NCBI GenBank assembly: GCA_022072055.1
Contig: JAJVIK010000009.1
Coordinates: 124,001 to 188,000 of the forward strand
DNA: 64,000 nt
Source of the DNA: a bacterium
Lineage (GTDB): Bacteria > Hinthialibacterota > Hinthialibacteria > OLB16
Direction of reading: 5' to 3'
The translations under genes and the position numbers were made by a program. The notes below the pieces were generated by a model. It did not search any database and had not been told where the DNA came from. It saw only the letters and a list, made by a program, of their open reading frames with translations. Below are positions 1 through 64,000 of the stretch, in pieces. Each line of letters begins with the position of its first letter. Positions within the stretch are counted from its first letter, which is position 1.

Positions 1-1521
1 GGGGTATGCCGGCTCGTTAAACCGCCAACCCCCAATCCAAGATCCCACAATCCCCACGGTCAGACAGACCAGGATGCCATAGCAGGCCCGCATGTATGGG
101 AACATCTTGTAAGCCGGGTCGCCCGGCTTGATCTCGGAAATCACCCCATGCGCGAACGGGCGGATCACTTCGGGGTGGAATAAGGAGATCGTAACAAGGA
201 AAGTTCCGAGCAGTAGCACCGCGAGCGCGCCCGCACGGTTGAAGCCGCGCCACACAATCGCGAGGAACAGCGCGACCACGAGCGGGGGAGTAATCGCGGC
301 GGTGAAGGCCCCATGGGCGTCATAGATGGTCGCAAACCCGGCAAACACCGGCACCAGCGCAAGTCCGAAGGCCATGATCCCGACGCAGTGAACGCGCGCC
401 AAATTCAGATAGAAGCGGTCGGTCCTGCCGGGGAGCAGATAGGGGCGCCAGATATCATTGATCGCGATGGACGAAATCCCGTTCACCAAGGTGTCGGCGG
501 TGGACATCAGCGCCGCGATCAGCGCCGCCATGATCAGGCCGAACAGGCCCGGGAAGGTGGCCATGTGAGAGACTGTCACAAAGATCCGGGAGGCGTCCGA
601 ATTCTCGGGGAGGATTCCCACCGCGACCATCGCCCGCCCCACCAGGCCCGCGTTACAGACCGCGAAGGCCGCCACCGGCATCAGGAACAGGGAATTGAAC
701 AACACCGCCTTCTGGGCCTCGCGCGCGCTCTTCGCGGCCAGGAATCGCAAGACCATCCCCTGATTCACAAACCAGAATGCGAACGAGTTGGCGATCCCAT
801 CCTGCCAGAAAATTTTGATGAAGCTGATGCTGGACTTTCCAGCGAATTCTCCAAGGGAGTGGCGCGAATCCGGCGGTAGCGCGCCCCAGAACTCCCCGAT
901 CCCGCCAAGGTGATAAATCCCCGCGAAAAAGATGATGATCCCGCCGATCAGCATCAGAATCGCCTGGACAAGGTCAGTCATGATGACCGAGGCCTGCCCT
1001 CCGGCGGTGACATAAATCCCTGTGAAGACTGCCACCGCGATCGCGGCCGGGAGAATCTCCACCGACGGCATCAACGCGTTGACCGCCACCCCCAGCGTGT
1101 AGAGGTTGATTCCCACATACCCGAGGAGATAGAGCATGAGCAGAGCGGTGTAGAGGCTCCGCACCGTGGTCCCATAGCGCCGGTCGAAATACTCCGGGAT
1201 CGAGCGGATCTGGTTGTAGTAAATGATCGGGATCCAACCCAGCGCAAGCAGCGGCATCCACATCCAATCGTTCGTGTAAGTCTGGGTGGCCGCGAGACCG
1301 TACTTGAAAGCCGCCTCGGAGTACTTGATGAAACTGTACGAGCCGACCGTGGTGGCGACACCGGAGACCGCCACAAGCCACCAGGCGAATCGTCTCCCGG
1401 CGAAGAAGAAATCCGTGGTCGATTTCGTGTAACGCGCGAAATAGCTTCCAAACGCGAGGATCCCGATGAAGTAGACCACGATCACGGTGAGGTCCACCGT
1501 TGTCCCCAGGAAGCCGTGCAT
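1..1521 (-). CDS. Sodium:solute symporter (SSS family), C-terminus cut by window edge
   Basis: Inner-membrane cation-coupled uptake permease. At least 507 residues are visible from an ATG at 1519-1521 and the frame is still open at base 1, so the C-terminus is missing. The N-terminal helix reads VDLTVIVVYFIGIL, followed by the family segment TDFFFAGRRFAWW and, about residue 165, the SSS signature GGQASVIMTDLVQ. Many hydrophobic helices follow, consistent with the LeuT-type fold. The start overlaps the stop of the small upstream protein by one base (TGATG), so the two are probably translationally coupled. The substrate cannot be told from sequence; sugars, amino acids, pantothenate or nucleosides are all possible in this family. 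Confidence 0.9.
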   Translation of the reverse strand, partial: MHGFLGTTVDLTVIVVYFIGILAFGSYFARYTKSTTDFFFAGRRFAWWLVAVSGVATTVGSYSFIKYSEAAFKYGLAATQTYTNDWMWMPLLALGWIPIIYYNQIRSIPEYFDRRYGTTVRSLYTALLMLYLLGYVGINLYTLGVAVNALMPSVEILPAAIAVAVFTGIYVTAGGQASVIMTDLVQAILMLIGGIIIFFAGIYHLGGIGEFWGALPPDSRHSLGEFAGKSSISFIKIFWQDGIANSFAFWFVNQGMVLRFLAAKSAREAQKAVLFNSLFLMPVAAFAVCNAGLVGRAMVAVGILPENSDASRIFVTVSHMATFPGLFGLIMAALIAALMSTADTLVNGISSIAINDIWRPYLLPGRTDRFYLNLARVHCVGIMAFGLALVPVFAGFATIYDAHGAFTAAITPPLVVALFLAIVWRGFNRAGALAVLLLGTFLVTISLFHPEVIRPFAHGVISEIKPGDPAYKMFPYMRACYGILVCLTVGIVGSWIGGWRFNEPAYP

Positions 1522-1733
1522 CAAGGGCCTCCCCAAGCGGGAAGAACGAACTGGGTGAGGGCGTGGAAGGCGATGTAGGCGGCGTACCCCAGAATCAGGT
1601 ACCGCAGAACCTTGCGTCCGTCGCGGGTTTCAAGATCGAGCGCGCCCCGTTTTCGGGCAAGGATCAGGGAGCCGACGAAGACAAACCCGCCGACACCGTA
1701 GAGATAGAAAAAGGAAGTCCATTCGGTTCCCAT
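1521..1733 (-). CDS. Small two-helix membrane protein preceding the symporter
   Basis: A 70-residue protein starting at the ATG at 1731-1733, with two hydrophobic segments (about residues 5-24 and 45-63) separated by a basic stretch (ARKRGALDLETRDGRK). An upstream extension to 1811 is unlikely because it would run back into the MaoC gene. Its stop overlaps the symporter ATG by one base and the MaoC stop lies 13 bases upstream, so it sits inside an operon. Its position suggests a small accessory subunit of the symporter, but that is inference; no named family was recognised. Confidence 0.65.
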   Translation of the reverse strand: MGTEWTSFFYLYGVGGFVFVGSLILARKRGALDLETRDGRKVLRYLILGYAAYIAFHALTQFVLPAWGGP

Positions 1734-1746
1734 GGGGATGGTCGCT

Positions 1747-2211
1747 TCAGCGATAATACCGGAAAACCACCTCGACGACACAGGCGGGTTTTTCTTTTCC
1801 CTCGATCTCAACGACCACGCTGAGGGTGACCTGCACCCCTCCCTCGAAATCCTCCACCGCCTTGACCGTGGAGCGGGCGCGGATCCTCGTCCCCGCGAGG
1901 ACCGGCGCGGGGAACCGCGCCCGATTGAGGCCGTAGTTCACCGTGAGACGAGAGGGTTCCCGGATGGCGACCGATTCCCACAGGAGATGCGGAATCAGCG
2001 AAAGCGTGAGATACCCATGCGCCACCGGCCCGCCGAAGGGGGACTCCCGCGCGCAACGCTCCGGGTCGGTGTGGACCCATTGACTGTCCAATGTGGCCTC
2101 GGCAAACAGATTGATCCGTTCTTGAGCGACCTCGAACCAATCCGAGACCCCGATCTCCTCGCCCACATGGTCGCGGAGCGACTCCGGTTTGTCGAAGGTG
2201 GTCAAAGGCAT
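1747..2211 (-). CDS. MaoC-like (R)-specific enoyl-CoA hydratase
   Basis: A 154-residue single hot-dog-fold protein. The hydratase motif is visible as AEATLDSQWVHTDPERC, with the conserved Asp and His, followed by GPVAHGYLTLSLIP. Members hydrate trans-2-enoyl-CoA esters in beta-oxidation, polyhydroxyalkanoate supply or fatty acid modification. Length is normal for the single-domain form. It lies between a SprT-like protein and the symporter pair on the same strand. The acyl substrate is not predictable. Confidence 0.88.
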   Translation of the reverse strand: MPLTTFDKPESLRDHVGEEIGVSDWFEVAQERINLFAEATLDSQWVHTDPERCARESPFGGPVAHGYLTLSLIPHLLWESVAIREPSRLTVNYGLNRARFPAPVLAGTRIRARSTVKAVEDFEGGVQVTLSVVVEIEGKEKPACVVEVVFRYYR

Positions 2212-2250
2212 GGCGGGTCGGGCGCGGGGTCGGGAAGCCGATGCGCGAGC

Positions 2251-3111
2251 TCAGCGATAGTTCATCAGGAACGCTTCCGCGCTCGTGTAATGCGGGAACT
2301 GGCGCTCGGCCGCGCGGAACTCGCGGGTGTGCGCCCGCTTGCGCCCGCACACTGTCCGCACACCAATGCTGTGATGGAGCATCTCATGGTACAGAACCGC
2401 CTCCACCACATAACGCGGAACCTTGGGTCGATCCAGCTTGGCGTTGATCACGATCCTCGGAGGATCCGGGTAATACTTGCCCCAATAGCGCTTGGCGCGC
2501 TTGGCCGACCAATACACCGGAATCATCGGGAAACTCCCTCCGAAGTGCCGTTCGGAGAGCTCCCTCGCCATCGCCTCAAGGTCATACACCCTGCCCTGGG
2601 GCGGACGGCAGTGCCGGGATGGCTCGTGCTCCTTCGCGCGCTGCTGCTCACGGCGCGCCAGGGTTTCCGCCAGCCGCGCCTCCGCCTCCCGGCACAAGGA
2701 GGTTTCCTTGCGACGAACCGGGAGGCGCAGGAGCTTGCGGATCAGGACATTGCCGATGGCCTTGATGACCTCCTGAGGCTGGCGCTCGAAGTGATGGCTG
2801 ATTCGGATGCTCAACCGATCCCCGCGCGCCCGCACCGTGTGGGTCAGTCCGCTGTAACGGTAATAGTTCGCCTCCAGGCGAAACCCCTTGGTCGGCAGAC
2901 GATAGAGTTCATAGACCTCGTTGAGGGCGTCGCGATGATCCGAGGAAAGCGGGTACTCGCGCGGGTCGCGGGTCGGTCCCTCGCCCGGCTCCAGCCCCGA
3001 GGGCTCGAAGCTCGCCAGCAGGTCGGTGGGGCCATACCCCCCGCGAATTCTTCGCGCGCGGGATTCCGAGTGGATCACATTCTCAAACAAGAACTCCTGC
3101 CGAACGGTCAT
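2251..3111 (-). CDS. SprT-like zinc metalloprotease domain protein
   Basis: A 286-residue protein starting at the ATG at 3109-3111, two bases after the tmk stop; a GTG twelve bases upstream inside tmk is possible but less likely. The C-terminal third carries the zinc site: YHEMLHH (HExxH) followed by HTREF, which supplies a further His. This is the arrangement in SprT/Spartan-type gluzincin-like domains. The N-terminal 150 residues are basic and Arg-rich with no recognised domain. Relatives include DNA-protein crosslink proteases, but many bacterial SprT-like proteins are uncharacterised. Function beyond metalloprotease is not assigned. Confidence 0.75.
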   Translation of the reverse strand: MTVRQEFLFENVIHSESRARRIRGGYGPTDLLASFEPSGLEPGEGPTRDPREYPLSSDHRDALNEVYELYRLPTKGFRLEANYYRYSGLTHTVRARGDRLSIRISHHFERQPQEVIKAIGNVLIRKLLRLPVRRKETSLCREAEARLAETLARREQQRAKEHEPSRHCRPPQGRVYDLEAMARELSERHFGGSFPMIPVYWSAKRAKRYWGKYYPDPPRIVINAKLDRPKVPRYVVEAVLYHEMLHHSIGVRTVCGRKRAHTREFRAAERQFPHYTSAEAFLMNYR

Positions 3112-3113
3112 CG

Positions 3114-3725
3114 CTAAAGCCACTCCGAAACCACGTCAAAGGTCCGCTCGTGCAGCTCAAGCGCCGGGGCCGCGCCGTCCAGCAACAACCACCGCGCGCG
3201 GGAGGCTTCCCGCTCGATCACCGTCTTGTAGTTCTCGCTCACTCGCGCCAGGGCCTCCTCGCGCTCGAATATTTCCGCGGATTTCCCTCTTCGCGAGATT
3301 CGCTCCAGACAAACCTCGACCGGCGTGTCCAGGAACACCACCAGATCCGGTCGGGGGAAGAGGGAATTGAGGGCATCCAGCCAGTCGCGATCCTCGCCGT
3401 CCTGATACGCGAGAGTCGAGTACAGGTAACGATCCTGAACCACCCAGTCGCCTTGCTCGACGCGAACGAGAATTCCATCCTCACGGTACAGGTGGTGGGA
3501 GCGATCGGCGGTGAAGGCGAGCGCGAGGGAGCGACGGTCAAGCGGGAGCCCTCCGCGCAAGGCGGAGCGACAGATGGCGCCGAACGGACCCTCGGTCGGT
3601 TCGGCGGTTGCGAATACACGGCGGCCATTCTCAAGTTCGCGTTCAAGGCGCTCAACCAGCAGCCGGCATTGCGTGGTCGTGCCGGCGCCATCCACCCCTT
3701 CGAACACCACCCATTTCCCGCCCAT
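3114..3725 (-). CDS. tmk: Thymidylate kinase (dTMP kinase)
   Basis: Phosphorylates dTMP to dTDP for DNA synthesis. At 203 residues the length is standard. Visible motifs are FEGVDGAGTTTQ (P-loop), the DRY-like QDRYLYSTLAYQ and the lid FLDTPVEVCLERISRRGK. The P-loop lysine is replaced by threonine (GAGTTTQ instead of GAGKTTQ), which I confirmed on the nucleotide sequence. I recall the same variant in some other bacterial Tmk proteins, so activity is not excluded. It is first in a minus-strand group with the SprT-like gene two bases downstream. Confidence 0.9.
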   Translation of the reverse strand: MGGKWVVFEGVDGAGTTTQCRLLVERLERELENGRRVFATAEPTEGPFGAICRSALRGGLPLDRRSLALAFTADRSHHLYREDGILVRVEQGDWVVQDRYLYSTLAYQDGEDRDWLDALNSLFPRPDLVVFLDTPVEVCLERISRRGKSAEIFEREEALARVSENYKTVIEREASRARWLLLDGAAPALELHERTFDVVSEWL

Positions 3726-3863
3726 CCCCTTAGGCTCTTGCGTCTCTCCCCCAATGAGCTACACACAGTCTATCAAAAAAGTGAATGACAATGGAACCAC
3801 CTTTGCGTAACATGGAGGCGTTTTTCCATCGGCACTCGGTTTTGAAAGGAGGCGCCGCCGGAC

Positions 3864-4469
3864 ATGCGACCTCATCGATTCAACTCGCACTCGGGTTTCA
3901 CCTTGATCGAGCTTCTGATTGTCATTGCCATCGTCCTGATCCTGATCGCCATCGCGCTTCCGAATTTCCTCGAGGCGCGCATCCGCTCTCAGGTCACCAA
4001 GGTCAAGGGCGATGACCGTTCGATCATGACGGCCATGTACGCCTATTACACGCAGTGGAGGAAGTGGCTGCCGGACTCGCACGATCTTTGGGAAGCGGGC
4101 CGTCCGATCGGCAGTTGGGCGCTGATCTCGAACAAGTTCGAGGCCCCGGGCATCCGCTTGACAACCCCCAACAAGTTCATGACCGAGGTCCCCTACGATC
4201 CCTTCGTGACCCAGTACGAAATCGGCACCGCGGTGCCCGACGACACCGGGGTCAGCCAGCAGCTGGGAGTCTACTACCTGGGGACCTGGTCGGTGAACAA
4301 CTACAGACCGCCCGGGCACGAGCGCGCTCTCGGCTTCCTGTACTCCGTGGGACCCTCGTTGTCCTATTCCTGGAACACCCCCGGTTACGGCAACGCCTAC
4401 ATCACGGAATACAGCCCAACCAACGGGTCCAAAAGCCCCGGAGGGATTTGGACGTCGTCCAATTTGTGA
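3864..4469 (+). CDS. Prepilin-type protein with N-terminal cleavage/methylation signal
   Basis: A 201-residue protein starting at the ATG at 3864, preceded by a strong Shine-Dalgarno (AAGGAGG, 3846-3852, 11 bases away). The type IV prepilin signal is textbook: short basic leader, then G/FTLIELLIVIAI with Glu at +5 and a hydrophobic helix ending in LPNFLEAR. The remainder is a globular domain of about 150 residues with no Cys pairs. Such proteins are cleaved and methylated by a prepilin peptidase and assemble as (pseudo)pilins, or are simply anchored in the inner membrane. No pilus or secretion machinery is adjacent. A paralogue lies at 16244-16936. Confidence 0.88.
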   Translation: MRPHRFNSHSGFTLIELLIVIAIVLILIAIALPNFLEARIRSQVTKVKGDDRSIMTAMYAYYTQWRKWLPDSHDLWEAGRPIGSWALISNKFEAPGIRLTTPNKFMTEVPYDPFVTQYEIGTAVPDDTGVSQQLGVYYLGTWSVNNYRPPGHERALGFLYSVGPSLSYSWNTPGYGNAYITEYSPTNGSKSPGGIWTSSNL

Positions 4470-4473
4470 AGCC

Positions 4474-4998
4474 TTACATCCTTGGTATCGTCGATCCGCA
4501 GGCCCGATATGGGATGATCTTCTCGAACTCCTCGCGCGGGATCGAGGGACCTTGCGCCGAACAGTGTTGGTCAAACCAACCGGCGAGCTCCCGGGCCACC
4601 TGCTCGGCGTCACGGCTCTCGATGTGGCGGCGCTCCAGGATCCCGATAACCTGCTTGTTCTTGAGCAGCGCGATGCAGGGAGATGAGGGAGGGTAGCCCG
4701 CCAGATACTCGCGCGCGCGCGCCACCGCGAGCTTGTCCTGCCCCGCGAAGACTGTCGTGATTCGGTTTGGGATTCTCTCGCTCTGAAGCGCCAGCATGGC
4801 CCCCGGACGGGCGTTCCCCGCGGCGCATCCACAGACCGAATTGATGACCAGAAGCACGGTCTCTTCCCCCGAATCAAAGGCCTGATCAACCTCCTCCGGG
4901 GTCAACAACTCCTTGAAGCCGACACGGACCAACTCCTCTCGCATGGGTCGCACCATGTCCGGGTCATAGGTCGGGCCATACATCGCAATGTTGGTCAT
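4474..4998 (-). CDS. BrxA/BrxB-family bacilliredoxin
   Basis: A 174-residue thioredoxin-fold protein of the YphP/YqiW (DUF1094) family. The redox centre is the CGC of VINSVCGCAAGNARPG. Family members remove bacillithiol from S-bacillithiolated proteins or act as disulfide isomerases. Bacilliredoxins about this long occur outside Firmicutes too, where the thiol partner is often unknown. The gene converges on the prepilin gene with only four bases between the stops, and its ATG is at 4996-4998. There is a C-terminal extension of about 30 residues relative to the shortest homologues. Confidence 0.88.
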   Translation of the reverse strand: MTNIAMYGPTYDPDMVRPMREELVRVGFKELLTPEEVDQAFDSGEETVLLVINSVCGCAAGNARPGAMLALQSERIPNRITTVFAGQDKLAVARAREYLAGYPPSSPCIALLKNKQVIGILERRHIESRDAEQVARELAGWFDQHCSAQGPSIPREEFEKIIPYRACGSTIPRM

Positions 4999-5099
4999 CC
5001 TGACACTCCTTCTCTTGATTGTGTGAGGGTGGTCGCGGCCGCCACCCGATAGGCCTTCAGTTTAATCTCGAACGGACCCCTCGGCAATGGCAAGGGCGC

Positions 5100-5843
5100 T
5101 CACCCCTCCGCCATCAGCTCATCCGGAATGTCGGCGTTGGTATAGACATTCTGGACATCGTCGTTGTCCTCGAGCAGGTCGATCAGCTTGAGACAGGTCT
5201 CCGCCTGTTTCCCTTCAAGGGCCACCGTGTTCTGTGGAATGCGCGTGACCTCGGCGGACTCCACCGGAAGGCCAGCGGACTCCATCGCGGCCTTGACCTT
5301 CTCGACCTCATAGGGGTCGGTGAGGACCTCGATGGTGTCCCCCTCGTTCTTGACATCCTCCGCTCCGGCTTCCAGCGCCACCTCCATCACCCGGTCCTCG
5401 CTCACCTTGGCGGGATCGAAGGAGATCACCCCCCGCTTGGTGAAAATCCATCCGACACAGCCGGATTCCCCCATGTTCCCCCCATACTTGCTGAACAGAT
5501 GGCGAACCTCGCCGACCGTGCGGTTGCGGTTCTCGGTCAGGGTTTCGACATAGACCGCCACCCCCCCCGGGCCATAGCCCTCGTAGGCGATCTCCTCATA
5601 TTCCACATTGCCCGACTCCCCGCTGGCCTTCTTGATCGCGCGGTCGATGTTGTCGGCGGGCATGTTGACCGACTTGGCGGCGAGAATCGCGGTCCGCAGG
5701 CGCGGGTTGCCCTCCGGGTCGGCGCCACCCATCCGCACCGCGACCTGGATCTCTTTGATCATCTTGGTGAAGATCTTGCCGCGCTTGGCGTCGATCTTCG
5801 CCTTCTTCCGTTTGATCTGGGCCCATTTGGAATGGCCTGCCAT
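5100..5843 (-). CDS. YebC/PmpR-family protein
   Basis: A 247-residue protein beginning [14 protein letters not shown], the family hallmark, with [13 protein letters not shown] and [16 protein letters not shown] following. The length is typical. Members are reported as DNA-binding transcriptional regulators (YebC/PmpR) or, for the YeeN/TACO1 branch, as translation activators that relieve ribosome stalling at proline stretches. Which role applies here is not decidable from sequence. It appears monocistronic: 101 bases separate it from the downstream bacilliredoxin, and a terminator-bearing structured element lies upstream on the same strand. Confidence 0.95.
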
Positions 5844-5978
5844 GGTGATTCCTTCCTTGAGCGCGTGTGGCGCGAGTCACCTTCTCTGGATCTGCCGGAA
5901 AATAACACGCCCATTTGCGGAGAGACAAGGAACCTCGACGCTCTTCACGGCTTCATGTCGCAAGGGTTCTCGAAGAGC

Positions 5979-6006
5979 AAAAAAAAGGGGCCCGAAGGAG
6001 AGCCCC
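5979..6006 (-). terminator. Strong Rho-independent terminator, minus strand
   Basis: Read on the minus strand, GGGGCTC (6006-6000) pairs with GGGCCCC (5993-5987) around the loop TCCTTC, followed directly by eight Ts (5986-5979). It ends a minus-strand transcript coming from about 6.0-6.2 kb where no protein gene exists, which argues for an RNA product or for an attenuated leader of yebC 135 bases further on. Confidence 0.85.
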
Positions 6007-6073
6007 GTAGACTGTAGGGTCAGGCGAGTTCCACTGGGTTGACAGCCGACCCGAAGGATCTCGCCCGCCTACC
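6007..6073 (-). ncRNA. Candidate structured RNA ending at the terminator
   Basis: Directly upstream of the terminator on the minus strand is a nested hairpin: GTAGG/CCTAC (6068-6072 with 6014-6018), GGCGAG/CTCGCC (6060-6065 with 6023-6028) and an inner GGGT/ACCC (6049-6052 with 6036-6039). No protein frame explains it. I could not match it to tmRNA, 6S, SRP or RNase P RNA. It may be a small RNA, or a leader element of yebC. The 5' end is unknown; a further stem, CGTTG/CAACG, is visible near 6085-6105. Confidence 0.4.
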
Positions 6074-6342
6074 GAGGATGGTCGTTGTCTGTTTGTTCAA
6101 CGCGACACCTCTAGTAACGCAGCAACCGGGCCAGATTGACTTGTCACCTCTATCTCCGCGAATTCGTTGGAAATGCCCCATTCCCGAATTGCTTGGCACT
6201 CCGGGGAGGACTTGAAGCGGGGGAGGGTGTTATCAAGGCTGACAAACATCTATTCAACGCCTCTTCCTGTCCGGAAATCCTGGTTCCGCCGAAAGACTTT
6301 CCACTACCCAGACGCCCGGGCTCCCCATAGGATTCTCGCGCC
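6074..6342. other. Gap between structured RNA and HAF gene, no gene seen
   Basis: Together with the RNA element this forms a 499-base gap between yebC and the HAF-repeat gene. I see no convincing protein frame and no clear -10/-35 pair. The promoters of the RNA (minus) and of the HAF gene (plus) should lie here. Confidence 0.5.
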
Positions 6343-7482
6343 ATGCGCGGACGATTCCGGTTGGCGCTCCTGGGCGGCATTCTCCTAGCCCTCTTGGCGT
6401 GGACCACCCATATAAGAATACGCAATGCCCCCGAGCCGCGTTACAAGATCCTCGACCTCGGTCCCCTGGGGCTGTCCGCCATCTTTCCGAGGGCCCTCAA
6501 TGAGGAGGGACACATTGTCGGGATGTTCCTGCACGGAACCGAAAGCTCCGGCTTTCTTTGGACGGAAAAGGAGGGCTTTACAAACCTCTCCGAGGAGGCG
6601 GGACTCCTCACCGATAGCACGGAATCCCAAGCGGTGGCGCTTGGCGATTCCGGGGAAATCCTCTTGACCGCCAAGCTCCCAGGCGAGATCCACCTTCTCC
6701 TTCGCCGAAACCCATCCGGTGAGATCGAAGAGCTCCATCGCGGCCCGGATCGGTGCGAGACACTCGGCCTGGCCGGAGATGGAAAAGTGGTCGCCACTTT
6801 TCGTGAGATGGGAGTCAATCGCTCGCGGACTTTTCTCTGGCAAGAGGGGATCCAGGGGTCGCTGATCTCCGATTCCAGCCCGGACTGCCTTTACTGCGGC
6901 GCCAATGGAATCAATCGCGAGGGTTGGATAGTCGGGCGGACAGGTCTGCCCGAGGGGCCGGGGGCTTTCCTGCTGGAACCGGGAGGAGTTCCCCAGGCGC
7001 TGTCGGGCCTGGATTGGCTCTCAGACACCATCGCGCTCGACATTAACGACCGGGGACAAGTCGTGGGGACCGGCCCGATGGAGTCCGATGAGGTCAAGGG
7101 CTTTCTTTGGTCCAAGGAGCTGGGAGGGGCGCGCCTCGAGGATTCCGAAGCCTTATCGGTGTTTCCACAAGCCTTGAACACCGCCGGCCTCATTGTCGGG
7201 TACTACCGCTATTCCGTGTGGAAGACCAAGAAACAGCGCCTGACCCTCGCCCGCTATGCCACCCTGTTTGGCATGCGCGGGCCCAGGCTGCGCGGCTACG
7301 CCCGCGCGTGCATTTGGGAAGACGGTAAACGCTTCAACTTGAACGAACTGATTCCGGACAACCCGGACTGGGACAACCTCTATGCTGCGACCGACATCAA
7401 TAACTCCGGAAGAATTATCGGCCACGGCCTGCTCCGCACCGGCGAGTCGCGCGGGTTCCTGCTCACCCCGATCGGGCAATAG
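6343..7482 (+). CDS. HAF-repeat extracellular/cell-surface protein
   Basis: A 379-residue protein with an N-terminal signal or anchor helix (RLALLGGILLALLAW) after a basic start. The rest consists of repeats with the pattern of the HAF family: ALNEEGHIVGMFL, SGFLWTEKEG, DINDRGQVVGTG, GFLWSKELGG, ALNTAGLIVGYY, INNSGRIIGHG. The opening YKILDLGPLG is characteristic. Function of the family is unknown; a beta-propeller-like secreted domain is likely. Its stop overlaps the convergent purD stop by 20 bases. Confidence 0.8.
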   Translation: MRGRFRLALLGGILLALLAWTTHIRIRNAPEPRYKILDLGPLGLSAIFPRALNEEGHIVGMFLHGTESSGFLWTEKEGFTNLSEEAGLLTDSTESQAVALGDSGEILLTAKLPGEIHLLLRRNPSGEIEELHRGPDRCETLGLAGDGKVVATFREMGVNRSRTFLWQEGIQGSLISDSSPDCLYCGANGINREGWIVGRTGLPEGPGAFLLEPGGVPQALSGLDWLSDTIALDINDRGQVVGTGPMESDEVKGFLWSKELGGARLEDSEALSVFPQALNTAGLIVGYYRYSVWKTKKQRLTLARYATLFGMRGPRLRGYARACIWEDGKRFNLNELIPDNPDWDNLYAATDINNSGRIIGHGLLRTGESRGFLLTPIGQ

Positions 7483-8746
7483 CGCGGCGACCGATATCCC
7501 TTCGGAAACTCATTCCCTCAAACCGAACCTGCTCCACCGCGCGATAGGCCCGCTCGATGGCCGCGCGGACCGAGTCGCCGCGCGCGGTGACTCCCAGCAC
7601 CCGCCCCCCGGCGGTCACCACCCTTCCGCTCTCATCGAACCGGGTGCCTGCGTGAAACACGACCACCTCTGGGTCTCTTCGTAGGCTCTCCAGACCCTCG
7701 ATGAGCCGTCCCTTGGGATAGCTTCCGGGATACCCCTCGGAGGCAAGAACCACGCACACAGCGGCCCCTCGCGCCGCGCGGATCGGACCGAACGCTTGGA
7801 GTCCCCCACTCGCCGCGGCATGAAAGAGTTCGAACAGATCGTTCTCGACCATCGGGAGCACGGCCTGAGTCTCCGGGTCGCCCATCCGGCAGTTGAACTC
7901 CAACACCTTCGGACCGCCCGAGGTCAACATCATTCCGGCATAGAGCACCCCGACATAGGGGGTTCCCGCCCGGGCCATCCCCGCCATCGTGGGCTGGAGC
8001 ACTTCCCTCTCCACCCTCGCGCGCAGCTCCTCGGTGAGCGCGGGCGCCGGGGAATAGGCCCCCATTCCTCCCGTGTTCGGACCCTGATCGTTGTCCAGCA
8101 GCCGCTTGTGGTCCTGTGAGGATGGGAGGGTGAGGAAGCTCGTTCCATCACAGATCGCCAGCACCGACACCTCTTCCCCTTCCAGGTATTCCTCAATGAC
8201 CACACGGCCACCCGCTTCTCCAAACGCGCGACTCTCAAAACACTCCGAAAGCGCCCGTGCGGCGGTGGCGACATCGAGGGCCACGGTCACCCCTTTGCCC
8301 GCCGCAAGCCCATCGGCCTTCACCACAATCGGCGCGCCCTCCTTCCGCACATAAGCCAGGGCCGGCTCCAGGGCATCAAAAGTCTCCGAGCGCGCGGTGG
8401 GGATGCCATTCGCGCGCATGAACTCCTTGGCGAAATGCTTCGAGCCTTCAAGGCGCGCCGCGGCTTCGGTGGGTCCGAAAACCAAACGGCCTCCCTCCCG
8501 GAAACGGTCTACAATCCCCGCAACCAGAGGCGCCTCCGGCCCGACCACTGTCAGGTCGATCCGCTCCTCTTCGGCGAAGCCCAGCAGTCCATCGAGGTCC
8601 TCCGAAAGAATCGGGACATTTGCCCCCACCTGGGCCGTTCCCGGGTTGCCGGGCGCGATGTACAACCGGGTGACCTTGGGGCTTTGAGCGAGTTTCCAAG
8701 CCAGGGCGTGCTCTCGCCCGCCGCTCCCGATCACTAGAACCTTCAT
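7463..8746 (-). CDS. purD: Phosphoribosylamine--glycine ligase (GAR synthetase)
   Basis: ATP-grasp enzyme of purine synthesis that joins glycine to phosphoribosylamine. 427 residues from the ATG at 8744-8746, which overlaps the purQ stop (ATGA). Motifs: MKVLVIGSGGREHALAWKL at the N-terminus, VVGPEAPLVAGIVDRF, KADGLAAGKGVTVA and the metal-binding EFNCRMGDPETQAV. An upstream extension of the frame is an artefact of antisense overlap with purQ. Last gene of the long minus-strand operon; its stop overlaps the HAF gene. Confidence 0.97.
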   Translation of the reverse strand: MKVLVIGSGGREHALAWKLAQSPKVTRLYIAPGNPGTAQVGANVPILSEDLDGLLGFAEEERIDLTVVGPEAPLVAGIVDRFREGGRLVFGPTEAAARLEGSKHFAKEFMRANGIPTARSETFDALEPALAYVRKEGAPIVVKADGLAAGKGVTVALDVATAARALSECFESRAFGEAGGRVVIEEYLEGEEVSVLAICDGTSFLTLPSSQDHKRLLDNDQGPNTGGMGAYSPAPALTEELRARVEREVLQPTMAGMARAGTPYVGVLYAGMMLTSGGPKVLEFNCRMGDPETQAVLPMVENDLFELFHAAASGGLQAFGPIRAARGAAVCVVLASEGYPGSYPKGRLIEGLESLRRDPEVVVFHAGTRFDESGRVVTAGGRVLGVTARGDSVRAAIERAYRAVEQVRFEGMSFRRDIGRRAIARSG

Positions 8747-9564
8747 GCCGCGGCCCCCACCCCCAAGAGCTCGCGGCGGACATACTCCGCGGCGTTCCGG
8801 AAAATCGCCACGCCCTGCCCCTCCTCCGGGAGCTCCTCGCGTGTCCAACGCGGATGGTTGGTCCGGAATAGGAACGCCTCCGGGTGCGGCATCAACCCAA
8901 ACACCCGTCCGGTGGCGTCCGAAAGCCCCGCTAGGCTGTGTTCGGAGCCGTTCGGACAATCGGGGTACCGGCACGTGGGGTTCCCATCCGGGTCGGAATA
9001 GCGGAGCACATCCTGTCCGTTGGCCTCCAGCTCCTCATACACCCCTTCCCCGAAGACCAGCTTGCCTTCGCCGTGACGGACCGGGAGATACAGTCTCTCG
9101 ATTCCCTGGAGGAACACACTGTTGTGCCCCTCACAGACCTTGAGATGGACCCAGCGGTCCTCAAAGCGCCCGGAGTCATTCCGGAAAAGCGTGGCGCGCT
9201 GGGTCCAATTGTCGAGTCTTCCCGGGCCGCCTCCGGGCAAGAGACCCATCTTCACCAGGACCTGGAAGCCGTTGCAGATCCCCAACACCAGCTTGCCATC
9301 CGCAAGGAAGCGCGAGAGCGCCTCGCCCACGCGGGTCTTGAGACGGTTCCCCAGGACACGTCCCGAACCGAGGTGATCGCCATACGAAAACCCCCCGGGG
9401 ATGACAAACAGATGCGCGTGGTCAAGACGATCCGGTTCGGCCACCAGGTCGTTGGCGTGGCATTTCTCCACCTCCATCTCCACTCCGGGCATGGAGAGGG
9501 CGAACCCGGTTTCGTAGTCGCAGTTGATCCCGAAACCGGTCAGAACAAGCGCCCTGGGTTTCAT
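8743..9564 (-). CDS. purQ: Phosphoribosylformylglycinamidine synthase, glutaminase subunit
   Basis: Class I glutamine amidotransferase subunit of FGAM synthase, supplying ammonia to PurL. 273 residues from the ATG at 9562-9564, which overlaps the GH95 stop by four bases. Catalytic Cys is in LGICNGFQVL and the His-Glu pair in GLMPHPEAF; GFSYGDHLGSG is also diagnostic. It is longer than the roughly 230-residue Gram-positive PurQ and resembles the extended form. No purS or purL is in the window, so the partners lie elsewhere. Confidence 0.93.
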   Translation of the reverse strand: MKPRALVLTGFGINCDYETGFALSMPGVEMEVEKCHANDLVAEPDRLDHAHLFVIPGGFSYGDHLGSGRVLGNRLKTRVGEALSRFLADGKLVLGICNGFQVLVKMGLLPGGGPGRLDNWTQRATLFRNDSGRFEDRWVHLKVCEGHNSVFLQGIERLYLPVRHGEGKLVFGEGVYEELEANGQDVLRYSDPDGNPTCRYPDCPNGSEHSLAGLSDATGRVFGLMPHPEAFLFRTNHPRWTREELPEEGQGVAIFRNAAEYVRRELLGVGAAA

Positions 9565-11903
9565 GGTTTCCTTTCCTTGGGGGTCAAGATCGCCTGGCCA
9601 CCCGGCGTGAAGGTCAGGGTAAGAGTCTCGCCCTCGCGAGCGAGCGCGTTCTCCGCCAGCCCCACGAGCTGAATCTCCTCCCCGGGGAACGGGTTCTCCA
9701 GCAGACACAGCCCACCCTTCTCCGAGATAATCTCCACGCGCGCTGTCTTGCCGCCAACCCGTTCGGCGGAGACCAGAAAGGCGCCTTCCGCGCGGAGGGT
9801 CTTGAAGCGCGCCTCTTTCCAACGGTCGGGAACCGCGGGAAACACGCGAATCTTCCCCTGCCAACTCTGAAGGAGCATCTCCTGAATTCCCGCCGCCGCC
9901 GCGAAGTTCCCTTCCAGGGTGAACGGGCGGTAGGTGAAGCTCGAATACCCCTTGCCGCTCTGGTCGCCGTTGGCGTGGAAGCTGTTGCGTTGGCAGAAGG
10001 CCGCGGAAAAGATCTCCAGGGCCTTCTCGGCCCGCGCGGCATCCCGCGCTCGCGCCGCAAGGCTCCCCTTCCAGGAGAAGCTGTAACCGCACCACTGGGA
10101 GGTTCCGAGACGGTCCATTTCCTCCAGCGCGCTTATCAGGGTCTTGCGCATCCCCTCTCCCCCATCCCAGTGGATCAGGCCAAGGGGGTGAATGGCCATC
10201 AGGTGGGAGTGGTGACGGTGCGAAGTTTCCAGCGAGGTGTCCTTGGCCACCAGGAGCCTGCCGTCCGAGGGGTCGAGCGCGAGCTCCGGCATCTCCGCAA
10301 GCAGCTCCCGCCACTGATTGGCTTCCATGGGCAGGGCAAGCTCCTCCGCGAGCTCCGCCACCTTCTCGAAGGTCCAGCGAATGAGGGCGAGGTCATAGTT
10401 TGTGATGTTCTTGAACCAGGCCTCAAGGCGGTTGTCGTGGATCTCCGGCGAAGAGGAGAGCGGCAGGGTCCGCTTGCCGTCCGGTCCCTTTTCGGTGACC
10501 GACGCGAGGAATGTGGCGACTTCCTTGAGGTACGGGTAGGCCCGGTCACGCAGAAACTCCCGGTCCAGGCTGTAACGCCAGTGCATGTAGAAATGGTGCG
10601 CGAGCCACGCCGCGGTGGTGGAGGAGTGAGTATACTGATGCCAGCCCCCGATCTGGTTGTTGTTCAGGTCGGAGGTCATCGGGACATTCATCCCCGGCTT
10701 GTCGAAGAACCGTCGTGTCCAGGCCACACAGTTCTCGCGCGTGTCCCACAGCCAGTCCAGGAAAGAAAGCCCTTCCTCCAGGTGGTTTCCGGAGTAACAG
10801 GGCCAGTACGACAGCTCGGTGTTGAGATCGTGATGATAGTCCCCCTTCCAGGGGGGAAGCTTGCCGTCATCCGCGGTCCAGGGTCCCTGCAGCGAGATCG
10901 GCGGGCTGCCGCGCCGCGCCGCCGCGCCGAACTTGTAGGTCTCCAGGTGCCATTGACGCTCCAGTGTTGCATTGGGGATCTCAATCGAGGCTTTTTGCCA
11001 ATAGTTCAGCCACCACCAATTGAAGTGGCTGGCCTGAAGCCCCTCCCAGCCGTTGCCAAGCGCGCGCTCCACCCGACCCTTGGCCAACGCGAGAGGGTCC
11101 GATCCCTCCTTCGAGGTCGCAATCGACCAGGCGGCGCGCCAGACCGGCCTGGGTTGGCGACGTCTGCCTTGCGGAAGCTGGTCCGGCTTCCAGGCCAGAT
11201 ACGCCGCGAACCGAAACCCTTGCCAACCTTCCTGAGTGAATGCGCGCCATTCCGGCCCGCGGGTCTCCACCGGAGCGGGATACCCCAGCGAGGCCAAATC
11301 CCCCGGGCTGATCTTTCCCGGTCCCGCCGGGTCGGTGACCGTTCCGGAGAAAGGCGGAGCGACCAAAGCGGCCTCGAAGGTCCCGGAACGAATCTCGATC
11401 AAACCCACCGGCTCGGTGGCATGCACGGTGACTCGGATCTGGTCGTTGGGGGTGAAGGCCACCGAGGCGGCCGGCGAGGCCAGAGAGAGCTCCGCCGACT
11501 GAAAGGCGATATGCTCCGGCAGGGTGATCTCAATCCGTCCGGCGGGGATCTTGGTCGGCCCGGCGTTGCCGTAGGGCTCCTCATAGAGCTTGTGCAGATC
11601 CTCGATGCGACCCTCGCTGACCCACTGGCGCATCTTGGAGTAGGAGTAATCCGGCGACTCGAACTCCGGCACCGGGCGAAGGTCCCACAGGTCGGTCCGG
11701 TCGAGAGAAATCTTGAGTGGGCGCCCATCCCCCCAAACCAGAGCTCCAAGCAGGCCATTGCCGAGCGGCAGCGCCTCATCCCAGACCATCGCCGGGGTGT
11801 CATATCGGACCGCGTGCTTCTCCAAGGGGAGCGCCTCCTCCTCAAAGCCGCTCGCGGCCAGCGAGCCGACCAGCGCCAGGGCCGATACAAGCAGGGGTCT
11901 CAT
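9561..11903 (-). CDS. Secreted glycoside hydrolase family 95-like protein
   Basis: 780 residues from the ATG at 11901-11903, one base after the panC stop. A signal peptide (RPLLVSALALVGSLAAS) is followed by the GH95 N-terminal beta domain (EALPLGNGLLGALVWGD) and an alpha/alpha-barrel. GH95 enzymes are alpha-L-fucosidases or alpha-L-galactosidases. Catalytic region matches: NTELSYWPCYSGN (Asn pair region), SSSPE (general acid region) and a late LEGNF where GH95 normally has IDGNFG. The Asp-to-Glu change at that last position is notable. Likely periplasmic or extracellular polysaccharide degradation; the substrate is uncertain. It is oddly placed between panC and purQ. Confidence 0.82.
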   Translation of the reverse strand: MRPLLVSALALVGSLAASGFEEEALPLEKHAVRYDTPAMVWDEALPLGNGLLGALVWGDGRPLKISLDRTDLWDLRPVPEFESPDYSYSKMRQWVSEGRIEDLHKLYEEPYGNAGPTKIPAGRIEITLPEHIAFQSAELSLASPAASVAFTPNDQIRVTVHATEPVGLIEIRSGTFEAALVAPPFSGTVTDPAGPGKISPGDLASLGYPAPVETRGPEWRAFTQEGWQGFRFAAYLAWKPDQLPQGRRRQPRPVWRAAWSIATSKEGSDPLALAKGRVERALGNGWEGLQASHFNWWWLNYWQKASIEIPNATLERQWHLETYKFGAAARRGSPPISLQGPWTADDGKLPPWKGDYHHDLNTELSYWPCYSGNHLEEGLSFLDWLWDTRENCVAWTRRFFDKPGMNVPMTSDLNNNQIGGWHQYTHSSTTAAWLAHHFYMHWRYSLDREFLRDRAYPYLKEVATFLASVTEKGPDGKRTLPLSSSPEIHDNRLEAWFKNITNYDLALIRWTFEKVAELAEELALPMEANQWRELLAEMPELALDPSDGRLLVAKDTSLETSHRHHSHLMAIHPLGLIHWDGGEGMRKTLISALEEMDRLGTSQWCGYSFSWKGSLAARARDAARAEKALEIFSAAFCQRNSFHANGDQSGKGYSSFTYRPFTLEGNFAAAAGIQEMLLQSWQGKIRVFPAVPDRWKEARFKTLRAEGAFLVSAERVGGKTARVEIISEKGGLCLLENPFPGEEIQLVGLAENALAREGETLTLTFTPGGQAILTPKERKP

Positions 11904-11904
11904 T

Positions 11905-12768
11905 TCAGTAATCCAGCGCCTCGCCAAGAATGTGGTTATCGATCAAGCGGGTCTCCCCCAAATTCAGCGCGAGAAGCGCCGCCGCCTTCCCCTCGATCCG
12001 GTTCAGGCGCTCCAGGGTCCCCGCGTCCATCACCTCAACATAGTCCACGCGCGCCTGGGGGACAGTCTCCAACACATCCCGCATCGAGTCGATCAGGCGC
12101 TCCGCGCTCCGCTCCCCCGAAAGATAGGCCCGGTTGGCCTCCACCAGGGCGCGAACCAGCACTCTCGCCTGAGTCCGCTCCGTGACCGAAAGGTACCGGT
12201 TGCGCGAGGACATCGCCAGCCCATCCGCCTCGCGCACAATCGGGCACATCCGCACCTCCACTCCGAAATCCAGGTCCTCCGCCATGCGTCGAACCACCAG
12301 GCATTGTTGGTAATCCTTCTGCCCGAAAAAGGCGATATGGGGCCGGACCAAGTTGAAGAGCTTGGCCACCACCAGCGTCACCCCCGGCAGAAAACTCGGA
12401 CGGCTCGCGCCGCAAAGGCGGTCGGTCATCCGCTCCACCCGAACCGCGGTCGCGAATCCCTCCGGGTAAAGCGCCGCGCGGTTCGGCGCGAACAGAAACT
12501 CGCAACCCTCGCGCTCCAGGAGCTCCCGGTCGCGCTCGAAGGTCCGGGGGTAGCGCTCGAAGTCCTCCTGAGGACCGAACTGAGTCGGGTTCACAAAGAT
12601 CGAGGCCACCGTGACCTGGCATTCCCCCCTTGAGGCCCGAACCAGGGAAAGATGCCCCTCATGCAGCGCCCCCATGGTCGGAACGAAACCAAGGGTCTTC
12701 CCCTCGGCCCGGAGAGTCTCGGCCAGCTTCCGCATCTCTCGTGGGGATTCGACAATCCTCAAGGTCAT
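11905..12768 (-). CDS. panC: Pantoate--beta-alanine ligase (pantothenate synthetase)
   Basis: Makes pantothenate from pantoate and beta-alanine with ATP. 287 residues from the ATG at 12766-12768 (overlapping the upstream stop as ATGA). Motifs: GFVPTMGALHEGHLSLV (HIGH-like), SIFVNPTQFGP, FFGQKDYQQ and MSSRNRYL (KMSKS-like). The usual RPGHFRGV loop reads RPSFLPGV, so the loop His is replaced by Phe; the rest is intact. Lengths and start are standard. Confidence 0.96.
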   Translation of the reverse strand: MTLRIVESPREMRKLAETLRAEGKTLGFVPTMGALHEGHLSLVRASRGECQVTVASIFVNPTQFGPQEDFERYPRTFERDRELLEREGCEFLFAPNRAALYPEGFATAVRVERMTDRLCGASRPSFLPGVTLVVAKLFNLVRPHIAFFGQKDYQQCLVVRRMAEDLDFGVEVRMCPIVREADGLAMSSRNRYLSVTERTQARVLVRALVEANRAYLSGERSAERLIDSMRDVLETVPQARVDYVEVMDAGTLERLNRIEGKAAALLALNLGETRLIDNHILGEALDY

Positions 12769-13895
12769 GGCGCGAAGGGGGGAGTTTTCATGAGATGGTC
12801 GCTCACCGCCTGGGCCACCAGTTCCGCGCCCTTGACTGTGAAGTGGCACTCGTCATACAGGAACTCAAGTTCCTTGGGCACAATCCGCTCCAGATCGATC
12901 AGCTCCACTCCCATCTCGGAGGCCACCCTGCGGGTCGCCTCGTTGTAGATTTCCATCCCGCGCAGCATGGTTCCAATCCCCGGCGCTTGTCCGTCCGAGG
13001 GATCAATCGAAATCCCCAGGCGGTCGCGCTCTTCCGCGCTCATGGGCTCCTTGTAGAGGCTCGGCTGGGTCATCCAGATCAGGCGGAGGCCGAGCCCCCG
13101 GCAGCTCCCCGCCGAAGCGCGCAGCCAATGCTCATACCAGCGCAGGTTGGGGAATTCGGTGATCTCCTTCCGCGGCGCGCTGGGCCTTCCACGGTTCTTC
13201 TCGATGATCCGCCGAATCTCCCCCTGCTCCTTGGCGCCCGGACGGACCGCGCGGAACCAGTGGTAAAGCATCGGGTAATGGTCCCCGAAGATCTCCCGAT
13301 ACATCGCCTTGGCCTTGCGGAGCTGAGTCTTCCGCTCCCCGCCATCCGGACGGTACTCCTCATAAAGCCCCGCGCGCAGATCGTTGATCCCATGGAGCAT
13401 GACCACGCAGTCCGGGCCGGCCAGGGCCACATCGTAGTTGAGGATCGCGAAGGTGTCGCGGACACAGTGTCCGTCGGAACCGACATTCGCGCACTCCACT
13501 CGGTGGGTTCCGGCGGCGGCGTTGAGGAGATCCTGAACCTTCTGGGAGAAGGTCAGCTCCTGCGGAAGGTACCAGCAGGCGGTGGTCGAGCCGCCGAGGA
13601 AGAAGATGCGATAATGTCCCGGCTCCTTCTCGCGGGACAGAACCGAGTCGGTGCGATAACCGATGGGTCCGCAGCGCAGAGTGAAGGTCCCGCCGTACCC
13701 GGTGAGTTCATCCCCCTGGACCGGGATCTCGGCCCCCGGACGGAAACGATTCCGGATATACGGGTGCGAGTAATCGAACAGCCCCAGGGGTGGGGGGGTC
13801 CAGAACTGTCGCAAGTATAGTTCGGCCAAACCCGCGATCAGCGCGAGACCCAGGAAGAGGGTGAGCAGGGGAAAAAGGATGTGCTTGCGGTTCAC
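12765..13895 (-). CDS. SGNH/GDSL-fold hydrolase with N-terminal membrane anchor
   Basis: 376 residues from a GTG at 13893-13895 (a TTG three bases earlier is equally possible), with GAGGG just upstream. An N-terminal hydrophobic helix (ILFPLLTLFLGLALIAGLAE) anchors or exports it. SGNH blocks are visible: FFLGGSTTACWYLP (block I Ser), LHGINDLR (block III Asn) and DECHFTVKG (Asp-x-x-His). The fold covers lipases, esterases and polysaccharide O-acetylesterases. Given the adjacent GH95, a carbohydrate esterase is plausible but unproved. Stop overlaps the panC start. Confidence 0.82.
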   Translation of the reverse strand: MNRKHILFPLLTLFLGLALIAGLAELYLRQFWTPPPLGLFDYSHPYIRNRFRPGAEIPVQGDELTGYGGTFTLRCGPIGYRTDSVLSREKEPGHYRIFFLGGSTTACWYLPQELTFSQKVQDLLNAAAGTHRVECANVGSDGHCVRDTFAILNYDVALAGPDCVVMLHGINDLRAGLYEEYRPDGGERKTQLRKAKAMYREIFGDHYPMLYHWFRAVRPGAKEQGEIRRIIEKNRGRPSAPRKEITEFPNLRWYEHWLRASAGSCRGLGLRLIWMTQPSLYKEPMSAEERDRLGISIDPSDGQAPGIGTMLRGMEIYNEATRRVASEMGVELIDLERIVPKELEFLYDECHFTVKGAELVAQAVSDHLMKTPPFAP

Positions 13896-13929
13896 CAAAC
13901 CCTCGATGGGCGCCCGCGCGCCCCGGTCG

Positions 13930-14709
13930 CTATTTCTTGGCGGAAGGAACCAGATCCGGATTTCGGAAGTCGAGATCGCCGGTGCTGACTGTAAAGCACA
14001 TTCCGCGCACCCGCGACAACACCGGATAGGTGATCTGCTCCTCCAGTTTGCGCAGCCCCAGATTGGAGGTCACGATCACGCAGCGGTTTTCCGAGTAGCG
14101 ATGATCCACCAGCGAGTAGATCTGCTCCTGCACAAAGTCGGTCAATCGGCCCGCGCCGAGATCATCGAGCGCCAGGACATCCACATCCTGTACGAGCTCC
14201 AGACGTTCGACCGTATCCTCATCCGGCTCGCCCGATGCCTGTTTGCGGAAATCCTGCGCCAGCGAGACCATGTTATAGAAAATGCCGCTCTTGCCCTTTT
14301 CGATCAGCGCCTTGAGAGCCCCAATCGCGAGATGGGTCTTCCCCGTGCCCGGCGCGCCATACAGGAAAAGCCCGGGGCATTCCGGGGAACTGTCGAACTC
14401 TTCCACGAAACGCCGCACTTGGCGTAGCGCGAGACGCCTGGAGTCCAGGTCCGCCTTAAAAGTCTCGAGGGTCTTGGATTTGTACCGCGCGGGGATGTTG
14501 GAGTGCCTTAGGCGACGCTCCAGTTGACGTTTCTTGAGGCACTCGCAGATGCGGACATCACTGTCGGTGACAATGTAACCGTAGCCGTCGCAGTGGGGGC
14601 ACTCCTCCTCGTCCGGGAAGGCGTCTTCAGTCTTTTTCCGAAGGGACTGTATATCCCTCAGGAAGTTCAAGACCTCCGGGTCGTCCCCAAGCCTCTTGAA
14701 CTCGCTCAT
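13930..14709 (-). CDS. DnaC/DnaI-like replicative helicase loader ATPase
   Basis: 259 residues. N-terminal Cys cluster (CPHCDGYGY and CECLKKRQ) resembles the DnaI zinc finger. The AAA+ core has Walker A GAPGTGKTHLA, Walker B VLALDDLGA, and sensor VIVTSNL. The family loads replicative helicase during initiation or restart; IstB transposition proteins are related, but no transposase is near. The ATG at 14707-14709 has AAGAGG upstream and lies 83 bases inside the upstream dnaD-like gene, an unusually long overlap. A TTG further in would shorten the overlap but would trim the N-terminus. Confidence 0.85.
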   Translation of the reverse strand: MSEFKRLGDDPEVLNFLRDIQSLRKKTEDAFPDEEECPHCDGYGYIVTDSDVRICECLKKRQLERRLRHSNIPARYKSKTLETFKADLDSRRLALRQVRRFVEEFDSSPECPGLFLYGAPGTGKTHLAIGALKALIEKGKSGIFYNMVSLAQDFRKQASGEPDEDTVERLELVQDVDVLALDDLGAGRLTDFVQEQIYSLVDHRYSENRCVIVTSNLGLRKLEEQITYPVLSRVRGMCFTVSTGDLDFRNPDLVPSAKK

Positions 14710-15310
14710 GCTTCTTGAGCCTCTTCAGGTATTTGCGAATCCATCCGAGCGTCGTGACCCCCTCTTCGCGCGCGGCGGCGAAGGCTTCCTCCAGATGAGA
14801 GAGCGGGCAGGTTTCGGCCAATTCGACCAGCTCCTCCACGATCCGTCCGGATATCTTAAGCCCGCACGTGGCCTCGTACAAGCGAACGATCCGCTCATAC
14901 TTGCTCTCCCCCTCGGGGTTCTCCCAGTAGCGCCATAGCTCGGCGCGATCCGGCAACCCCTCCGCCCGCAGCGCCTCAACCAACTCCTCGCGGGATCTCG
15001 GAACCGGCAATGGCTGAGCGACTCGGTACTGATAGTAAGGGGTTGAATCCCCCAGGTTTCGAACCCGGAGGAGGCCCCTCTCCGATAGCCGGGTCAGCAG
15101 GGCTTGGGTGGATTCCTCCGAGATTCCGCACACCGAGGCGATCCTCGAAGCCTGGAAGTCCACCCAATCGGGGAAGAGGTTTTGCGCGAGGTCCTCCTCC
15201 ACTAACCTTCGGAAAACCACCCACGCCTCGACTCCCAGTTCCCGGGCCAACTGTCTTGGAAGCCCGGAGAGCTCAATCCAGCGCGGGAAACGAAGATACC
15301 GCTCATCCAT
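14627..15310 (-). CDS. DnaD-like primosomal/replication initiation protein
   Basis: 227 residues from the ATG at 15308-15310, overlapping the ispF stop by eight bases. The N-terminal 100 residues look like a winged helix (SRIASVCGISEESTQALLTR). Around residues 140-200 is a helical DnaD/DnaB2-like segment with YEATCGLKISGRIVEELV and the terminal LGWIRKYLKRLKK, equivalent to the YxxxIxxxW region. It lies directly before, and overlaps, the DnaC/DnaI-like loader, matching the B. subtilis DnaD-DnaI partnership. Function as helicase-loading cofactor is inferred from domain and context. Confidence 0.7.
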   Translation of the reverse strand: MDERYLRFPRWIELSGLPRQLARELGVEAWVVFRRLVEEDLAQNLFPDWVDFQASRIASVCGISEESTQALLTRLSERGLLRVRNLGDSTPYYQYRVAQPLPVPRSREELVEALRAEGLPDRAELWRYWENPEGESKYERIVRLYEATCGLKISGRIVEELVELAETCPLSHLEEAFAAAREEGVTTLGWIRKYLKRLKKHERVQEAWGRPGGLELPEGYTVPSEKD

Positions 15311-15797
15311 CGCCGCGCTGGGACAGCAGCACCACCGCCTGCGCCGCGATCCCCTCGCCCCGGCCAATGGAGCCAAGGCGCTCGCGGGTGGTGGCCTTGA
15401 CATTGACACACTGGGTCGGGAGTCCGAGCAGTTCCGCCAGGCGGCGCCCCATCTCTTTCTTATGGGGTCCGAGTTTGGGGGTCTCCGCGATCACGGTCGT
15501 GTCCACATTAACCAAGTCGAAGCCTCTGTTGTGGACTCGTTCCAATGCGCGTTCGAGCAACAGGGTGCTGTCGATCCCGCGATAGGCCTCGTCCGAGGGA
15601 GGAAAATGGTCCCCGATATCGCCCAACCCGGCGGCCCCGAAAAGGGCGTCAATGAGGGCGTGGATCACCACATCGGCATCCGAGTGCCCGACCAATTCGA
15701 TCTCCGAGGGGATATCGACTCCCCCCAGACGGACCGAACTCCCCGGACTGGCCTTATGGATGTCGTACCCGATGCCGACACGCAGCCTCTCGTTCAT
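15303..15797 (-). CDS. ispF: 2-C-methyl-D-erythritol 2,4-cyclodiphosphate synthase
   Basis: MEP-pathway enzyme of isoprenoid synthesis. 164 residues, standard length. Motifs: VGIGYDIHK (zinc Asp and His), HSDADVVIHALIDALFGA (family signature), DIGDHFPPSD and the C-terminal TTRERLGSIGRGEGI. The start is the ATG at 15795-15797. It heads the minus-strand operon with the dnaD-like gene overlapping its stop. No ispD fusion or neighbour is present. Confidence 0.97.
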   Translation of the reverse strand: MNERLRVGIGYDIHKASPGSSVRLGGVDIPSEIELVGHSDADVVIHALIDALFGAAGLGDIGDHFPPSDEAYRGIDSTLLLERALERVHNRGFDLVNVDTTVIAETPKLGPHKKEMGRRLAELLGLPTQCVNVKATTRERLGSIGRGEGIAAQAVVLLSQRGDG

Positions 15798-15888
15798 ACG
15801 TCGATTGTTCCACGGATTCGCGCGATGTGGCAGGTGGCTTGCCCCACCGGCGCGTTCACTGCCGGCGCGAGCATCCCTTCTCGCGCCG

Positions 15889-16182
15889 TTACCCCTTCAG
15901 ATTCACCGTCTCCTGGAGCACCTCATCCGCGGTCCGAACGACCCCGAGCTGAAATTCGATATACCGCTGGGCCAACAGAAGGGAGACCGTGTCGCCGATG
16001 AAATCCGGGGTGACCGCATCCACCGGCTCCAGCGGGAGGCCGCTAGGGGAAGTCTCCGGGGGAGCGGACTCCAAGGAGGGCAGGGAGGATGGGGTCCGCG
16101 CGATCCGCTCCGCCACCCCCTCCAGGGTGTGAATCCCCCGGGAAAGGCCATATAGCGCCGCGCCAAAGACCCGTTCGATCAT
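15889..16182 (-). CDS. Miniature flagellar-rod-like protein (FlgC/FlgG terminal helices only)
   Basis: 97 residues. The N-terminus, FGAALYGLSRGIHTLEGVAERIA, resembles the rod/hook N-terminal helix (S/A-x-x-G-L-x-A..., ANNIAN position). The C-terminal 40 residues, LLLAQRYIEF...VVRTADEVLQ...NLKG, closely match the FlgC/FlgG C-terminal helix (pattern VNLILAQRAYEANLKVLRTADEM). The roughly 30-residue middle is Pro/Ser-rich and replaces the whole central domain. ATG at 16180-16182 has an ideal Shine-Dalgarno (AGAAGGAGG) and a good promoter upstream, so this is a real gene. No flagellar genes are in the window. Role unknown; self-assembly through its two helices is inferred. Confidence 0.6.
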   Translation of the reverse strand: MIERVFGAALYGLSRGIHTLEGVAERIARTPSSLPSLESAPPETSPSGLPLEPVDAVTPDFIGDTVSLLLAQRYIEFQLGVVRTADEVLQETVNLKG

Positions 16183-16207
16183 GGTGGGGCCTCCTTCTTG
16201 TCAAAGA

Positions 16208-16236
16208 AGTATAATCCCACAAAACATAAAAATCAA
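16208..16236 (-). promoter_or_regulatory. Sigma70-type promoter for the mini rod gene
   Basis: On the minus strand: -35 TTGATT (16236-16231), a 17-base spacer, and -10 TATACT (16213-16208). Both boxes are close to consensus and the spacing is ideal. The start site would fall near 16200, giving a leader of about 20 bases that contains the Shine-Dalgarno. The stretch is AT-rich against a GC-rich background. Confidence 0.75.
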
Positions 16237-16243
16237 CTTTTAT

Positions 16244-16936
16244 TTATGGCCCCGCGTACACCAAATCCCCGCTGCTGGTGGTGCCGTTGGTGGGGGTGTA
16301 CAGCTCCGAGCCGACCACATATCCCGCCCCGAAGGCGTATTGGGGGAGGGCATCCTCATCATGATCCGGCCCCATGCTCACCAGGATGTACTCTTTCGAG
16401 CGATAGAAAGAGGGGTTCATGTTGGTGTAGGTGTGCCAGTGGGGGGTAATCTTGTCGGCGGGAACCGGATCAGGCGGCTGTTCGACTGGGTTCTGGATAT
16501 TCCACACAACTTTTCGAGTCGAGCGATACCTTGCGTAAGGATGACTCTCCGGCACATGCTGCATCAGGCCTTGGACCGAGTAATCCACGGCGAAAAGGTC
16601 CACGAGCACTTCCTTCATATACGCAATGGGCGTGGTGAGTCCCGCGACAACCGCCGGATAATTTGTCTTCATGCTTCCCACAAATCCCCAATCATCCGAG
16701 CACCCCACCGGGTGTTCCGTAATACAAGCGCGGGGGTAATACTTGAAGTCCGTGCGGTACGCCTCATAGGCGATGGCCAGGGTCCGGATCTCCCCCTTGG
16801 CCTTGGTCACCTTGGCGCGGACTTGCGCCTCCAGAAAATTCGGGAGCGCGATGGCGATCAGGATCAGGATGATGGCGATCACGATCAACAGCTCGATGAG
16901 AGTGAAGCCGGGAGGTGTTCTGCTGAATGATTTCAT
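16244..16936 (-). CDS. Prepilin-type protein with N-terminal cleavage/methylation signal
   Basis: 230 residues from the ATG at 16934-16936. Type IV prepilin signal PPGFTLIELLIVIAIILIL, then ALPNFLEAQVRAKVTKAKGE, almost the same as the paralogue at 3864-4469 over the first 45 residues. The body of about 170 residues differs, suggesting different exposed domains on a common anchor. Frame extends upstream to 17077 but without a better start. Probably cleaved by a prepilin peptidase and displayed as a pseudopilin; no assembly genes are adjacent. Confidence 0.88.
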   Translation of the reverse strand: MKSFSRTPPGFTLIELLIVIAIILILIAIALPNFLEAQVRAKVTKAKGEIRTLAIAYEAYRTDFKYYPRACITEHPVGCSDDWGFVGSMKTNYPAVVAGLTTPIAYMKEVLVDLFAVDYSVQGLMQHVPESHPYARYRSTRKVVWNIQNPVEQPPDPVPADKITPHWHTYTNMNPSFYRSKEYILVSMGPDHDEDALPQYAFGAGYVVGSELYTPTNGTTSSGDLVYAGP

Positions 16937-17043
16937 TGGGCATCTCCGTTGCGTTGGCCCGAACCAAGATGGGTGGTGGTGCAGGGGCCGCTTGGGAGTA
17001 GAATAAGGCATTCCGAGCTTATGGAGTAGGGAGAATCTGACCG

Positions 17044-18297
17044 GTGCGCGAAAGTTTTCTGGTTTTCCTGGGAGCAATTGGCCACCTGTTCCTCCTCCAG
17101 CTGCCCGTGCTCGGCCAGGAGGCCTCGAATTCCTCCACTCTTCCGGAAGCGGCCACCCAATCCGAGGGGATCCTCCTTGAGCCGGGCGCGCCGATTCCGC
17201 TACAGGCGCTCCTCGCGCGTCTGGGGGATGAGACCGGGCTGGACCTCCACCTCACCGCGGGCGTGACCGGCATGGTCCACTCCCCGACACGCGCCGAGGT
17301 TTCGTGGGAGGAACTCCTTGGGAGGATTCTCCCCGACAACGGTTTCCTACCCTACCGCGAGCCGAACGGCAGCCGACTGGTTCTGTCGCGTGATTTGGGG
17401 ACACGCGTTTTCAGTCTTTCGAGCGCTCAGTTTCGCGCATTGACCCAAAGCGCGGCGTCGGTTGTGGGAGGGGAGGAAACGCCGGATTTCTCAAAGGCCC
17501 TGGCCCTGGTGATTCATCGCGAGGACTCCGTGAAGTCCGTGCGGATCGAAGCCGGAGACACCCGCTATTCCCTCTCCCTTTCCCCACGCAGACTCACCGC
17601 GCGGGACACCCGCAAGCGCCTGGCGGCCATCGAGGGTTACCTGAAACGACTGGAAAAGGACCCGTCAAGTCCCGAGCTCGCGCTGATCTCCGACACCTTG
17701 CGACTCCCTTCAACCAACGCCGAGGAGGTGGCCTGGGCCATCGATGAAGCCCTCTACGGCGGAACCGGGTTCGAGGCGACCTCCGCGGATGACTCCCCCT
17801 CGCTGGCGTTCAATCCGGACACCCGAGCGCTGGGGCTCCGTCACACCGCAAGGGCCATCGAGGCGGCGCGAAAGCTGGCCGCCGAGCCGCGCTTTACACC
17901 GCCGCCCGGACCGCTCCATCTGCGCGCGCGCAAGTTTGTGGTGGTCTCAAACGAGGACCGCTTCAGCAACTCTCCGGACGCCAAAGTCCGCAAGCGCTCT
18001 CAAGTGGAACACACCCGGCGCGTGTTCGAGGGGGTTCTCTATGGCGGAGGGGGGATCGAGGAAGCCGCGGCGGCGGGGCGCGTGCTCTTCGCCAACCCGG
18101 AACGCGGAACCATCGATGTGGTGGACACCCCGGAAAACCTGCGCCGCCTGGAGGAATACCTGGTAAGCGTCCCAACCGAGGACAACTCGATTCGCGGATC
18201 AGGCGGGTTGATCCGAGTGGTTCCGATCCGTCACCGCCCCCCGGAAGACATCGCGCGCGTGTTGGGTGGATACTTCCCCGGGAGAATCACTTGGTGA
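17044..18297 (+). CDS. Secretin N-domain-like protein without secretin barrel
   Basis: 417 residues from a GTG at 17044. Signal peptide (SFLVFLGAIGHLFLLQLPVLGQ) then an STN/N0-like domain at about residues 45-115 (PIPLQALLARLGDETGLDLHL... DNGFLPYRE...LVLS). Later segments repeat a NolW/N1-like pattern (IADTLRLPSTNAEEVAWAI-type and VVPIRHRPPEDIARVL). The beta-barrel secretin domain is absent; the protein ends just after the last N1-like repeat. It could be a periplasmic partner of a pilus or type II secretion system, or an unrelated protein using the fold. Its stop overlaps the convergent SRPBCC gene by 11 bases. Confidence 0.55.
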   Translation: MRESFLVFLGAIGHLFLLQLPVLGQEASNSSTLPEAATQSEGILLEPGAPIPLQALLARLGDETGLDLHLTAGVTGMVHSPTRAEVSWEELLGRILPDNGFLPYREPNGSRLVLSRDLGTRVFSLSSAQFRALTQSAASVVGGEETPDFSKALALVIHREDSVKSVRIEAGDTRYSLSLSPRRLTARDTRKRLAAIEGYLKRLEKDPSSPELALISDTLRLPSTNAEEVAWAIDEALYGGTGFEATSADDSPSLAFNPDTRALGLRHTARAIEAARKLAAEPRFTPPPGPLHLRARKFVVVSNEDRFSNSPDAKVRKRSQVEHTRRVFEGVLYGGGGIEEAAAAGRVLFANPERGTIDVVDTPENLRRLEEYLVSVPTEDNSIRGSGGLIRVVPIRHRPPEDIARVLGGYFPGRITW

Positions 18298-18712
18298 GCG
18301 TCCACCAGCCCCGAGAAGGGCCGGGCCGGTCGTTCAGAATCTCGGCGAGACGATGCGACTGGCCCGCGAGGCTGAAGACCTCCCCCACGCGCGCCGCGCT
18401 CTCCCCCTCCCCCTCAATCACCAGCAGCGAGCCGCTCCCGGTTTCGTGGAGGGTGAAGGAAAACCACCCGGCCGATCCCTTGCGCGCCGATTCGATCTCA
18501 ACCAGGAGCCGCGAGCCCGGGACTTTCTCCATCAGCGTTCCCCGCACCTTCCACGGCGAGGCTCCCTGCCAGTCCTCGAGCTCGAAAACATGAAAGGGGT
18601 CCTCTCCCGTGGTCATACTCGGAAGGTCCAGCCAGCGCGACAACGCCACCGGATCCACCAAGATCCGGTACAGGATCCCCGGCTCGGCCTCCACCGCCAG
18701 GTTCACTCTCAT
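18287..18712 (-). CDS. SRPBCC/AHSA1-like ligand-binding domain protein
   Basis: 141 residues from the ATG at 18710-18712, overlapping the upstream stop as ATGA. A single START/SRPBCC helix-grip domain is suggested by the opening VEAEPGILYRILVDPVALSRWL and the strand-rich middle (LLVEIESARKGSAGWFSFTL). Such domains bind hydrophobic ligands or act as AHSA1-type co-chaperones. The assignment rests on pattern only. Operon partner of the membrane protein upstream. Confidence 0.6.
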   Translation of the reverse strand: MRVNLAVEAEPGILYRILVDPVALSRWLDLPSMTTGEDPFHVFELEDWQGASPWKVRGTLMEKVPGSRLLVEIESARKGSAGWFSFTLHETGSGSLLVIEGEGESAARVGEVFSLAGQSHRLAEILNDRPGPSRGWWTLTK

Positions 18713-19155
18713 GGGGCCGGCGGCTGGGCGGTTGGGAAGTTCATGCGCAGATAGGCCGAAAGGAATATGACCAAGGTCCCCAGCGCGACAATCATGTGCA
18801 TCCACTTGTCCCGCTCTTCCTTGAATTTCCGGAACCCTTCCCCAGGGAGAGTGAGCAAAAGGGCGATCCCAAAGACCCCAAGGGCGAGCAGGAATTTCAC
18901 CGCGAAGACCATCCAATAGAGAAGATTCGGTCCCACTCGCATATAGGCCTGGTGCGCGTTCGCCAAACCTGAAAAGAGGATCAGACCGATGAGCGCCCAG
19001 ACAATCGTCCGCCAGCGCCCAAGAATAGCCTCCCGGATCGCCGCGCCCTGTTCATCGCTGGGGATCTTCGGGCAGACCACAAACCGGAGCACAATCGTAC
19101 CCCCGATGGCGGCCACCATTGCCAGCAGGTGGATTCCGTGAAGGACGGTAAACAT
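18709..19155 (-). CDS. Four-helix membrane protein, CopD-like
   Basis: 148 residues from the ATG at 19153-19155. Four hydrophobic helices: VLHGIHLLAMVAAIGGTIVL, IVWALIGLILFSGL, LYWMVFAVKFLLALGVFGIA and MIVALGTLVIFLSAYL. The His in HGIHLLAM and helix order resemble CopD/DUF2269-type integral membrane proteins, some of which bind haem or copper. No catalytic motif is visible. Its stop overlaps the SRPBCC start, so the two are co-translated. Confidence 0.6.
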   Translation of the reverse strand: MFTVLHGIHLLAMVAAIGGTIVLRFVVCPKIPSDEQGAAIREAILGRWRTIVWALIGLILFSGLANAHQAYMRVGPNLLYWMVFAVKFLLALGVFGIALLLTLPGEGFRKFKEERDKWMHMIVALGTLVIFLSAYLRMNFPTAQPPAP

Positions 19156-19296
19156 CAAAGCCTCCTTGGTGCATTTATGGGCACTTCCCCTCTTGCTTCC
19201 CCCAAACCCTTGCGTGAGAATGACACCACGGTCCGGAGAATCGGAGCTCTTGCATCATAGCAGCAAAGCCAGCCGTCTTGGGAGGTCGCAAACAAA

Positions 19297-21114
19297 ATGG
19301 GTATCCCCACTCGATCCACCCCGAATCTCAACGAGAACGCGCGCAAGGTCCTCGAACGGCGCTATCTGCGGCGCGACGATCAAGGCCGTGTTCTTGAGAC
19401 CCCCGAACAGCTTTTCGAGCGCGTGGCTGAGGTGATCGCCGCCGCCGAGGAGCGACTTGGAACCGGACAGAGCGTGACGGAATGGACCGAACGATTCTAC
19501 TCGATGATGGCCGCGCTCGAGTTCCTCCCGAACTCGCCGACTCTGATGAACGCGGGCCGAGACCTGGGGCAGCTCGCCGCCTGTTTCGTGCTCCCGGTGG
19601 GCGACTCGCTCGAGGAGATTTTCGAGGCGGTCAAACAGGCCGCGCTGATTCACAAGTCCGGTGGAGGCACCGGGTTTTCCTTCTCACGACTGCGCCCGCG
19701 TTCGAGTCGGGTGCGCACCACCAAGGGGGTCTCCAGCGGGCCGATCTCGTTCATGACTGTTTTCGATGCCGCCACCGACACCATTAAACAGGGCGGGACC
19801 CGTCGCGGCGCGAACATGGGCATCCTGCGCGTCGATCACCCGGACATCCTCGACTTCATCGCCTGCAAGGAGCAAGGGGACCGTCTCAACAACTTCAACA
19901 TCTCCGTGGCGGTGACCGAAGAGTTCATGCGCGCGGTCCGCGAGGGTGGGGAATACGGTCTGATCGCGCCGCACACCGGCGAACGGATCGGCTCGCTCCC
20001 CGCGCGCGATGTGTTCTGGAAACTGGTCGAGGGGGCGTGGCGCAACGGCGATCCCGGTGTGGTGTTTCTCGATCGCATGAACCGCGACAACCCCACCCCC
20101 GACATCGGCGAATACGAAAGCACCAACCCCTGCGGCGAACAGCCGCTGCTCCCCTTCGAGTCCTGCAACCTGGGCTCGATCAACGTGTCCCGCTTTGTGC
20201 GCCCCACGACGCGCGAGGTGGACTGGGAGCGCTTGGGGGAGTGCGTGGAGGGCGCGGTTCGCTTCCTGGACAATGTGATCACCCAGAACAACTACCCGCT
20301 CCCCCAGATCCAAGAAATCACCGAGCGCAACCGCAAGATCGGGCTGGGCCTGATGGGTTTCGCGGACTTCCTCATCCTTCGAGGGATTCCCTACGATGCC
20401 CCCGAGGCGCTGGAGGAGGCGGAATCCCTGATGGGCTTCCTCCAGAAGCGGAGCAAGGAGGCCAGCGCCAAGCTCGCCGAGGAGCGCGGGCCGTTCGCGA
20501 GCTTCGCCCAGAGCCGCTGGGCAAGCCTCGGCTATCCCCCCTTGCGCAACGCCACGACCACCACGGTGGCCCCGACCGGGACCATCAGCATCATCGCGGG
20601 CTGCTCCAGCGGGATCGAACCGCTCTTCGGAATCTGCCTCTGGCGGAATGTGATGGACCATGACCGCTTGGTGGAAGTCCATCCGATCTTCAAGGCGCGG
20701 GCGCTTGAGGAGGGCTTCTACTCCGAGACCCTGATGCGCAAGATCGCTGAGGGGGTCCCCCTTTCGCGCCTGCCGGAGGTTCCCCGCGAAATCGCCGACC
20801 TGTTCGTGAGCGCTCATGAGCTCCGCCCGGAACACCATGTGCGCATGCAGGCCGCCTTCCAGAAACACACCGACAACGCGGTCTCCAAGACCATCAACTT
20901 CCCACAGCGGGCCACCCGTGAGGATGTCGCCGACGCCTTCCTGCTCGCGCATGAGCTCGGCTGCAAGGGGATCACCGTCTACCGCGACGGCAGCCGGGAC
21001 TGGCAGGTGCTCAACCTCGGAGTGGAGGGTGAAGGCGAAACCCCCGAGCTCTCCCCCATTCCCCTGTATGGCGGATGTGAACTGTCGCGCCTCTGGGCGG
21101 AGGGCGGGGACTAG
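19297..21114 (+). CDS. nrdJ: Adenosylcobalamin-dependent (class II) ribonucleotide reductase
   Basis: 605 residues; reduces ribonucleotides using a B12-generated thiyl radical, so works with or without oxygen. GGGAGG precedes the ATG. Key motifs: AACFVLPV (first redox Cys), KSGGGTGFSFSRLRP, NPCGEQPLLPFESCNLGSIN (Asn-x-Cys-x-Glu active site and second redox Cys), and TVAPTGTISIIAGCSSGIEP. Short for the family. The usual C-terminal Cys-rich tail (CPxCG...CxxCG) that re-reduces the active site is absent; the protein ends at GGCELSRLWAEGGD with one Cys. No frameshifted CxxC is readable downstream. Confidence 0.93.
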   Translation: MGIPTRSTPNLNENARKVLERRYLRRDDQGRVLETPEQLFERVAEVIAAAEERLGTGQSVTEWTERFYSMMAALEFLPNSPTLMNAGRDLGQLAACFVLPVGDSLEEIFEAVKQAALIHKSGGGTGFSFSRLRPRSSRVRTTKGVSSGPISFMTVFDAATDTIKQGGTRRGANMGILRVDHPDILDFIACKEQGDRLNNFNISVAVTEEFMRAVREGGEYGLIAPHTGERIGSLPARDVFWKLVEGAWRNGDPGVVFLDRMNRDNPTPDIGEYESTNPCGEQPLLPFESCNLGSINVSRFVRPTTREVDWERLGECVEGAVRFLDNVITQNNYPLPQIQEITERNRKIGLGLMGFADFLILRGIPYDAPEALEEAESLMGFLQKRSKEASAKLAEERGPFASFAQSRWASLGYPPLRNATTTTVAPTGTISIIAGCSSGIEPLFGICLWRNVMDHDRLVEVHPIFKARALEEGFYSETLMRKIAEGVPLSRLPEVPREIADLFVSAHELRPEHHVRMQAAFQKHTDNAVSKTINFPQRATREDVADAFLLAHELGCKGITVYRDGSRDWQVLNLGVEGEGETPELSPIPLYGGCELSRLWAEGGD

Positions 21115-21208
21115 GACCACGCCCTTATCCTCATGCGGGGCGCCTGCTATGCTGAGGGTTCGAGAGGTCGGGGAAGCCCGACAACTTCATGAGAGGAGTC
21201 ACCGATCC

Positions 21209-21943
21209 GTGCCGCTGGAGCCGAAACTGGATCTCCAACAAACCAACCGCGAGCTGGAGCGGCTGGAGCCGACCGCCATCCTGGAGTGGGTCCACCGGAC
21301 CTTCGGAGCGCGAGTCGCGCTCCAGAGCAGCATGCAGAAATCCGCGAGCGCCCTGTCCCACATGATCTATTCCTTGGGCATGAAGGTGGATGTTTTGTTT
21401 GTCGACACCGGGGTTCATTTCCCCGAAACCCTGGAGACCAGGGACCGCTTGACCGAGACGTACGGCCTCCACACCCTCACCCTCTACCCGGAAAAAACAT
21501 TCGAGGAGCAGCGCCTGGAGTATGGGCGCGAACTGCACCTGCGCGAGGGGGATTACCAGCTTTGCTGCGAACTACGCAAGGAGATTCCGTTCGTGAACTG
21601 GGCCCGGGGACGATATGACGCCGTGATCGGTGGGTTGATGCGCTCCGAGGGGGGGAAACGCGCGGAGATTGAAATCCTCGCGGTGGATGATCGCGTGGAG
21701 GCGTACAAAATCTATCCCCTGGCCAATTGGAGCGAGGAGCAGCTCGACGAATACAACCTTCGCCACGATGTCCCCGTGCACCCGCTCCACTTCCAAGCCT
21801 ACCCGAGTATCGGCTGCGCCACCTGCACCACCCCCGTGCTTCCCGGCGAGGATTCCCGCGCGGGTCGCTGGCGGCACATCCGCGAACAGCTCGAGCAGCC
21901 GGTGACCCACCTCTATTGCGGCATCAACCGCGAAGACAAATAG
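21209..21943 (+). CDS. cysH: Adenylyl-sulfate/phosphoadenylyl-sulfate reductase
   Basis: 244 residues from a GTG at 21209, with GAGAGGAG (21191-21198) upstream; in-frame earlier ATGs lack a site. Reduces APS or PAPS to sulfite in assimilation. The CC of YQLCCELRK and the CATC of GCATCTTPV are the four Cys that bind the 4Fe-4S cluster of APS-type enzymes, so APS is the likely substrate. The C-terminal catalytic Cys is in YCGIN where ECGLH is usual. The substrate loop reads GLMRSEGGKR rather than GxRREQS. No other cys genes are adjacent. Confidence 0.88.
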   Translation: MPLEPKLDLQQTNRELERLEPTAILEWVHRTFGARVALQSSMQKSASALSHMIYSLGMKVDVLFVDTGVHFPETLETRDRLTETYGLHTLTLYPEKTFEEQRLEYGRELHLREGDYQLCCELRKEIPFVNWARGRYDAVIGGLMRSEGGKRAEIEILAVDDRVEAYKIYPLANWSEEQLDEYNLRHDVPVHPLHFQAYPSIGCATCTTPVLPGEDSRAGRWRHIREQLEQPVTHLYCGINREDK

Positions 21944-21978
21944 CGGGTGGATCGCGCCTCGCGAACACCCTGCTGCCG

Positions 21979-22749
21979 ATGCCCTTCGATTCGGAGAAAA
22001 CCACGGGGATGGGCCCTTTGTCAGCCATCGTTGTCATTCCAACCTACAACGAGGCGGAAAACATCCCCGAGCTGTTGCGGCGGATTCTGACCCTCGATCC
22101 GCTTCTGCGAGTGATCGTGGTGGATGATGACTCCCCGGATGGGACCGCCGAGGCGGCGCGAAGGACGGGGGGAGAACGCGTGTCCGTTTTGGTCCGCAAG
22201 GGGGTTCGGGGCTATGGCGGCGCGGTGGTCGCCGGCTATAAGGAGGCCCTCGCCCAAGGGGCGGACCTGATCCTTGGGATGGACAGCGACTTCTCCCATG
22301 ATCCCGCTCGGATTCCCGAACTGCTCCGCCAGGCCGAACAGGCCGATGTCGTGGTCGGCTCTCGCTACTGCCCGAACGGCGGAACCATCAACTGGCCCCT
22401 CTATCGCATGCTTCTCTCACGGACCGCGAATCGATATGTCCAATTGATCCTGGGAATCCCCTGTCATGATGCCACCTCCGGGTTCCGTTGCTACCGGAGG
22501 GAGATAGTCGAGAACTTGGACCTGGATACAATCCGTTCCGAGGGGTATTCTTTCCTGGTCGAGGTTCTCTATCGCGCGTTTCTCGCGGGCGCGAGGATTT
22601 CCGAGATACCGATTGTCTTCATGGATCGTTTGAGGGGAAAGTCAAAAATCAGCACCAAGGAGATCTACCGTTCCATTTTCATGGTGCTGTGGCTACGCTG
22701 GACTCACTCCAGGCGGCATTCCAGCCATGTGGAAAGGCGAACAAACTAG
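21979..22749 (+). CDS. Polyprenol-phosphate sugar transferase (DPM1-like GT2)
   Basis: 256 residues from the ATG at 21979; an in-frame ATG at 22009 is the alternative start. GT-A fold: VVIPTYNEAENIPELLRRI, VVDDDSPDGTAE (nucleotide-sugar site), GMDSDFSHDP (DxD-like) and SGFRCYRREIV. This is the dolichyl-phosphate mannose synthase branch without C-terminal membrane helices. It probably makes a lipid-linked sugar used by integral-membrane transferases such as the TMTC-like protein at 29760-31706. Its TAG is directly followed by the ATG of the next gene. Confidence 0.9.
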   Translation: MPFDSEKTTGMGPLSAIVVIPTYNEAENIPELLRRILTLDPLLRVIVVDDDSPDGTAEAARRTGGERVSVLVRKGVRGYGGAVVAGYKEALAQGADLILGMDSDFSHDPARIPELLRQAEQADVVVGSRYCPNGGTINWPLYRMLLSRTANRYVQLILGIPCHDATSGFRCYRREIVENLDLDTIRSEGYSFLVEVLYRAFLAGARISEIPIVFMDRLRGKSKISTKEIYRSIFMVLWLRWTHSRRHSSHVERRTN

Positions 22750-24051
22750 ATGAATTCCGGACATGTCATGCGGCGAGTTATTGCTGTTTCAGTGATCCTG
22801 GCCATCGGGGGACCCGCGTTCGGGCAACTCCCCCAGCCGGTGATTGATCCACAGGCGGAGGGGATCCTCAGGAAGATGAGCGCCCTTTTCCAAGGCGCGA
22901 GAAGCCTTCGCTATTCCTCCACCGGGACTGTCAGCGTGGTCTCCAAGACCCTTCAGAAAGACACCGTGACCCGCACCACGGTGAGCGCGCGACGGCCCAA
23001 TCTGGTTCGCTTCGATGTCCGCCGCGGCAATGTGGCGGTGGACAACATTTCGGATGGCTCGACGATGTTCTCCTATGTCCCCCCGCTCAACGCCTACCTG
23101 AAGCGTCCCTCCCTGCCGAATTTGGAGGGGCTGGTGACCAAATACCTGGCCACCCAGGCGGCGGTCATCGATGACTCCCGTTTCGCCTACTTCCCGCTCA
23201 TGGAGGACCCGTATGCCGCTTCGATTCGCGGAGCCTCCAAGGTGACCTATCTCGGACAAGAGACCCTGGATGGAGTCGCCTGCGACCGCATTCGCTTCGC
23301 CAAGCTCCCCTCCAATGTGGATGTCTGGTTCGAAGCCGGGGATCGCCCCTTCCCCAGACAGTTTGTCCCAGACACCTCGATGATGGCCAAACGGCTCGCG
23401 CTGGGCATGAAGATGCCGGACCTTTCGCTGACTGCCACAGTCCAACTCCATGGCTGGGAGCTCGATTCCGCGCTCGCGGATGACCTTTTCCGGTTCACTC
23501 CGCCCGCAGACGCCGTGGAGAAGGAGTCCTTCAAGGAAATGGCCCAACCCCATCAGCCGACCGAGCTGATCGGCAAGGCCGCGCCCGCCTTCAAGGCCGC
23601 GCTCCACTCCGGCGGCGAGTTCAATCTGGAGGATCATCGGGGCAGGAATGTCGTGGTGCTGGATTTCTGGGCCACTTGGTGCGGCCCGTGTGTGATGGCT
23701 CTGCCGCTGATCGCGGAAGTGGCCAAGGAATACCGGAACAAAGGGGTCGTGTTTGTCGCGGTGAACCAAGGCGACAGTCCGGAGACCATCAGCGCCTTCC
23801 TGGAGAAGCGCCCGGTGGACATCACGATTGCGGTGGATGAGGAAGGCCGCGCGGGCATGCAATACTATGTGAGCGGCATTCCCCAGAGCGTGATCATCGG
23901 CAGGGATGGGAAGGTGGCCAACGTGCATGTGGGGCTCGCGCCGAACATCCAAGAGATACTGCGCGCGGAGCTGGATGGGCTCTTGGGGGGAGGAACCCCT
24001 CCGGCGGAGGCGGTCACGAGCGGGAGCGGAGCGGCGCAACCGCCGAGGTGA
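22750..24051 (+). CDS. Secreted DUF2092-like (LolA-fold) plus thioredoxin-domain protein
   Basis: 433 residues. Signal peptide VIAVSVILAIGGPAFGQ. Residues about 35-265 look like a DUF2092/LolA-type lipoprotein-binding fold (SALFQGARSLRYSSTGTVSV, LGQETLDGVACDRIRF). Residues about 275-415 form a TlpA/ResA-type thioredoxin domain with LDFWATWCGPCVMALPL and the cis-Pro segment SGIPQSVIIGRDG. Such fusions are common in FCB/PVC bacteria; role in envelope redox homeostasis is inferred. Starts immediately after the glycosyltransferase stop. Confidence 0.85.
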   Translation: MNSGHVMRRVIAVSVILAIGGPAFGQLPQPVIDPQAEGILRKMSALFQGARSLRYSSTGTVSVVSKTLQKDTVTRTTVSARRPNLVRFDVRRGNVAVDNISDGSTMFSYVPPLNAYLKRPSLPNLEGLVTKYLATQAAVIDDSRFAYFPLMEDPYAASIRGASKVTYLGQETLDGVACDRIRFAKLPSNVDVWFEAGDRPFPRQFVPDTSMMAKRLALGMKMPDLSLTATVQLHGWELDSALADDLFRFTPPADAVEKESFKEMAQPHQPTELIGKAAPAFKAALHSGGEFNLEDHRGRNVVVLDFWATWCGPCVMALPLIAEVAKEYRNKGVVFVAVNQGDSPETISAFLEKRPVDITIAVDEEGRAGMQYYVSGIPQSVIIGRDGKVANVHVGLAPNIQEILRAELDGLLGGGTPPAEAVTSGSGAAQPPR

Positions 24052-24079
24052 GTTAAATCAGGAAATCCAGTGAACTCCC

Positions 24080-24481
24080 CTAAGATGTTGGGTCTGCCAG
24101 TCTCGCTTTAACAAAACTGAACAGGTCTCTTGCTGTCTTAAAGGCTTCTTCGGCTTCACCGAAACCGATCGTCATTTCTTCATCCGGGTACCGGATTGCT
24201 ACGGCATAGCTGTTCATCTGGTGGGCGGCCTCGTGGAAATTGTCAAAATCAACATCGAAATCCGAGCATTCTTTCAAAAGGCGCGGGAGGTCATGAGTCC
24301 TTTCAACGTGGCGCCCTTGGTGGGTCAAAAATGCCTTGAGGCATTTCTCGGCGCACTGTTGGCAGTGAAAACATGCCGTGTCGGTGGGAGGGTCCTCAAG
24401 AGCAAGGGCCGCGCTGGCGGTCCTCAGATCGTTGCCCGCCTTTTTCATCCACTTTTCAGCCTCTCTCTGGACTTCGTTCAT
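24080..24481 (-). CDS. HEPN-domain protein of MNT-HEPN pair
   Basis: 133 residues from the ATG at 24479-24481, overlapping the MNT stop by 26 bases. HEPN pattern: WMKKAGNDLRTASAALAL, FHCQQCAEKCLKAFLTHQG, THDLPRLLKEC and the C-terminal FGEAEEAFKTARDLFSFV. In MNT-HEPN toxin-antitoxin modules the HEPN protein is an RNase toxin. The RxxxxxH catalytic motif is not obvious here, so toxicity is uncertain. Base composition (a hand-counted line gives 47% G+C) is well below the neighbours, suggesting transfer. Confidence 0.85.
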   Translation of the reverse strand: MNEVQREAEKWMKKAGNDLRTASAALALEDPPTDTACFHCQQCAEKCLKAFLTHQGRHVERTHDLPRLLKECSDFDVDFDNFHEAAHQMNSYAVAIRYPDEEMTIGFGEAEEAFKTARDLFSFVKARLADPTS

Positions 24482-24788
24482 AAAGGAGCACCCCCTCCTC
24501 GGCCACCACGCGTTGTATGGTATTTGGAATTCGCTTCCTCCGCTCAAACTCGTCAGGTGTATCCACGATCACATCGAGAGAGAAGCGCCTATCGGGGAAT
24601 AGCCGGCTTACCTCAGCGGATCGCACATGCCTTAGTAGAGTGGTTTCACGAACGATCAGCAGGTCAAAATCGCTCTGAGAAGTCATCGTTCCCTTGGCTC
24701 GAGAACCAAAGAGATAAATCCGCTCAGGATTCAGTTGACGGACAATAGAATCCACAATTTCCTCAAGCGGAGATTCGCCGATCACCAT
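24456..24788 (-). CDS. Minimal nucleotidyltransferase (MNT) antitoxin-like protein
   Basis: 110 residues from the ATG at 24786-24788. Nucleotidyltransferase signature GSRAKG (28-33) and DFD (40-42). In characterised pairs MNT silences its HEPN partner by adding AMP to a Tyr. It precedes and overlaps the HEPN gene, the usual operon order. Low GC like its partner. Confidence 0.88.
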   Translation of the reverse strand: MVIGESPLEEIVDSIVRQLNPERIYLFGSRAKGTMTSQSDFDLLIVRETTLLRHVRSAEVSRLFPDRRFSLDVIVDTPDEFERRKRIPNTIQRVVAEEGVLLYERSPERG

Positions 24789-24848
24789 CTTTGAAGCCTC
24801 CCTCCTCTTACCCCGGACCCTGCATATCAACTATCCAGCATACCATTC

Positions 24849-26111
24849 TCAAGATCGGGATTTCAGCCATCTCGCCACTTTCCGAATCCCCCACGCGATC
24901 TCTTCAATGTCGAGCTCCCGGTAATGCTCGTAGATGTTCAGGATCAGCCAGCGACAATAGGCCTCCTCGGCCACCGGACAATCACCTGGCCCGTAAACTC
25001 GGTTGGATCCGGTCTCCGCCGAGACAAACGGGGCCTCACTCCCCGGGAAGGCGCTCCGATTTTGAAAGATGTCATAGAGATAAAGAGGACGCCCGCCGGT
25101 GATCTGGCGCGCCTCATTGGGGATTCCCTCCGCCGCCAGCGCTTCTGAGAACTCGCGCGCCGTGCAGCCGAGCTGCTCCAAATCAAGCCGAAACGGGTAC
25201 AGGAAATAGGTGTGACGGCTCCCCTCCGGAATCCGCTGCGGGCTGATCCCCGGCGCATCGGCGAGGAGCTCGCTCAGGAGCGTCCCCAGGCGGTTCCGCG
25301 CGGCGGTGATCTCGGTCACCTTCTCCAGCTGCGCCAACGCCACCGCCCCTTGCAGTTCGGTCATCTGATAGTTCGGGGCAAGGAAGAACGGGTTGCGAAT
25401 CTTCTCCTCCCGTTGGAAACACTTGTCCACGAACAGGGAGGCGATGTACCGAAGTCGGTCATCGTTTGTCACCACCATCCCACCCGACCCGCAGGTGATA
25501 TGTTTGAAATGGTTGAGGGAGAAGGCGGCGATCCTCCCAAATGTGCCCACCGGCCTGCCCCGATATTCGCAGCCATAGGCCTGCGCGCAATCCTCGATGA
25601 CCGGGATCCCGCGCGCGTCGGCGATCTCGAGGATCGGCTCGAGGTCCGCGGCGAGGCCCGAGTGGTGGACCACGACAACCGCTGTGGTGCGCTCGCTCAA
25701 ATGCTCTTCAACCGAGTCCGGCGAAAGGTTGAGGGTTTCCGGATCCACATCCGCGAAAACCGGGACAAGCCCCTGGTAGAGCATCCCGGTGACAGTGCCC
25801 ATGTCGGTGATCGCGCTGGTGATGATCTCGGAGCCGGGGGGGAGCTGCAGCGCTCCAACCGCGATGTGCATCGCCGCGGTGCCCGAGGAGCAGGCGATGC
25901 AGTGTTTCTCTCCGAGCATACCCGCGAAGCGATTTTGGAACTCGTACACCTTGGTTCCGGGGAAATAGAACAGAATGTCGGAGTCGATGACCTCGACGAG
26001 GAGGCGCTTTTCGAGGTCGCCGTGACGCTTGCGCGGCGGAAACGGGGTTCGCTTGGCGGGCGGACCACCCACCACGGCGGGTTTCTCATCCGGATGCCGG
26101 CTCGACTTCAT
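24849..26111 (-). CDS. DegT/DnrJ/EryC1/StrS-family aminotransferase
   Basis: 420 residues. PLP enzyme of the sugar aminotransferase family: ACSSGTAAMHIAVGAL, VVVHHSGLAADLEPI, IEDCAQAYGCEYRG and the PLP lysine in SLNHFKHITCGSGG. Usually makes amino sugars for surface glycans or antibiotics. The N-terminal 30 residues (KPAVVGGPPAKRTPFPP) are typical. It lies 11 bases after the cytochrome stop on the same strand, so is likely co-transcribed with the porin-cytochrome pair; no glycan genes are adjacent. Confidence 0.93.
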   Translation of the reverse strand: MKSSRHPDEKPAVVGGPPAKRTPFPPRKRHGDLEKRLLVEVIDSDILFYFPGTKVYEFQNRFAGMLGEKHCIACSSGTAAMHIAVGALQLPPGSEIITSAITDMGTVTGMLYQGLVPVFADVDPETLNLSPDSVEEHLSERTTAVVVVHHSGLAADLEPILEIADARGIPVIEDCAQAYGCEYRGRPVGTFGRIAAFSLNHFKHITCGSGGMVVTNDDRLRYIASLFVDKCFQREEKIRNPFFLAPNYQMTELQGAVALAQLEKVTEITAARNRLGTLLSELLADAPGISPQRIPEGSRHTYFLYPFRLDLEQLGCTAREFSEALAAEGIPNEARQITGGRPLYLYDIFQNRSAFPGSEAPFVSAETGSNRVYGPGDCPVAEEAYCRWLILNIYEHYRELDIEEIAWGIRKVARWLKSRS

Positions 26112-26122
26112 CTCGCCCTCCT

Positions 26123-27301
26123 TCAGCGCCCCCGTCCACGCCCCCCCTTGGCGCCCGAATCAACATGGCAGTAAATGCAGGGCCGGTCGCGGAACATGTC
26201 CTTGTCGCTCGACCAACCCTTCGGGTGCGGATTGAAAGCGTCGGTGAAGACCGAATGGCACTTGATGCAGTTTGTGTCTTTGCCCTGGTCGTGGCAAGCC
26301 GCGCAGGTGAAGATCTCGCGGCGGGCCATGTACCCGTGGAAGTTCGGCGAACCCGGATCGCCGAAGTCCTCGGGGTGCGGCGAGAAGGGGGTGCCGAACT
26401 GGCTTTGCCCCGTGATGTCGGAGATCCCGTGCTGCTCATGGCAGTTCCGGCAGAAGCTCGGGCGGTGGCAGGTGACACACAGCGCGGGATCATTGCGGGC
26501 CTCGATGAAGTGGCGCGAGAGGTAATCCGCCTGGTGGACAAAATCACGGTCCGTTCGACCATGGTGCTTCATGTTGGCGTCGAGCTCATCGCTCTGGTTG
26601 GCGTGGCACTCCATGCAGTCATCCTGAGTGTGACACTGCGCGCAGACCTTGGTCTGGGACCAGGTGTAGTGCTGGTGGTCACGCAGGAAGTCCCCCTCGT
26701 GGCTGAAGCGAGACATCGGTTTGAGTCCGACCGAATAGAGGTCCTTGTGACACACATCGCAGCGTAGATCCTGATACTGCTTTTCATGGTGGTGGCAGTT
26801 GAGGCACACCTGCATGACCGGGATGTTCCGGTCGGCCATGCGGTGGCTCTCGCGGTTCGTTGTGTGGCACATCTCGCAGGCGTTCTCCATCCCTGGAATC
26901 CCAAGGTGCTGTTTGTGGGAGAAGTGGAGAGCGGTGACCACCGGCGGGACCTCTGCCTCCGGGATCAAATGGCACTTCGCGCACTGGTCGTCGTTGAACC
27001 ATTTCTGATGGCACTTGAGGCAGGTCTTCATCGGGGGCGTGTGCTTGCCGGATTCATCCACCGATTCCCGGACCGAGTGGTGGCAGAAATCACAGTCCAA
27101 GCCGACCTTGGGACCGAGGTGGAGGGCGTGACTGTGGATATGGGTCTCGTACGGGGTCGGGCGCGGCGGGAGCCACCCGGAGCGCATCAGCATGGTGCAG
27201 CCCGCGAGCAAGAGCAACGAACCGATGGCGGCGAGCGGCAACCCTTGAAGCAGGAGCCCTCCCACTGTCCGAACTTTCAAGAATCGGAGCTTGCTGATCA
27301 T
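26123..27301 (-). CDS. Thirteen-haem c-type cytochrome, predicted lipoprotein
   Basis: 392 residues with thirteen CxxCH haem sites (CDFCH, CLKCH, CAKCH, CEMCH, CLNCH, CDVCH, CAQCH, CMECH, CVTCH, CRNCH, CAACH, CIKCH, CIYCH) and many extra His for distal ligands. The N-terminus has a hydrophobic export segment ending LLLLAGCTML, a lipobox with Cys around residue 35. Thus likely anchored to a membrane on the periplasmic or outer face. The start overlaps the beta-barrel gene stop (ATGA). Probably transfers electrons across or near the outer membrane; the electron partners are not in the window. Confidence 0.92.
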   Translation of the reverse strand: MISKLRFLKVRTVGGLLLQGLPLAAIGSLLLLAGCTMLMRSGWLPPRPTPYETHIHSHALHLGPKVGLDCDFCHHSVRESVDESGKHTPPMKTCLKCHQKWFNDDQCAKCHLIPEAEVPPVVTALHFSHKQHLGIPGMENACEMCHTTNRESHRMADRNIPVMQVCLNCHHHEKQYQDLRCDVCHKDLYSVGLKPMSRFSHEGDFLRDHQHYTWSQTKVCAQCHTQDDCMECHANQSDELDANMKHHGRTDRDFVHQADYLSRHFIEARNDPALCVTCHRPSFCRNCHEQHGISDITGQSQFGTPFSPHPEDFGDPGSPNFHGYMARREIFTCAACHDQGKDTNCIKCHSVFTDAFNPHPKGWSSDKDMFRDRPCIYCHVDSGAKGGRGRGR

Positions 27302-28749
27302 GGGTTTGGCCCCCTATAGACCGCGGGCGCGGGAATCTCGCTGTGTGGCAGCCAGCGTCCGCCATACCCCGGAGGATCGGCCGGCAGGTCTTGCGATCCG
27401 CATCCGAGAATCCGCCTGTCGAACCAATAGGTCACAGAGAAAAGCGCCTCGAACTCGGTGTTGTCCACCGCGCTGTCGATGTATCGAAGGGTGGCGACCG
27501 CCTCGACCCTTTTGGTGGGGCGATACCCAAGCGTCTGGCCCACTGAAAAGCTGTGGGGGGAGCCGTTCACCTCGTCGCGGTAATAGGTGGCGGCTGCGTC
27601 CGTCGAGACCCAGAACCAGTTGTTGACCCAGTGGTGGTTCGTGATTCGGATTCGGTCAAAACCGTTGTCGATGGATTCGTGGCGCTCGTCCCCCTCGATG
27701 AAACGAATTCCTTGCTCGGGCGGTTCGAGATGTCGGAGCTCCAGAGACAGGTGACCGTCATCGGAGTAGTGGTAGCGCGTTCCAAGGCGATACTCCCAAT
27801 AGGGTTTCCCTTCCACATGAAAGAGTGGGTTGGCCCCTCCGGGGCTTTCGGAATCGTATCGAACAAGCGTTCCCCAGAGACGCCAATCCCGGTCCGGGGA
27901 GAACTCCAGGCTCGCGGCGAGCTCCTCGATCTTGTCGTTTGAGAACACCGAAAGCACCGAGGTCTGCGGCAGGAGCGCGGAGGGGATGGACTCGTCGTAA
28001 CTGAGAGTGAATTTGGCCCTGGGGTGGAACTTGAAGGCCGAGAACAGACTGAGATCCACGATCTCATCGGTGATCGTGTCGTAGGTCGCCTGCTCCGAGA
28101 ATTCCACCCAGTGGAAGGGACGCCAGAAGAAATCCTGGCTGAAGGTCTCACGGTCCAGCTCTCGATTATCGGTTCGGCGGACATACGAGCCGCCGAGCTC
28201 GGCGCCGCTCCAAGGACGTATCCAGAGTCGCCCGCCGCCCACACGGTCCTCGCTCCTTCCGCCGTAATCGGAGATGACAGGGGCGCCTCCGAAAAGGGAA
28301 AACCCATGCCCGCCGTGGAACTGCTTGGAGAACGAAACTCCATCGAAGCGCTCATAGAGCGTTCCCTCGAATAGAAACTGCCTTCCGAACCGCGCGTACG
28401 TGTTGGGCTGACGAGGGTCGCGCCATTCCAGATAGCCGGTCAAAAGCTCGGACTCGAACGGATCATCGGCGTCGGGATAAGGATAATTGGACTCCTCCCC
28501 GAAATCCTGGCGAAACCAGCCCGCTCCATGAAAGGACCAACCCGGCGTGTTGAACTCAGTGACATGCAGGGTCATGTACTGCCGAAGCGGGGCGTAGAAT
28601 TCCTCGTGGGGGTCGCGCAGGCGCTCCTCCCGGAGGTACAGGTGCGAACGCAGCGATCCCTCCATCCGAAGGGCCCAGGCCCGCGGACCGCACACCGCGA
28701 CCAGCATCCCCCCCACCAAGAGCAGACAAGCTCCCGGCGCTTTCGCCAT
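27298..28749 (-). CDS. Outer-membrane beta-barrel protein paired with the cytochrome
   Basis: 483 residues from the ATG at 28747-28749 (a GTG at 28776 would add nine residues before a poor leader). Signal peptide KAPGACLLLVGGMLVAV...AWA, then alternating polar/aromatic strands throughout (HLYLREERL, MTLHVTEFN, YRLGTRYHY, LEALFSVTYWF-like ends). No plug or ligand domain. Length and strand pattern suit a barrel of about 16-20 strands, as in the porin component of porin-cytochrome conduits. It immediately precedes and overlaps the 13-haem cytochrome gene. The conduit role is inferred from context. Confidence 0.7.
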   Translation of the reverse strand: MAKAPGACLLLVGGMLVAVCGPRAWALRMEGSLRSHLYLREERLRDPHEEFYAPLRQYMTLHVTEFNTPGWSFHGAGWFRQDFGEESNYPYPDADDPFESELLTGYLEWRDPRQPNTYARFGRQFLFEGTLYERFDGVSFSKQFHGGHGFSLFGGAPVISDYGGRSEDRVGGGRLWIRPWSGAELGGSYVRRTDNRELDRETFSQDFFWRPFHWVEFSEQATYDTITDEIVDLSLFSAFKFHPRAKFTLSYDESIPSALLPQTSVLSVFSNDKIEELAASLEFSPDRDWRLWGTLVRYDSESPGGANPLFHVEGKPYWEYRLGTRYHYSDDGHLSLELRHLEPPEQGIRFIEGDERHESIDNGFDRIRITNHHWVNNWFWVSTDAAATYYRDEVNGSPHSFSVGQTLGYRPTKRVEAVATLRYIDSAVDNTEFEALFSVTYWFDRRILGCGSQDLPADPPGYGGRWLPHSEIPAPAVYRGPNP

Positions 28750-28932
28750 CGGCCCCACCAAGAGAAGCGCCTCCACTCGCGGACTGCCCTCTTCCCCCCT
28801 CGAAGCGGCGTGTTAGTATGAGGTCCGAAAGGGGCAAAGGGAACGGGGGAGAATTCCTTGACAGGCCGGAGGTGGAACGGCCGCCGAGTCCTTCGGAGGA
28901 GACCCCCTCGCGTTTGGCCAGAGGGAGGAGCT

Positions 28933-29763
28933 ATGGGGGAGAAAAGCGTCCTTGTGCTGGACGACCGAGGGTTCTCGAGGATCCGGGCCAGCCGGTATCT
29001 TTCCGAGGGGGGCTTTGCGGTCACCGAGGCCAAGAGCTGCATGGAGGCCCTCAACTTCCTCTCCGGCGGCGCCTTTGATCTTGCGATCATCAGCCAATCC
29101 TTGACCGAAATGCCTGGAGTGGACTTCCTGCGATTGGCCCAGTCGATGGGCTATGTGGAGGGAGTCGGCCCGGGATCGAAGCCCACCTTCATCTTGTCCT
29201 CCGAACAGGCGGAGGCCGAGCTGATCCGCAATGCCCTGGCCCAAGGGTTTGTGTATGTCATCTCCAAGGACCTGAACCGTGACCGGTTCCTCCAGATTAT
29301 CCGAACTTGCGGCGGGGTCGGCGACATCCAAGGAGGGATTTCGCAGCCGTGCCAGGAGGAATCCGTGGAGAGCGCCCCGCTTGGACGCGCGGGCGCGCGG
29401 GCCCCGCTGCTTTCCTTCCGCCAAAAGTCCCTGTCGGAGGAATCGGTGTGCTTCCAACTCTCGGGAACGCTCAGCCGCGGCAGCGGTTTCGAGGAGCTCG
29501 GGCACGCGATCCTGGCGGAGATTCGCGGGGGCGCGAGGGTGGTTATCCTGGACTTTCAGGAGGTGGGCTACGTGAACTCCAGTGGAATCGCGGGTCTGAT
29601 GTCCCTCCTGAAGGCCTGCACCGCCGAAAAAGGTGAACTGCGGGTTGTTCAGGCCCGCGAACATGTGTGTCAGGTGTTCGCCAACCTCGGGCTTCTGGCG
29701 GTGTTCTCCTACTCCCAGGAGTTCGACTGCGAAGCGTCCGCTTCCCGAAAAGACTCGGATTAG
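28933..29763 (+). CDS. Receiver-domain plus STAS-domain regulatory protein
   Basis: 276 residues from the ATG at 28933, preceded by GGGAGGAG. Residues 5-120 form a CheY-like receiver with the acidic pair D10-D11 and conserved Lys (VISKDLN), but the phospho-acceptor Asp is replaced by Ser54 (DLAIISQSL). Residues about 165-265 form a STAS anti-anti-sigma domain with VNSSGIAGL, where a Ser is normally phosphorylated. This suggests a partner-switching regulator controlled by binding rather than Asp phosphorylation. No cognate kinase or sigma factor is near. Its stop overlaps the convergent TPR gene. Confidence 0.82.
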   Translation: MGEKSVLVLDDRGFSRIRASRYLSEGGFAVTEAKSCMEALNFLSGGAFDLAIISQSLTEMPGVDFLRLAQSMGYVEGVGPGSKPTFILSSEQAEAELIRNALAQGFVYVISKDLNRDRFLQIIRTCGGVGDIQGGISQPCQEESVESAPLGRAGARAPLLSFRQKSLSEESVCFQLSGTLSRGSGFEELGHAILAEIRGGARVVILDFQEVGYVNSSGIAGLMSLLKACTAEKGELRVVQAREHVCQVFANLGLLAVFSYSQEFDCEASASRKDSD

Positions 29764-31706
29764 TTCTTCGGCCCCGTCCGCTCCTTCAGACTCTCTCGAG
29801 TCACTTGCAGGTCTCGTTGGTAATCGCCGGACCGCGGCCAGAGTTCCACCGCGCGCTCGAATTCCCGGAGCGCCTCCTCAAGTCGGTCTCCGTCACGCAG
29901 TTCACAGCCCTCTTGATGATGGATCTCTGCCCAGGCTTGCCGGATCCGTTGAGAATCCTCCGGGGAGCACTCAAGGGAGCGCTCGAAGGCGCGGTCGGCC
30001 TCGGGGATTCTCCCGAGGTCCGCCAGCGACAGCCCCAGATTGAACCAAAGGGGGGCAAATTTAGGGTCTGCGCGAAGCCCCTCTTGAAAGCACTCGACAG
30101 CCTCAAGGAACCGGCCCTGCCCACGCAGGAGTATCCCAAGGTCATTCCAGGTTTCGGCGGGTTTCTTATTGACTTCAAGGGCCGCGCGGAAATGTGCTTC
30201 GGCTTCCTTGGTCTCCCCCCGCGCCGCCAGGGCAATGGCGAGATTGCGATGCGCCCCCGCGTGGGTCGGCTCCATTCGGATCGCCTCCCGAAGATGCTGA
30301 ACCGCCTCTTCCCCTCGGCCCTCCTGGGCGATCACCCTGGCCAGTCCGAACAAGAGATCCGCCTCCTCCGGCAAACGCTCCAGTCCCGCGCGGTACACCC
30401 GCTCGGCCTCCTCAAACCGCCTGTAATTGAACAGGCATTGACCGAGATGGTCATACGAAAACTTGGAATTTGGGTTCTGTTCCACGTTGTATTCCCAGTA
30501 GGTCACATTGTCCCTGTAAATCCCACATTGGCGCCAGGTGGCTCCCGCGAGAACCGCGCACGCCAGCGCCATCATGGCCACACTCAGATTTCTCGCGCGG
30601 CCCTCCACACGCGCGGTCCCGGTCACCCACGCCGCGGATGCCGGCGCGATGGGGCCGATGCTCGCGAGGTATTGGAAATGGTCTCCCACGAATGAGAACC
30701 GCTGGTATGAATAGCTGATGAAGCCGAGCGCGGGCAGGAGCATCACGGTGAAAAAGGACAGGCCGGTCACCGCGCCGGCGCCGATGCGACTCCGAGCGGC
30801 AAGCAGCGCGACCCAAAGTCCGATGAACCCGGCGGGATAGAGGAACTGCCACCAAACCCGCGCGTCGATTTCCCAGCGCGGGTAAATCGGCATCAAGGGA
30901 TAGGGCCAGGCCAACTTTCCCAGGTAAAAGCAGAGGGCTCGACCGGCGATCAGACAGCGTTCGAGGAGCGAGAACTCATAAGCCGGCCCAATCGGCGTGG
31001 CCACATGGTACTCCACCCACCAGTACACCGATCCGATAAGCGCCGCGATCAGGAACAAGGGAATGGTCAGCAAAGCCTCCAGCACGGTCACCCTGCCCCG
31101 CTTCCACCAAGCGATCAGGAGAACAACCACCGGAAACATGCAGGTTGAAGACTTGGCGAGCAGGGAAAGCGCGAAGAGGAGCACAACCAGGAGGTAAGAC
31201 CCGACGTTCCGTTTCGCCTCGAAGGCGAGCCACGCGCTCAGACTGAGGAGGAACAGGAGGCCCGAGAGGACATCCTTGCGCTCGGTCACCCACGCCACGG
31301 ATTCCACATGGACTGGGTGCAAGGCGAACAGCGCGGCGGCAAGCGCCCCGCCGGGCGCCTCCAGGCGGGTGAGCAGACGTCCAACCCACAGCGAGCAGGC
31401 CAGGTGCAAGAGCAGGTTGTTCAAATGATAACCAAAGGGCTGATACCCCCAAAGCTGGTATTCAACCCAAAAGGTTGTCATCACCAGGGGATGGTACGCC
31501 GCCGCGGTGGGTTCGGTCCAAAGACGGGGCAGCCCCTCCCAAGTCCGCAGCTTTTCGTTCTCGGTGACATAGATTCCATCATCAAAAACAAACCCACCTC
31601 GCAGCGCCGGGAGGTAGGCGAGGACCGTGGCGAGCGAGATCAGGACCACCGCCTGCCGCGGAGAGGTGAAGGGGAAAACGGATCGATCCGGGGAAAAAGC
31701 ACTCAC
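29760..31706 (-). CDS. TMTC-like integral membrane glycosyltransferase with TPR tail
   Basis: 648 residues from a GTG at 31704-31706. Roughly the first 390 residues contain about ten hydrophobic helices with the family hallmark FVFDDGIYVTEN and the loop HPLVMTTFWVEYQLWG (DUF1736/GT-C type). The C-terminal 240 residues are about six TPRs (SYDHLGQCLFNYRRFEEAE, AGAHRNLAIALAARGET, WFNLGLSLADLGRIPEA). Eukaryotic TMTC proteins are O-mannosyltransferases; bacterial members are uncharacterised and probably use polyprenyl-phosphate sugars, possibly made by the DPM1-like enzyme at 21979-22749. Confidence 0.85.
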   Translation of the reverse strand: MSAFSPDRSVFPFTSPRQAVVLISLATVLAYLPALRGGFVFDDGIYVTENEKLRTWEGLPRLWTEPTAAAYHPLVMTTFWVEYQLWGYQPFGYHLNNLLLHLACSLWVGRLLTRLEAPGGALAAALFALHPVHVESVAWVTERKDVLSGLLFLLSLSAWLAFEAKRNVGSYLLVVLLFALSLLAKSSTCMFPVVVLLIAWWKRGRVTVLEALLTIPLFLIAALIGSVYWWVEYHVATPIGPAYEFSLLERCLIAGRALCFYLGKLAWPYPLMPIYPRWEIDARVWWQFLYPAGFIGLWVALLAARSRIGAGAVTGLSFFTVMLLPALGFISYSYQRFSFVGDHFQYLASIGPIAPASAAWVTGTARVEGRARNLSVAMMALACAVLAGATWRQCGIYRDNVTYWEYNVEQNPNSKFSYDHLGQCLFNYRRFEEAERVYRAGLERLPEEADLLFGLARVIAQEGRGEEAVQHLREAIRMEPTHAGAHRNLAIALAARGETKEAEAHFRAALEVNKKPAETWNDLGILLRGQGRFLEAVECFQEGLRADPKFAPLWFNLGLSLADLGRIPEADRAFERSLECSPEDSQRIRQAWAEIHHQEGCELRDGDRLEEALREFERAVELWPRSGDYQRDLQVTRESLKERTGPKN

Positions 31707-31792
31707 AATCCATTGCTCCCGAGCGCGTTCCGTTTCCTGATTTGATCGCCGAGTGCCACCACGGGTTCAGATTTCCTCAGCAAAAAAAGGGG

Positions 31793-31821
31793 TGGACAAT
31801 GCGGGGGAGGGAGGATATAGT
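31793..31821 (+). promoter_or_regulatory. Sigma70-type promoter for yifB
   Basis: -35 TGGACA (31793-31798), 17-base spacer, -10 TATAGT (31816-31821). Near-consensus boxes with ideal spacing, ending about 30 bases before the yifB ATG, so the leader is short and contains the AGGAGG ribosome site. Confidence 0.7.
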
Positions 31822-31851
31822 GCATATATATACACTCCCAGGAGGCCCCTC

Positions 31852-33405
31852 ATGTTCACCCGTGTCCATTCTTCCGCAGTCCAAGGCGTCGATGCCTACA
31901 CCGTCCTTGTCGAGGTGGATCTGGCCCGTGGCCTTCCCGGTTTCATGATGGTGGGGCTGCCCGACCAAGCGGTCAAGGAGAGCCGTGACCGAGTCAAGGC
32001 GGCGCTCAAGAACAACGACTGCATCTACCCGCAGAAGCATATCACCGTCAACTTGGCCCCGGCTGACATTCCCAAGGAAGGGGCCTCCTTCGACCTTCCC
32101 ATCGCCCTCGGCCTCTTGGGAGGGAGCGGTCAGATACCGCAGGATGCCGTCTCCAAGTTTCTCGTGGTGGGAGAGCTCGCGCTGGATGGCGCGATTCGTC
32201 CCACCAAGGGGGTCCTCTCGATGGCGGCATCCGCCCGAAGCGCCAAAGACCTCAGCGGCTTCATTGTCCCGGCGGAAAACGCCGGAGAGGCGGCGGTGGT
32301 GAGCGGCTTGCCGGTCTACCCGGCTTCGCATTTGATGGAGGTCGTTCGCTTCCTGAATGATGGCGGCGGGATCGAGCCTCACCGGGTGGACATCGAAAAG
32401 GTCTTCCGTCAGAGCCACCGCTACCCGCTGGATTTCCGGGATGTCAAAGGGCAGGCGCATGTCAAGCGCGCCTTGGAGGTCGCGGCCGCGGGAGGACATA
32501 ACATCCTCCTGGTCGGCCCGCCGGGGTCCGGGAAGACCATGCTCGCCAAGCGCATCCCCACCATCCTCCCCGACCTCTCACTTGAGGAATCCCTCGAAAC
32601 CACCAAGGTCCATTCCATCGCCGGCTTGCTGCCCAAGGGGAAATCGCTGGTGCGCACAAGGCCCTTTCGCGCCCCACATCACACGATCTCCGATGCCGGC
32701 CTGGTGGGCGGAGGAAGGATTCCCAGCCCGGGAGAGGTGAGTTTGGCTCACAACGGTGTCCTGTTCCTCGATGAGATGCCCGAGTTCAATCGAAATGTCC
32801 TGGAGGTTCTTCGCGAGCCGCTTGAATCCGGATCGGTCACCATCTCCCGCGTGCACTCCTCCCTGATGTTTCCGGCGCGGTTCATGCTCGCGGCGGCGTG
32901 CAATCCGTGTCCGTGCGGCCACCATGGGGATCCGCAAAAGGCTTGCCTCTGCTCCGCTCGGGATGTTCAGCGTTACTTGGGCAAGCTCTCCGGTCCCCTG
33001 CTGGACCGGATTGATTTGCACGTGGAAGTGCCCTCGGTCCCCTATGATGAGATGACCGCGAGCGCCTCGGGGGAATCCTCGGAGACCATCCGGGCGCGAG
33101 TCACCGAGTGCCGAAAGATCCAACGCGCGCGCTACACCGGGTCGAAGGTCTACTGCAACGCCCACATGGCCCCCTCGGATGTGGAGCGGCTCACTCCCAC
33201 GAGCGACTCCGGGAAACGTCTCCTGCGCGCGGCCATCGAGCAGCTTGGCCTTTCGGCGCGGGCCTACGACCGAATCCTTAAGGTCGCGCGGACCATCGCC
33301 GATCTCGCCGCCTCGGAGGTCATCGCCGAGGAGCACATCTGCGAGGCGATCCAATACCGGACCCTGGACCGGAAGATGTTCCACCGGGAGCGGGAGGCGG
33401 CCTGA
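31852..33405 (+). CDS. YifB/ComM-family Mg-chelatase-like AAA ATPase
   Basis: 517 residues from the ATG at 31852, seven bases after AGGAGG. N-terminal Lon-type fold (VEVDLARGLPGFMMVGLPDQAVKESRDRV), AAA core with Walker A GPPGSGKTMLA, Walker B GVLFLDEMPEF, and the zinc-like CNPCPCGHHGDP insertion. ComM relatives act as hexameric helicases that promote branch migration in natural transformation. It appears to be a single transcription unit with its own promoter. Confidence 0.94.
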   Translation: MFTRVHSSAVQGVDAYTVLVEVDLARGLPGFMMVGLPDQAVKESRDRVKAALKNNDCIYPQKHITVNLAPADIPKEGASFDLPIALGLLGGSGQIPQDAVSKFLVVGELALDGAIRPTKGVLSMAASARSAKDLSGFIVPAENAGEAAVVSGLPVYPASHLMEVVRFLNDGGGIEPHRVDIEKVFRQSHRYPLDFRDVKGQAHVKRALEVAAAGGHNILLVGPPGSGKTMLAKRIPTILPDLSLEESLETTKVHSIAGLLPKGKSLVRTRPFRAPHHTISDAGLVGGGRIPSPGEVSLAHNGVLFLDEMPEFNRNVLEVLREPLESGSVTISRVHSSLMFPARFMLAAACNPCPCGHHGDPQKACLCSARDVQRYLGKLSGPLLDRIDLHVEVPSVPYDEMTASASGESSETIRARVTECRKIQRARYTGSKVYCNAHMAPSDVERLTPTSDSGKRLLRAAIEQLGLSARAYDRILKVARTIADLAASEVIAEEHICEAIQYRTLDRKMFHREREAA

Positions 33406-33418
33406 AGCGGGAGAGACT

Positions 33419-34978
33419 TCAGCCCCTCCGGCGGATCACCCGCGCGAGCTGCTCGCGGAATAGCAGCGCGCCCAGCGCGCAGTAAACCGTCCCGCCGAGA
33501 ACTGTCCCGAGCGCGGCCACACTCCAGGATGGCAACGCATGGCTCCAGTGAATCCAGGCGAGCAGCGTGACTCCCATTCCGGCGGAGGCGGCCAGCGCGC
33601 GGAGAGCCAGCGGGACCAGGTCCAGGAACCAAGCGGGCCGCACTCGAGTCCTCAGGCAGACCAGCAAGCCCCCCATGTTGACCACCGAAGCGCACACCAC
33701 CGCGAGCGCAAGTCCAGCGTGCCCCAAAGCGGTGTATCGGAGCGAGTACGCCAAAACCAGGTTGACCCCGGCCGAGGCCAGCCCCGCTACCACCGGCGCG
33801 CGCCCGTTGCCCAGCGAGTAACTCAGATTGCCGATCAGTTTCACGCTCGCGAAGGGAACCAACCCCAATACGAAAACCCGCAGAGCGAGCAGCGTGGGCT
33901 CAAGGCCGCCTTGGGCGGCGAACCGACCCCGATTGAAGAGGGTGTCCAGAATCGGGCCGCCCAGGATCCACAACCCGACTGTCGAGGGAACCATCACCAA
34001 GAGAATTCCCTTGAGGCTTTGGATCAGCGGTTTCCGGATGGCCTCCTCGGCCTTCTCCAGCGCTTCCTGAGAGAAGCGGGGAAAGGCCGCGGTGGCGATC
34101 GCGAAACCAAAGATCCCGAGTGGAAGTTCGGCCACTCGGTCGGCGTAAAAGAGGTAAGAAATCGGTCCGGTTCCAAGCGCGGAGGCCAGATTGGTATTCA
34201 CCAAGGTGTTGATCTGTTTGACCCCAAGGCTGAGCGTGGCGGGGAAAAACAAGGTGAAGACATCGCCCAAACCCGGAGTGGTCCACCACCCCCTCAAGCG
34301 ACCGAGCGGAAAACCCGCGCGCCACAGGGAAGGGAGCTGGGTGGCCACTTGAAGCGCCCCGCCCACAAGCACCCCCACTGCAAGCCAGGCCGGATGGACC
34401 GCCGTCGTGGTGACCGCCAAGAACGAGAAGAGGACAATCGACAGATTGAAGTAGGTCGAGGTCATCGCGGGCGCGAAGAACCGTCCGGTGGCGTTGAGCG
34501 CCCCCCCGATCACCGCCGCGAGACACGCCAGGATCAGGTAGGGGAACATCCAGCGGACCAGATGGACCGCATCCTGGTGGAGGCTCTCGGAGTCGAGTTG
34601 CGGCGGAAAATCAAGCAGCGCCCGCACAATCCATGGCGCGAGCAGGACTCCGGCAAGGGTGACCGCGCCTGTCGCGAGGGCCACCGCGCGCAAGACCGCG
34701 TTCAACAGCGCGCGGGCTTGCTCCTCGCCGCGCTCCTTGCGAACTCGAGTGAAGGTCGGGATGAAAGCCACCGAGGAGGCCCCCTCCCCGAACAAATTCC
34801 GGAAGGTGTTCGGAACTCGGAAGGCCGCCCAGAAGATGTCCGTGATCTCCTTGGGGTACATGGCCGCAAGGGAGGCGTCGCGCGCTAGCCCAACCACTCG
34901 ACTGATAAGGGTGGCCAGCGCAGTGGCGGCGCCCGCGCCGAGAAGGCTGGTGTGTTTATCGTTCCCGCTGAATGCCAC
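33419..34978 (-). CDS. murJ: Lipid II flippase MurJ
   Basis: 519 residues from a GTG at 34976-34978. MOP-superfamily flippase that moves lipid II across the inner membrane. About 14 hydrophobic helices; diagnostic segments SRVVGLARDASLA, NTFRNLFGEGASSVAFIPTF, SYLFYADRVAELPLGIFG and LFNRGRF. Length is standard. Convergent with yifB (13 bases between stops). Confidence 0.95.
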   Translation of the reverse strand: MAFSGNDKHTSLLGAGAATALATLISRVVGLARDASLAAMYPKEITDIFWAAFRVPNTFRNLFGEGASSVAFIPTFTRVRKERGEEQARALLNAVLRAVALATGAVTLAGVLLAPWIVRALLDFPPQLDSESLHQDAVHLVRWMFPYLILACLAAVIGGALNATGRFFAPAMTSTYFNLSIVLFSFLAVTTTAVHPAWLAVGVLVGGALQVATQLPSLWRAGFPLGRLRGWWTTPGLGDVFTLFFPATLSLGVKQINTLVNTNLASALGTGPISYLFYADRVAELPLGIFGFAIATAAFPRFSQEALEKAEEAIRKPLIQSLKGILLVMVPSTVGLWILGGPILDTLFNRGRFAAQGGLEPTLLALRVFVLGLVPFASVKLIGNLSYSLGNGRAPVVAGLASAGVNLVLAYSLRYTALGHAGLALAVVCASVVNMGGLLVCLRTRVRPAWFLDLVPLALRALAASAGMGVTLLAWIHWSHALPSWSVAALGTVLGGTVYCALGALLFREQLARVIRRRG

Positions 34979-35111
34979 GATGGAAATCTGAAGGAATCGG
35001 ATCAGGCGTCCCCTTGCGCCGAGGGGAATGGTACTCGCGTGTCACAGGAAGGCCAGGGGAAGGGTCCCCAAGGGCGGCGAGCTTGTCTATGATGGAACCG
35101 AGAGAGGTCCG

Positions 35112-35702
35112 ATGGCTTCGAGGTTCCGCGAAATTGTCTTGCACGCCGTTGTCGGATTCCCACGGGATTTCCGCCCGAGGGCCATCTTCATGCCCGACAT
35201 CCTGCTCGGGGTGAAACCGGTTTGCCGGGCGAGCCTCAACCAGATTCTGCCGCATCCGAACGAGTGGGGAGGGTGGCCGGCAAGGGCTTTTGAGGTCCTT
35301 TGCAGACTGGACTCGGCGCGCGCGCATGTCTTGCTCACTGTCCCAATCGGCGAATCCGGCCCAGGGGCAGGCGCAACCGGGTGGCGCTTCATCCATCCCC
35401 TCAAGCGAGATTTGGTCGAGACTCGAACACGCCTCTTGGAGTTTGGGGCGCGCGAGATCACCACCTGCTCCCTGATGGTTCGGGAAGAGTTGATCGCTCG
35501 GCTCGCGGATGGCGAATCCGAGGGGGAGCGGGAGCGGCTGGAGACCCTGGGATTCCGTCGCCGCTTCGCATTTTCGGACTTGGGCGAGGGGAGTCCTCCC
35601 GATCCCTTCGAGCCATTGGCTCCGCCCTCCTCGGATGAGGGTCGGCTTGAGGAATGGGCGGGTAGATTGATAGGGTCTTGCGCGGACCGGGAGTCAGTTT
35701 GA
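35112..35702 (+). CDS. Hypothetical protein, 196 residues
   Basis: Frame from the ATG at 35112 with GAGAGG immediately upstream. I recognise no family. Third codon positions are strongly G/C, as expected of a real gene here, and the protein has balanced composition, unlike the Ser/Arg-rich antisense frame. No signal peptide or membrane helix is evident; the N-terminal half is mixed alpha/beta (REIVLHAVVGFPRDF, ARAHVLLTVPIGESG) and the C-terminal 60 residues are acidic and probably flexible. Divergent from murJ, 229 bases before gltB. Confidence 0.55.
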   Translation: MASRFREIVLHAVVGFPRDFRPRAIFMPDILLGVKPVCRASLNQILPHPNEWGGWPARAFEVLCRLDSARAHVLLTVPIGESGPGAGATGWRFIHPLKRDLVETRTRLLEFGAREITTCSLMVREELIARLADGESEGERERLETLGFRRRFAFSDLGEGSPPDPFEPLAPPSSDEGRLEEWAGRLIGSCADRESV

Positions 35703-35931
35703 CTGGAGCCCAAGTAGGGCTTGCCTGTGGACTGGGCAATCGCTATGGTGAATAGGGCCAAGTGGCGGTATGGTGCACCCTTCCCCGGGCTGGGCATCAA
35801 ACGGGGAGTTTGTCACCCCAGGCGATCAGCTGGAGACTATCCAATCTCGTTCCGTTCGACCTCGGGGGAAGGGGCGGTAGCGTTGTATCCCGGCGAACCC
35901 ATTTGGCGGACTTGCAGCGGAGGATAAAAGT
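35703..35931 (+). other. gltB leader region with decisive ribosome-binding site
   Basis: A 229-base gap holding the gltB promoter and leader. GCGGAGG (ending at 35923) is eight bases before a TTG at 35932 but 23 bases before the first ATG at 35947, so it favours the TTG start. I see no recognisable glutamine riboswitch or sigma54 promoter. Confidence 0.5.
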
Positions 35932-38900
35932 TTGGAAACAACACGGATGGGTCCCCCCCCAAAGAATGGTCTCTATGATCCGGCCTACGAACACGACAGT
36001 TGTGGCGTGGGCTTTATCGCGGACCTCAAGGGGAGGAAATCCCACGGAATCATTTCCGACGCTCTCCAGATTCTTCGGAACCTGGAGCATCGCGGGGCGT
36101 GCGGGTGCGATGCTCTTACCGGCGATGGAGCGGGCATTCTCCTCCAGACTCCCCATGATTTCTTCGCAAAAGCGGCGGACTCGGCGAGCGTGAAACTCCC
36201 TTCGGCCGGGGACTATGGAACCGGGTTGGTTTTCCTCCCCACGGCGCGGGATGAGGCGGCCTTTTGCCTCGGCGCGCTTGAGCGGATCGTCGCCGAGGAG
36301 GGGCAGTCCCTGCTGGGCTGGCGCCAGGTTCCAACCGACAATTCCTTGATCGGCGAGGTCGCGCGCAAGGCCGAACCCGTGGTCCGCCAGGTTTTCATCG
36401 GCAAGGGAACTGTCCCCGAAACCGATTCCCTTTCCTTTGAACGCAAGCTCTATGTGATTCGCAAGCGGGTCGAGAACCTGGTCCGGGGCTCAGGGATTCG
36501 CCAGAAGAAGCACTTCTACATCCCCAGCCTCTCGATGAAGACCTTCATCTACAAGGGACTCCTGCTGGCGGACCAGGTCTCGCGATACTTCACCGACCTC
36601 TTGGATGAGTCGATGGTCTCCGCGCTCGCGCTGGTCCACCAGCGCTACAGCACGAACACCTTTCCCACTTGGGACCTCGCCCACCCCTTCCGGTATCTCG
36701 CGCACAACGGGGAAATCAACACCCTCCGCGGGAACATCAATTGGATGCACGCCCGCGAAACACTTCTTGAGTCGACCCTGTTTGGGGAGGACCTCGAAAA
36801 GCTGTTTCCCATCGCGGTCGCGGGCGGAAGCGACTCGGCGGTTCTCGACAATGTCCTCGAGCTCCTCGTCCTTGGGGGACGGTCCCTCGATCACGCCATG
36901 ATGATGCTGATCCCCGAGCCATGGGATGGGCACGAGTCGATGGCGGATGAACGCAAGGCGTTTTATGAATATCACGCCTGCCTGATGGAGCCGTGGGATG
37001 GCCCGGCCTCCATCGCCTTCACCGATGGGGTTCGGATCGGCGCGGTACTGGATCGCAATGGCCTGCGACCCTCGCGCTACACCGTGACCCGGGATGACAT
37101 GGTGGTGATGGCCTCGGAAACCGGGGTGCTCCCGATCGAGCCCTCCAATGTCCTTTACAAAGGACGTCTCCAGCCTGGGCGAATGTTCTTCGTGGACCCC
37201 GAACAGGGCCGAATCATCGCGGATGAGGAGCTCAAACAGCGCCTCATCGAGCGCCGCCCCTATCGTCGCTGGCTCCAGGAGAACCAGGTCTCGCTCGCCG
37301 GCCTTCCGAAGTGTTCCGTCGAACCCCGGGGGCTGGACCCGGGCGAGCTGGAATCGGCCCAGCATGTCTATGGATACTCAAGAGAGGACCTGAGGGTTTT
37401 GATGACTCCGATGGCCTCGGATGGGTTGGAGCCGGTCGGTTCGATGGGCAACGACATCCCCCTCGCGGTTCTGTCCGAGAAAGCCCCGCTGTTGTATGGC
37501 TATTTCAAACAGCTCTTCGCGCAAGTGACCAATCCGCCGCTTGACGCGATCCGCGAGGAACTGGTGACTTCCCTCGCGTCCACCATCGGGTCGGAGAGCA
37601 ACCTGTTCGCCGAAACCCCGGAACAGTGTCGATTGCTGTTCCTGCCCCAGCCGATTCTGACCAACGAGCAGGTCGCGCAAATCAAGGAGCTGGACCGTCC
37701 CGGACTGCGGTCCCGGGTCTTGTCCATGCTTTTCCCGGTGGCCGAGGGCGCCGAGGGGATGAAGAGACGCCTGGAGGAGGTTTTCGCCGAGGCCAGCCGC
37801 GCGATTGAAGAGGGGGTCACCATCCTGATCCTTTCGGATCGCGGGCTGGACCGCGAGAACATGCCGATCCCCAGCCTGCTCGCCACCGCCGGACTCCACC
37901 ATCACTTGGTGAGAGAAGGGGCCCGGACCCGAGTGGGGATCGTGGTCGAAAGCGGAGAGCCGCGCGAGGTGCACCATTTCTGCCTCCTCGTCGGCTATGG
38001 CGCGGGCGCGATCAACCCGTATGTGGCCTTCGCGACCCTCGAATCGCTGATCGAATCGGGCGAGCTCAACGGAGTGACCGCGGAAACAGCGCTCAAGAAA
38101 TACATCAAGTCCATCAACAAGGGGCTTCTCAAGGTGATGTCCAAGATGGGCATCTCCACCCTCCAGAGCTATCGCGGGGCGCAGATCTTCGAGGCCGTGG
38201 GCCTGAACAGCGAGTTCATCGAGCGCTACCTCACCGGCACCCCCTCGCGCATCGAGGGAGTGGGGATCGAGCAGATCTTCAAGGAGAGCCTGGAGCGCTT
38301 CCGGTATGCTTTCCCCAGTCATGATGTCCAGGAATACCGCCCGCTCATCTCCGGCGGTGTTTACCAGTGGCGACGCGATGGCGAATACCACCAATACAAT
38401 CCGCTCACCATCGCCAAGTTGCAGGAGGCCGTGCGGCGCAACCATCGTCCCACCTGGGAGGAGTTCCGCGACCTGGCGGACAATCCCAAATACAACCTCG
38501 CCACCCTGCGCCGCCTGCTGACTTTCAGGAAAGAGCGCCCGCCCGTGCCGCTTGAGGAGGTGGAGCCGATCGAGTCCATCTTCAAACGTTTCAAGACCGG
38601 CGCGATGTCGTTCGGCTCGATCAGCAAGGAGGCGCACGAGACCCTGGCCATCGCCATGAATCGGATCGGCGGGAAGAGCAACACCGGGGAAGGGGGCGAG
38701 GATCCCGCGCGCTTCACACCGGATCCCAACGGGGATTGGCGGCGCAGCGCGATCAAGCAGGTCGCCTCCGGCCGTTTCGGAGTAACCAACAACTACTTGG
38801 TCAACGCGGATGAGCTTCAGATCAAGATGGCGCAAGGGGCCAAGCCCGGCGAGGGCGGTCAGCTGCCCGGCCACAAGGTCGACAAGGTCATCGCCAAGAC

Positions 38901-40527
38901 ACGCTATTCGACCCCGGGGGTGCAGCTGATTTCGCCCCCGCCGCACCACGACATCTACTCCATCGAGGATCTGGCCCAGCTGATCCACGATCTCAAGAAC
39001 GCCAACCGTCACGCCCGGATCAGCGTGAAACTTGTGGCGGAGGTTGGGGTCGGCACGGTCGCCGCCGGAGTCGCCAAGGGCAAGTCGGATGTGGTCCTGA
39101 TCAGCGGGCAGGATGGCGGCACGGGCGCAAGCCCTCAAACCTCAATCAAACACGCCGGGCTTCCGTGGGAACTCGGCCTGGCGGAAACCCACCAAACCCT
39201 GCTCGCCAATGACCTGCGCAGCCGGATCGTGATCGAGACTGATGGTCAGCTCAAAACCGCCAAGGATGTGGCCATCGCGATCCTCCTCGGCGCGGAGGAG
39301 TTCGGTTTCGCCACCAGCGCCCTCATCACCCAGGGCTGCGTGATGATGCGCAAGTGCCATCTGAACACCTGCCCGGTGGGCATCGCCACCCAGGACCCGC
39401 GCCTGCGCGCGAAATACACCGGCAAGCCCGAACACTTGGTGAATTTCTTCACCTTCATCGCCGAGGACTTGCGCGCGATCATGGCCGAGCTCGGCTTCCG
39501 GACCGTGAACGAAATGGTCGGGCATGTCGAATGCCTGGATGTCGAAAAGGCCATCGACCATTGGAAGGCCAAGGGGCTGGATCTCACCCCGCTCCTGACC
39601 AAGCCCAATGTGCCGCCAACCTTCGGGACTTACTGCGGCCAGGCCCAGGATCACGGACTTGAGAAGGCTCTCGACAACGAACTGATTGAGCGGGTCATTC
39701 CATCGCTGGAGCGCGGCGAAAAGGTCTCGCTGGAGCTTCCGATCCGCAACATCAACCGCACCGTCGGGACCATGCTTTCCAGCGAAATCACACGGCGTTT
39801 CGGACCCGACTCCCTGGAGGAGGACACGGTCACGCTGCGCTTCCGGGGATCGGCGGGCCAAAGCTTCGGAGCGTTTTCGGTTCAAGGGATCGCTTTCATC
39901 GTGGAAGGGGACGCCAACGATTACTTCGGGAAAGGCTGCTCCGGCTCGAAAATGATCATCTTCCCGGACCGTCAAGCCACCTTCGTCCCGGAGGAGAACA
40001 TCCTGATCGGCAACGTGGCCTTCTATGGCGCGACCAGCGGCGAGGCCTATGTCCGAGGAGTCGCGGGGGAGCGCTTCTGCGTGCGCAACAGCGGGATCCG
40101 GGCGGTGGTCGAGGGGGTCGGCGATCATGGTTGCGAGTACATGACCGGCGGGGTCGCGGTGATCCTCGGTCGAACCGGACGGAACTTCGCGGCGGGCATG
40201 AGCGGAGGCATCGCCTATGTCCTGGATCGCGATGGCACGTTCCCGAAGCGATGCAACAAGGACATGGTTGAACTGGAGGAGCTCGAAAACCCGACCGACA
40301 TCGAGCTCCTGCGCGACATGATTGAGAAACACCACCGTTACACCGGGAGCGCGGTTGCGGCGGGAGTCCTGGCTCAGTTTGAGGAGCTCCTCCCCCATTT
40401 CGTGAAGGTCATGCCGATCGAGTACAAGCGCGCCCTGGCCGAACTGGAGCGGGAGCGCGAGCGCGAGAGGGAGAGCGCGATTTCCGAGGAGACGGGGGAA
40501 CTCTTGGAGGTGGCCGCGCGTGGGTAA
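35932..40527 (+). CDS. gltB: Glutamate synthase (GOGAT) large subunit
   Basis: 1531 residues from a TTG start chosen by its ribosome site. A 23-residue propeptide precedes Cys24 (DSCGVGFI), the N-terminal nucleophile of the class II glutaminase domain. Then the central domain, the FMN-binding synthase domain ([35 protein letters not shown]), the 3Fe-4S cysteines in [15 protein letters not shown], and the C-terminal GXGXG beta-helix. Makes two glutamates from glutamine and 2-oxoglutarate with GltD. gltD overlaps its end by eight bases. Confidence 0.98.
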
Positions 40528-41986
40528 GATCACCGGCTTCATGGATTTCCCGCGCGAAACCGCGCCGTACCGGCCTGTCGAGGAGCGCGTCCGCGATTAC
40601 CGCGAGGTCCCGCTGCGCCTTCCGGATGACAAGCTCCAGATTCAAGGGGCGCGCTGCATGGATTGCGGCATCCCCTTCTGCCACACCGGTTGCCCGCTCG
40701 GAAACATCATTCCGGACTGGAACGACCTGGTTTACAGGGGGAGATGGGCGGAAGCGCTGGAGCGCCTCCATTTCACCAACAATTTTCCCGAGTTTACCGG
40801 TCGGGTTTGCCCAGCCCCTTGTGAGAAGGCCTGCGTGCTGGGGATCAACGAGCCGCCGGTGGCCATCAAACAGGTCGAGGTGGGGATTATCGAGCACGCC
40901 TTCAGCGCCGGTTTGGTCGAGGCGCGTCCCCCGGAGGTTCGCACCGGGAAGACGGTCGCGGTGATCGGATCCGGACCGGCTGGACTGGCCTGCGCGGCGC
41001 AGCTCAACTATGCCGGCCACACGGTCACCGTGTTCGAACGCTCGGATCGAATCGGCGGGCTGCTGATGTACGGCATCCCCGACTTCAAACTCGAAAAGCA
41101 GATTGTCAACCGGCGCGTGGACCTGATGAGGAAGGAAGGGGTTCAATTCCAGACCAACGCCTGGGTGGGGAAGAACTATCCCACGGAGAAGCTCCGCGAA
41201 TTCGATGCAGTCGTGATCGCGGTTGGCGCGACTTGGTCGCGTGACCTGCCGATTCCGGGCAGAAACCTCAATGGGATTCACCTCGCGATGGATTTCCTGC
41301 CGCAGCAGAACAAACGTTGCGCCGGGGATGTCGTGCCGGACGCGGAGTCGATTCTTGCCACCGGCAAGCACGTGATTGTGATCGGCGGGGGCGACACCGG
41401 CGCGGATTGCATCGGCACCTCCATCCGCCAGGGCGCCGCCTCGGTGACCAACATCGAGATCTTCCCGCGCCCCCCGGAGGATCGCACCGAAACCATGCCC
41501 TGGCCCTACTACCCCATGACCCTGCGCGTCGAGTCCTCCCACCAGGAAGGCGTGCTCCGGGATTGGAGCGTGCTGACCAAGGAGTTCATCGGTCGCGATG
41601 GAAAGCTCGTGGGCTTGCGCTGCGCTCGTCTTGAGTACTACACCGATGAGTCGGGGCGCCTGGCCTCGCGCGAGGTGGACGAATTCGAACTCAAGGCCGA
41701 CCTCGTCCTTCTCGCCCTCGGTTTTCTAGGTCCTGAGAAAGAGGGGATGATCGCGGAGCTGGGGGTGGAGCTGGACGAGCGCGGAAATGTCGTGGCCGAC
41801 GAGAACTACATGTCCAGCGTCCCCGGAATCTTTGCCTGCGGGGATAGCCGTCGGGGCCAGTCGCTGGTTGTTTGGGCCATCGCGGAAGGGCGTGAGGCGG
41901 CGCGCGGAGTGGACCTCCACCTGATGGGGGAATCGGTCTTGCCGACTCTGGACACACGCCGTCTCTCGCTGCCGGTGAGACGTTGA
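40520..41986 (+). CDS. gltD: Glutamate synthase small subunit
   Basis: 488 residues from a GTG overlapping the gltB stop. Passes electrons from NAD(P)H to the large subunit. N-terminal 4Fe-4S cysteines in [17 protein letters not shown] and [15 protein letters not shown] site [15 protein letters not shown](P)H site [12 protein letters not shown]-terminal [13 protein letters not shown]. Standard length and operon. Confidence 0.97.
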
Positions 41987-41995
41987 CCCACGGCG

Positions 41996-43183
41996 ATGGC
42001 CCTCCGATTCGCGTCCGGCGTGTCCAACGCCCTCGAATTGGATCGGGCGCTCGATTCCATTTTCGCGCAGATCGAGCCCGCGATGGAGGGTGTCCACCCC
42101 GATCTCGCCATCCTCTTCACCACGGATGCTTATATCGACTCCTGTTTCGAGATCAGCCGGAAGATCCGGGAGCGTCTCTCGCCGCGCGTCCTTGTGGGTT
42201 GCACCGGCGGCGGGATCATCGGGTCGGACCAGGAGTATGAGGACCAAGCCGCGATCTCCCTCCTGGTCGGCGCTCTCGAAGGCGTGAATGTCCGACCGAT
42301 TTACCTCACCCAAGAGGACTTGGAGGGGCTGGAAACCGATGAAGACGTCATCACCCGGTTCGAGGTGACCCCGGCGGAGAATCCCTCCTTCTTCCTTCTG
42401 CCGGACCCGTTCTCAATCAACGGATATCGCCTGCTGTCGCTTCTCGATCGGTCTTACCCGGCATCAGTCAAGCTCGGCGGGATGGCGAGCGCCGGTTTTC
42501 AGCCGGGATCGAATCGCCTCTATCTGAACGGCAACGTTTACCTCTCCGGGGCCGTGGGTGTTTCGCTCACCGGCGCGGTCGAGATCGCGCCGCTTGTCTC
42601 CCAGGGCTGCCGCCCCATCGGCGCGCCCCTTCTGGTCACGGCCGCCGAGGAAAACGCCATTCTTCAACTCGGAGCGCTGCCGGCGCTTGAGGCCCTCCAG
42701 GAACTGGTGACCTCCCTCCCCGAGGCCGACCGTCGCTTGGCCCAACGGGCCTTGCTCGTGGGCGTGGTGATCGACGAGTACAAGAACGATTTCCAGCGCG
42801 GGGATTTCCTGATCCGGAACCTGCTCGGAGCCGACCCGAACTCGGGAATGATTGTCATCAATGACCGGGTTTCGGTCGGGCAGACCATCCAGTTTCAAGT
42901 CCGTGACGCCGCCTCGGCGGCGGAGGATCTGGAATGCCTCTTGGAGGCCAGCCGCGGCTCCTGGGGAAACCGCGATCCGGTGGCGGCCGCCGTCTTCAAC
43001 TGCAATGGACGAGGACTTCGACTCTTCCCCGACCGCAACCATGACATCTCCACGATCCATGGCTCGATGGGACCGATCCCCTCCGCGGGTTTCTTCTGCG
43101 CTGGTGAAATCGGCCCGGTCGGCGGCAAGAGCTTTGTCCACGGCTTCACCAGCAGCATCGGTTTCTTCCTGCCCAAGTTTTGA
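41996..43183 (+). CDS. FIST-domain sensory protein
   Basis: 395 residues, nine bases after gltD. FIST N and C domains: [14 protein letters not shown]..., [28 protein letters not shown], and the late [15 protein letters not shown]...[15 protein letters not shown]...[14 protein letters not shown] proteins bind small ligands, possibly amino acids, usually linked to signalling domains; this one is stand-alone. Adjacency to GOGAT suggests, but does not show, a nitrogen-related ligand. Confidence 0.88.
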
Positions 43184-43242
43184 GTGCTCCGGGACCTCGC
43201 GAGAGGCTCCCGTTCAAAACGAAGTGAAAGGAGATCGGTCCG

Positions 43243-44220
43243 ATGGCGTTCAGAATCCCAACCATCCGACACGGCTTTGCCGTGTTCCTGCTTCTGTCAG
43301 TTGCCCTCTCCCTGTGTATGTGCGCGTTCCCTCCCATTGCCTGCATGGCGGCGGAGGAGGAAGAGGTGGCGGTCACCCTTGATCAGCTCCCCGCCGCGGT
43401 CAAGCAGACCATTGAGAAGGAGACCGCCGGTGGAACCATTACCGAGTTGGTCAAGGAAATCGAGGATGGGAAGACCATCTACGAGGCCGAATTCACCAAG
43501 GACGGCAAGGCCTTTGAGGTCGAGGTGGCAGAGGATGGAACCCTCCTGGCCAAGGAGGCGGGTGACGAGGAGGATGAGGACGAGGAAGGGGATGACGAGG
43601 AGGAGGGGGACGAGGAAGGCGAATTCAAACTCACCTTCGACCGCATGTCCCTCGGCAAGATCACCGAAGGCTGCCGGATCGCCGAAACCCACGGCAAGGG
43701 AACCAAGGCCAAGTGGGAAGTGATCGAAATGGAGGGCGCGCCCAGCGGCAAGCGCGTGTTCGCGGTGGTGGAAACCAAGAATTCGGGTGAAACCTTCAAT
43801 CTGGCCTATGCCGATGGTGGCACGGTGAAAGACCTCGAATTGAGCGTGAAACTCAAGGCGATCTCCGGCCAGGAAGACCAGGGAGGCGGGCTTGTCTGGC
43901 GCTTGAAGGACGAGAACAACTACTACCTCGCGCGCTGGAATCCGCTTGAGAACAACTTTCGGGTGTATTCCGTGAGCGGCGGCGAGCGCAAGCAATTGGG
44001 CGGCGTCGATATCGTGGCCGATCCCCAAGCCTGGCACGAGATTGAAATCACCATGTCGGGAAACAAGATTGTCGCCGAATTCGATGGGAAGAAATACATC
44101 ACGATCGAGGATGACACGCTCCCGAACGCCGGAACGATCGGCCTCTGGACCAAGGCGGACGCCGCGACCGCCTTTGATGACCTCGAGATCGAGGAGGTCC
44201 GAGCAGGGGCCGGCAAGTAG
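43243..44220 (+). CDS. Secreted PepSY-like / acidic linker / LamG-like protein
   Basis: 325 residues. Signal peptide (FAVFLLLSVALSLCMCAF). Residues about 40-100 are a PepSY-like repeat (LPAAVKQTIEKETAGGTI, KTIYEAEFTKDGK). A run of about 24 almost purely acidic residues follows. Residues 125-320 resemble the LamG/DUF1080 beta-sandwich (GQEDQGGGLVWRLKDENNYY, GTIGLWTKADAATAFDDLEI). Probably a periplasmic or surface protein that binds sugars or cations; no active site is assigned. Confidence 0.75.
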   Translation: MAFRIPTIRHGFAVFLLLSVALSLCMCAFPPIACMAAEEEEVAVTLDQLPAAVKQTIEKETAGGTITELVKEIEDGKTIYEAEFTKDGKAFEVEVAEDGTLLAKEAGDEEDEDEEGDDEEEGDEEGEFKLTFDRMSLGKITEGCRIAETHGKGTKAKWEVIEMEGAPSGKRVFAVVETKNSGETFNLAYADGGTVKDLELSVKLKAISGQEDQGGGLVWRLKDENNYYLARWNPLENNFRVYSVSGGERKQLGGVDIVADPQAWHEIEITMSGNKIVAEFDGKKYITIEDDTLPNAGTIGLWTKADAATAFDDLEIEEVRAGAGK

Positions 44221-44279
44221 AACTCCGGCGCGGGAGGGTTAGTCAAACCTTCCGATTCGATGCTAATCTCCATAACGTC

Positions 44280-44318
44280 GGGTGGGGAGCGGGTTTCACG
44301 TTCCCCACCCCCCTTTTT
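44280..44318 (+). terminator. Rho-independent terminator directly before gcvT
   Basis: GGGTGGGGAGCG (44280-44291) pairs with CGTTCCCCACCC (44299-44310), 12 bp with one G-T, loop of seven, then CCC and five Ts (44314-44318). It ends only three bases before the gcvT ATG, so it either ends the upstream transcript or attenuates gcvT. Confidence 0.8.
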
Positions 44319-44321
44319 GTC

Positions 44322-45398
44322 ATGAACCCGACACCCAACAGAAAGACCCCCCTCGCCCCACTGCAGGAGTCGCTTGGCGCGCGCTTTGTCGATTTCGGCG
44401 GCTGGGATCTGCCGGTGATGTACGCCTCGATTGTCGAGGAGATCGAAGCGGTCCGAGGCGGCTGCGGGATTTTCGATGTCTCCCACATGGGCCGCTTCTT
44501 CGCCTCCGGGGAGGACGCCCAGACCGCGCTCGACTGGGTTCTGAGCCGCGACCTCACCACCCTTGAGCCGGGACGGCAGCGTTACAGCCTGTTGCTCCAG
44601 GAGGATGGCGGCATTATCGATGACCTCATGGTGGCGCGGGTCGCCGAACAGGAGTTCTTGCTGGTGGTCAACGCCGGAAACAGGCAGGCCGATTGGGGCT
44701 GGATTTCCTCGCATCTCCCCGAGCATATTCGCCTCGTGGATCGCTCCGATCAGACCCTCATGATCGCGGTTCAAGGGCCGGAAGCCGAGCGTGTCTTCCA
44801 GGATGCCACGGGAGTGAGCACGGAGGGGACTCGCTTCCTGGATGTGATGGATGGACTCTTCGATGGGGCGCCATTCCTCGCGAGCCGGAGCGGATACACC
44901 GGCGAGGATGGCTTCGAGGTCGTGATCCCGGTTGAAGCGGGCCTGGAGCTCTGGCGCAGGCTTCTGTCGAAGGGCGCGAAGCCGTGTGGGCTTGGAGCGC
45001 GCGACATGCTCCGTCTGGAGGTGGCCTACTCCCTTTACGGTCACGAACTCAATCGGGAAACGAGGCCCAGTGATGTCGGGCTGGGTTGGACCCTCTCCAA
45101 GCGAAATCCGTTCATCGGGAAGGAAGCGCTGGAGAGCTACTCGCCACGTCACGATCTGATTGGTTTTGTGTGTATCGAGAAGGCGATTCCACGCGCGGAG
45201 TGCCGGGTGGAGGCGAGCGGCCGCGAAGTGGGAGTGGTGACCAGCGGAGGGCTCACCTCACGGTTGCCGGAAGGGTTTGGTCTCGCGCGCGTGGAAAAGG
45301 GAAGCGTCACCGACACACTGGAGGTGGTGATCCGCAACCGTCGCGTTCCCGCGAGGAAGACCAAAACCCCCTTCATCTCCGATCGGGTGAAACGGTAG
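44322..45398 (+). CDS. gcvT: Aminomethyltransferase (glycine cleavage T protein)
   Basis: 358 residues. Transfers the aminomethyl carbon from lipoyl-GcvH to tetrahydrofolate. Motifs: ARFVDFGGWDLPVMY, GCGIFDVSHMGRF, LQEDGGIIDDLMV, RSGYTGEDGFEVV and ARDMLRLEVAYSLYGHEL. The start matches the family N-terminus, yet no Shine-Dalgarno precedes it: the upstream bases are a terminator hairpin. No gcvH or gcvP is adjacent, so the gene stands alone. Confidence 0.95.
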   Translation: MNPTPNRKTPLAPLQESLGARFVDFGGWDLPVMYASIVEEIEAVRGGCGIFDVSHMGRFFASGEDAQTALDWVLSRDLTTLEPGRQRYSLLLQEDGGIIDDLMVARVAEQEFLLVVNAGNRQADWGWISSHLPEHIRLVDRSDQTLMIAVQGPEAERVFQDATGVSTEGTRFLDVMDGLFDGAPFLASRSGYTGEDGFEVVIPVEAGLELWRRLLSKGAKPCGLGARDMLRLEVAYSLYGHELNRETRPSDVGLGWTLSKRNPFIGKEALESYSPRHDLIGFVCIEKAIPRAECRVEASGREVGVVTSGGLTSRLPEGFGLARVEKGSVTDTLEVVIRNRRVPARKTKTPFISDRVKR

Positions 45399-45412
45399 GC
45401 ATCCCCCCAGAT

Positions 45413-46912
45413 TCATTGCCCCACCCTCGGGCGTGTCTCAAAGCCCACCAGAGCGTGCGCGATGCGCTGGTTCGCTCGGATTTCCTCAATCTCCTTGGGC
45501 AGGCCTTTCAGCTTCTCGGCGGGTAGGGTCTTGATCCCGCCTTTGAACTCAGTCGCCCCAAACGCTTCCGGCTGCCAGGGCGAGTCGGTCACCACCGCCT
45601 CGATCCACTCCAACCCGAAAGGAGGGGTGATCCGAAGCCGAAACTGGCCCGGTTTTGGAATCCGAACCTCCACATCCTCCGGTATCCGATTGTCCGGCTG
45701 AAACTGGTTCGGAAAGAGCTGCGTCACCGTGCCGTCCGACCACCAGCTCAAGAGGGTCAGGTAACCTGGGGCCTCCGACTTGACCACCACATCCAGGAGG
45801 TCCCCCTCGGTGAGGACCCGCCCGGCAGGGAGATAGAGACGGACCTCGAAGTCCGATACCGGTGGCTCCTCGCCCCCGCTGAACACCAGGTTTCGCGACG
45901 AGGCTTTCTTGCCGCTCGGAGTGGACACTCTTATCGGAGGGGCTTGGCCTGGGGTGGCGGAGGCAATGAACGCCTTGCCCTCCATCGCGGGCGGGAGTTC
46001 GATGAAGGGGTTCTGGCGGACCGGCTTGCCCGCCTCCTCCCCCTCGAAGGTCACCTTGAAATACTCCGCCACCTCCGAGAACACCGAAGCGCCCGGCTGA
46101 AGCGCGCCCTCCTCAAACCCCTTGAGCAGGTGACGAGTAAACCGTCCATGCCCCGAATCCGAATCCTCGAGCGCTTTCTCCTCGGGTTGACAGGCGGCGA
46201 ACACGACAACCAGCGCCTCTTCCGTCACGTTTTCCCGTGTCGCGCCCGAAACCGGATCGAGCGTGGCGCCATCCGCGCCCCCCTCCTCGCCAATCCCGGT
46301 TTCTCGCCAATCACCGCGAGTGCCGGCTGTTCCGGAGGGCTCCACATTCCCCTCCTCGAACGCCGTGGCTGGAGTGAAACGGCTCCGGACCTTGGCGTCC
46401 GGCAGCAGGTCCTTGGTGGCGGTGCCCGCATGACAACAATCCAGCAGCACGGTCCACTCGGCGCGCGGGGCCTTTTCCAAAGCCGCCTGGATTTCATCGT
46501 CCAGAATCAGTGCGTTCATGGCCAGCGCATCATTGGGAACCAGGGCCTCATCCAGCCCATCCCCGTCGGCTTCGTCCCCACTCTTGTCGCGAACACGGGT
46601 CCCATGCCCCGCGAAAATGAAAACCCGGATGTCCCCCTCCCCGGCGCCCTCCGCCAGCGCGTTCAGGGACGCCAGGATTCCCTCACGCGTGGCTTCCCCA
46701 TTGGTCAGGAACCGGATCTCCTCCGAGCGGAAACCGAAACCGCCAATGAGGAGGTCGCGGTATGCCCCGGCGTCATTCACACAACAAGCCAGCGGCCGGA
46801 CCTTGGGATTCTGGAATTCATCAATCCCCACCACCAGCGCTTTCCGGTCCGCAACCGCGGGGAAGTTCAAGAGCAGGAGGAAAACTGCGACGACAAGGGC
46901 CGAGGGTTTCAT
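45413..46912 (-). CDS. Secreted orthocaspase (peptidase C14) with DUF4384-like domain
   Basis: 499 residues from the ATG at 46910-46912. Signal peptide SALVVAVFLLLLNFPAVA. Caspase-like domain about residues 22-330: ALVVGIDEFQNP, His103 in IFAGHGTRVRD, Cys160 in LLDCCHAGTA. Metacaspase-type enzymes of this fold usually cut after Arg or Lys. Residues about 375-470 match DUF4384 (GYLTLLSWWSDGTVTQLFPNQF). Export suggests envelope or extracellular action. Divergent from the cyclase gene. Confidence 0.88.
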   Translation of the reverse strand: MKPSALVVAVFLLLLNFPAVADRKALVVGIDEFQNPKVRPLACCVNDAGAYRDLLIGGFGFRSEEIRFLTNGEATREGILASLNALAEGAGEGDIRVFIFAGHGTRVRDKSGDEADGDGLDEALVPNDALAMNALILDDEIQAALEKAPRAEWTVLLDCCHAGTATKDLLPDAKVRSRFTPATAFEEGNVEPSGTAGTRGDWRETGIGEEGGADGATLDPVSGATRENVTEEALVVVFAACQPEEKALEDSDSGHGRFTRHLLKGFEEGALQPGASVFSEVAEYFKVTFEGEEAGKPVRQNPFIELPPAMEGKAFIASATPGQAPPIRVSTPSGKKASSRNLVFSGGEEPPVSDFEVRLYLPAGRVLTEGDLLDVVVKSEAPGYLTLLSWWSDGTVTQLFPNQFQPDNRIPEDVEVRIPKPGQFRLRITPPFGLEWIEAVVTDSPWQPEAFGATEFKGGIKTLPAEKLKGLPKEIEEIRANQRIAHALVGFETRPRVGQ

Positions 46913-47061
46913 CGGATCGCACCTCTCGCGGAATTGTTTCACCCTTCCACTTTCCTGACGACCCGGGGCGGCGAATTTGCCGCTGCCGTTTCCGGCGAGG
47001 GTCCACTGCTCCATATCCACGCGCAAAAGAGATACAGTCTCCGTGCGAATAGGCGTCCGCG

Positions 47062-48132
47062 ATGAACGCACAAACCTCGAACCCCCCATACAAGATCGGC
47101 GAGAAGGGTCCGCTGGACGTTGCGATCCTGTTCACGGATGTGATCAGTTCCACTGAGTTCGCGAGTGTTTTGGGCTTGGAAAAGTACGCCGGCTACTTGA
47201 TCGATTTTGAGCGGATCTGTCTTCAGCAATGCGAATTCTTCTTTGAAACCCTCCATGCCGGAAAGTACCGCAAGGGACTTGACTACGAGGTCCGCTTCTT
47301 GGGGGATGAGCTGGTTGTGTACCTTCATTCGGGGCGCCCCGCCAACGATGTCTACCAACTGGTGTGCCTGGCGATTTCGCTCAAGTGCGCGTGGCTGGGA
47401 ACCCAGACCAATGTCGAGCGCGTGGCCTGCGGCCAAGGGACCACCAACATCGCCTGCGGAGTTCATGCCGGTCCGATCTGGGTGGCGCGCCGGGAATCCG
47501 GCTACGACAAATGGGGATACGCCATCCATCTCGCCAAGCGCATCGAATCGGTCTCCCGCGAGGGAAAGCATTTCCAGATCTACCTCAGTGATGCCGCCTA
47601 CAAACGCATCGGGAGGCTGCTCCGCAACCTCCTGATCGGTCCGCGCGTGGGCGTGGCGCTCAAGGGGATGGTCGCGCCGGTGGGGGTCTATGAGGTCGAG
47701 GAGAGCTTCATTGACCCCTTCAAGCGTCTTGCACCCCAATTCGCGGAGTCCTTCCAAAAAGTCGCCCTGACCTCCCTCGCGGCCAACAGCTTCGAGGGCT
47801 GGATTCACAGCTGTCTCCAGGTCTGGGAGGAATCGAGAAACGGAAGGGTGACCGATGAATCCCTGGACCTGTGCCTTTCCGCGCTCAAGGTCGAGCGCGC
47901 CAATCCGGTGGCGCTCTATCACGCCGCCCAGGGGATGCGCGAACGCGACAAACTCGACACCGCTCTGCTCTATCTCCTCGACCTGGTCAGGGAGCGCCCC
48001 ACCTTCGCGGATGGCTGGCTTGAATTGGGAAGAATCTACAAGCGCCTCGGCCAATCCGAACCGGCGCGCCACGCGATCCTCGAAGCTCGGCGAAATGGGG
48101 TTGGGGAAAGCGAGGAGGAGCTCCCAGGTTAG
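47062..48132 (+). CDS. Class III nucleotidyl cyclase domain with C-terminal TPR-like region
   Basis: 356 residues. Cyclase domain about residues 15-210: metal Asp26 (ILFTDVISS) and Asp82 (RFLGDELVVY), GVHAGPIWV, and GYAIHLAKRIES, where the usual catalytic Asn is His and the base-selecting Lys before GD is Arg. The rest contains TPR-like helices (PVALYHAAQGMRERDKLD, GWLELGRIYKRLGQSEPA). Substrate and activity are uncertain; cAMP or cGMP synthesis is possible. The start is 149 bases from the divergent orthocaspase. Confidence 0.8.
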   Translation: MNAQTSNPPYKIGEKGPLDVAILFTDVISSTEFASVLGLEKYAGYLIDFERICLQQCEFFFETLHAGKYRKGLDYEVRFLGDELVVYLHSGRPANDVYQLVCLAISLKCAWLGTQTNVERVACGQGTTNIACGVHAGPIWVARRESGYDKWGYAIHLAKRIESVSREGKHFQIYLSDAAYKRIGRLLRNLLIGPRVGVALKGMVAPVGVYEVEESFIDPFKRLAPQFAESFQKVALTSLAANSFEGWIHSCLQVWEESRNGRVTDESLDLCLSALKVERANPVALYHAAQGMRERDKLDTALLYLLDLVRERPTFADGWLELGRIYKRLGQSEPARHAILEARRNGVGESEEELPG

Positions 48133-48153
48133 TCTTCAGCGCCGCCGAAATGG

Positions 48154-48182
48154 AAAAGCCCCCGGAGGTTCTCCCCGGGGGC
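48154..48182 (-). terminator. Rho-independent terminator of the Tyr/Gly-repeat gene
   Basis: On the minus strand GCCCCCGG (48182-48175) pairs with CCGGGGGC (48165-48158) around a nine-base loop, followed by TTTT. It lies about 30 bases after the stop of the gene at 48214-48672, and near the end of the convergent cyclase gene. Confidence 0.7.
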
Positions 48183-48213
48183 CTTGAGTGCCGTTTCGGT
48201 TGACTTGAATCCG

Positions 48214-48672
48214 CTACCAGATGCACACCAGAGGTTCGGTGTAGCCGCCGTAATTCCCCCAGTTGGCCGAGTAGCTGCTCTGCGAGGCGCTCCCCCAGCT
48301 CTGGCCGTAACCGCCCGGAATCGCGTAGTTGTTGTTGTAACCCGAGGAGCGCTGCGCGGATTGGGCGTTGTAGTACCCGCCGTTGCGATACCCGCCGCGG
48401 GTGCCGCAAACGAACGGTTGCTGGGCCACCGGCTGAGCGTAGGAACCCCAATTGGCGGAGTAGCTGCTCTGCGAGGAGGACCCCCAGGACTGACCGTAGC
48501 CGCCGGGGATCGAGTAGGTGTTGGAGTAACCGTTGCTTGAACTCTGGCTCTGGGCGTTGTAGTACCCGCCGGAAGCCAGGGTGTACGGGTTGTAAAAGCC
48601 TTGAGCGTTTGCAGTGACCGTAAGGACCACCATCGCCGCCATCAGAACCAGGGTCTTCAGTGTGTTTGTCAT
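48214..48672 (-). CDS. Secreted Tyr/Gly/Ser-rich protein with two 44-residue repeats
   Basis: 152 residues from the ATG at 48670-48672. Clear signal peptide (LKTLVLMAAMVVLTVTANAQ). The mature part is rich in Tyr, Gly, Ser, Asn and Gln and nearly devoid of charge, with two repeats at residues 35-78 and 98-141 sharing GGYYNAQS, IPGGYGQSWGS and SQSSYSANWG. Two Cys (C89 and C150) flank repeat 2. No family recognised. Composition suggests a fibrous, adhesive or phase-separating surface protein. Expression looks controlled by a hairpin that hides its ribosome site. Confidence 0.75.
   Translation of the reverse strand: MTNTLKTLVLMAAMVVLTVTANAQGFYNPYTLASGGYYNAQSQSSSNGYSNTYSIPGGYGQSWGSSSQSSYSANWGSYAQPVAQQPFVCGTRGGYRNGGYYNAQSAQRSSGYNNNYAIPGGYGQSWGSASQSSYSANWGNYGGYTEPLVCIW
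48250..48381 (-). repeat. Internal repeat unit 2 of the Tyr/Gly-rich gene
   Basis: Encodes residues 98-141 and is clearly similar at DNA level to the unit at 48439-48570, consistent with a tandem duplication within the gene. Confidence 0.8.
48439..48570 (-). repeat. Internal repeat unit 1 of the Tyr/Gly-rich gene
   Basis: Encodes residues 35-78. Equal in length (44 codons) to unit 2, with which it shares most codons in the IPGGYGQSWGS and SQSSYSANWG stretches. Confidence 0.8.
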
Positions 48673-48678
48673 GATCGT

Positions 48679-48751
48679 ATCCTCCGATTTGTCTTCGTTT
48701 TGTTGGGCGGAACCGCTGTTCCCACCCAGGCAACGAAGACCTCCGGAGGAT
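48679..48751 (-). promoter_or_regulatory. Leader hairpin that sequesters the ribosome-binding site
   Basis: On the minus-strand mRNA, ATCCTCCG (48751-48744) pairs perfectly with CGGAGGAT (48686-48679), which is the Shine-Dalgarno, eight bases from the ATG. The stem continues with GTCTTCGTT (48740-48732) pairing perfectly with AACGAAGAC (48699-48691). A third, GC-rich hairpin sits inside at about 48703-48728. Seventeen perfect pairs with a short internal loop is strong evidence of a regulatory structure such as an RNA thermometer or ligand switch. Confidence 0.7.
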
Positions 48752-48812
48752 TTGCCGATCTTTTTTTGAGGACCCTGGTGCGGTTCCGAGACCGCTCCAC
48801 CCCCCCCGAGGA

Positions 48813-50129
48813 TTACCGGACCCGCCCGAAATTCTCGAGGATCAGTCTCCGCTTGTCCGCGGGTTCCGGGGAGATCAGAAAGGCCTCTTCGGCGGACTCA
48901 ATGGCGGCATCGACTTTCGATTTCTCGCTGGTATGCAGGGTCACCAAGGTGTCCCCGCGCTCGACCTTGTCGCCGATCTTCTTGTGGACCCACAGGCCGA
49001 CACGGTGATCGGTGCTATCCCCGCGACGGATCCTGCTGCCGCCGAGCGCGAGCCAGGAATCCCCCAGCGCGGCGCCATCAATGGCTTTCAGATATCCGGA
49101 GCGCTGGGTGACCACATCGCGCCTGCCCTGCCCGCGGGGAAGCTGTTCGGGGTTGTCCAACGCTTGGCCATCCCCCCCTTGGTTGGTCACGAACTCCTTC
49201 AGCTTGGCCAAGGCGCGCCCATCGGCAATGGCCTCCTGGGCCAGGTTTCTCCCCTGGGCGTGATCCGCGACCAGCTGCCCGATCACCAAGAGCGAAGCCG
49301 CCAGATTGACCGCGACTTCCTTCACATCCGCGGGCCCTTCCCCCTTCAGCACCGCGATGGCCTCCTGCATTTCCAGGCTGTCACCGATGGCGTGCCCCAG
49401 TGGATTGTCCCGCTCGGTGATACAGCCCCCGATGCGGATACCGAGATTTTCCCCCACAGCGAAGAGATCATCCGCCAGGCTGTGGGCCTCGGCGAGGTTC
49501 TTGGCCAGTCCCCCGGAGCCGCAGGCGATCTCCACCACCAACCCCCGGGTTCCCGCAGCCGCCTTGCGCGCCAGCAGTCCCGCCACGGTGAGCGAAACCC
49601 CGCCCAAGGACCCGGTGTTGGCGCGCAGTTGGTTCACCCGGATCTCCGCGGGAGCCAAGTCCATGGTCTGCCCGATCACCGCGATTCCGGTCGAGCGCAC
49701 GGATTCCTGGAACTCGGCCAGGGACAGGTCGGTCCGGAATCCGGGCACCGCCTCGAACTTGTCCAGCAGTCCGCCGTTGTGACGAAGCGAGCGGTCGGCC
49801 ACCACCGGCAGCTTCACCCCATACACCGCCGCGGTGGGCAGCGCGATGATCGCCGCTTTGCCGCCGAGCCCGCCGGTCTCGCCAAGGTCGATCGGGGGGT
49901 AAGTGAATTCGTTGAAGCGCAGGGTCTGACCCGAACTGAGGAAGGCGCGCGCGAAGGAGGTGGTTTCCTGCTCATCCAACCCCCGGATGACCACCGCCAT
50001 CAGAAAGGCCGCCGCCTGCTCCACGGGGACCTCCTCGCGTTGGACCGCCTCGACAAACCCGGAGATCTCCTCGGGCTCAAGGGCCTCGCCCTCGCGTTTG
50101 CGTATGATCAGATCAATCCACTCGGCCAT
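48813..50129 (-). CDS. Divergent thymidine-phosphorylase-family protein
   Basis: 438 residues with the full phosphorylase II architecture: IDLIIRKREGEAL, GGLLDKFEAVPGF, VIGQTMDLAPAEIR, GHAIGDSLEMQEAIAVLKG and a C-terminal barrel-sandwich domain. However, compared with E. coli DeoA from memory, K84, H85, S86, S95, S113, T123, S186 and K190 are L, G, E, A, A, N, G and R; only R171 is kept. So the phosphate and pyrimidine sites are rebuilt. Either a different substrate or a non-enzymatic role is likely. Confidence 0.8.
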   Translation of the reverse strand: MAEWIDLIIRKREGEALEPEEISGFVEAVQREEVPVEQAAAFLMAVVIRGLDEQETTSFARAFLSSGQTLRFNEFTYPPIDLGETGGLGGKAAIIALPTAAVYGVKLPVVADRSLRHNGGLLDKFEAVPGFRTDLSLAEFQESVRSTGIAVIGQTMDLAPAEIRVNQLRANTGSLGGVSLTVAGLLARKAAAGTRGLVVEIACGSGGLAKNLAEAHSLADDLFAVGENLGIRIGGCITERDNPLGHAIGDSLEMQEAIAVLKGEGPADVKEVAVNLAASLLVIGQLVADHAQGRNLAQEAIADGRALAKLKEFVTNQGGDGQALDNPEQLPRGQGRRDVVTQRSGYLKAIDGAALGDSWLALGGSRIRRGDSTDHRVGLWVHKKIGDKVERGDTLVTLHTSEKSKVDAAIESAEEAFLISPEPADKRRLILENFGRVR

Positions 50130-50358
50130 TCCTGCATCCTTCCTCGGCTAGAAGCCACCCGATTTCGGTGAACACAAGATCCCTCTCCGGAGACCACCTC
50201 ATCCGGCAGTCTGGTAGGCAAGCATTCGCTTTCCGGGGAAGAGCGGTCCCAGACAAAACCTGCACCTGCGGCGCGCCACGGTCTGCGCCGTGACAACCCC
50301 TAGGATGGGATCTCATGGGAACCATAGCATGGAACCCGGTGAGCACAAAGGGTTTCCG

Positions 50359-50961
50359 TCACATCACTCGGGCAAGGTGGGCCTGAAGCTCCTCCATCGG
50401 CAACCCCACGATGTTACTCCAGGATCCATGAAATTTCTCGACAAAATTCGCGGCTCCCCCTTGAATCGCATAGGCCCCCGCCTTGTCCATCGGCTCCCCC
50501 GTCCGAACATAGGCCCAAATCTCCGCCTCAGAGAGCTTCCGGAACCACACCTCGCTGGTGACATGGAAAGTCTCGATCCGAACCGGGTGTGGACTTTCCC
50601 CCTGGGTCATCACCAGGGCACAGGCGGTGGTGACCCAATGCCGTTTCCCCGAAAGGGCGCTGAGGATTCTCGCCGCCTCTTCCTTACTCTCCGGCTTACC
50701 CAGGATCCGCTCGATCCCGTTATCCTGAGTCAAGACCACGATCGTGTCCGCGCCCAGCACCCACCGACCGGGATGGAGTTCAGCCACCTGCCAGGCTTTT
50801 TCTTTGGCGAGACGAAGAGCATAGTCGAGTGGCGCCTCCCCTTGAGAAAGCGACTCATCCACCCGCGCCGGGATCCCCTCGAACGCGATCCCCGCCTCAC
50901 GAAGGAGTTCGCGCCTTCTCGGTGAGGCGCTGGCCAGGATAAAGGAGGGGAGCGAACCCAT
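50359..50961 (-). CDS. maf: Maf-family nucleotide pyrophosphatase
   Basis: 200 residues. Hydrolyses non-canonical or standard NTPs (dTTP/UTP in the YhdE branch) and is linked to septum inhibition. Motifs: ILASASPRRRELLREAGI, VLGADTIV, GKPESKEEA and GAYAIQGGAANFVEKFHGSWSNIVGLP split across the C-terminal half. Standard length, ATG at 50959-50961. Confidence 0.95.
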   Translation of the reverse strand: MGSLPSFILASASPRRRELLREAGIAFEGIPARVDESLSQGEAPLDYALRLAKEKAWQVAELHPGRWVLGADTIVVLTQDNGIERILGKPESKEEAARILSALSGKRHWVTTACALVMTQGESPHPVRIETFHVTSEVWFRKLSEAEIWAYVRTGEPMDKAGAYAIQGGAANFVEKFHGSWSNIVGLPMEELQAHLARVM

Positions 50962-51128
50962 CTCGGAATCAGCGGGAATCCCGGCCGGGGTCCTTTTCCT
51001 GGAACCTGTGCGTGGTCGTCGCGGGCAATGGACTCATGGCTTTCATGGAGATTCCGAGGAGGATACACGCGTTCCCCGCCGGCGGGAATTGACACAGTGG
51101 CCGGTGCGGTTATATTGAGAATCCAGGC

Positions 51129-51215
51129 GCCGGAGTGGTGGAACTGGCAGACGCGCACGGTTCAGGTCCGTGTGGAGGAAACTCCGTGGAGGTTCGAGTC
51201 CTCTCTCCGGCACCA
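51129..51215 (+). tRNA. tRNA-Leu, anticodon CAG
   Basis: Acceptor GCCGGAG pairs with CTCCGGC; anticodon arm CACGG-TTCAGGT-CCGTG gives anticodon CAG (reads CUG). A long variable arm (GGAG-GAAA-CTCC) identifies a class II tRNA. T-arm GAGG-TTCGAGT-CCTC. The CCA end is encoded (51213-51215). The gene lies between maf and ftsK. Confidence 0.96.
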
Positions 51216-51229
51216 ACTCCTCCACAAAC

Positions 51230-53677
51230 TCAAACAATCACTTCCCTCGGCTTGCTCCCGCGCGAAGGTCCGATCAATCCCCGGTCGTGCATGATGTCCA
51301 GGATGCGCGCGGCGCGCCCATAGCCGATCTTCAGGCGCCGTTGGAGCAGCGAGGTCGAGGCTTGTCCGGCCTCCATCACAATGTCCACCGCCTGAAGATA
51401 CATGTCGTCCATCTCGCTCTCGTCATAGCCGCCCCCCTCGCCGCCGTCCTCCTCGGGCGAGAAATCAATGTCCAGATAATTCGGGGGCTGCTGCTCCTTG
51501 ATCACCGAGACAAGGCGCTCGATCTCGTGCGTGGACACATAGCACCCCTGCAGGCGCACCGGCTTCCCGGCCCCCCCCGGATCGAAGAGCATGTCCCCCA
51601 TCCCGATCAGGGATTCCGCCCCCTTCTGATCGATAATCACCCGCGAGTCGTTGATCTGCGCCACCTTGAAGGCAATCCGCGCCGGGAAGTTCGCCTTGAT
51701 CACCCCTGTGAGGATGTTGACCGAGGGACGCTGGGTGGCCAGGACCAGGTGCATCCCCACCGCGCGCGCCATCTGCGCGAGCCGCGCGATGTTGGTCTCG
51801 ACCTCCGCCTTGGCGACCATCATCAGGTCCGCGAGCTCATCGATGATGATCACGATGTACGGCAGAAAACCGGGAAGGGTCAGCTCCTCTTTCTTGCCCT
51901 CCTCCAGCGAACGCTGACTCCATTTGCGCATCCGCTCATTGTATTCGCGGATGTCACGCACCCCGGCCTTGGAGAGATACCGATAGCGGGTCTCCATCTC
52001 CTCGACGGCCCACTTGAGCGCCACCGCCGCCTGCTTGGGGTCATGCACCACCGGCGCGAGCAGGTGCGGGATGTCCTGATAGAGCGAGAGCTCCACCCGT
52101 TTCGGGTCCACCATCAGGAAGCGCACCTCCTGCGGGGTGGCGTTGAACAGGAACGAGGCGATCAGGCAATTGACCCCAACCGATTTCCCCGAACCGGTCG
52201 CGCCCGCCACCAGGAGGTGCGGCATCTTCGCCAAATCGGCCACGAACGGTTCCCCGGAAATGGTCTTCCCCAACGCGAAAGTGAGCCTTGAATCCAGCAG
52301 CCGATACTGTTGCGAGGCCAACACCTCGCGCAGCAGCACATCCTGACGCATCCGGTTGGGTATCTCGATCCCGACCACATTCTTGCCCGGAACCGGAGCG
52401 ATGATGCGGACCGAATAAGCTTGCAGCGCGAGCGCCAGGTCATCCTGAAGGTTGGTGATCCCTCGCACCTTGACCCCCGGCGCGGGCTTGAGGTCATAAC
52501 GAGTCACTACCGGACCGCAATGCACCTCCACCACCCGCGCGGAGATGTTGAACTGATCCAGGGTCATCTCCAAGATCTGGCGGTTGGTGTGGATTTCGTC
52601 CTTGTCCGGGCCATTGAAGGCCTGTGTTGGGAGGTCGAGCAGATCGAGGGAGGGGAGCCGATACGGGCGCTTTTCCTCACCGAACTGAACCACCGCCTCG
52701 GCTCGCTTGGCGACTGTTTTCTGTTTCTCCAGATCCTTGAGGGCGTAATGATCGGGGGTGAAAATCTTCGGCTCGGGGCGGGGTTCGTCGCACTCCTCTT
52801 CTTCTTCCGCAAGGTCCTCCTCGGATTCGACCTCCTCCGCGCCGGGAAACAGGTCGTCATCCACCTCGAACACCGGAACCTCACTGTCGCCCTCCTTCAG
52901 CCCCAAAGCGGGGAGGATTCCGCTGTCCTCATCCTCCAAGCTCAGCCCCCTCCGACGCGACCGGCTTGGCCGGATCGGCGCCGGCTCGAAAATATCCGAA
53001 ATCTCCTCGAAGTCCGCCTCCCAGGCGCGGCTCTCCCTCCACTCCTTGAGGCTCCTGCCCTTGTCCCGAAGCCAATAGAACAGATCGGCAAACAGGAAGT
53101 TGGTCGTCACGAGAAGGGTCAGCGCCGCCACGGTCGAGAGCACAATGTAGGCCCCCACTCGCCCGAAAAAGAGCATCGCGTGCGACAGCCACGATCCCAC
53201 CAAGCCCCCCGCGATCCAACTCGCGGTTTGGTGGCCATGCAGCGCGAGCGACACCAGGGCGCAGCAGCACGCCAGGAGGATCAAGCCTCCGATCAGACGA
53301 AGCATCGGGAGGAAGTGGTGCAGACGGTTCCTGGTGTTTTCCCGCCGGAACAGGGCATGCCACGCACACACCACAAGAAGCGGCGGCACCAGATAGGCGC
53401 AGATTCCGGTGAGGAAGAACAGCATCCAGGCCAACAGGCTTCCGGGATTCCCCATCCAGTTGGCGCTGGTGTCTTGTATGAGGGTCCGCCAGTTCTCGGT
53501 GTTCCCAATCGGGTACGAAATCAGGGACAAGAAAGTGGCCAGGGAGGCGGCTGTAAAGAGGATCCCCAGGACCTCGCGCTTGCGCTGGTCCTCCATCCCC
53601 TCCCAGACCTGCTGGATGGGGAGCGGCTCCCGGTAGGAGATCTGCTCCCGGTTCTTTTTCGGCGCTTTCCGGCTCAT
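51230..53677 (-). CDS. ftsK: DNA translocase FtsK/SpoIIIE
   Basis: 815 residues. Four to five N-terminal membrane helices (to about residue 195), an acidic linker (residues 250-300), then the motor: KNVVGIEIPN, Walker A GATGSGKSVGVNC, Walker B YIVIIIDELADLMM, and the C-terminal gamma winged helix (TSLLQRRLKIGYGRAARILD) that reads KOPS sites. Pumps DNA and activates XerCD at the septum. ATG at 53675-53677. Confidence 0.97.
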   Translation of the reverse strand: MSRKAPKKNREQISYREPLPIQQVWEGMEDQRKREVLGILFTAASLATFLSLISYPIGNTENWRTLIQDTSANWMGNPGSLLAWMLFFLTGICAYLVPPLLVVCAWHALFRRENTRNRLHHFLPMLRLIGGLILLACCCALVSLALHGHQTASWIAGGLVGSWLSHAMLFFGRVGAYIVLSTVAALTLLVTTNFLFADLFYWLRDKGRSLKEWRESRAWEADFEEISDIFEPAPIRPSRSRRRGLSLEDEDSGILPALGLKEGDSEVPVFEVDDDLFPGAEEVESEEDLAEEEEECDEPRPEPKIFTPDHYALKDLEKQKTVAKRAEAVVQFGEEKRPYRLPSLDLLDLPTQAFNGPDKDEIHTNRQILEMTLDQFNISARVVEVHCGPVVTRYDLKPAPGVKVRGITNLQDDLALALQAYSVRIIAPVPGKNVVGIEIPNRMRQDVLLREVLASQQYRLLDSRLTFALGKTISGEPFVADLAKMPHLLVAGATGSGKSVGVNCLIASFLFNATPQEVRFLMVDPKRVELSLYQDIPHLLAPVVHDPKQAAVALKWAVEEMETRYRYLSKAGVRDIREYNERMRKWSQRSLEEGKKEELTLPGFLPYIVIIIDELADLMMVAKAEVETNIARLAQMARAVGMHLVLATQRPSVNILTGVIKANFPARIAFKVAQINDSRVIIDQKGAESLIGMGDMLFDPGGAGKPVRLQGCYVSTHEIERLVSVIKEQQPPNYLDIDFSPEEDGGEGGGYDESEMDDMYLQAVDIVMEAGQASTSLLQRRLKIGYGRAARILDIMHDRGLIGPSRGSKPREVIV

Positions 53678-53892
53678 GCTCTCTCAATAGGCAAAAGGGG
53701 AGGGGTGGATGGGCTCCCCGCGCCCCGGCTCGGACGCGCCGATTTCCCATCCGGGAATTCCCCTTATCACTCCATTTTCGGCCTGGAGTTGAAGGACTGA
53801 ACGGGGGAATTCCGCCTTGCTTCGGATGCCCGCGAAACCCGGCCTTCCATGGTGGCTTTTCCGGTCGGATCAAGGCTATGCTGGGGGTTGAG

Positions 53893-55632
53893 ATGAAACG
53901 GAGAACTTTCCTCAAAACCCTTCCGGCCGTGCCGTTGTTCGCCGAGACCCGCCTGGGAGGCGCATCGCGGGGAGCCTACGGGAGCCAAACGACAGGCGGG
54001 GAGACTATCGGGCTGCGTGTGGAAGCGACCCCGGATCCGCTCCTTGCCAGGGTTGTGGCGATCCTCAAGGACCGGATCGAGCGGCGCTGCCCCTCGCGCG
54101 TGGCCGAAACGGATTCCGATGCGCGGATCCTCTTGACCGCGGATGACAGTCTTCCCCCCGAGGGCTTTCGAATCGAGGAGGCTGGAACAGCGGTTCGTGT
54201 GGCCGGCGGCTCGACGCGAGGGTTGCTCCATGGGGTCGGGAAGTTCCTCCGCACCTGCCGCTTTGAGGGTTCATTCCAGGCCTCTTCCTGGCGCGGGACT
54301 TCCGCGCCGCACGGGTCGCTGCGTGGGATGTATTTCGCCACCCATTTCCACAACTGGTACCAGGTGGCGCCCGAGGCGGAACTCGCTCGTTACATGGAGG
54401 ATGTCGCGCTCTGGGGTGTGAACGCCCTCATGGTCTGTTTTCCGTTCATCACCCTGCGGGATTGGGAGGACCCGGGGACCGAGGTGGCTCTTGCGATGAC
54501 GCGCAAATATGCGCGCTTGGCAAAAGACCTGGGACTCCAGTTCGGCATCGGAGTCGGCAACACCCTCTTCACCGGCGCTCCGGAGTCCATCCGAGCCACT
54601 CGCTTACCCGATCCGACTCGCAGGCGAGGGAACAGCGGCCACCCGATCTGCCCCAACATTCCCGAGGGTCGAACGTACATCCTGGAGAACACCCGACGGT
54701 TGTTCCAGGAACTCGCCGAGCCCGGCCTCGATTTTGTGGTTTCCTGGCCCTATGACGAAGGCGGATGCGCCTGCGAGAAGTGCCTGCCCTGGGGCAGCAA
54801 TGGCTTCTTGCGACTGTCGCGGGACGTGACCGTGCTCGGACGGGAGCATTTTCCCAAACTCAAGTTGATCCTCAGCACCTGGATGTTCGACACCCCTCCG
54901 GAAGGGGAGTGGCGGGGTCTATCTGAGGCTCTGGCCAAGGACCCCGGATGGGCGGATTACATCCTGGCGGACTCGCATGAGGAGTTCCCGCGATACCCCT
55001 TAGAGTCCGGGGTTCCGGGGAACCTCCCCCTGCTCAATTTCCCTGAGATCAGCATGTGGGGGAACTGGCCCTGGGGTGGGGTGGGCGCGAACCCGCTGCC
55101 GGCGCGCTTCGAGCGCCTGTGGAGGGATGTCAAGCAGGCGGTGCGCGGAGGCTTCCCCTACAGCGAGGGCATCTACGAGGACATGAACAAGGCGGTTGTG
55201 GTTCAGTTTTATTGGGACCCGGACCGCTCCGCGCGCTCGATTCTCGATGAGTATATCACCTACGAATTCGGGCCGGGTGTCGCGGAGGATTGCCACGCAC
55301 TGGTGGGGATGCTCGAAACCGCGGCGGGATTGTCTTACATGAAGCAGCCGGTCGATGCACGGGAGGCCGAACGCGCGTTCGAGCTGGCGGAGGGAATCCG
55401 GGGTCGTCTTCCGGAGTGGGCCAGACGTAACTGGCGCTGGGAGATCCTCCATCTGCGGGCGCTGCTGGACCGTGAACGCTTCGCCGGAGGCGGGCTGGAA
55501 ACCCCGGCGGCGCAGGCTGCCCTGACCCGCCTGGTGGAGATTTACCACTGCGAGAGGGTGACCGATGACCCCTACCACCACCGGGTCCGTCCGCCCCTAC
55601 GCGGCCTGTCAACCCGGGGCAAGGAGTTGTAG
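53893..55632 (+). CDS. Tat-exported hydrolase-like protein (GH20/GH67-type barrel)
   Basis: 579 residues from the ATG at 53893, chosen because it gives the Tat-like leader MKRRTFLKTLPAVPLF. Residues 35-130 resemble the GH20b/GH67 N-terminal alpha/beta domain (RILLTADDSLPPEGFRIEE...GLLHGVGKFLR). The rest looks like a TIM barrel: RGMYFATHFHNWYQ, WGVNALMVCFPF, SWPYDEGGCACEKC (possible catalytic Asp-Glu and Cys pair) and YSEGIYEDMNKAV. Glycosidase function is inferred; the substrate is unknown. Confidence 0.65.
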   Translation: MKRRTFLKTLPAVPLFAETRLGGASRGAYGSQTTGGETIGLRVEATPDPLLARVVAILKDRIERRCPSRVAETDSDARILLTADDSLPPEGFRIEEAGTAVRVAGGSTRGLLHGVGKFLRTCRFEGSFQASSWRGTSAPHGSLRGMYFATHFHNWYQVAPEAELARYMEDVALWGVNALMVCFPFITLRDWEDPGTEVALAMTRKYARLAKDLGLQFGIGVGNTLFTGAPESIRATRLPDPTRRRGNSGHPICPNIPEGRTYILENTRRLFQELAEPGLDFVVSWPYDEGGCACEKCLPWGSNGFLRLSRDVTVLGREHFPKLKLILSTWMFDTPPEGEWRGLSEALAKDPGWADYILADSHEEFPRYPLESGVPGNLPLLNFPEISMWGNWPWGGVGANPLPARFERLWRDVKQAVRGGFPYSEGIYEDMNKAVVVQFYWDPDRSARSILDEYITYEFGPGVAEDCHALVGMLETAAGLSYMKQPVDAREAERAFELAEGIRGRLPEWARRNWRWEILHLRALLDRERFAGGGLETPAAQAALTRLVEIYHCERVTDDPYHHRVRPPLRGLSTRGKEL

Positions 55633-55646
55633 AATTCACGGCCCCT

Positions 55647-55739
55647 TGGAGGGACGCATTCCATTGCGTCCCGACTGAAACCGTGACCCGACTGAGCGGG
55701 TCCCTCCATGCCTGCTGGAACGAGAATCCTTCTCGTTCC
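55647..55739. repeat. Cluster of three hairpins in an intergenic gap
   Basis: GGGACGCA/TGCGTCCC (55651-55658 with 55665-55672), GACCCG/CGGGTC (55685-55690 with 55697-55702), both bracketed by TGGAGGGAC/GTCCCTCCA (55647-55655 with 55700-55708), then GGAACGAGAA/TTCTCGTTCC (55717-55726 with 55730-55739). Not followed by a T-run. May be a dispersed palindromic (REP/MITE-like) element or a structured RNA. The remaining gap to 55905 holds no gene. Confidence 0.6.
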
Positions 55740-55905
55740 CACCACGCTCGGGGAGTCCCTTCCCCCGCATGCCGTGAATCGCGGAATGTCCTGTGGAATT
55801 GATAGGTTGCAGTGACTTCAGATACGTGTATTATGTGGCGGAAAGTCCCTGACCTGGCTTGTCCGGAATCCATCCAAGCGAGATCTAGGCCGACGAGGAG
55901 ACCCG

Positions 55906-56586
55906 ATGGCGAAGGCAACCCTGACCCTCAAGGACACGCTCAAGCAGCTCGAGGCGCTCGGCGATGAGAAGGTCCGCGCGCACAACAGGAAACATGGCGC
56001 TGGGGACAATCAGTTCGGGGTCCGCCTCGGGGACATCCGCAAGCTGGCCGCCAAGATCAAGATCAATCACCCCTTGGCGATCGCTCTTTGGGGCGCCGGG
56101 AACCTCGATGCCCGGCTCCTCGCGACCCTTCTGATCAAACCCGCGGAACTGTCTCGCGACGAGATGGACCGGATGGCGCGGACCGCCGGCGTTGCGCAGG
56201 TTGCGGATTGGCTGATGTCTTATGTGGTCAAGAGCCATCCCGACAAGGAGTCTCTTCGACAATCCTGGATGGAGGACAAGGACCCTTGGGCCGCCCGCGC
56301 CGGATGGAGCCTGACTTCCGAGCGAATCGGGAAGAATCCGGAGGGACTTGATCTTCCGGGGCTGCTCGACCGTATCGAGGCTGAGATGGGCAGTGCCGCG
56401 CCGGAGGTGCAGTGGACAATGAACTTCTGTCTTGCGGGCATCGGGATTCACTTCCCAAAGCATCGCAAGCGCGCCATCGCGATTGGAGAGAGACTGGGAG
56501 TCTACCGCGACTACCCGGTTTCCAAGGGCTGCACCTCTCCCTTCGCCCCGATCTGGATCAACGAAATGGTGCGCCGTCAAGGTTGA
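55906..56586 (+). CDS. AlkD-like DNA alkylation repair protein (HEAT-repeat)
   Basis: 226 residues. HEAT-like repeats typical of AlkC/AlkD: QFGVRLGDIRKLAAKIK, HPLAIALWGAGNLDARLLA, VADWLMSYVVKSH, WMEDKDPWAARAGWSLT, and the C-terminal KGCTSPFAPIWI. AlkD excises positively charged alkylated bases without flipping them. The aromatic/Asp cleft residues could not be placed confidently, so glycosylase activity is not proved. Stand-alone gene at the end of the core region. Confidence 0.8.
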   Translation: MAKATLTLKDTLKQLEALGDEKVRAHNRKHGAGDNQFGVRLGDIRKLAAKIKINHPLAIALWGAGNLDARLLATLLIKPAELSRDEMDRMARTAGVAQVADWLMSYVVKSHPDKESLRQSWMEDKDPWAARAGWSLTSERIGKNPEGLDLPGLLDRIEAEMGSAAPEVQWTMNFCLAGIGIHFPKHRKRAIAIGERLGVYRDYPVSKGCTSPFAPIWINEMVRRQG

Positions 56587-56724
56587 ACGTACGAGCCATC
56601 GGACACGAATTCAGGGACTATGTCCGCCTCTGTCCCAAAAGTGTGTGCTTCGCGCCAGTCTGGACACACCCAATCGGATGGAACTGGGATAGGATGCAAT
56701 GTGAAGATTGGAGGCAAGGCTTGA

Positions 56725-56979
56725 ATGAGTGTTCACGTTGCCCTTGAGATGCCCGAAGACGCCTTTTCGGCACTCCGAACCAACCCTGAGAATTTCGCCC
56801 GTGAGATGCGTCTCGCGGCCGCGGTGAGATGCTACGAACTTGGGATGATCTCTCAAGGGAAAGCGGCTGAGATCGCCGACCTGAGTCGTCAGGAATTCAT
56901 GTTGGCTTGCTCGCGTCTGGGGGTCTCCCCCTTTCAGACCAAGCCCGAGGAATTGGCCGAGGAATTCGCGCGTGAGTAG
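56725..56979 (+). CDS. UPF0175-family antitoxin
   Basis: 84 residues: MSVHVALEMPEDAFSAL, REMRLAAAVRCYELGMISQG, KAAEIADLSRQEFM and the tail LGVSPFQTKPEELAEEF. UPF0175 proteins are DNA-binding antitoxins usually encoded just before a DUF3368 PIN-domain toxin. That partner follows here but is truncated, so this is probably an orphan. Confidence 0.85.
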   Translation: MSVHVALEMPEDAFSALRTNPENFAREMRLAAAVRCYELGMISQGKAAEIADLSRQEFMLACSRLGVSPFQTKPEELAEEFARE

Positions 56980-57046
56980 GAGCTGGGTGGTCAACACTGC
57001 CCCGCTCATTGCATTGGCGAAAACCAATCACATTTGGGCTTTTTGA
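56972..57046 (+). pseudogene. Truncated DUF3368 PIN-domain toxin (24 codons)
   Basis: From a GTG overlapping the UPF0175 stop, the frame reads SRSWVVNTAPLIALAKTN, which is the N-terminal strand of DUF3368/PIN toxins (VVxTSPLI), then stops at TGA 57044-57046. Full-length relatives are about 150-160 residues. The break falls two bases from a tRNA 3' end, consistent with an insertion or deletion at an integration site. Confidence 0.7.
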
Positions 57047-57047
57047 A

Positions 57048-57092
57048 TGGCTGGGGAGCCAGGACTCGAACCTGGAAACTCCTGCTCCAAAG
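57048..57092 (-). other. 3' half of tRNA-Gln(TTG): attachment-site remnant
   Basis: On the minus strand: anticodon loop CTTTGGA (anticodon TTG), 3' stem GCAGG, T-arm CCAGG-TTCGAGT-CCTGG and acceptor CTCCCCAG-CCA, as in bacterial tRNA-Gln. The 5' half (TGGGGAG acceptor, D-arm) is missing; five extra bases (GGTGC) sit between a CCTGC and the anticodon loop. A 3' tRNA copy broken at the anticodon is the classic scar of tyrosine-recombinase integration. From its orientation the element should lie to the right. Confidence 0.7.
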
Positions 57093-57308
57093 GCACCGCA
57101 GGTAGCCTGTCGAACCGTGAAGAATCTCGGTTTTTCAGGGGTCTTTCAAACTCAAGGGGGGCTCAGGCCACGTTCAAACACCCCCAGAAGGGGGTCCTGA
57201 GGTGCAAAATGTGAAAGAAATGTGAACGGCAATTCTCCGAGCATGATCCGTTTGCGTCCAGGGTTGGCGTTGCCCTGGGAAGGTCGGACTTCGAGGATGA
57301 ATGGTCTT
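57093..57308. other. Gap at island edge, no gene seen
   Basis: About 216 bases between the tRNA remnant and the drmC stop. No convincing frame, integrase fragment or terminator was seen. It ends beside drmC and probably represents element flank. Confidence 0.5.
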
Positions 57309-58130
57309 CTAGGCGTTCCAAACGGGAACAAGGGTTCCGTCTCGGATCAGAAAAGAGAAATGCTCATCGACTCGCTTGGGGAGCTCTCCCCCCGATATGA
57401 CCACGCCCAGTTCAATGTTCAGGTCTAATGCAAATTCAGTCAGGTTCGCGCTCGATACATAGAGCGTGTGATTATCGGCGATCACGGCCTTTGCGTGCAG
57501 CGAACCGTGCTTGCCCTCAGGATCCTTCTCCCGCATATCAGCAGGCCAGACAAGAACCGTACAGGCCCGAGAGATCTCTTCTCCGAGACCTTCAATCATG
57601 TCAAAGGTTGTCTTTCCTCCGCTTGCATCAGCCGATTCAAGGATGATCCGGATTTGCACACCTCGATTGGCTGCCTGAATCAGCGCCTCCCGGATGGAGT
57701 CCACCTTGTAGACTGCGAAGCAAACCACCGTAAGTCTCTCCCTGGCTGAATGAATCAGCTGGAGCAGGACTTGTCGAGTTCGGCGGAAAGAGGTTTCTGA
57801 TGCGTGCGGCCCGGTCCAGACAATCTCTGTTGTCTGTGAGTCTTCGTGTCCCATCCCGGTCAAGCTCAGCGCTCTCAGTCCAAAGGCGATGGACTCGGGC
57901 GAGAGAGTATCCCGGTACTCTCTCCATTCTTCCAGGAAATCGTCCAGCAAATCTCTCCCCGCCGCATAGGGGATGACCGATAGAATCCTCGACCGGCTTG
58001 TTTGCCAATCACCCGTATCGAATTCCGCAATCCGATCGGAAAGACCATCCAGGACTTTGGGATGGAGGTGTCGAGCCAAAGCCAAGGCGGCTTGGATGAC
58101 TTCATTGTAAGCTCCAGAGTTGCATCCCAT
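57309..58130 (-). CDS. drmC: DISARM protein DrmC, phospholipase D-like
   Basis: 273 residues from the ATG at 58128-58130, overlapping the drmB stop (TGATG). PLD-fold: one HxKxxxxD motif, H212-K214-D219 in SLHAKAVIAD, followed by LYVSSANLTEFALDLNIELG. The N-terminal 100 residues are helical. DrmC is a core DISARM component but was reported as dispensable for defence. Identified by fold plus its position after drmA and drmB. Confidence 0.9.
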   Translation of the reverse strand: MGCNSGAYNEVIQAALALARHLHPKVLDGLSDRIAEFDTGDWQTSRSRILSVIPYAAGRDLLDDFLEEWREYRDTLSPESIAFGLRALSLTGMGHEDSQTTEIVWTGPHASETSFRRTRQVLLQLIHSARERLTVVCFAVYKVDSIREALIQAANRGVQIRIILESADASGGKTTFDMIEGLGEEISRACTVLVWPADMREKDPEGKHGSLHAKAVIADNHTLYVSSANLTEFALDLNIELGVVISGGELPKRVDEHFSFLIRDGTLVPVWNA

Positions 58131-60031
58131 CACAATTCCCCACCGCTGAAGAAGGCCGTCTCCGAGCGATTAAGAGTCTCAGCGAGAACAGATCGATCAA
58201 GATACCGGTTGCCGCATTCGCAGGATGTCTCGGACAGGAAGAGGCACGCATGACACGCAGCGGCATGGATAGTGTATCGGTCAGAGGCCGGATGGTGCTC
58301 TGAACAGAGCGGGTCAGACGAACACAATCGCGCTCTTTCAAGGGCTTGGGACAGATGAAGGATCAAGCTTGCGGCCCTGCCCAGACTGACCAGTCCGCCG
58401 AGAGTCCCCTCGCTGTCTGAGGCTACCGTGTAAATCAGCACACCCGCCATCGGACCCGATGGCTCCGTTGATTCTGCCGAGTAGATTCTCTCTCGGATGC
58501 TGGCTGAGGTGTATCCGCACTCCAACGAGAATTGGCGCATCAGGGCGTGGGCGAAAGAGTGGAGCAGGACGAATCGCATTCCCCGAAAGCCGGCTTCCGG
58601 GTGGTCGATATTTCGAGTCCGACGCCAGCGGCAGTGGCCCTGGAAGATTTCCTCCGAGAGCTCTCTCACGGCCTTCTTCTGGAGCCAGTCATGGAGCCTC
58701 GTTTCCGAGAATTGGATGAAGATTCCCTCTCCTCGAACCTCGGTTGCGGGAACCCACTTCGGATTGGTTCTTGAGAGCGGAGCTAGCCGCTGTATTTCGC
58801 CTTCTTCGTAGAGAGCGAAATCCTCCAGTGAATCGATTCGTGAAAAGCCTATGATGGACCGCACTTCCCGCATCTTCTCCACGAGGACGACTTTCTCTAT
58901 GAGGCCCTCAAAACCTCCGGGAACAGCAACCTGAGAAAGAACAAAATCTCGAGTAGATCTAACCTTGCCCGGATTCGAAAGGACCTCCCATTCAGGCGCC
59001 TTGATGTCTGCATCAGAGAAGCCTTGGTCTCCGAGTCGTGCACGGTAGTCTTGAATGGCCTTCAGAACTTCATGGTCTTCGAACTTCTTGAGGAGAGGGA
59101 TGGATTTCTTGATGTGCTTTATCTCGATGAGCTGTTCCACTTCGTTCAGATCGGCCCAGTTAAGAGCGATGATCTCGCCAATCTCGGAGATCGTTTGTGG
59201 AATCGAGATAGCTGAAACCACCGCCGGGAACCACGCGTTCGAGGCGCCCAATAGGAGGGTCTTCAATTGGTGGGGACCGCCATTGTCGCCGGTGCAACCT
59301 TCTTCCTGGGTGCTTCGCAGGTGGGGATGGCGTCCTTTGCAGTAGGGGAGGAACTGCTTGCCCTGCTCGCCAAACGCCGCCGACATTCTTCGACTTGATC
59401 CGCAATTGGTGCACTTGACCTGAACGTCAGCAGCCTCTCCCGAGACGCCGAACTCCTCCAAACGAAGCTGGGGTCTCTCGCATTTCTCCCCCCGGTGAAC
59501 AAAATCCACCCACGGGAAATCGTCCAGGTGTCCTGCCTCACAGGCAACCATGAAACGGACAGGGAGAACGGCCGGGGGCTTCTTTGCGCGGCAGTTTGTA
59601 TGGACGAATCTGCTTCTTTCGGGAGCAAAGGGTTTCGGGTCGAGATTAAATAGACCCGACGAAAGCGGCGCAAGGGTTTTGCAGACTGGGCAGACCATCC
59701 AACGTGGGAAGGGGGAGCATGGGACGCCGACAAGGTTCTCGTACCCCAGAGCATCGTTCCCAAACCCATTTCCTTCTTGGACGGCAGGTGGCATCAGGAG
59801 CTGCTCGACTTGGTCGCCCAGCCTCCGCTTAACTTGCGCCAAGAGCCGCTGTTCAGTGAGCACTGTGGAATGAGTCAGGTCCCACTCATCGAGCCCCATC
59901 ACCATCACCGAAAGGTTCGGCAGGTCGATGAGGGCGCCGACCCCTGAAGAATGCAGAAGCTGGGTTGGGCGGATCTCCCCAACCTTCTTGGCGAATCTGC
60001 TGCTCCCCCGCCTAGCCGAGTTACTCCGCAT
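58130..60031 (-). CDS. drmB: DISARM protein DrmB (DUF1998 domain)
   Basis: 633 residues from the ATG at 60029-60031, preceded by GGGAGGAGG; ATGs 15 and 18 bases earlier are possible. It overlaps the drmA stop by 11 bases. Four Cys clusters (C114/C117, C147, C164 in VACEAGHLDDFPW, C207/C210) suggest zinc binding. The DUF1998 segment near residues 495-560 includes MRFVLLHSFAHALMRQF. DrmB partners with the DrmA helicase to sense and block incoming DNA. Confidence 0.92.
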   Translation of the reverse strand: MRSNSARRGSSRFAKKVGEIRPTQLLHSSGVGALIDLPNLSVMVMGLDEWDLTHSTVLTEQRLLAQVKRRLGDQVEQLLMPPAVQEGNGFGNDALGYENLVGVPCSPFPRWMVCPVCKTLAPLSSGLFNLDPKPFAPERSRFVHTNCRAKKPPAVLPVRFMVACEAGHLDDFPWVDFVHRGEKCERPQLRLEEFGVSGEAADVQVKCTNCGSSRRMSAAFGEQGKQFLPYCKGRHPHLRSTQEEGCTGDNGGPHQLKTLLLGASNAWFPAVVSAISIPQTISEIGEIIALNWADLNEVEQLIEIKHIKKSIPLLKKFEDHEVLKAIQDYRARLGDQGFSDADIKAPEWEVLSNPGKVRSTRDFVLSQVAVPGGFEGLIEKVVLVEKMREVRSIIGFSRIDSLEDFALYEEGEIQRLAPLSRTNPKWVPATEVRGEGIFIQFSETRLHDWLQKKAVRELSEEIFQGHCRWRRTRNIDHPEAGFRGMRFVLLHSFAHALMRQFSLECGYTSASIRERIYSAESTEPSGPMAGVLIYTVASDSEGTLGGLVSLGRAASLILHLSQALERARLCSSDPLCSEHHPASDRYTIHAAACHACLFLSETSCECGNRYLDRSVLAETLNRSETAFFSGGEL

Positions 60032-63000
60032 CGCCTCCTCCCTCATCAACTAAAACCAGATTCACGGGAGGCTCAACTTCTCTGAGGGAGGTCAGGCAGG
60101 TGAATTCATCCCACGGCCGGGTTTCGGGCCTGGATAGAAGTCCGATGGTCCGTGAATCCTTGACTGGCTCGTAGCCCAAGGCGGAGTGGCCTTCCTTGGC
60201 CTTATGAGCGCGGTTTTCCCATTCGTCCAGCTTCTTATTGATTTGATCTCTGATGGCTGTTTTGACGTCAGCCCCTCCCAAGATCGAGTGCGCGCGGTCC
60301 GGTATCATTTCCAAACATCTTGAGATGTTGTCGTGAGGTCGTTTGAGGGACTCACATCTGTTGTTTGCGTTGAAGTCCAGCCCATGATTCCTGATGTACC
60401 CGACGAGCACGCCGCTCAAACCACGCTGAATAGCCCCTTCGGAAAAAGGAGTAACGGAAAGCGCTTCGACATGCTTATAGAACGTGGCGTGGTAGTGCTC
60501 GAAAGTCTCATAGTGCGAGAGGTCTCGCGGCCGGGCCCAATTATAGACGGTGCACACGAGCCCCGGAAAGCTACGACCTACGCGGCTGGTAGCCTGGATG
60601 TACTCGGCGGAGGTTTTCGGCTGGCTGGAAACCACCATCAGGCCCAAGCGTTTCACGTCCACCCCTACAGAAACCATGTTCGTCGCCAGGAGAACATCGA
60701 TCGGTTTTGAGCCCGAGGCTGGGAATGCAAGCTCCAGGCGATCCAGTATGGTAGGAATGTCTGTCGCCCTGATCCGGGAGGTCAGCTCTTCAAGGGTAAA
60801 CTCGGTGATAGTCCGGTCTGCAAGCCCACGATCCTTCGTATCGCGCAGGCGGGATCGCATGTCATCAAGGACCAACCTCCGGGCGCCTCCGAGGTCTCGC
60901 AGCGAGTTGAAGTAACCTACCAGTGTCATCCACGGATCAGCCCTCTCGCCGAACTGCTCAAACAGCTTCTGGGCCGCGGCGAGATGCGCGACAAAGACAC
61001 GAATCAGAGCCGCTTTGATTCTTCTCCCCGGGGCGCAGACGCCGATGTATCGCCGCCCAGGGTGTTGCTCGCCGGGGGGACGCTGGAGAGCGAAGAAGTT
61101 ATTCTCTATGCCCAGTCCGGTTGGGGGAAAGATCTGTACAGACCTGGAAAACAGAGCGTTTACCTGGTCGAGAGCGCGCCGGATGGTGGCTGTCGATGCG
61201 ATCACCTTCGGCTGGACCTTCTTTCCTTCCAGATCCCATTCGCAAAGAGAGTCAATAGCGGTCTCATAGAGTCCCACGAGGCTCCCCAAAGGGCCGCTGA
61301 TGAGATGCAGCTCATCCTGGATAATCAGGTCGGGAGGACGAAGGGGTGATGCAGGAATTGTCTTCGCTGATGGAAGCCTTCCCTTGGCGGGGTGGGAGTT
61401 TGAATCTTCGATCTCGGGGGACCGGAAGCCATGGCGCTCGCAGTAACCGTTGACCTGGCCAAAAAGCATCTGGGTTTCGCCCTTCCATGGGAGCTGGGCG
61501 AACTTATCCACGGTGGCGATCAGGAGGGCAGGCAAGAGGCGGTAGATTTCTTCATCCACGACCAGCACTGGAAGGCCTTCGTCGGGCGAATTCAATCGGC
61601 TGAAAGGACAGCTCCCGAGCTGGTCTCCACAATAGATTAGAGTCCTTCCGCGTCCAGCGTTGAATGGCTCCACCGTGATGTCTCGCTCCGGTTTGATCTC
61701 ATGCCCACACCAAGGGCAGTTGGTCAGCTGCGCGGGGGCACCCATTCCGCCAACCGGCCCTTGGCCCCGATGGAGTTTGACCGCCTCATCACTTTGCTCG
61801 GTGGTGTTGGGCGTGGTCCGGTATCCCACCCACAGGCCGATACGGAAGGGCGTCCTGCCCCACCGCTCATCGCCGTTGCTTAGCGCCTCTCTGCGGATCA
61901 TCTCGCAGGCGCACATCAACGCGGATGCGCGTTGAAACTGTTGGAGAGTCAGGAGCCTGAGCGTGTAGCGCATCAAGACCGCGACCCCGTGCTCTCCATC
62001 AAGCCCTCCCATCAAACCTTGGAGGCGGCGGATGGCCATGGCGAAAGCGGTCAGACCCAGGTACGCCTCGGTCTTGCCGCCTCCGGTGGGAAACCAGAGG
62101 AGATCGGCGACTTTGTCTCGGTCCTCATGGAGGGGATCCGAGAGCGAGGGGATGTTCAACAGAATGAAGGCGAGCTGGAAAGGACGCCACGAGCGGTTTG
62201 CCGGAACGTCGATGCTCTCCAACGCAACCCTATTTCCACGGCGAATCTGTTCGGAGAACAGGGAATGGACGCGCTGGAGGGCCATGGCCCGGTTCATGAA
62301 CCGGAAAGCCTCTAAAGGTTTCTCATCCTCCCGGCAGAGAGTCTCAATACCCGCCTCGATGCGCTTCAAAGCCAGCTCGCAAGCTTCCAGCGCCAGTTGA
62401 GCCGGAGTTCGGTAGTCCGCAAGCCCTTCTGATGGGTCCTTGATCTTCTTCCTTTCGGTCTCGATCCATTCGCGATAGGCCGCTGTCAGCGGATCGAGGC
62501 AGGCTCTGACATCTTTCTTCTCGATCCTCGAGAGAGTCTCCATGTCCAAGACCAAACTGTTGAGTCCGGGAATATCGGCGACTGTGGGCTGATCGGTAAA
62601 CGGAACTTCATAAGCGGGGATGACAGCGGTGCGGATGCGTAGCGCCCGCTGTGTTTCTCTTTCCGGAAGGTCGGCGTGCACGCTGACTCCATGGCCGACA
62701 GCGAACTCGACATGGCGGCGATAGAGCATTTCATTGCGCTGGTCCTCAACGCTATCAAGGAGTTTGAGGAGATGCAGTGGAGGGGCTTTCTTGCGAAAGA
62801 TGGGTTGGCCATCCGGCGACTCGACCGCCAGCTCCGGCTGGAACAGCCAAACCTCATCGCTGTTGCGCTTCTTCGGCTGTTGGTTGTTGACCAGGAAGAG
62901 GGTGACTGTCCAGGAGTCATCTCTCTTTCGGACTCGCCCCGTAACGATCACGTCAGGTTGCTGGTTCGAGGGTATCCAGGCGGGCAAGGGGCCCTCTGCA

Positions 63001-63512
63001 AGCCGGATCGGGGGGGAAGTCCCTTCTATCGGGGAGCGTTTCCAAACCCGTTTGGGTTCGCCCTTCTCATCGACCAGGATTTCACTGACCTCTCGGCGGT
63101 AGCGGCCCCATCGGGCGGTGACCTGGATGTCCTTGGCGGAAGGGTCCACGCAGAATGTCAGGCCGAAGGAAGAGGCGAAAAGGTTGCTTCCCTGGGTGAG
63201 TTCGGGCTCTGTGTGTCCCTCTTCGGAAGAGTCGCCTTCGCTGGTCCCAAGCGCATCATACACGACAGGGGGAAAGATTTCCTCTCCGGCTTCTCTCCCT
63301 GGTATGACATCAACCCCGTCCTCGTTTTCTCTGCCTTTGCGCGGGGCGAGCATGCCCACCAGGTAACGGTCTCGAACGCTCCGCTCGGCGATCTCTTCCG
63401 TCAGCCCGCCAGCGGGACCGAGGAGGTCTTTGATGACCATCTCTTCGAGCTCAGACCGGAGCTCGGAGTGGGACTTGGTTCTTTCAGCGAGGAGGGGAGT
63501 CTTCTCGTTCAT
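60021..63512 (-). CDS. drmA: DISARM helicase DrmA
   Basis: 1163 residues from the ATG at 63510-63512 (a GTG at 63527 is possible). SF2 helicase motifs: Walker A FPTGGGKTEAY (about 475-484), DELH (733-736), STAT (773-776), VSVGVDVKRLGLM and QATSRVGRSFPGL (973-985). A Cys cluster CPWC...YCGDQLGSC lies at 599-635. Large N-terminal region of 450 residues without enzyme motifs. DrmA translocates on DNA and with DrmB forms the core anti-phage complex. No cognate methyltransferase is seen in the window. Confidence 0.93.
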   Translation of the reverse strand: MNEKTPLLAERTKSHSELRSELEEMVIKDLLGPAGGLTEEIAERSVRDRYLVGMLAPRKGRENEDGVDVIPGREAGEEIFPPVVYDALGTSEGDSSEEGHTEPELTQGSNLFASSFGLTFCVDPSAKDIQVTARWGRYRREVSEILVDEKGEPKRVWKRSPIEGTSPPIRLAEGPLPAWIPSNQQPDVIVTGRVRKRDDSWTVTLFLVNNQQPKKRNSDEVWLFQPELAVESPDGQPIFRKKAPPLHLLKLLDSVEDQRNEMLYRRHVEFAVGHGVSVHADLPERETQRALRIRTAVIPAYEVPFTDQPTVADIPGLNSLVLDMETLSRIEKKDVRACLDPLTAAYREWIETERKKIKDPSEGLADYRTPAQLALEACELALKRIEAGIETLCREDEKPLEAFRFMNRAMALQRVHSLFSEQIRRGNRVALESIDVPANRSWRPFQLAFILLNIPSLSDPLHEDRDKVADLLWFPTGGGKTEAYLGLTAFAMAIRRLQGLMGGLDGEHGVAVLMRYTLRLLTLQQFQRASALMCACEMIRREALSNGDERWGRTPFRIGLWVGYRTTPNTTEQSDEAVKLHRGQGPVGGMGAPAQLTNCPWCGHEIKPERDITVEPFNAGRGRTLIYCGDQLGSCPFSRLNSPDEGLPVLVVDEEIYRLLPALLIATVDKFAQLPWKGETQMLFGQVNGYCERHGFRSPEIEDSNSHPAKGRLPSAKTIPASPLRPPDLIIQDELHLISGPLGSLVGLYETAIDSLCEWDLEGKKVQPKVIASTATIRRALDQVNALFSRSVQIFPPTGLGIENNFFALQRPPGEQHPGRRYIGVCAPGRRIKAALIRVFVAHLAAAQKLFEQFGERADPWMTLVGYFNSLRDLGGARRLVLDDMRSRLRDTKDRGLADRTITEFTLEELTSRIRATDIPTILDRLELAFPASGSKPIDVLLATNMVSVGVDVKRLGLMVVSSQPKTSAEYIQATSRVGRSFPGLVCTVYNWARPRDLSHYETFEHYHATFYKHVEALSVTPFSEGAIQRGLSGVLVGYIRNHGLDFNANNRCESLKRPHDNISRCLEMIPDRAHSILGGADVKTAIRDQINKKLDEWENRAHKAKEGHSALGYEPVKDSRTIGLLSRPETRPWDEFTCLTSLREVEPPVNLVLVDEGGGDAE

Positions 63513-63527
63513 GGGTTCTGCCCACAC

Positions 63528-63596
63528 TCAAAGTTCGTCAAGCACTCTTTGAAACTCCTCCGGCGTCATTTCGATCTCACGGAGGATTTCGCGCAT
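63528..63596 (-). pseudogene. Possible HicA C-terminal remnant
   Basis: A short frame, LMREILREIEMTPEEFQRVL, ending at 63528 just before drmA. It resembles the HicA C-terminal pattern (TLRxILRxAGIxxEEF). The frame runs back, overlapping HicB, without a credible start or the HicA His motif, so this is at best a fragment. Weak assignment. Confidence 0.3.
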
Positions 63597-63607
63597 GAGG
63601 GGGCGGG

Positions 63608-63835
63608 TCAAAGATTCACCGCAATCTTTTGGATTCCAACGAAGGTGTCTTCCGCCACTGCATCGCCGTGGGCTTCCATCTCCTCCAGGCAGAGTTCGAC
63701 AACTTCGCGCAGGTTGGATTGAAGTTCATCGAGGCTTGCCGCCTGGGTGTGGGCGCCAGGCACTGAGGGGATGTTGCCGACATACAGGCCGGTCTCGGAA
63801 TCGTACTCCATGTAGGCGGTGAAAGTCTTTGTCAT
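63608..63835 (-). CDS. HicB-family antitoxin
   Basis: 75 residues from the ATG at 63833-63835 with GGAGG eleven bases upstream. HicB partial RNase-H-like fold: TAYMEYDSETGLYVGNIP, SVPGAHTQAASLDELQSNLREVVELCLEEM. HicB proteins neutralise HicA mRNA interferases. No intact hicA is adjacent. It separates drmA from whatever lies upstream. Confidence 0.85.
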   Translation of the reverse strand: MTKTFTAYMEYDSETGLYVGNIPSVPGAHTQAASLDELQSNLREVVELCLEEMEAHGDAVAEDTFVGIQKIAVNL

Positions 63836-63868
63836 TGGACGATCTTCCTCCATCGTTCGGGGTCTACC

Positions 63869-64000
63869 TTACCACAAACCTTCACACCATTGTGCCGGGA
63901 GGGCGGGGTCGAAGGGGCGGTCATACCGGTAGGGTGTCCCACGGAGCGGGAATCGGCCTTGGGTGCGCGACCCGTCTGGGGCGGTTTTCACAATGACCTC
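63869..64000 (-). CDS. C-terminal end of an unidentified gene, cut by window edge
   Basis: An open frame enters from the right edge and stops at TAA (63869-63871), giving 43 residues ending RYDRPFDPALPAQWCEGLW. G/C at third positions supports coding. No family recognised. Because DISARM methyltransferase genes often sit upstream of drmA on the same strand, this could be part of that locus, but nothing in the sequence shows it. Confidence 0.45.
   Translation of the reverse strand, partial: EVIVKTAPDGSRTQGRFPLRGTPYRYDRPFDPALPAQWCEGLW

Follow-up and report, generated by a model that had tools for sequence, protein, structure and literature searches.

Class 1 DISARM systems combine the core genes drmA, drmB and drmC with drmD, which encodes an SNF2-like helicase, and drmMI, which encodes an adenine methylase; class 2 systems carry drmE and the cytosine methylase gene drmMII. 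As used here, these definitions draw on general knowledge, on the names of profile models and on two publications (PMC9142583, PMC12458937). A YprA-like helicase is common to ARMADA, Dpd, Druantia and the locus described here, and ARMADA also has an SNF2-like helicase and a PglX-like methylase in common with it. Within the YprA family, it is the presence of consistently separate drmA and drmB genes that marks DISARM (PMC12458937). This is the arrangement found here, unlike in ARMADA, Dpd and Druantia, and DrmC is present too. The N-terminal domain of class 1 DrmA is EVE-like and a predicted reader of modified bases (PMC12458937). A class 1 DISARM has been described from Serratia sp. SCBI, together with its DrmAB complex (PDB 7s9v and 7s9w; PMC9142583). 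When compared to the PDB, DrmA and DrmB of the present locus each have one match, to this same complex, with 1109 bits for DrmA (7s9v_A) and 556.6 bits for DrmB (7s9v_B), nearly full length in both cases. Both operons include an adenine methylase. They differ in that the Serratia operon also has a cytosine methylase (PMC9142583), of which there is none in the operon here, and in that Serratia DrmA is longer (1325 aa versus 1168 aa).

The locus described here lies at the right-hand edge of the window, that is, the whole stretch of 64,000 nucleotides that was analysed (G000:C10:124001-188000). The contig reaches 215,288 bp and thus continues beyond this edge. Positions past it are given in the coordinates of the extended locus, L003, in which position p corresponds to window position 55999 + p. 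The following features make up the locus:

57309..58133, minus strand: drmC, PLD-family protein, 274 aa (NF038319, DISARM_DrmC_I, 212.9 bits, cut-off 133)
58130..60049, minus strand: drmB, MZB/DUF1998 protein, 639 aa (NF038324, DrmB_fam, 677.8 bits, cut-off 240)
60021..63527, minus strand: drmA, YprA-type SF2 helicase, 1168 aa (NF038325, DISARM_DrmAS, 1397.5 bits, cut-off 950)
63608..63853, minus strand: HicB-like antitoxin ORF, 81 aa (weak Pfam matches to UPF0150, HicB_lk_antitox and DUF1902; only the last exceeds its cut-off)
63869..64000, minus strand: ORF of 72 aa and of no family, cut by the edge (ORF call; whole at L003:7870-8088, reaching 87 bp beyond the edge)
L003:8545-12726 (G000:C10:188544-192725), minus strand: drmMI, 1393 aa (PADLOC DrmMI, 1778.5 bits, residues 13-1385)
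L003:12719-15958 (G000:C10:192718-195957), minus strand: drmD, SNF2-like helicase, 1079 aa (NF038317, 1342.2 bits, cut-off 610)

A preliminary description, made from the window alone, had recognised a DISARM core in the three overlapping minus-strand genes at 57309-63512, and position, strand and order were all correct. The profile search that it proposed places DrmA, DrmB and DrmC above the NCBIfam cut-offs, and the PADLOC models for the three proteins agree with these calls (237 bits for DrmC). The start of drmA is a GTG at 63527, with an alternative in-frame ATG five codons further in, at 63512, the position given in that description. Overlaps are 4 bp between drmC and drmB and 29 bp between drmB and drmA, which adjoin as separate genes. 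The motifs that had been read from the translations, those of an SF2 helicase, DUF1998 and a PLD protein with a single HKD, are likewise borne out by the Pfam domains Helicase_C, MZB (formerly DUF1998) and PLDc_2. In DrmA, the Walker A motif FPTGGGKT is present, as are DELH and SRVGR, in agreement with homologues; the alignment with other loci shows that Walker A FPTGGGKTEAYLG, DELH, SVGVD and SRVGR are kept. DrmC has a single HxK(x)4D motif, which also agrees with homologues.

Within the window, no methylase of the DISARM operon is found (positions 50000-64000). Two explanations had been offered for this. Either the methylase lies past the right edge, beyond a HicB gene, or the locus is a methylase-free variant with some other means of protecting self DNA. 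Extending the contig to the right, as had been suggested, decides for the first. In the 8 kb past the edge, the rest of the small ORFs is followed by drmMI and then by drmD, on the same strand as drmABC, and the HicB-like ORF is the one inside the window at 63608-63853. The window ends ∼544 bp short of drmMI, so the apparent lack of a methylase comes from an edge that cuts the operon before this gene. DrmMI is full length, contains the Pfam domains Eco57I, MmeI_Mtase and MmeI_TRD, and has intact CGSGAF and NPPF motifs in the alignment, and drmD adjoins it with an overlap of 8 bp. The methylase-free variant is ruled out by this extension, and we give it practically no credence: what spoke for it was the lack of a methylase at 50000-64000, and drmMI and drmD stand directly upstream. 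The practical lesson is that a methylase absent at the edge of a window must be looked for on the contig before any methylase-free variant is put forward.

The complete order is drmD-drmMI-drmA-drmB-drmC, with 1016 bp and two small ORFs between drmMI and drmA and all genes on the minus strand, which is the ordinary class 1 layout. A drmD-methylase pair directly upstream had been named beforehand as the outcome that would turn this into an ordinary class 1 locus, and apart from the two small ORFs it is what the contig shows. We are almost certain that this is a class 1 DISARM anti-phage operon which is complete on the contig and is truncated only by the edge of the window, since the contig continues with drmMI and drmD in class 1 order, since DrmD, DrmA, DrmB and DrmC all exceed curated NCBIfam cut-offs, and since DrmMI matches its PADLOC model end to end. 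The class 2 markers drmE and drmMII are absent among the operon proteins searched with PADLOC and NCBIfam. Nothing speaks against the class 1 assignment, and the caveats concern function only. This is a known system and one further intact class 1 DISARM operon, and nothing at the locus departs from the published picture. For a phylum that is sparsely sampled (14 genomes in the comparison collection), it adds an intact operon of this class.

A search for related loci with DrmA yielded only two, and the comparison was therefore built on plasmid records. The same five-gene order is found on plasmids annotated by NCBI as DISARM in Deinococcus, Microvirga, Planktothrix, Rhodococcus and Nocardia. 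It recurs in two genomes, one a betaproteobacterial MAG (L040) and the other from the class to which the host belongs (G006; L042). The highest identities in the set, for the best aligned segment, are 59% for DrmD, 59% for DrmMI, 57% for DrmA, 51% for DrmB and 39% for DrmC. The closest plasmid relatives are the class 1 systems of Oscillatoria PCC 7112 and Planktothrix (DrmD 58-59%, DrmA 55-56% identical), which share the gene order and in which small genes also fill the junction between drmMI and drmA. The locus of the same-class genome is similarly close (DrmD 58%, DrmMI 59%, DrmA 56%).

The methylase contains ∼28 extra in-frame residues (SPPAPLPRGEGGDGSPLRPVGEGGLGG) at about residues 879-906, ∼10 residues before NPPF, which are absent at this point from most homologues. 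The DNA of this insert has a palindromic 23-bp inverted-repeat core, for which the 5.86-Mb genome has only three further sites when mismatches are allowed. The insert could alter the activity of DrmMI. One might go further and suppose that the enzyme is inactivated, in which case the class 1 operon would work without methylation or not at all. We regard this as highly improbable, given that the reading frame, CGSGAF and NPPF are all kept and that Oscillatoria and Planktothrix carry extra, though shorter, sequence at the same spot before NPPF, so that this loop seems to tolerate insertions. Repetitive in-frame inserts in DrmMI were observed in three lineages, and they are unrelated to one another: in Planktothrix (L051, L054, L064) a different one, VIPQTPTVILSETKDL...RDSSQAQND, follows NPPF, and in the same-class genome (L042:4068-8411) yet another reads VGWDEATNPT...GGYRYRSTHPT. 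Judging from these sequences, DrmMI seems to accommodate insertions of repeats that keep the reading frame.

The mechanism proposed for the operon is taken from its relatives (PMC9142583); what the present sequence shows is which genes there are and in what order, that they are intact and keep their catalytic motifs, and that DrmA and DrmB are homologous to the solved DrmAB complex. By analogy, DrmMI would most likely methylate the adenine of a specific sequence motif in the host chromosome. The DrmA-DrmB complex would load on incoming DNA that is unmethylated and has a single-stranded 5' end, and would then be freed from its trigger loop and translocate. DrmD and DrmC would presumably assist.

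The junction between drmMI and drmA (L003:7529-8544, 1016 bp, from window position 63528 to 543 bp past the edge) is occupied by the HicB-like ORF and the 72-aa ORF. The latter, which is single-copy in the genome, matches no family in PADLOC, Pfam or NCBIfam. For the HicB-like ORF no toxin partner is recognised, nor is any complete toxin-antitoxin (TA) pair in the window. A gap of 1.0 kb may mean that the operon is divided into two transcription units. The content of this junction was compared across the 22 class 1 loci that have both drmMI and drmA, a small and mostly plasmid-borne sample whose counts ignore phylogeny. A junction was called filled when extra sequence of >300 bp, with genes in it, was present, a threshold that was chosen after the data were seen. 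By this measure the drmMI-drmA junction is filled in 14/22 loci (L003, L042, L048, L050, L051, L054, L056, L058, L059, L060, L063, L064, L066, L067), as compared to 7 for drmD-drmMI, 0/21 for drmA-drmB and 0/14 for drmB-drmC. An apparent 353 bp in L049 was not counted: DrmA has a longer N-terminus there, and the annotated genes overlap. The difference between drmMI-drmA and drmA-drmB gives p = 5.6e-6 in Fisher's test (4.5e-5 if the three Planktothrix loci are counted as one), and that between drmMI-drmA and drmD-drmMI only p = 0.07.

In the class 1 loci compared, the cargo of the drmMI-drmA junction is frequently TA-like. As an example, in the same-class genome (L042) the junction differs from that here in being 3.8 kb long and holding a ParE-like toxin pair and an HTH-IrrE/PIN-like pair. 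Different cargo is also found in the closest plasmid relatives, with XisI/XisH in Oscillatoria and a DUF2281-like/PIN pair in Planktothrix. Synechocystis has VapC with a DUF2281 protein as well as a nucleotidyltransferase/DUF86 pair, Acidibrevibacterium and Methylocystis have HTH-IrrE with a 171-aa partner, and Thiodictyon has MqsA with a SecB-like protein. Cargo other than TA genes includes a GIY-YIG protein in L054, an ATPase and an O-methyltransferase in L050, an ATPase and a weakly DUF4435-like protein in L058, and genes of unknown kind in L066 and L067. Between L042 and L059, the HTH-IrrE proteins show weak similarity, and no alignment was obtained for their small partner genes; the partners in L059 and L060 are 67% identical.

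The simplest reading of these data is that there are two sub-operons, drmD-drmMI and drmA-drmB-drmC, whose join tolerates insertions, and this fits Pseudanabaena, where the whole drmA-drmB-drmC block has the opposite orientation with respect to drmD-drmMI. The block inversion, the 1.0-kb junction here and the contrast of 14/22 filled junctions with 0/21 for drmA-drmB could also be taken to mean that two functionally separate units have been joined, with the small ORFs as an independent TA passenger. This is quite improbable: in several phyla all five genes are kept together in the same order, and in some class 1 loci overlapping genes close the junction. For these same reasons, the five genes most likely act as one system. 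It is also unlikely that the junction, instead of being just an insertion point tolerated between two transcription units, is a recurrent, functionally used slot for small TA or other accessory modules which protect the operon or make the cell dependent on it. Since plasmids and defence islands are rich in TA genes anyway, since the sample is small, mostly plasmid-borne and uncorrected for phylogeny, and since no complete TA pair is recognisable here, the junction pattern is to be seen as a lead that falls short of a finding. The lead is a modest one, open to testing, and concerns the way in which DISARM operons acquire accessory genes. We found no publication whose title or abstract treats TA genes inside DISARM operons, the text itself having been searched in PMC12458937 only.

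It is worth noting some of the surrounding genes. Directly upstream of drmD, past the right edge, is an ORF of 320 aa (L003:16069-17031), which was considered as a new DISARM component and rejected. It is without a family match in PADLOC, Pfam and NCBIfam, and none of the class 1 loci compared carries it. Homologues of its protein with 35-42% identity are found in two same-class genomes, where no DISARM genes lie near them in the stretches examined (L045-L047), and weak ones on plasmids of rhizobia and Acinetobacter, where the annotation is hypothetical or SEC-C protein; none of these homologues was seen with DISARM. Further upstream of the DISARM locus are Rhs-like (YD-repeat) ORFs (L003:17056-20000), apparently partial tandem copies. 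Just downstream of the operon, at 56725-56979 on the plus strand, is a UPF0175 gene (PDC-S70 in PADLOC), for which no partner gene was recognised. Elsewhere in the genome there is a second MZB-domain ORF (835 aa; G000:C3:188506-188742; L001, L005), possibly a housekeeping helicase of the MrfA type.
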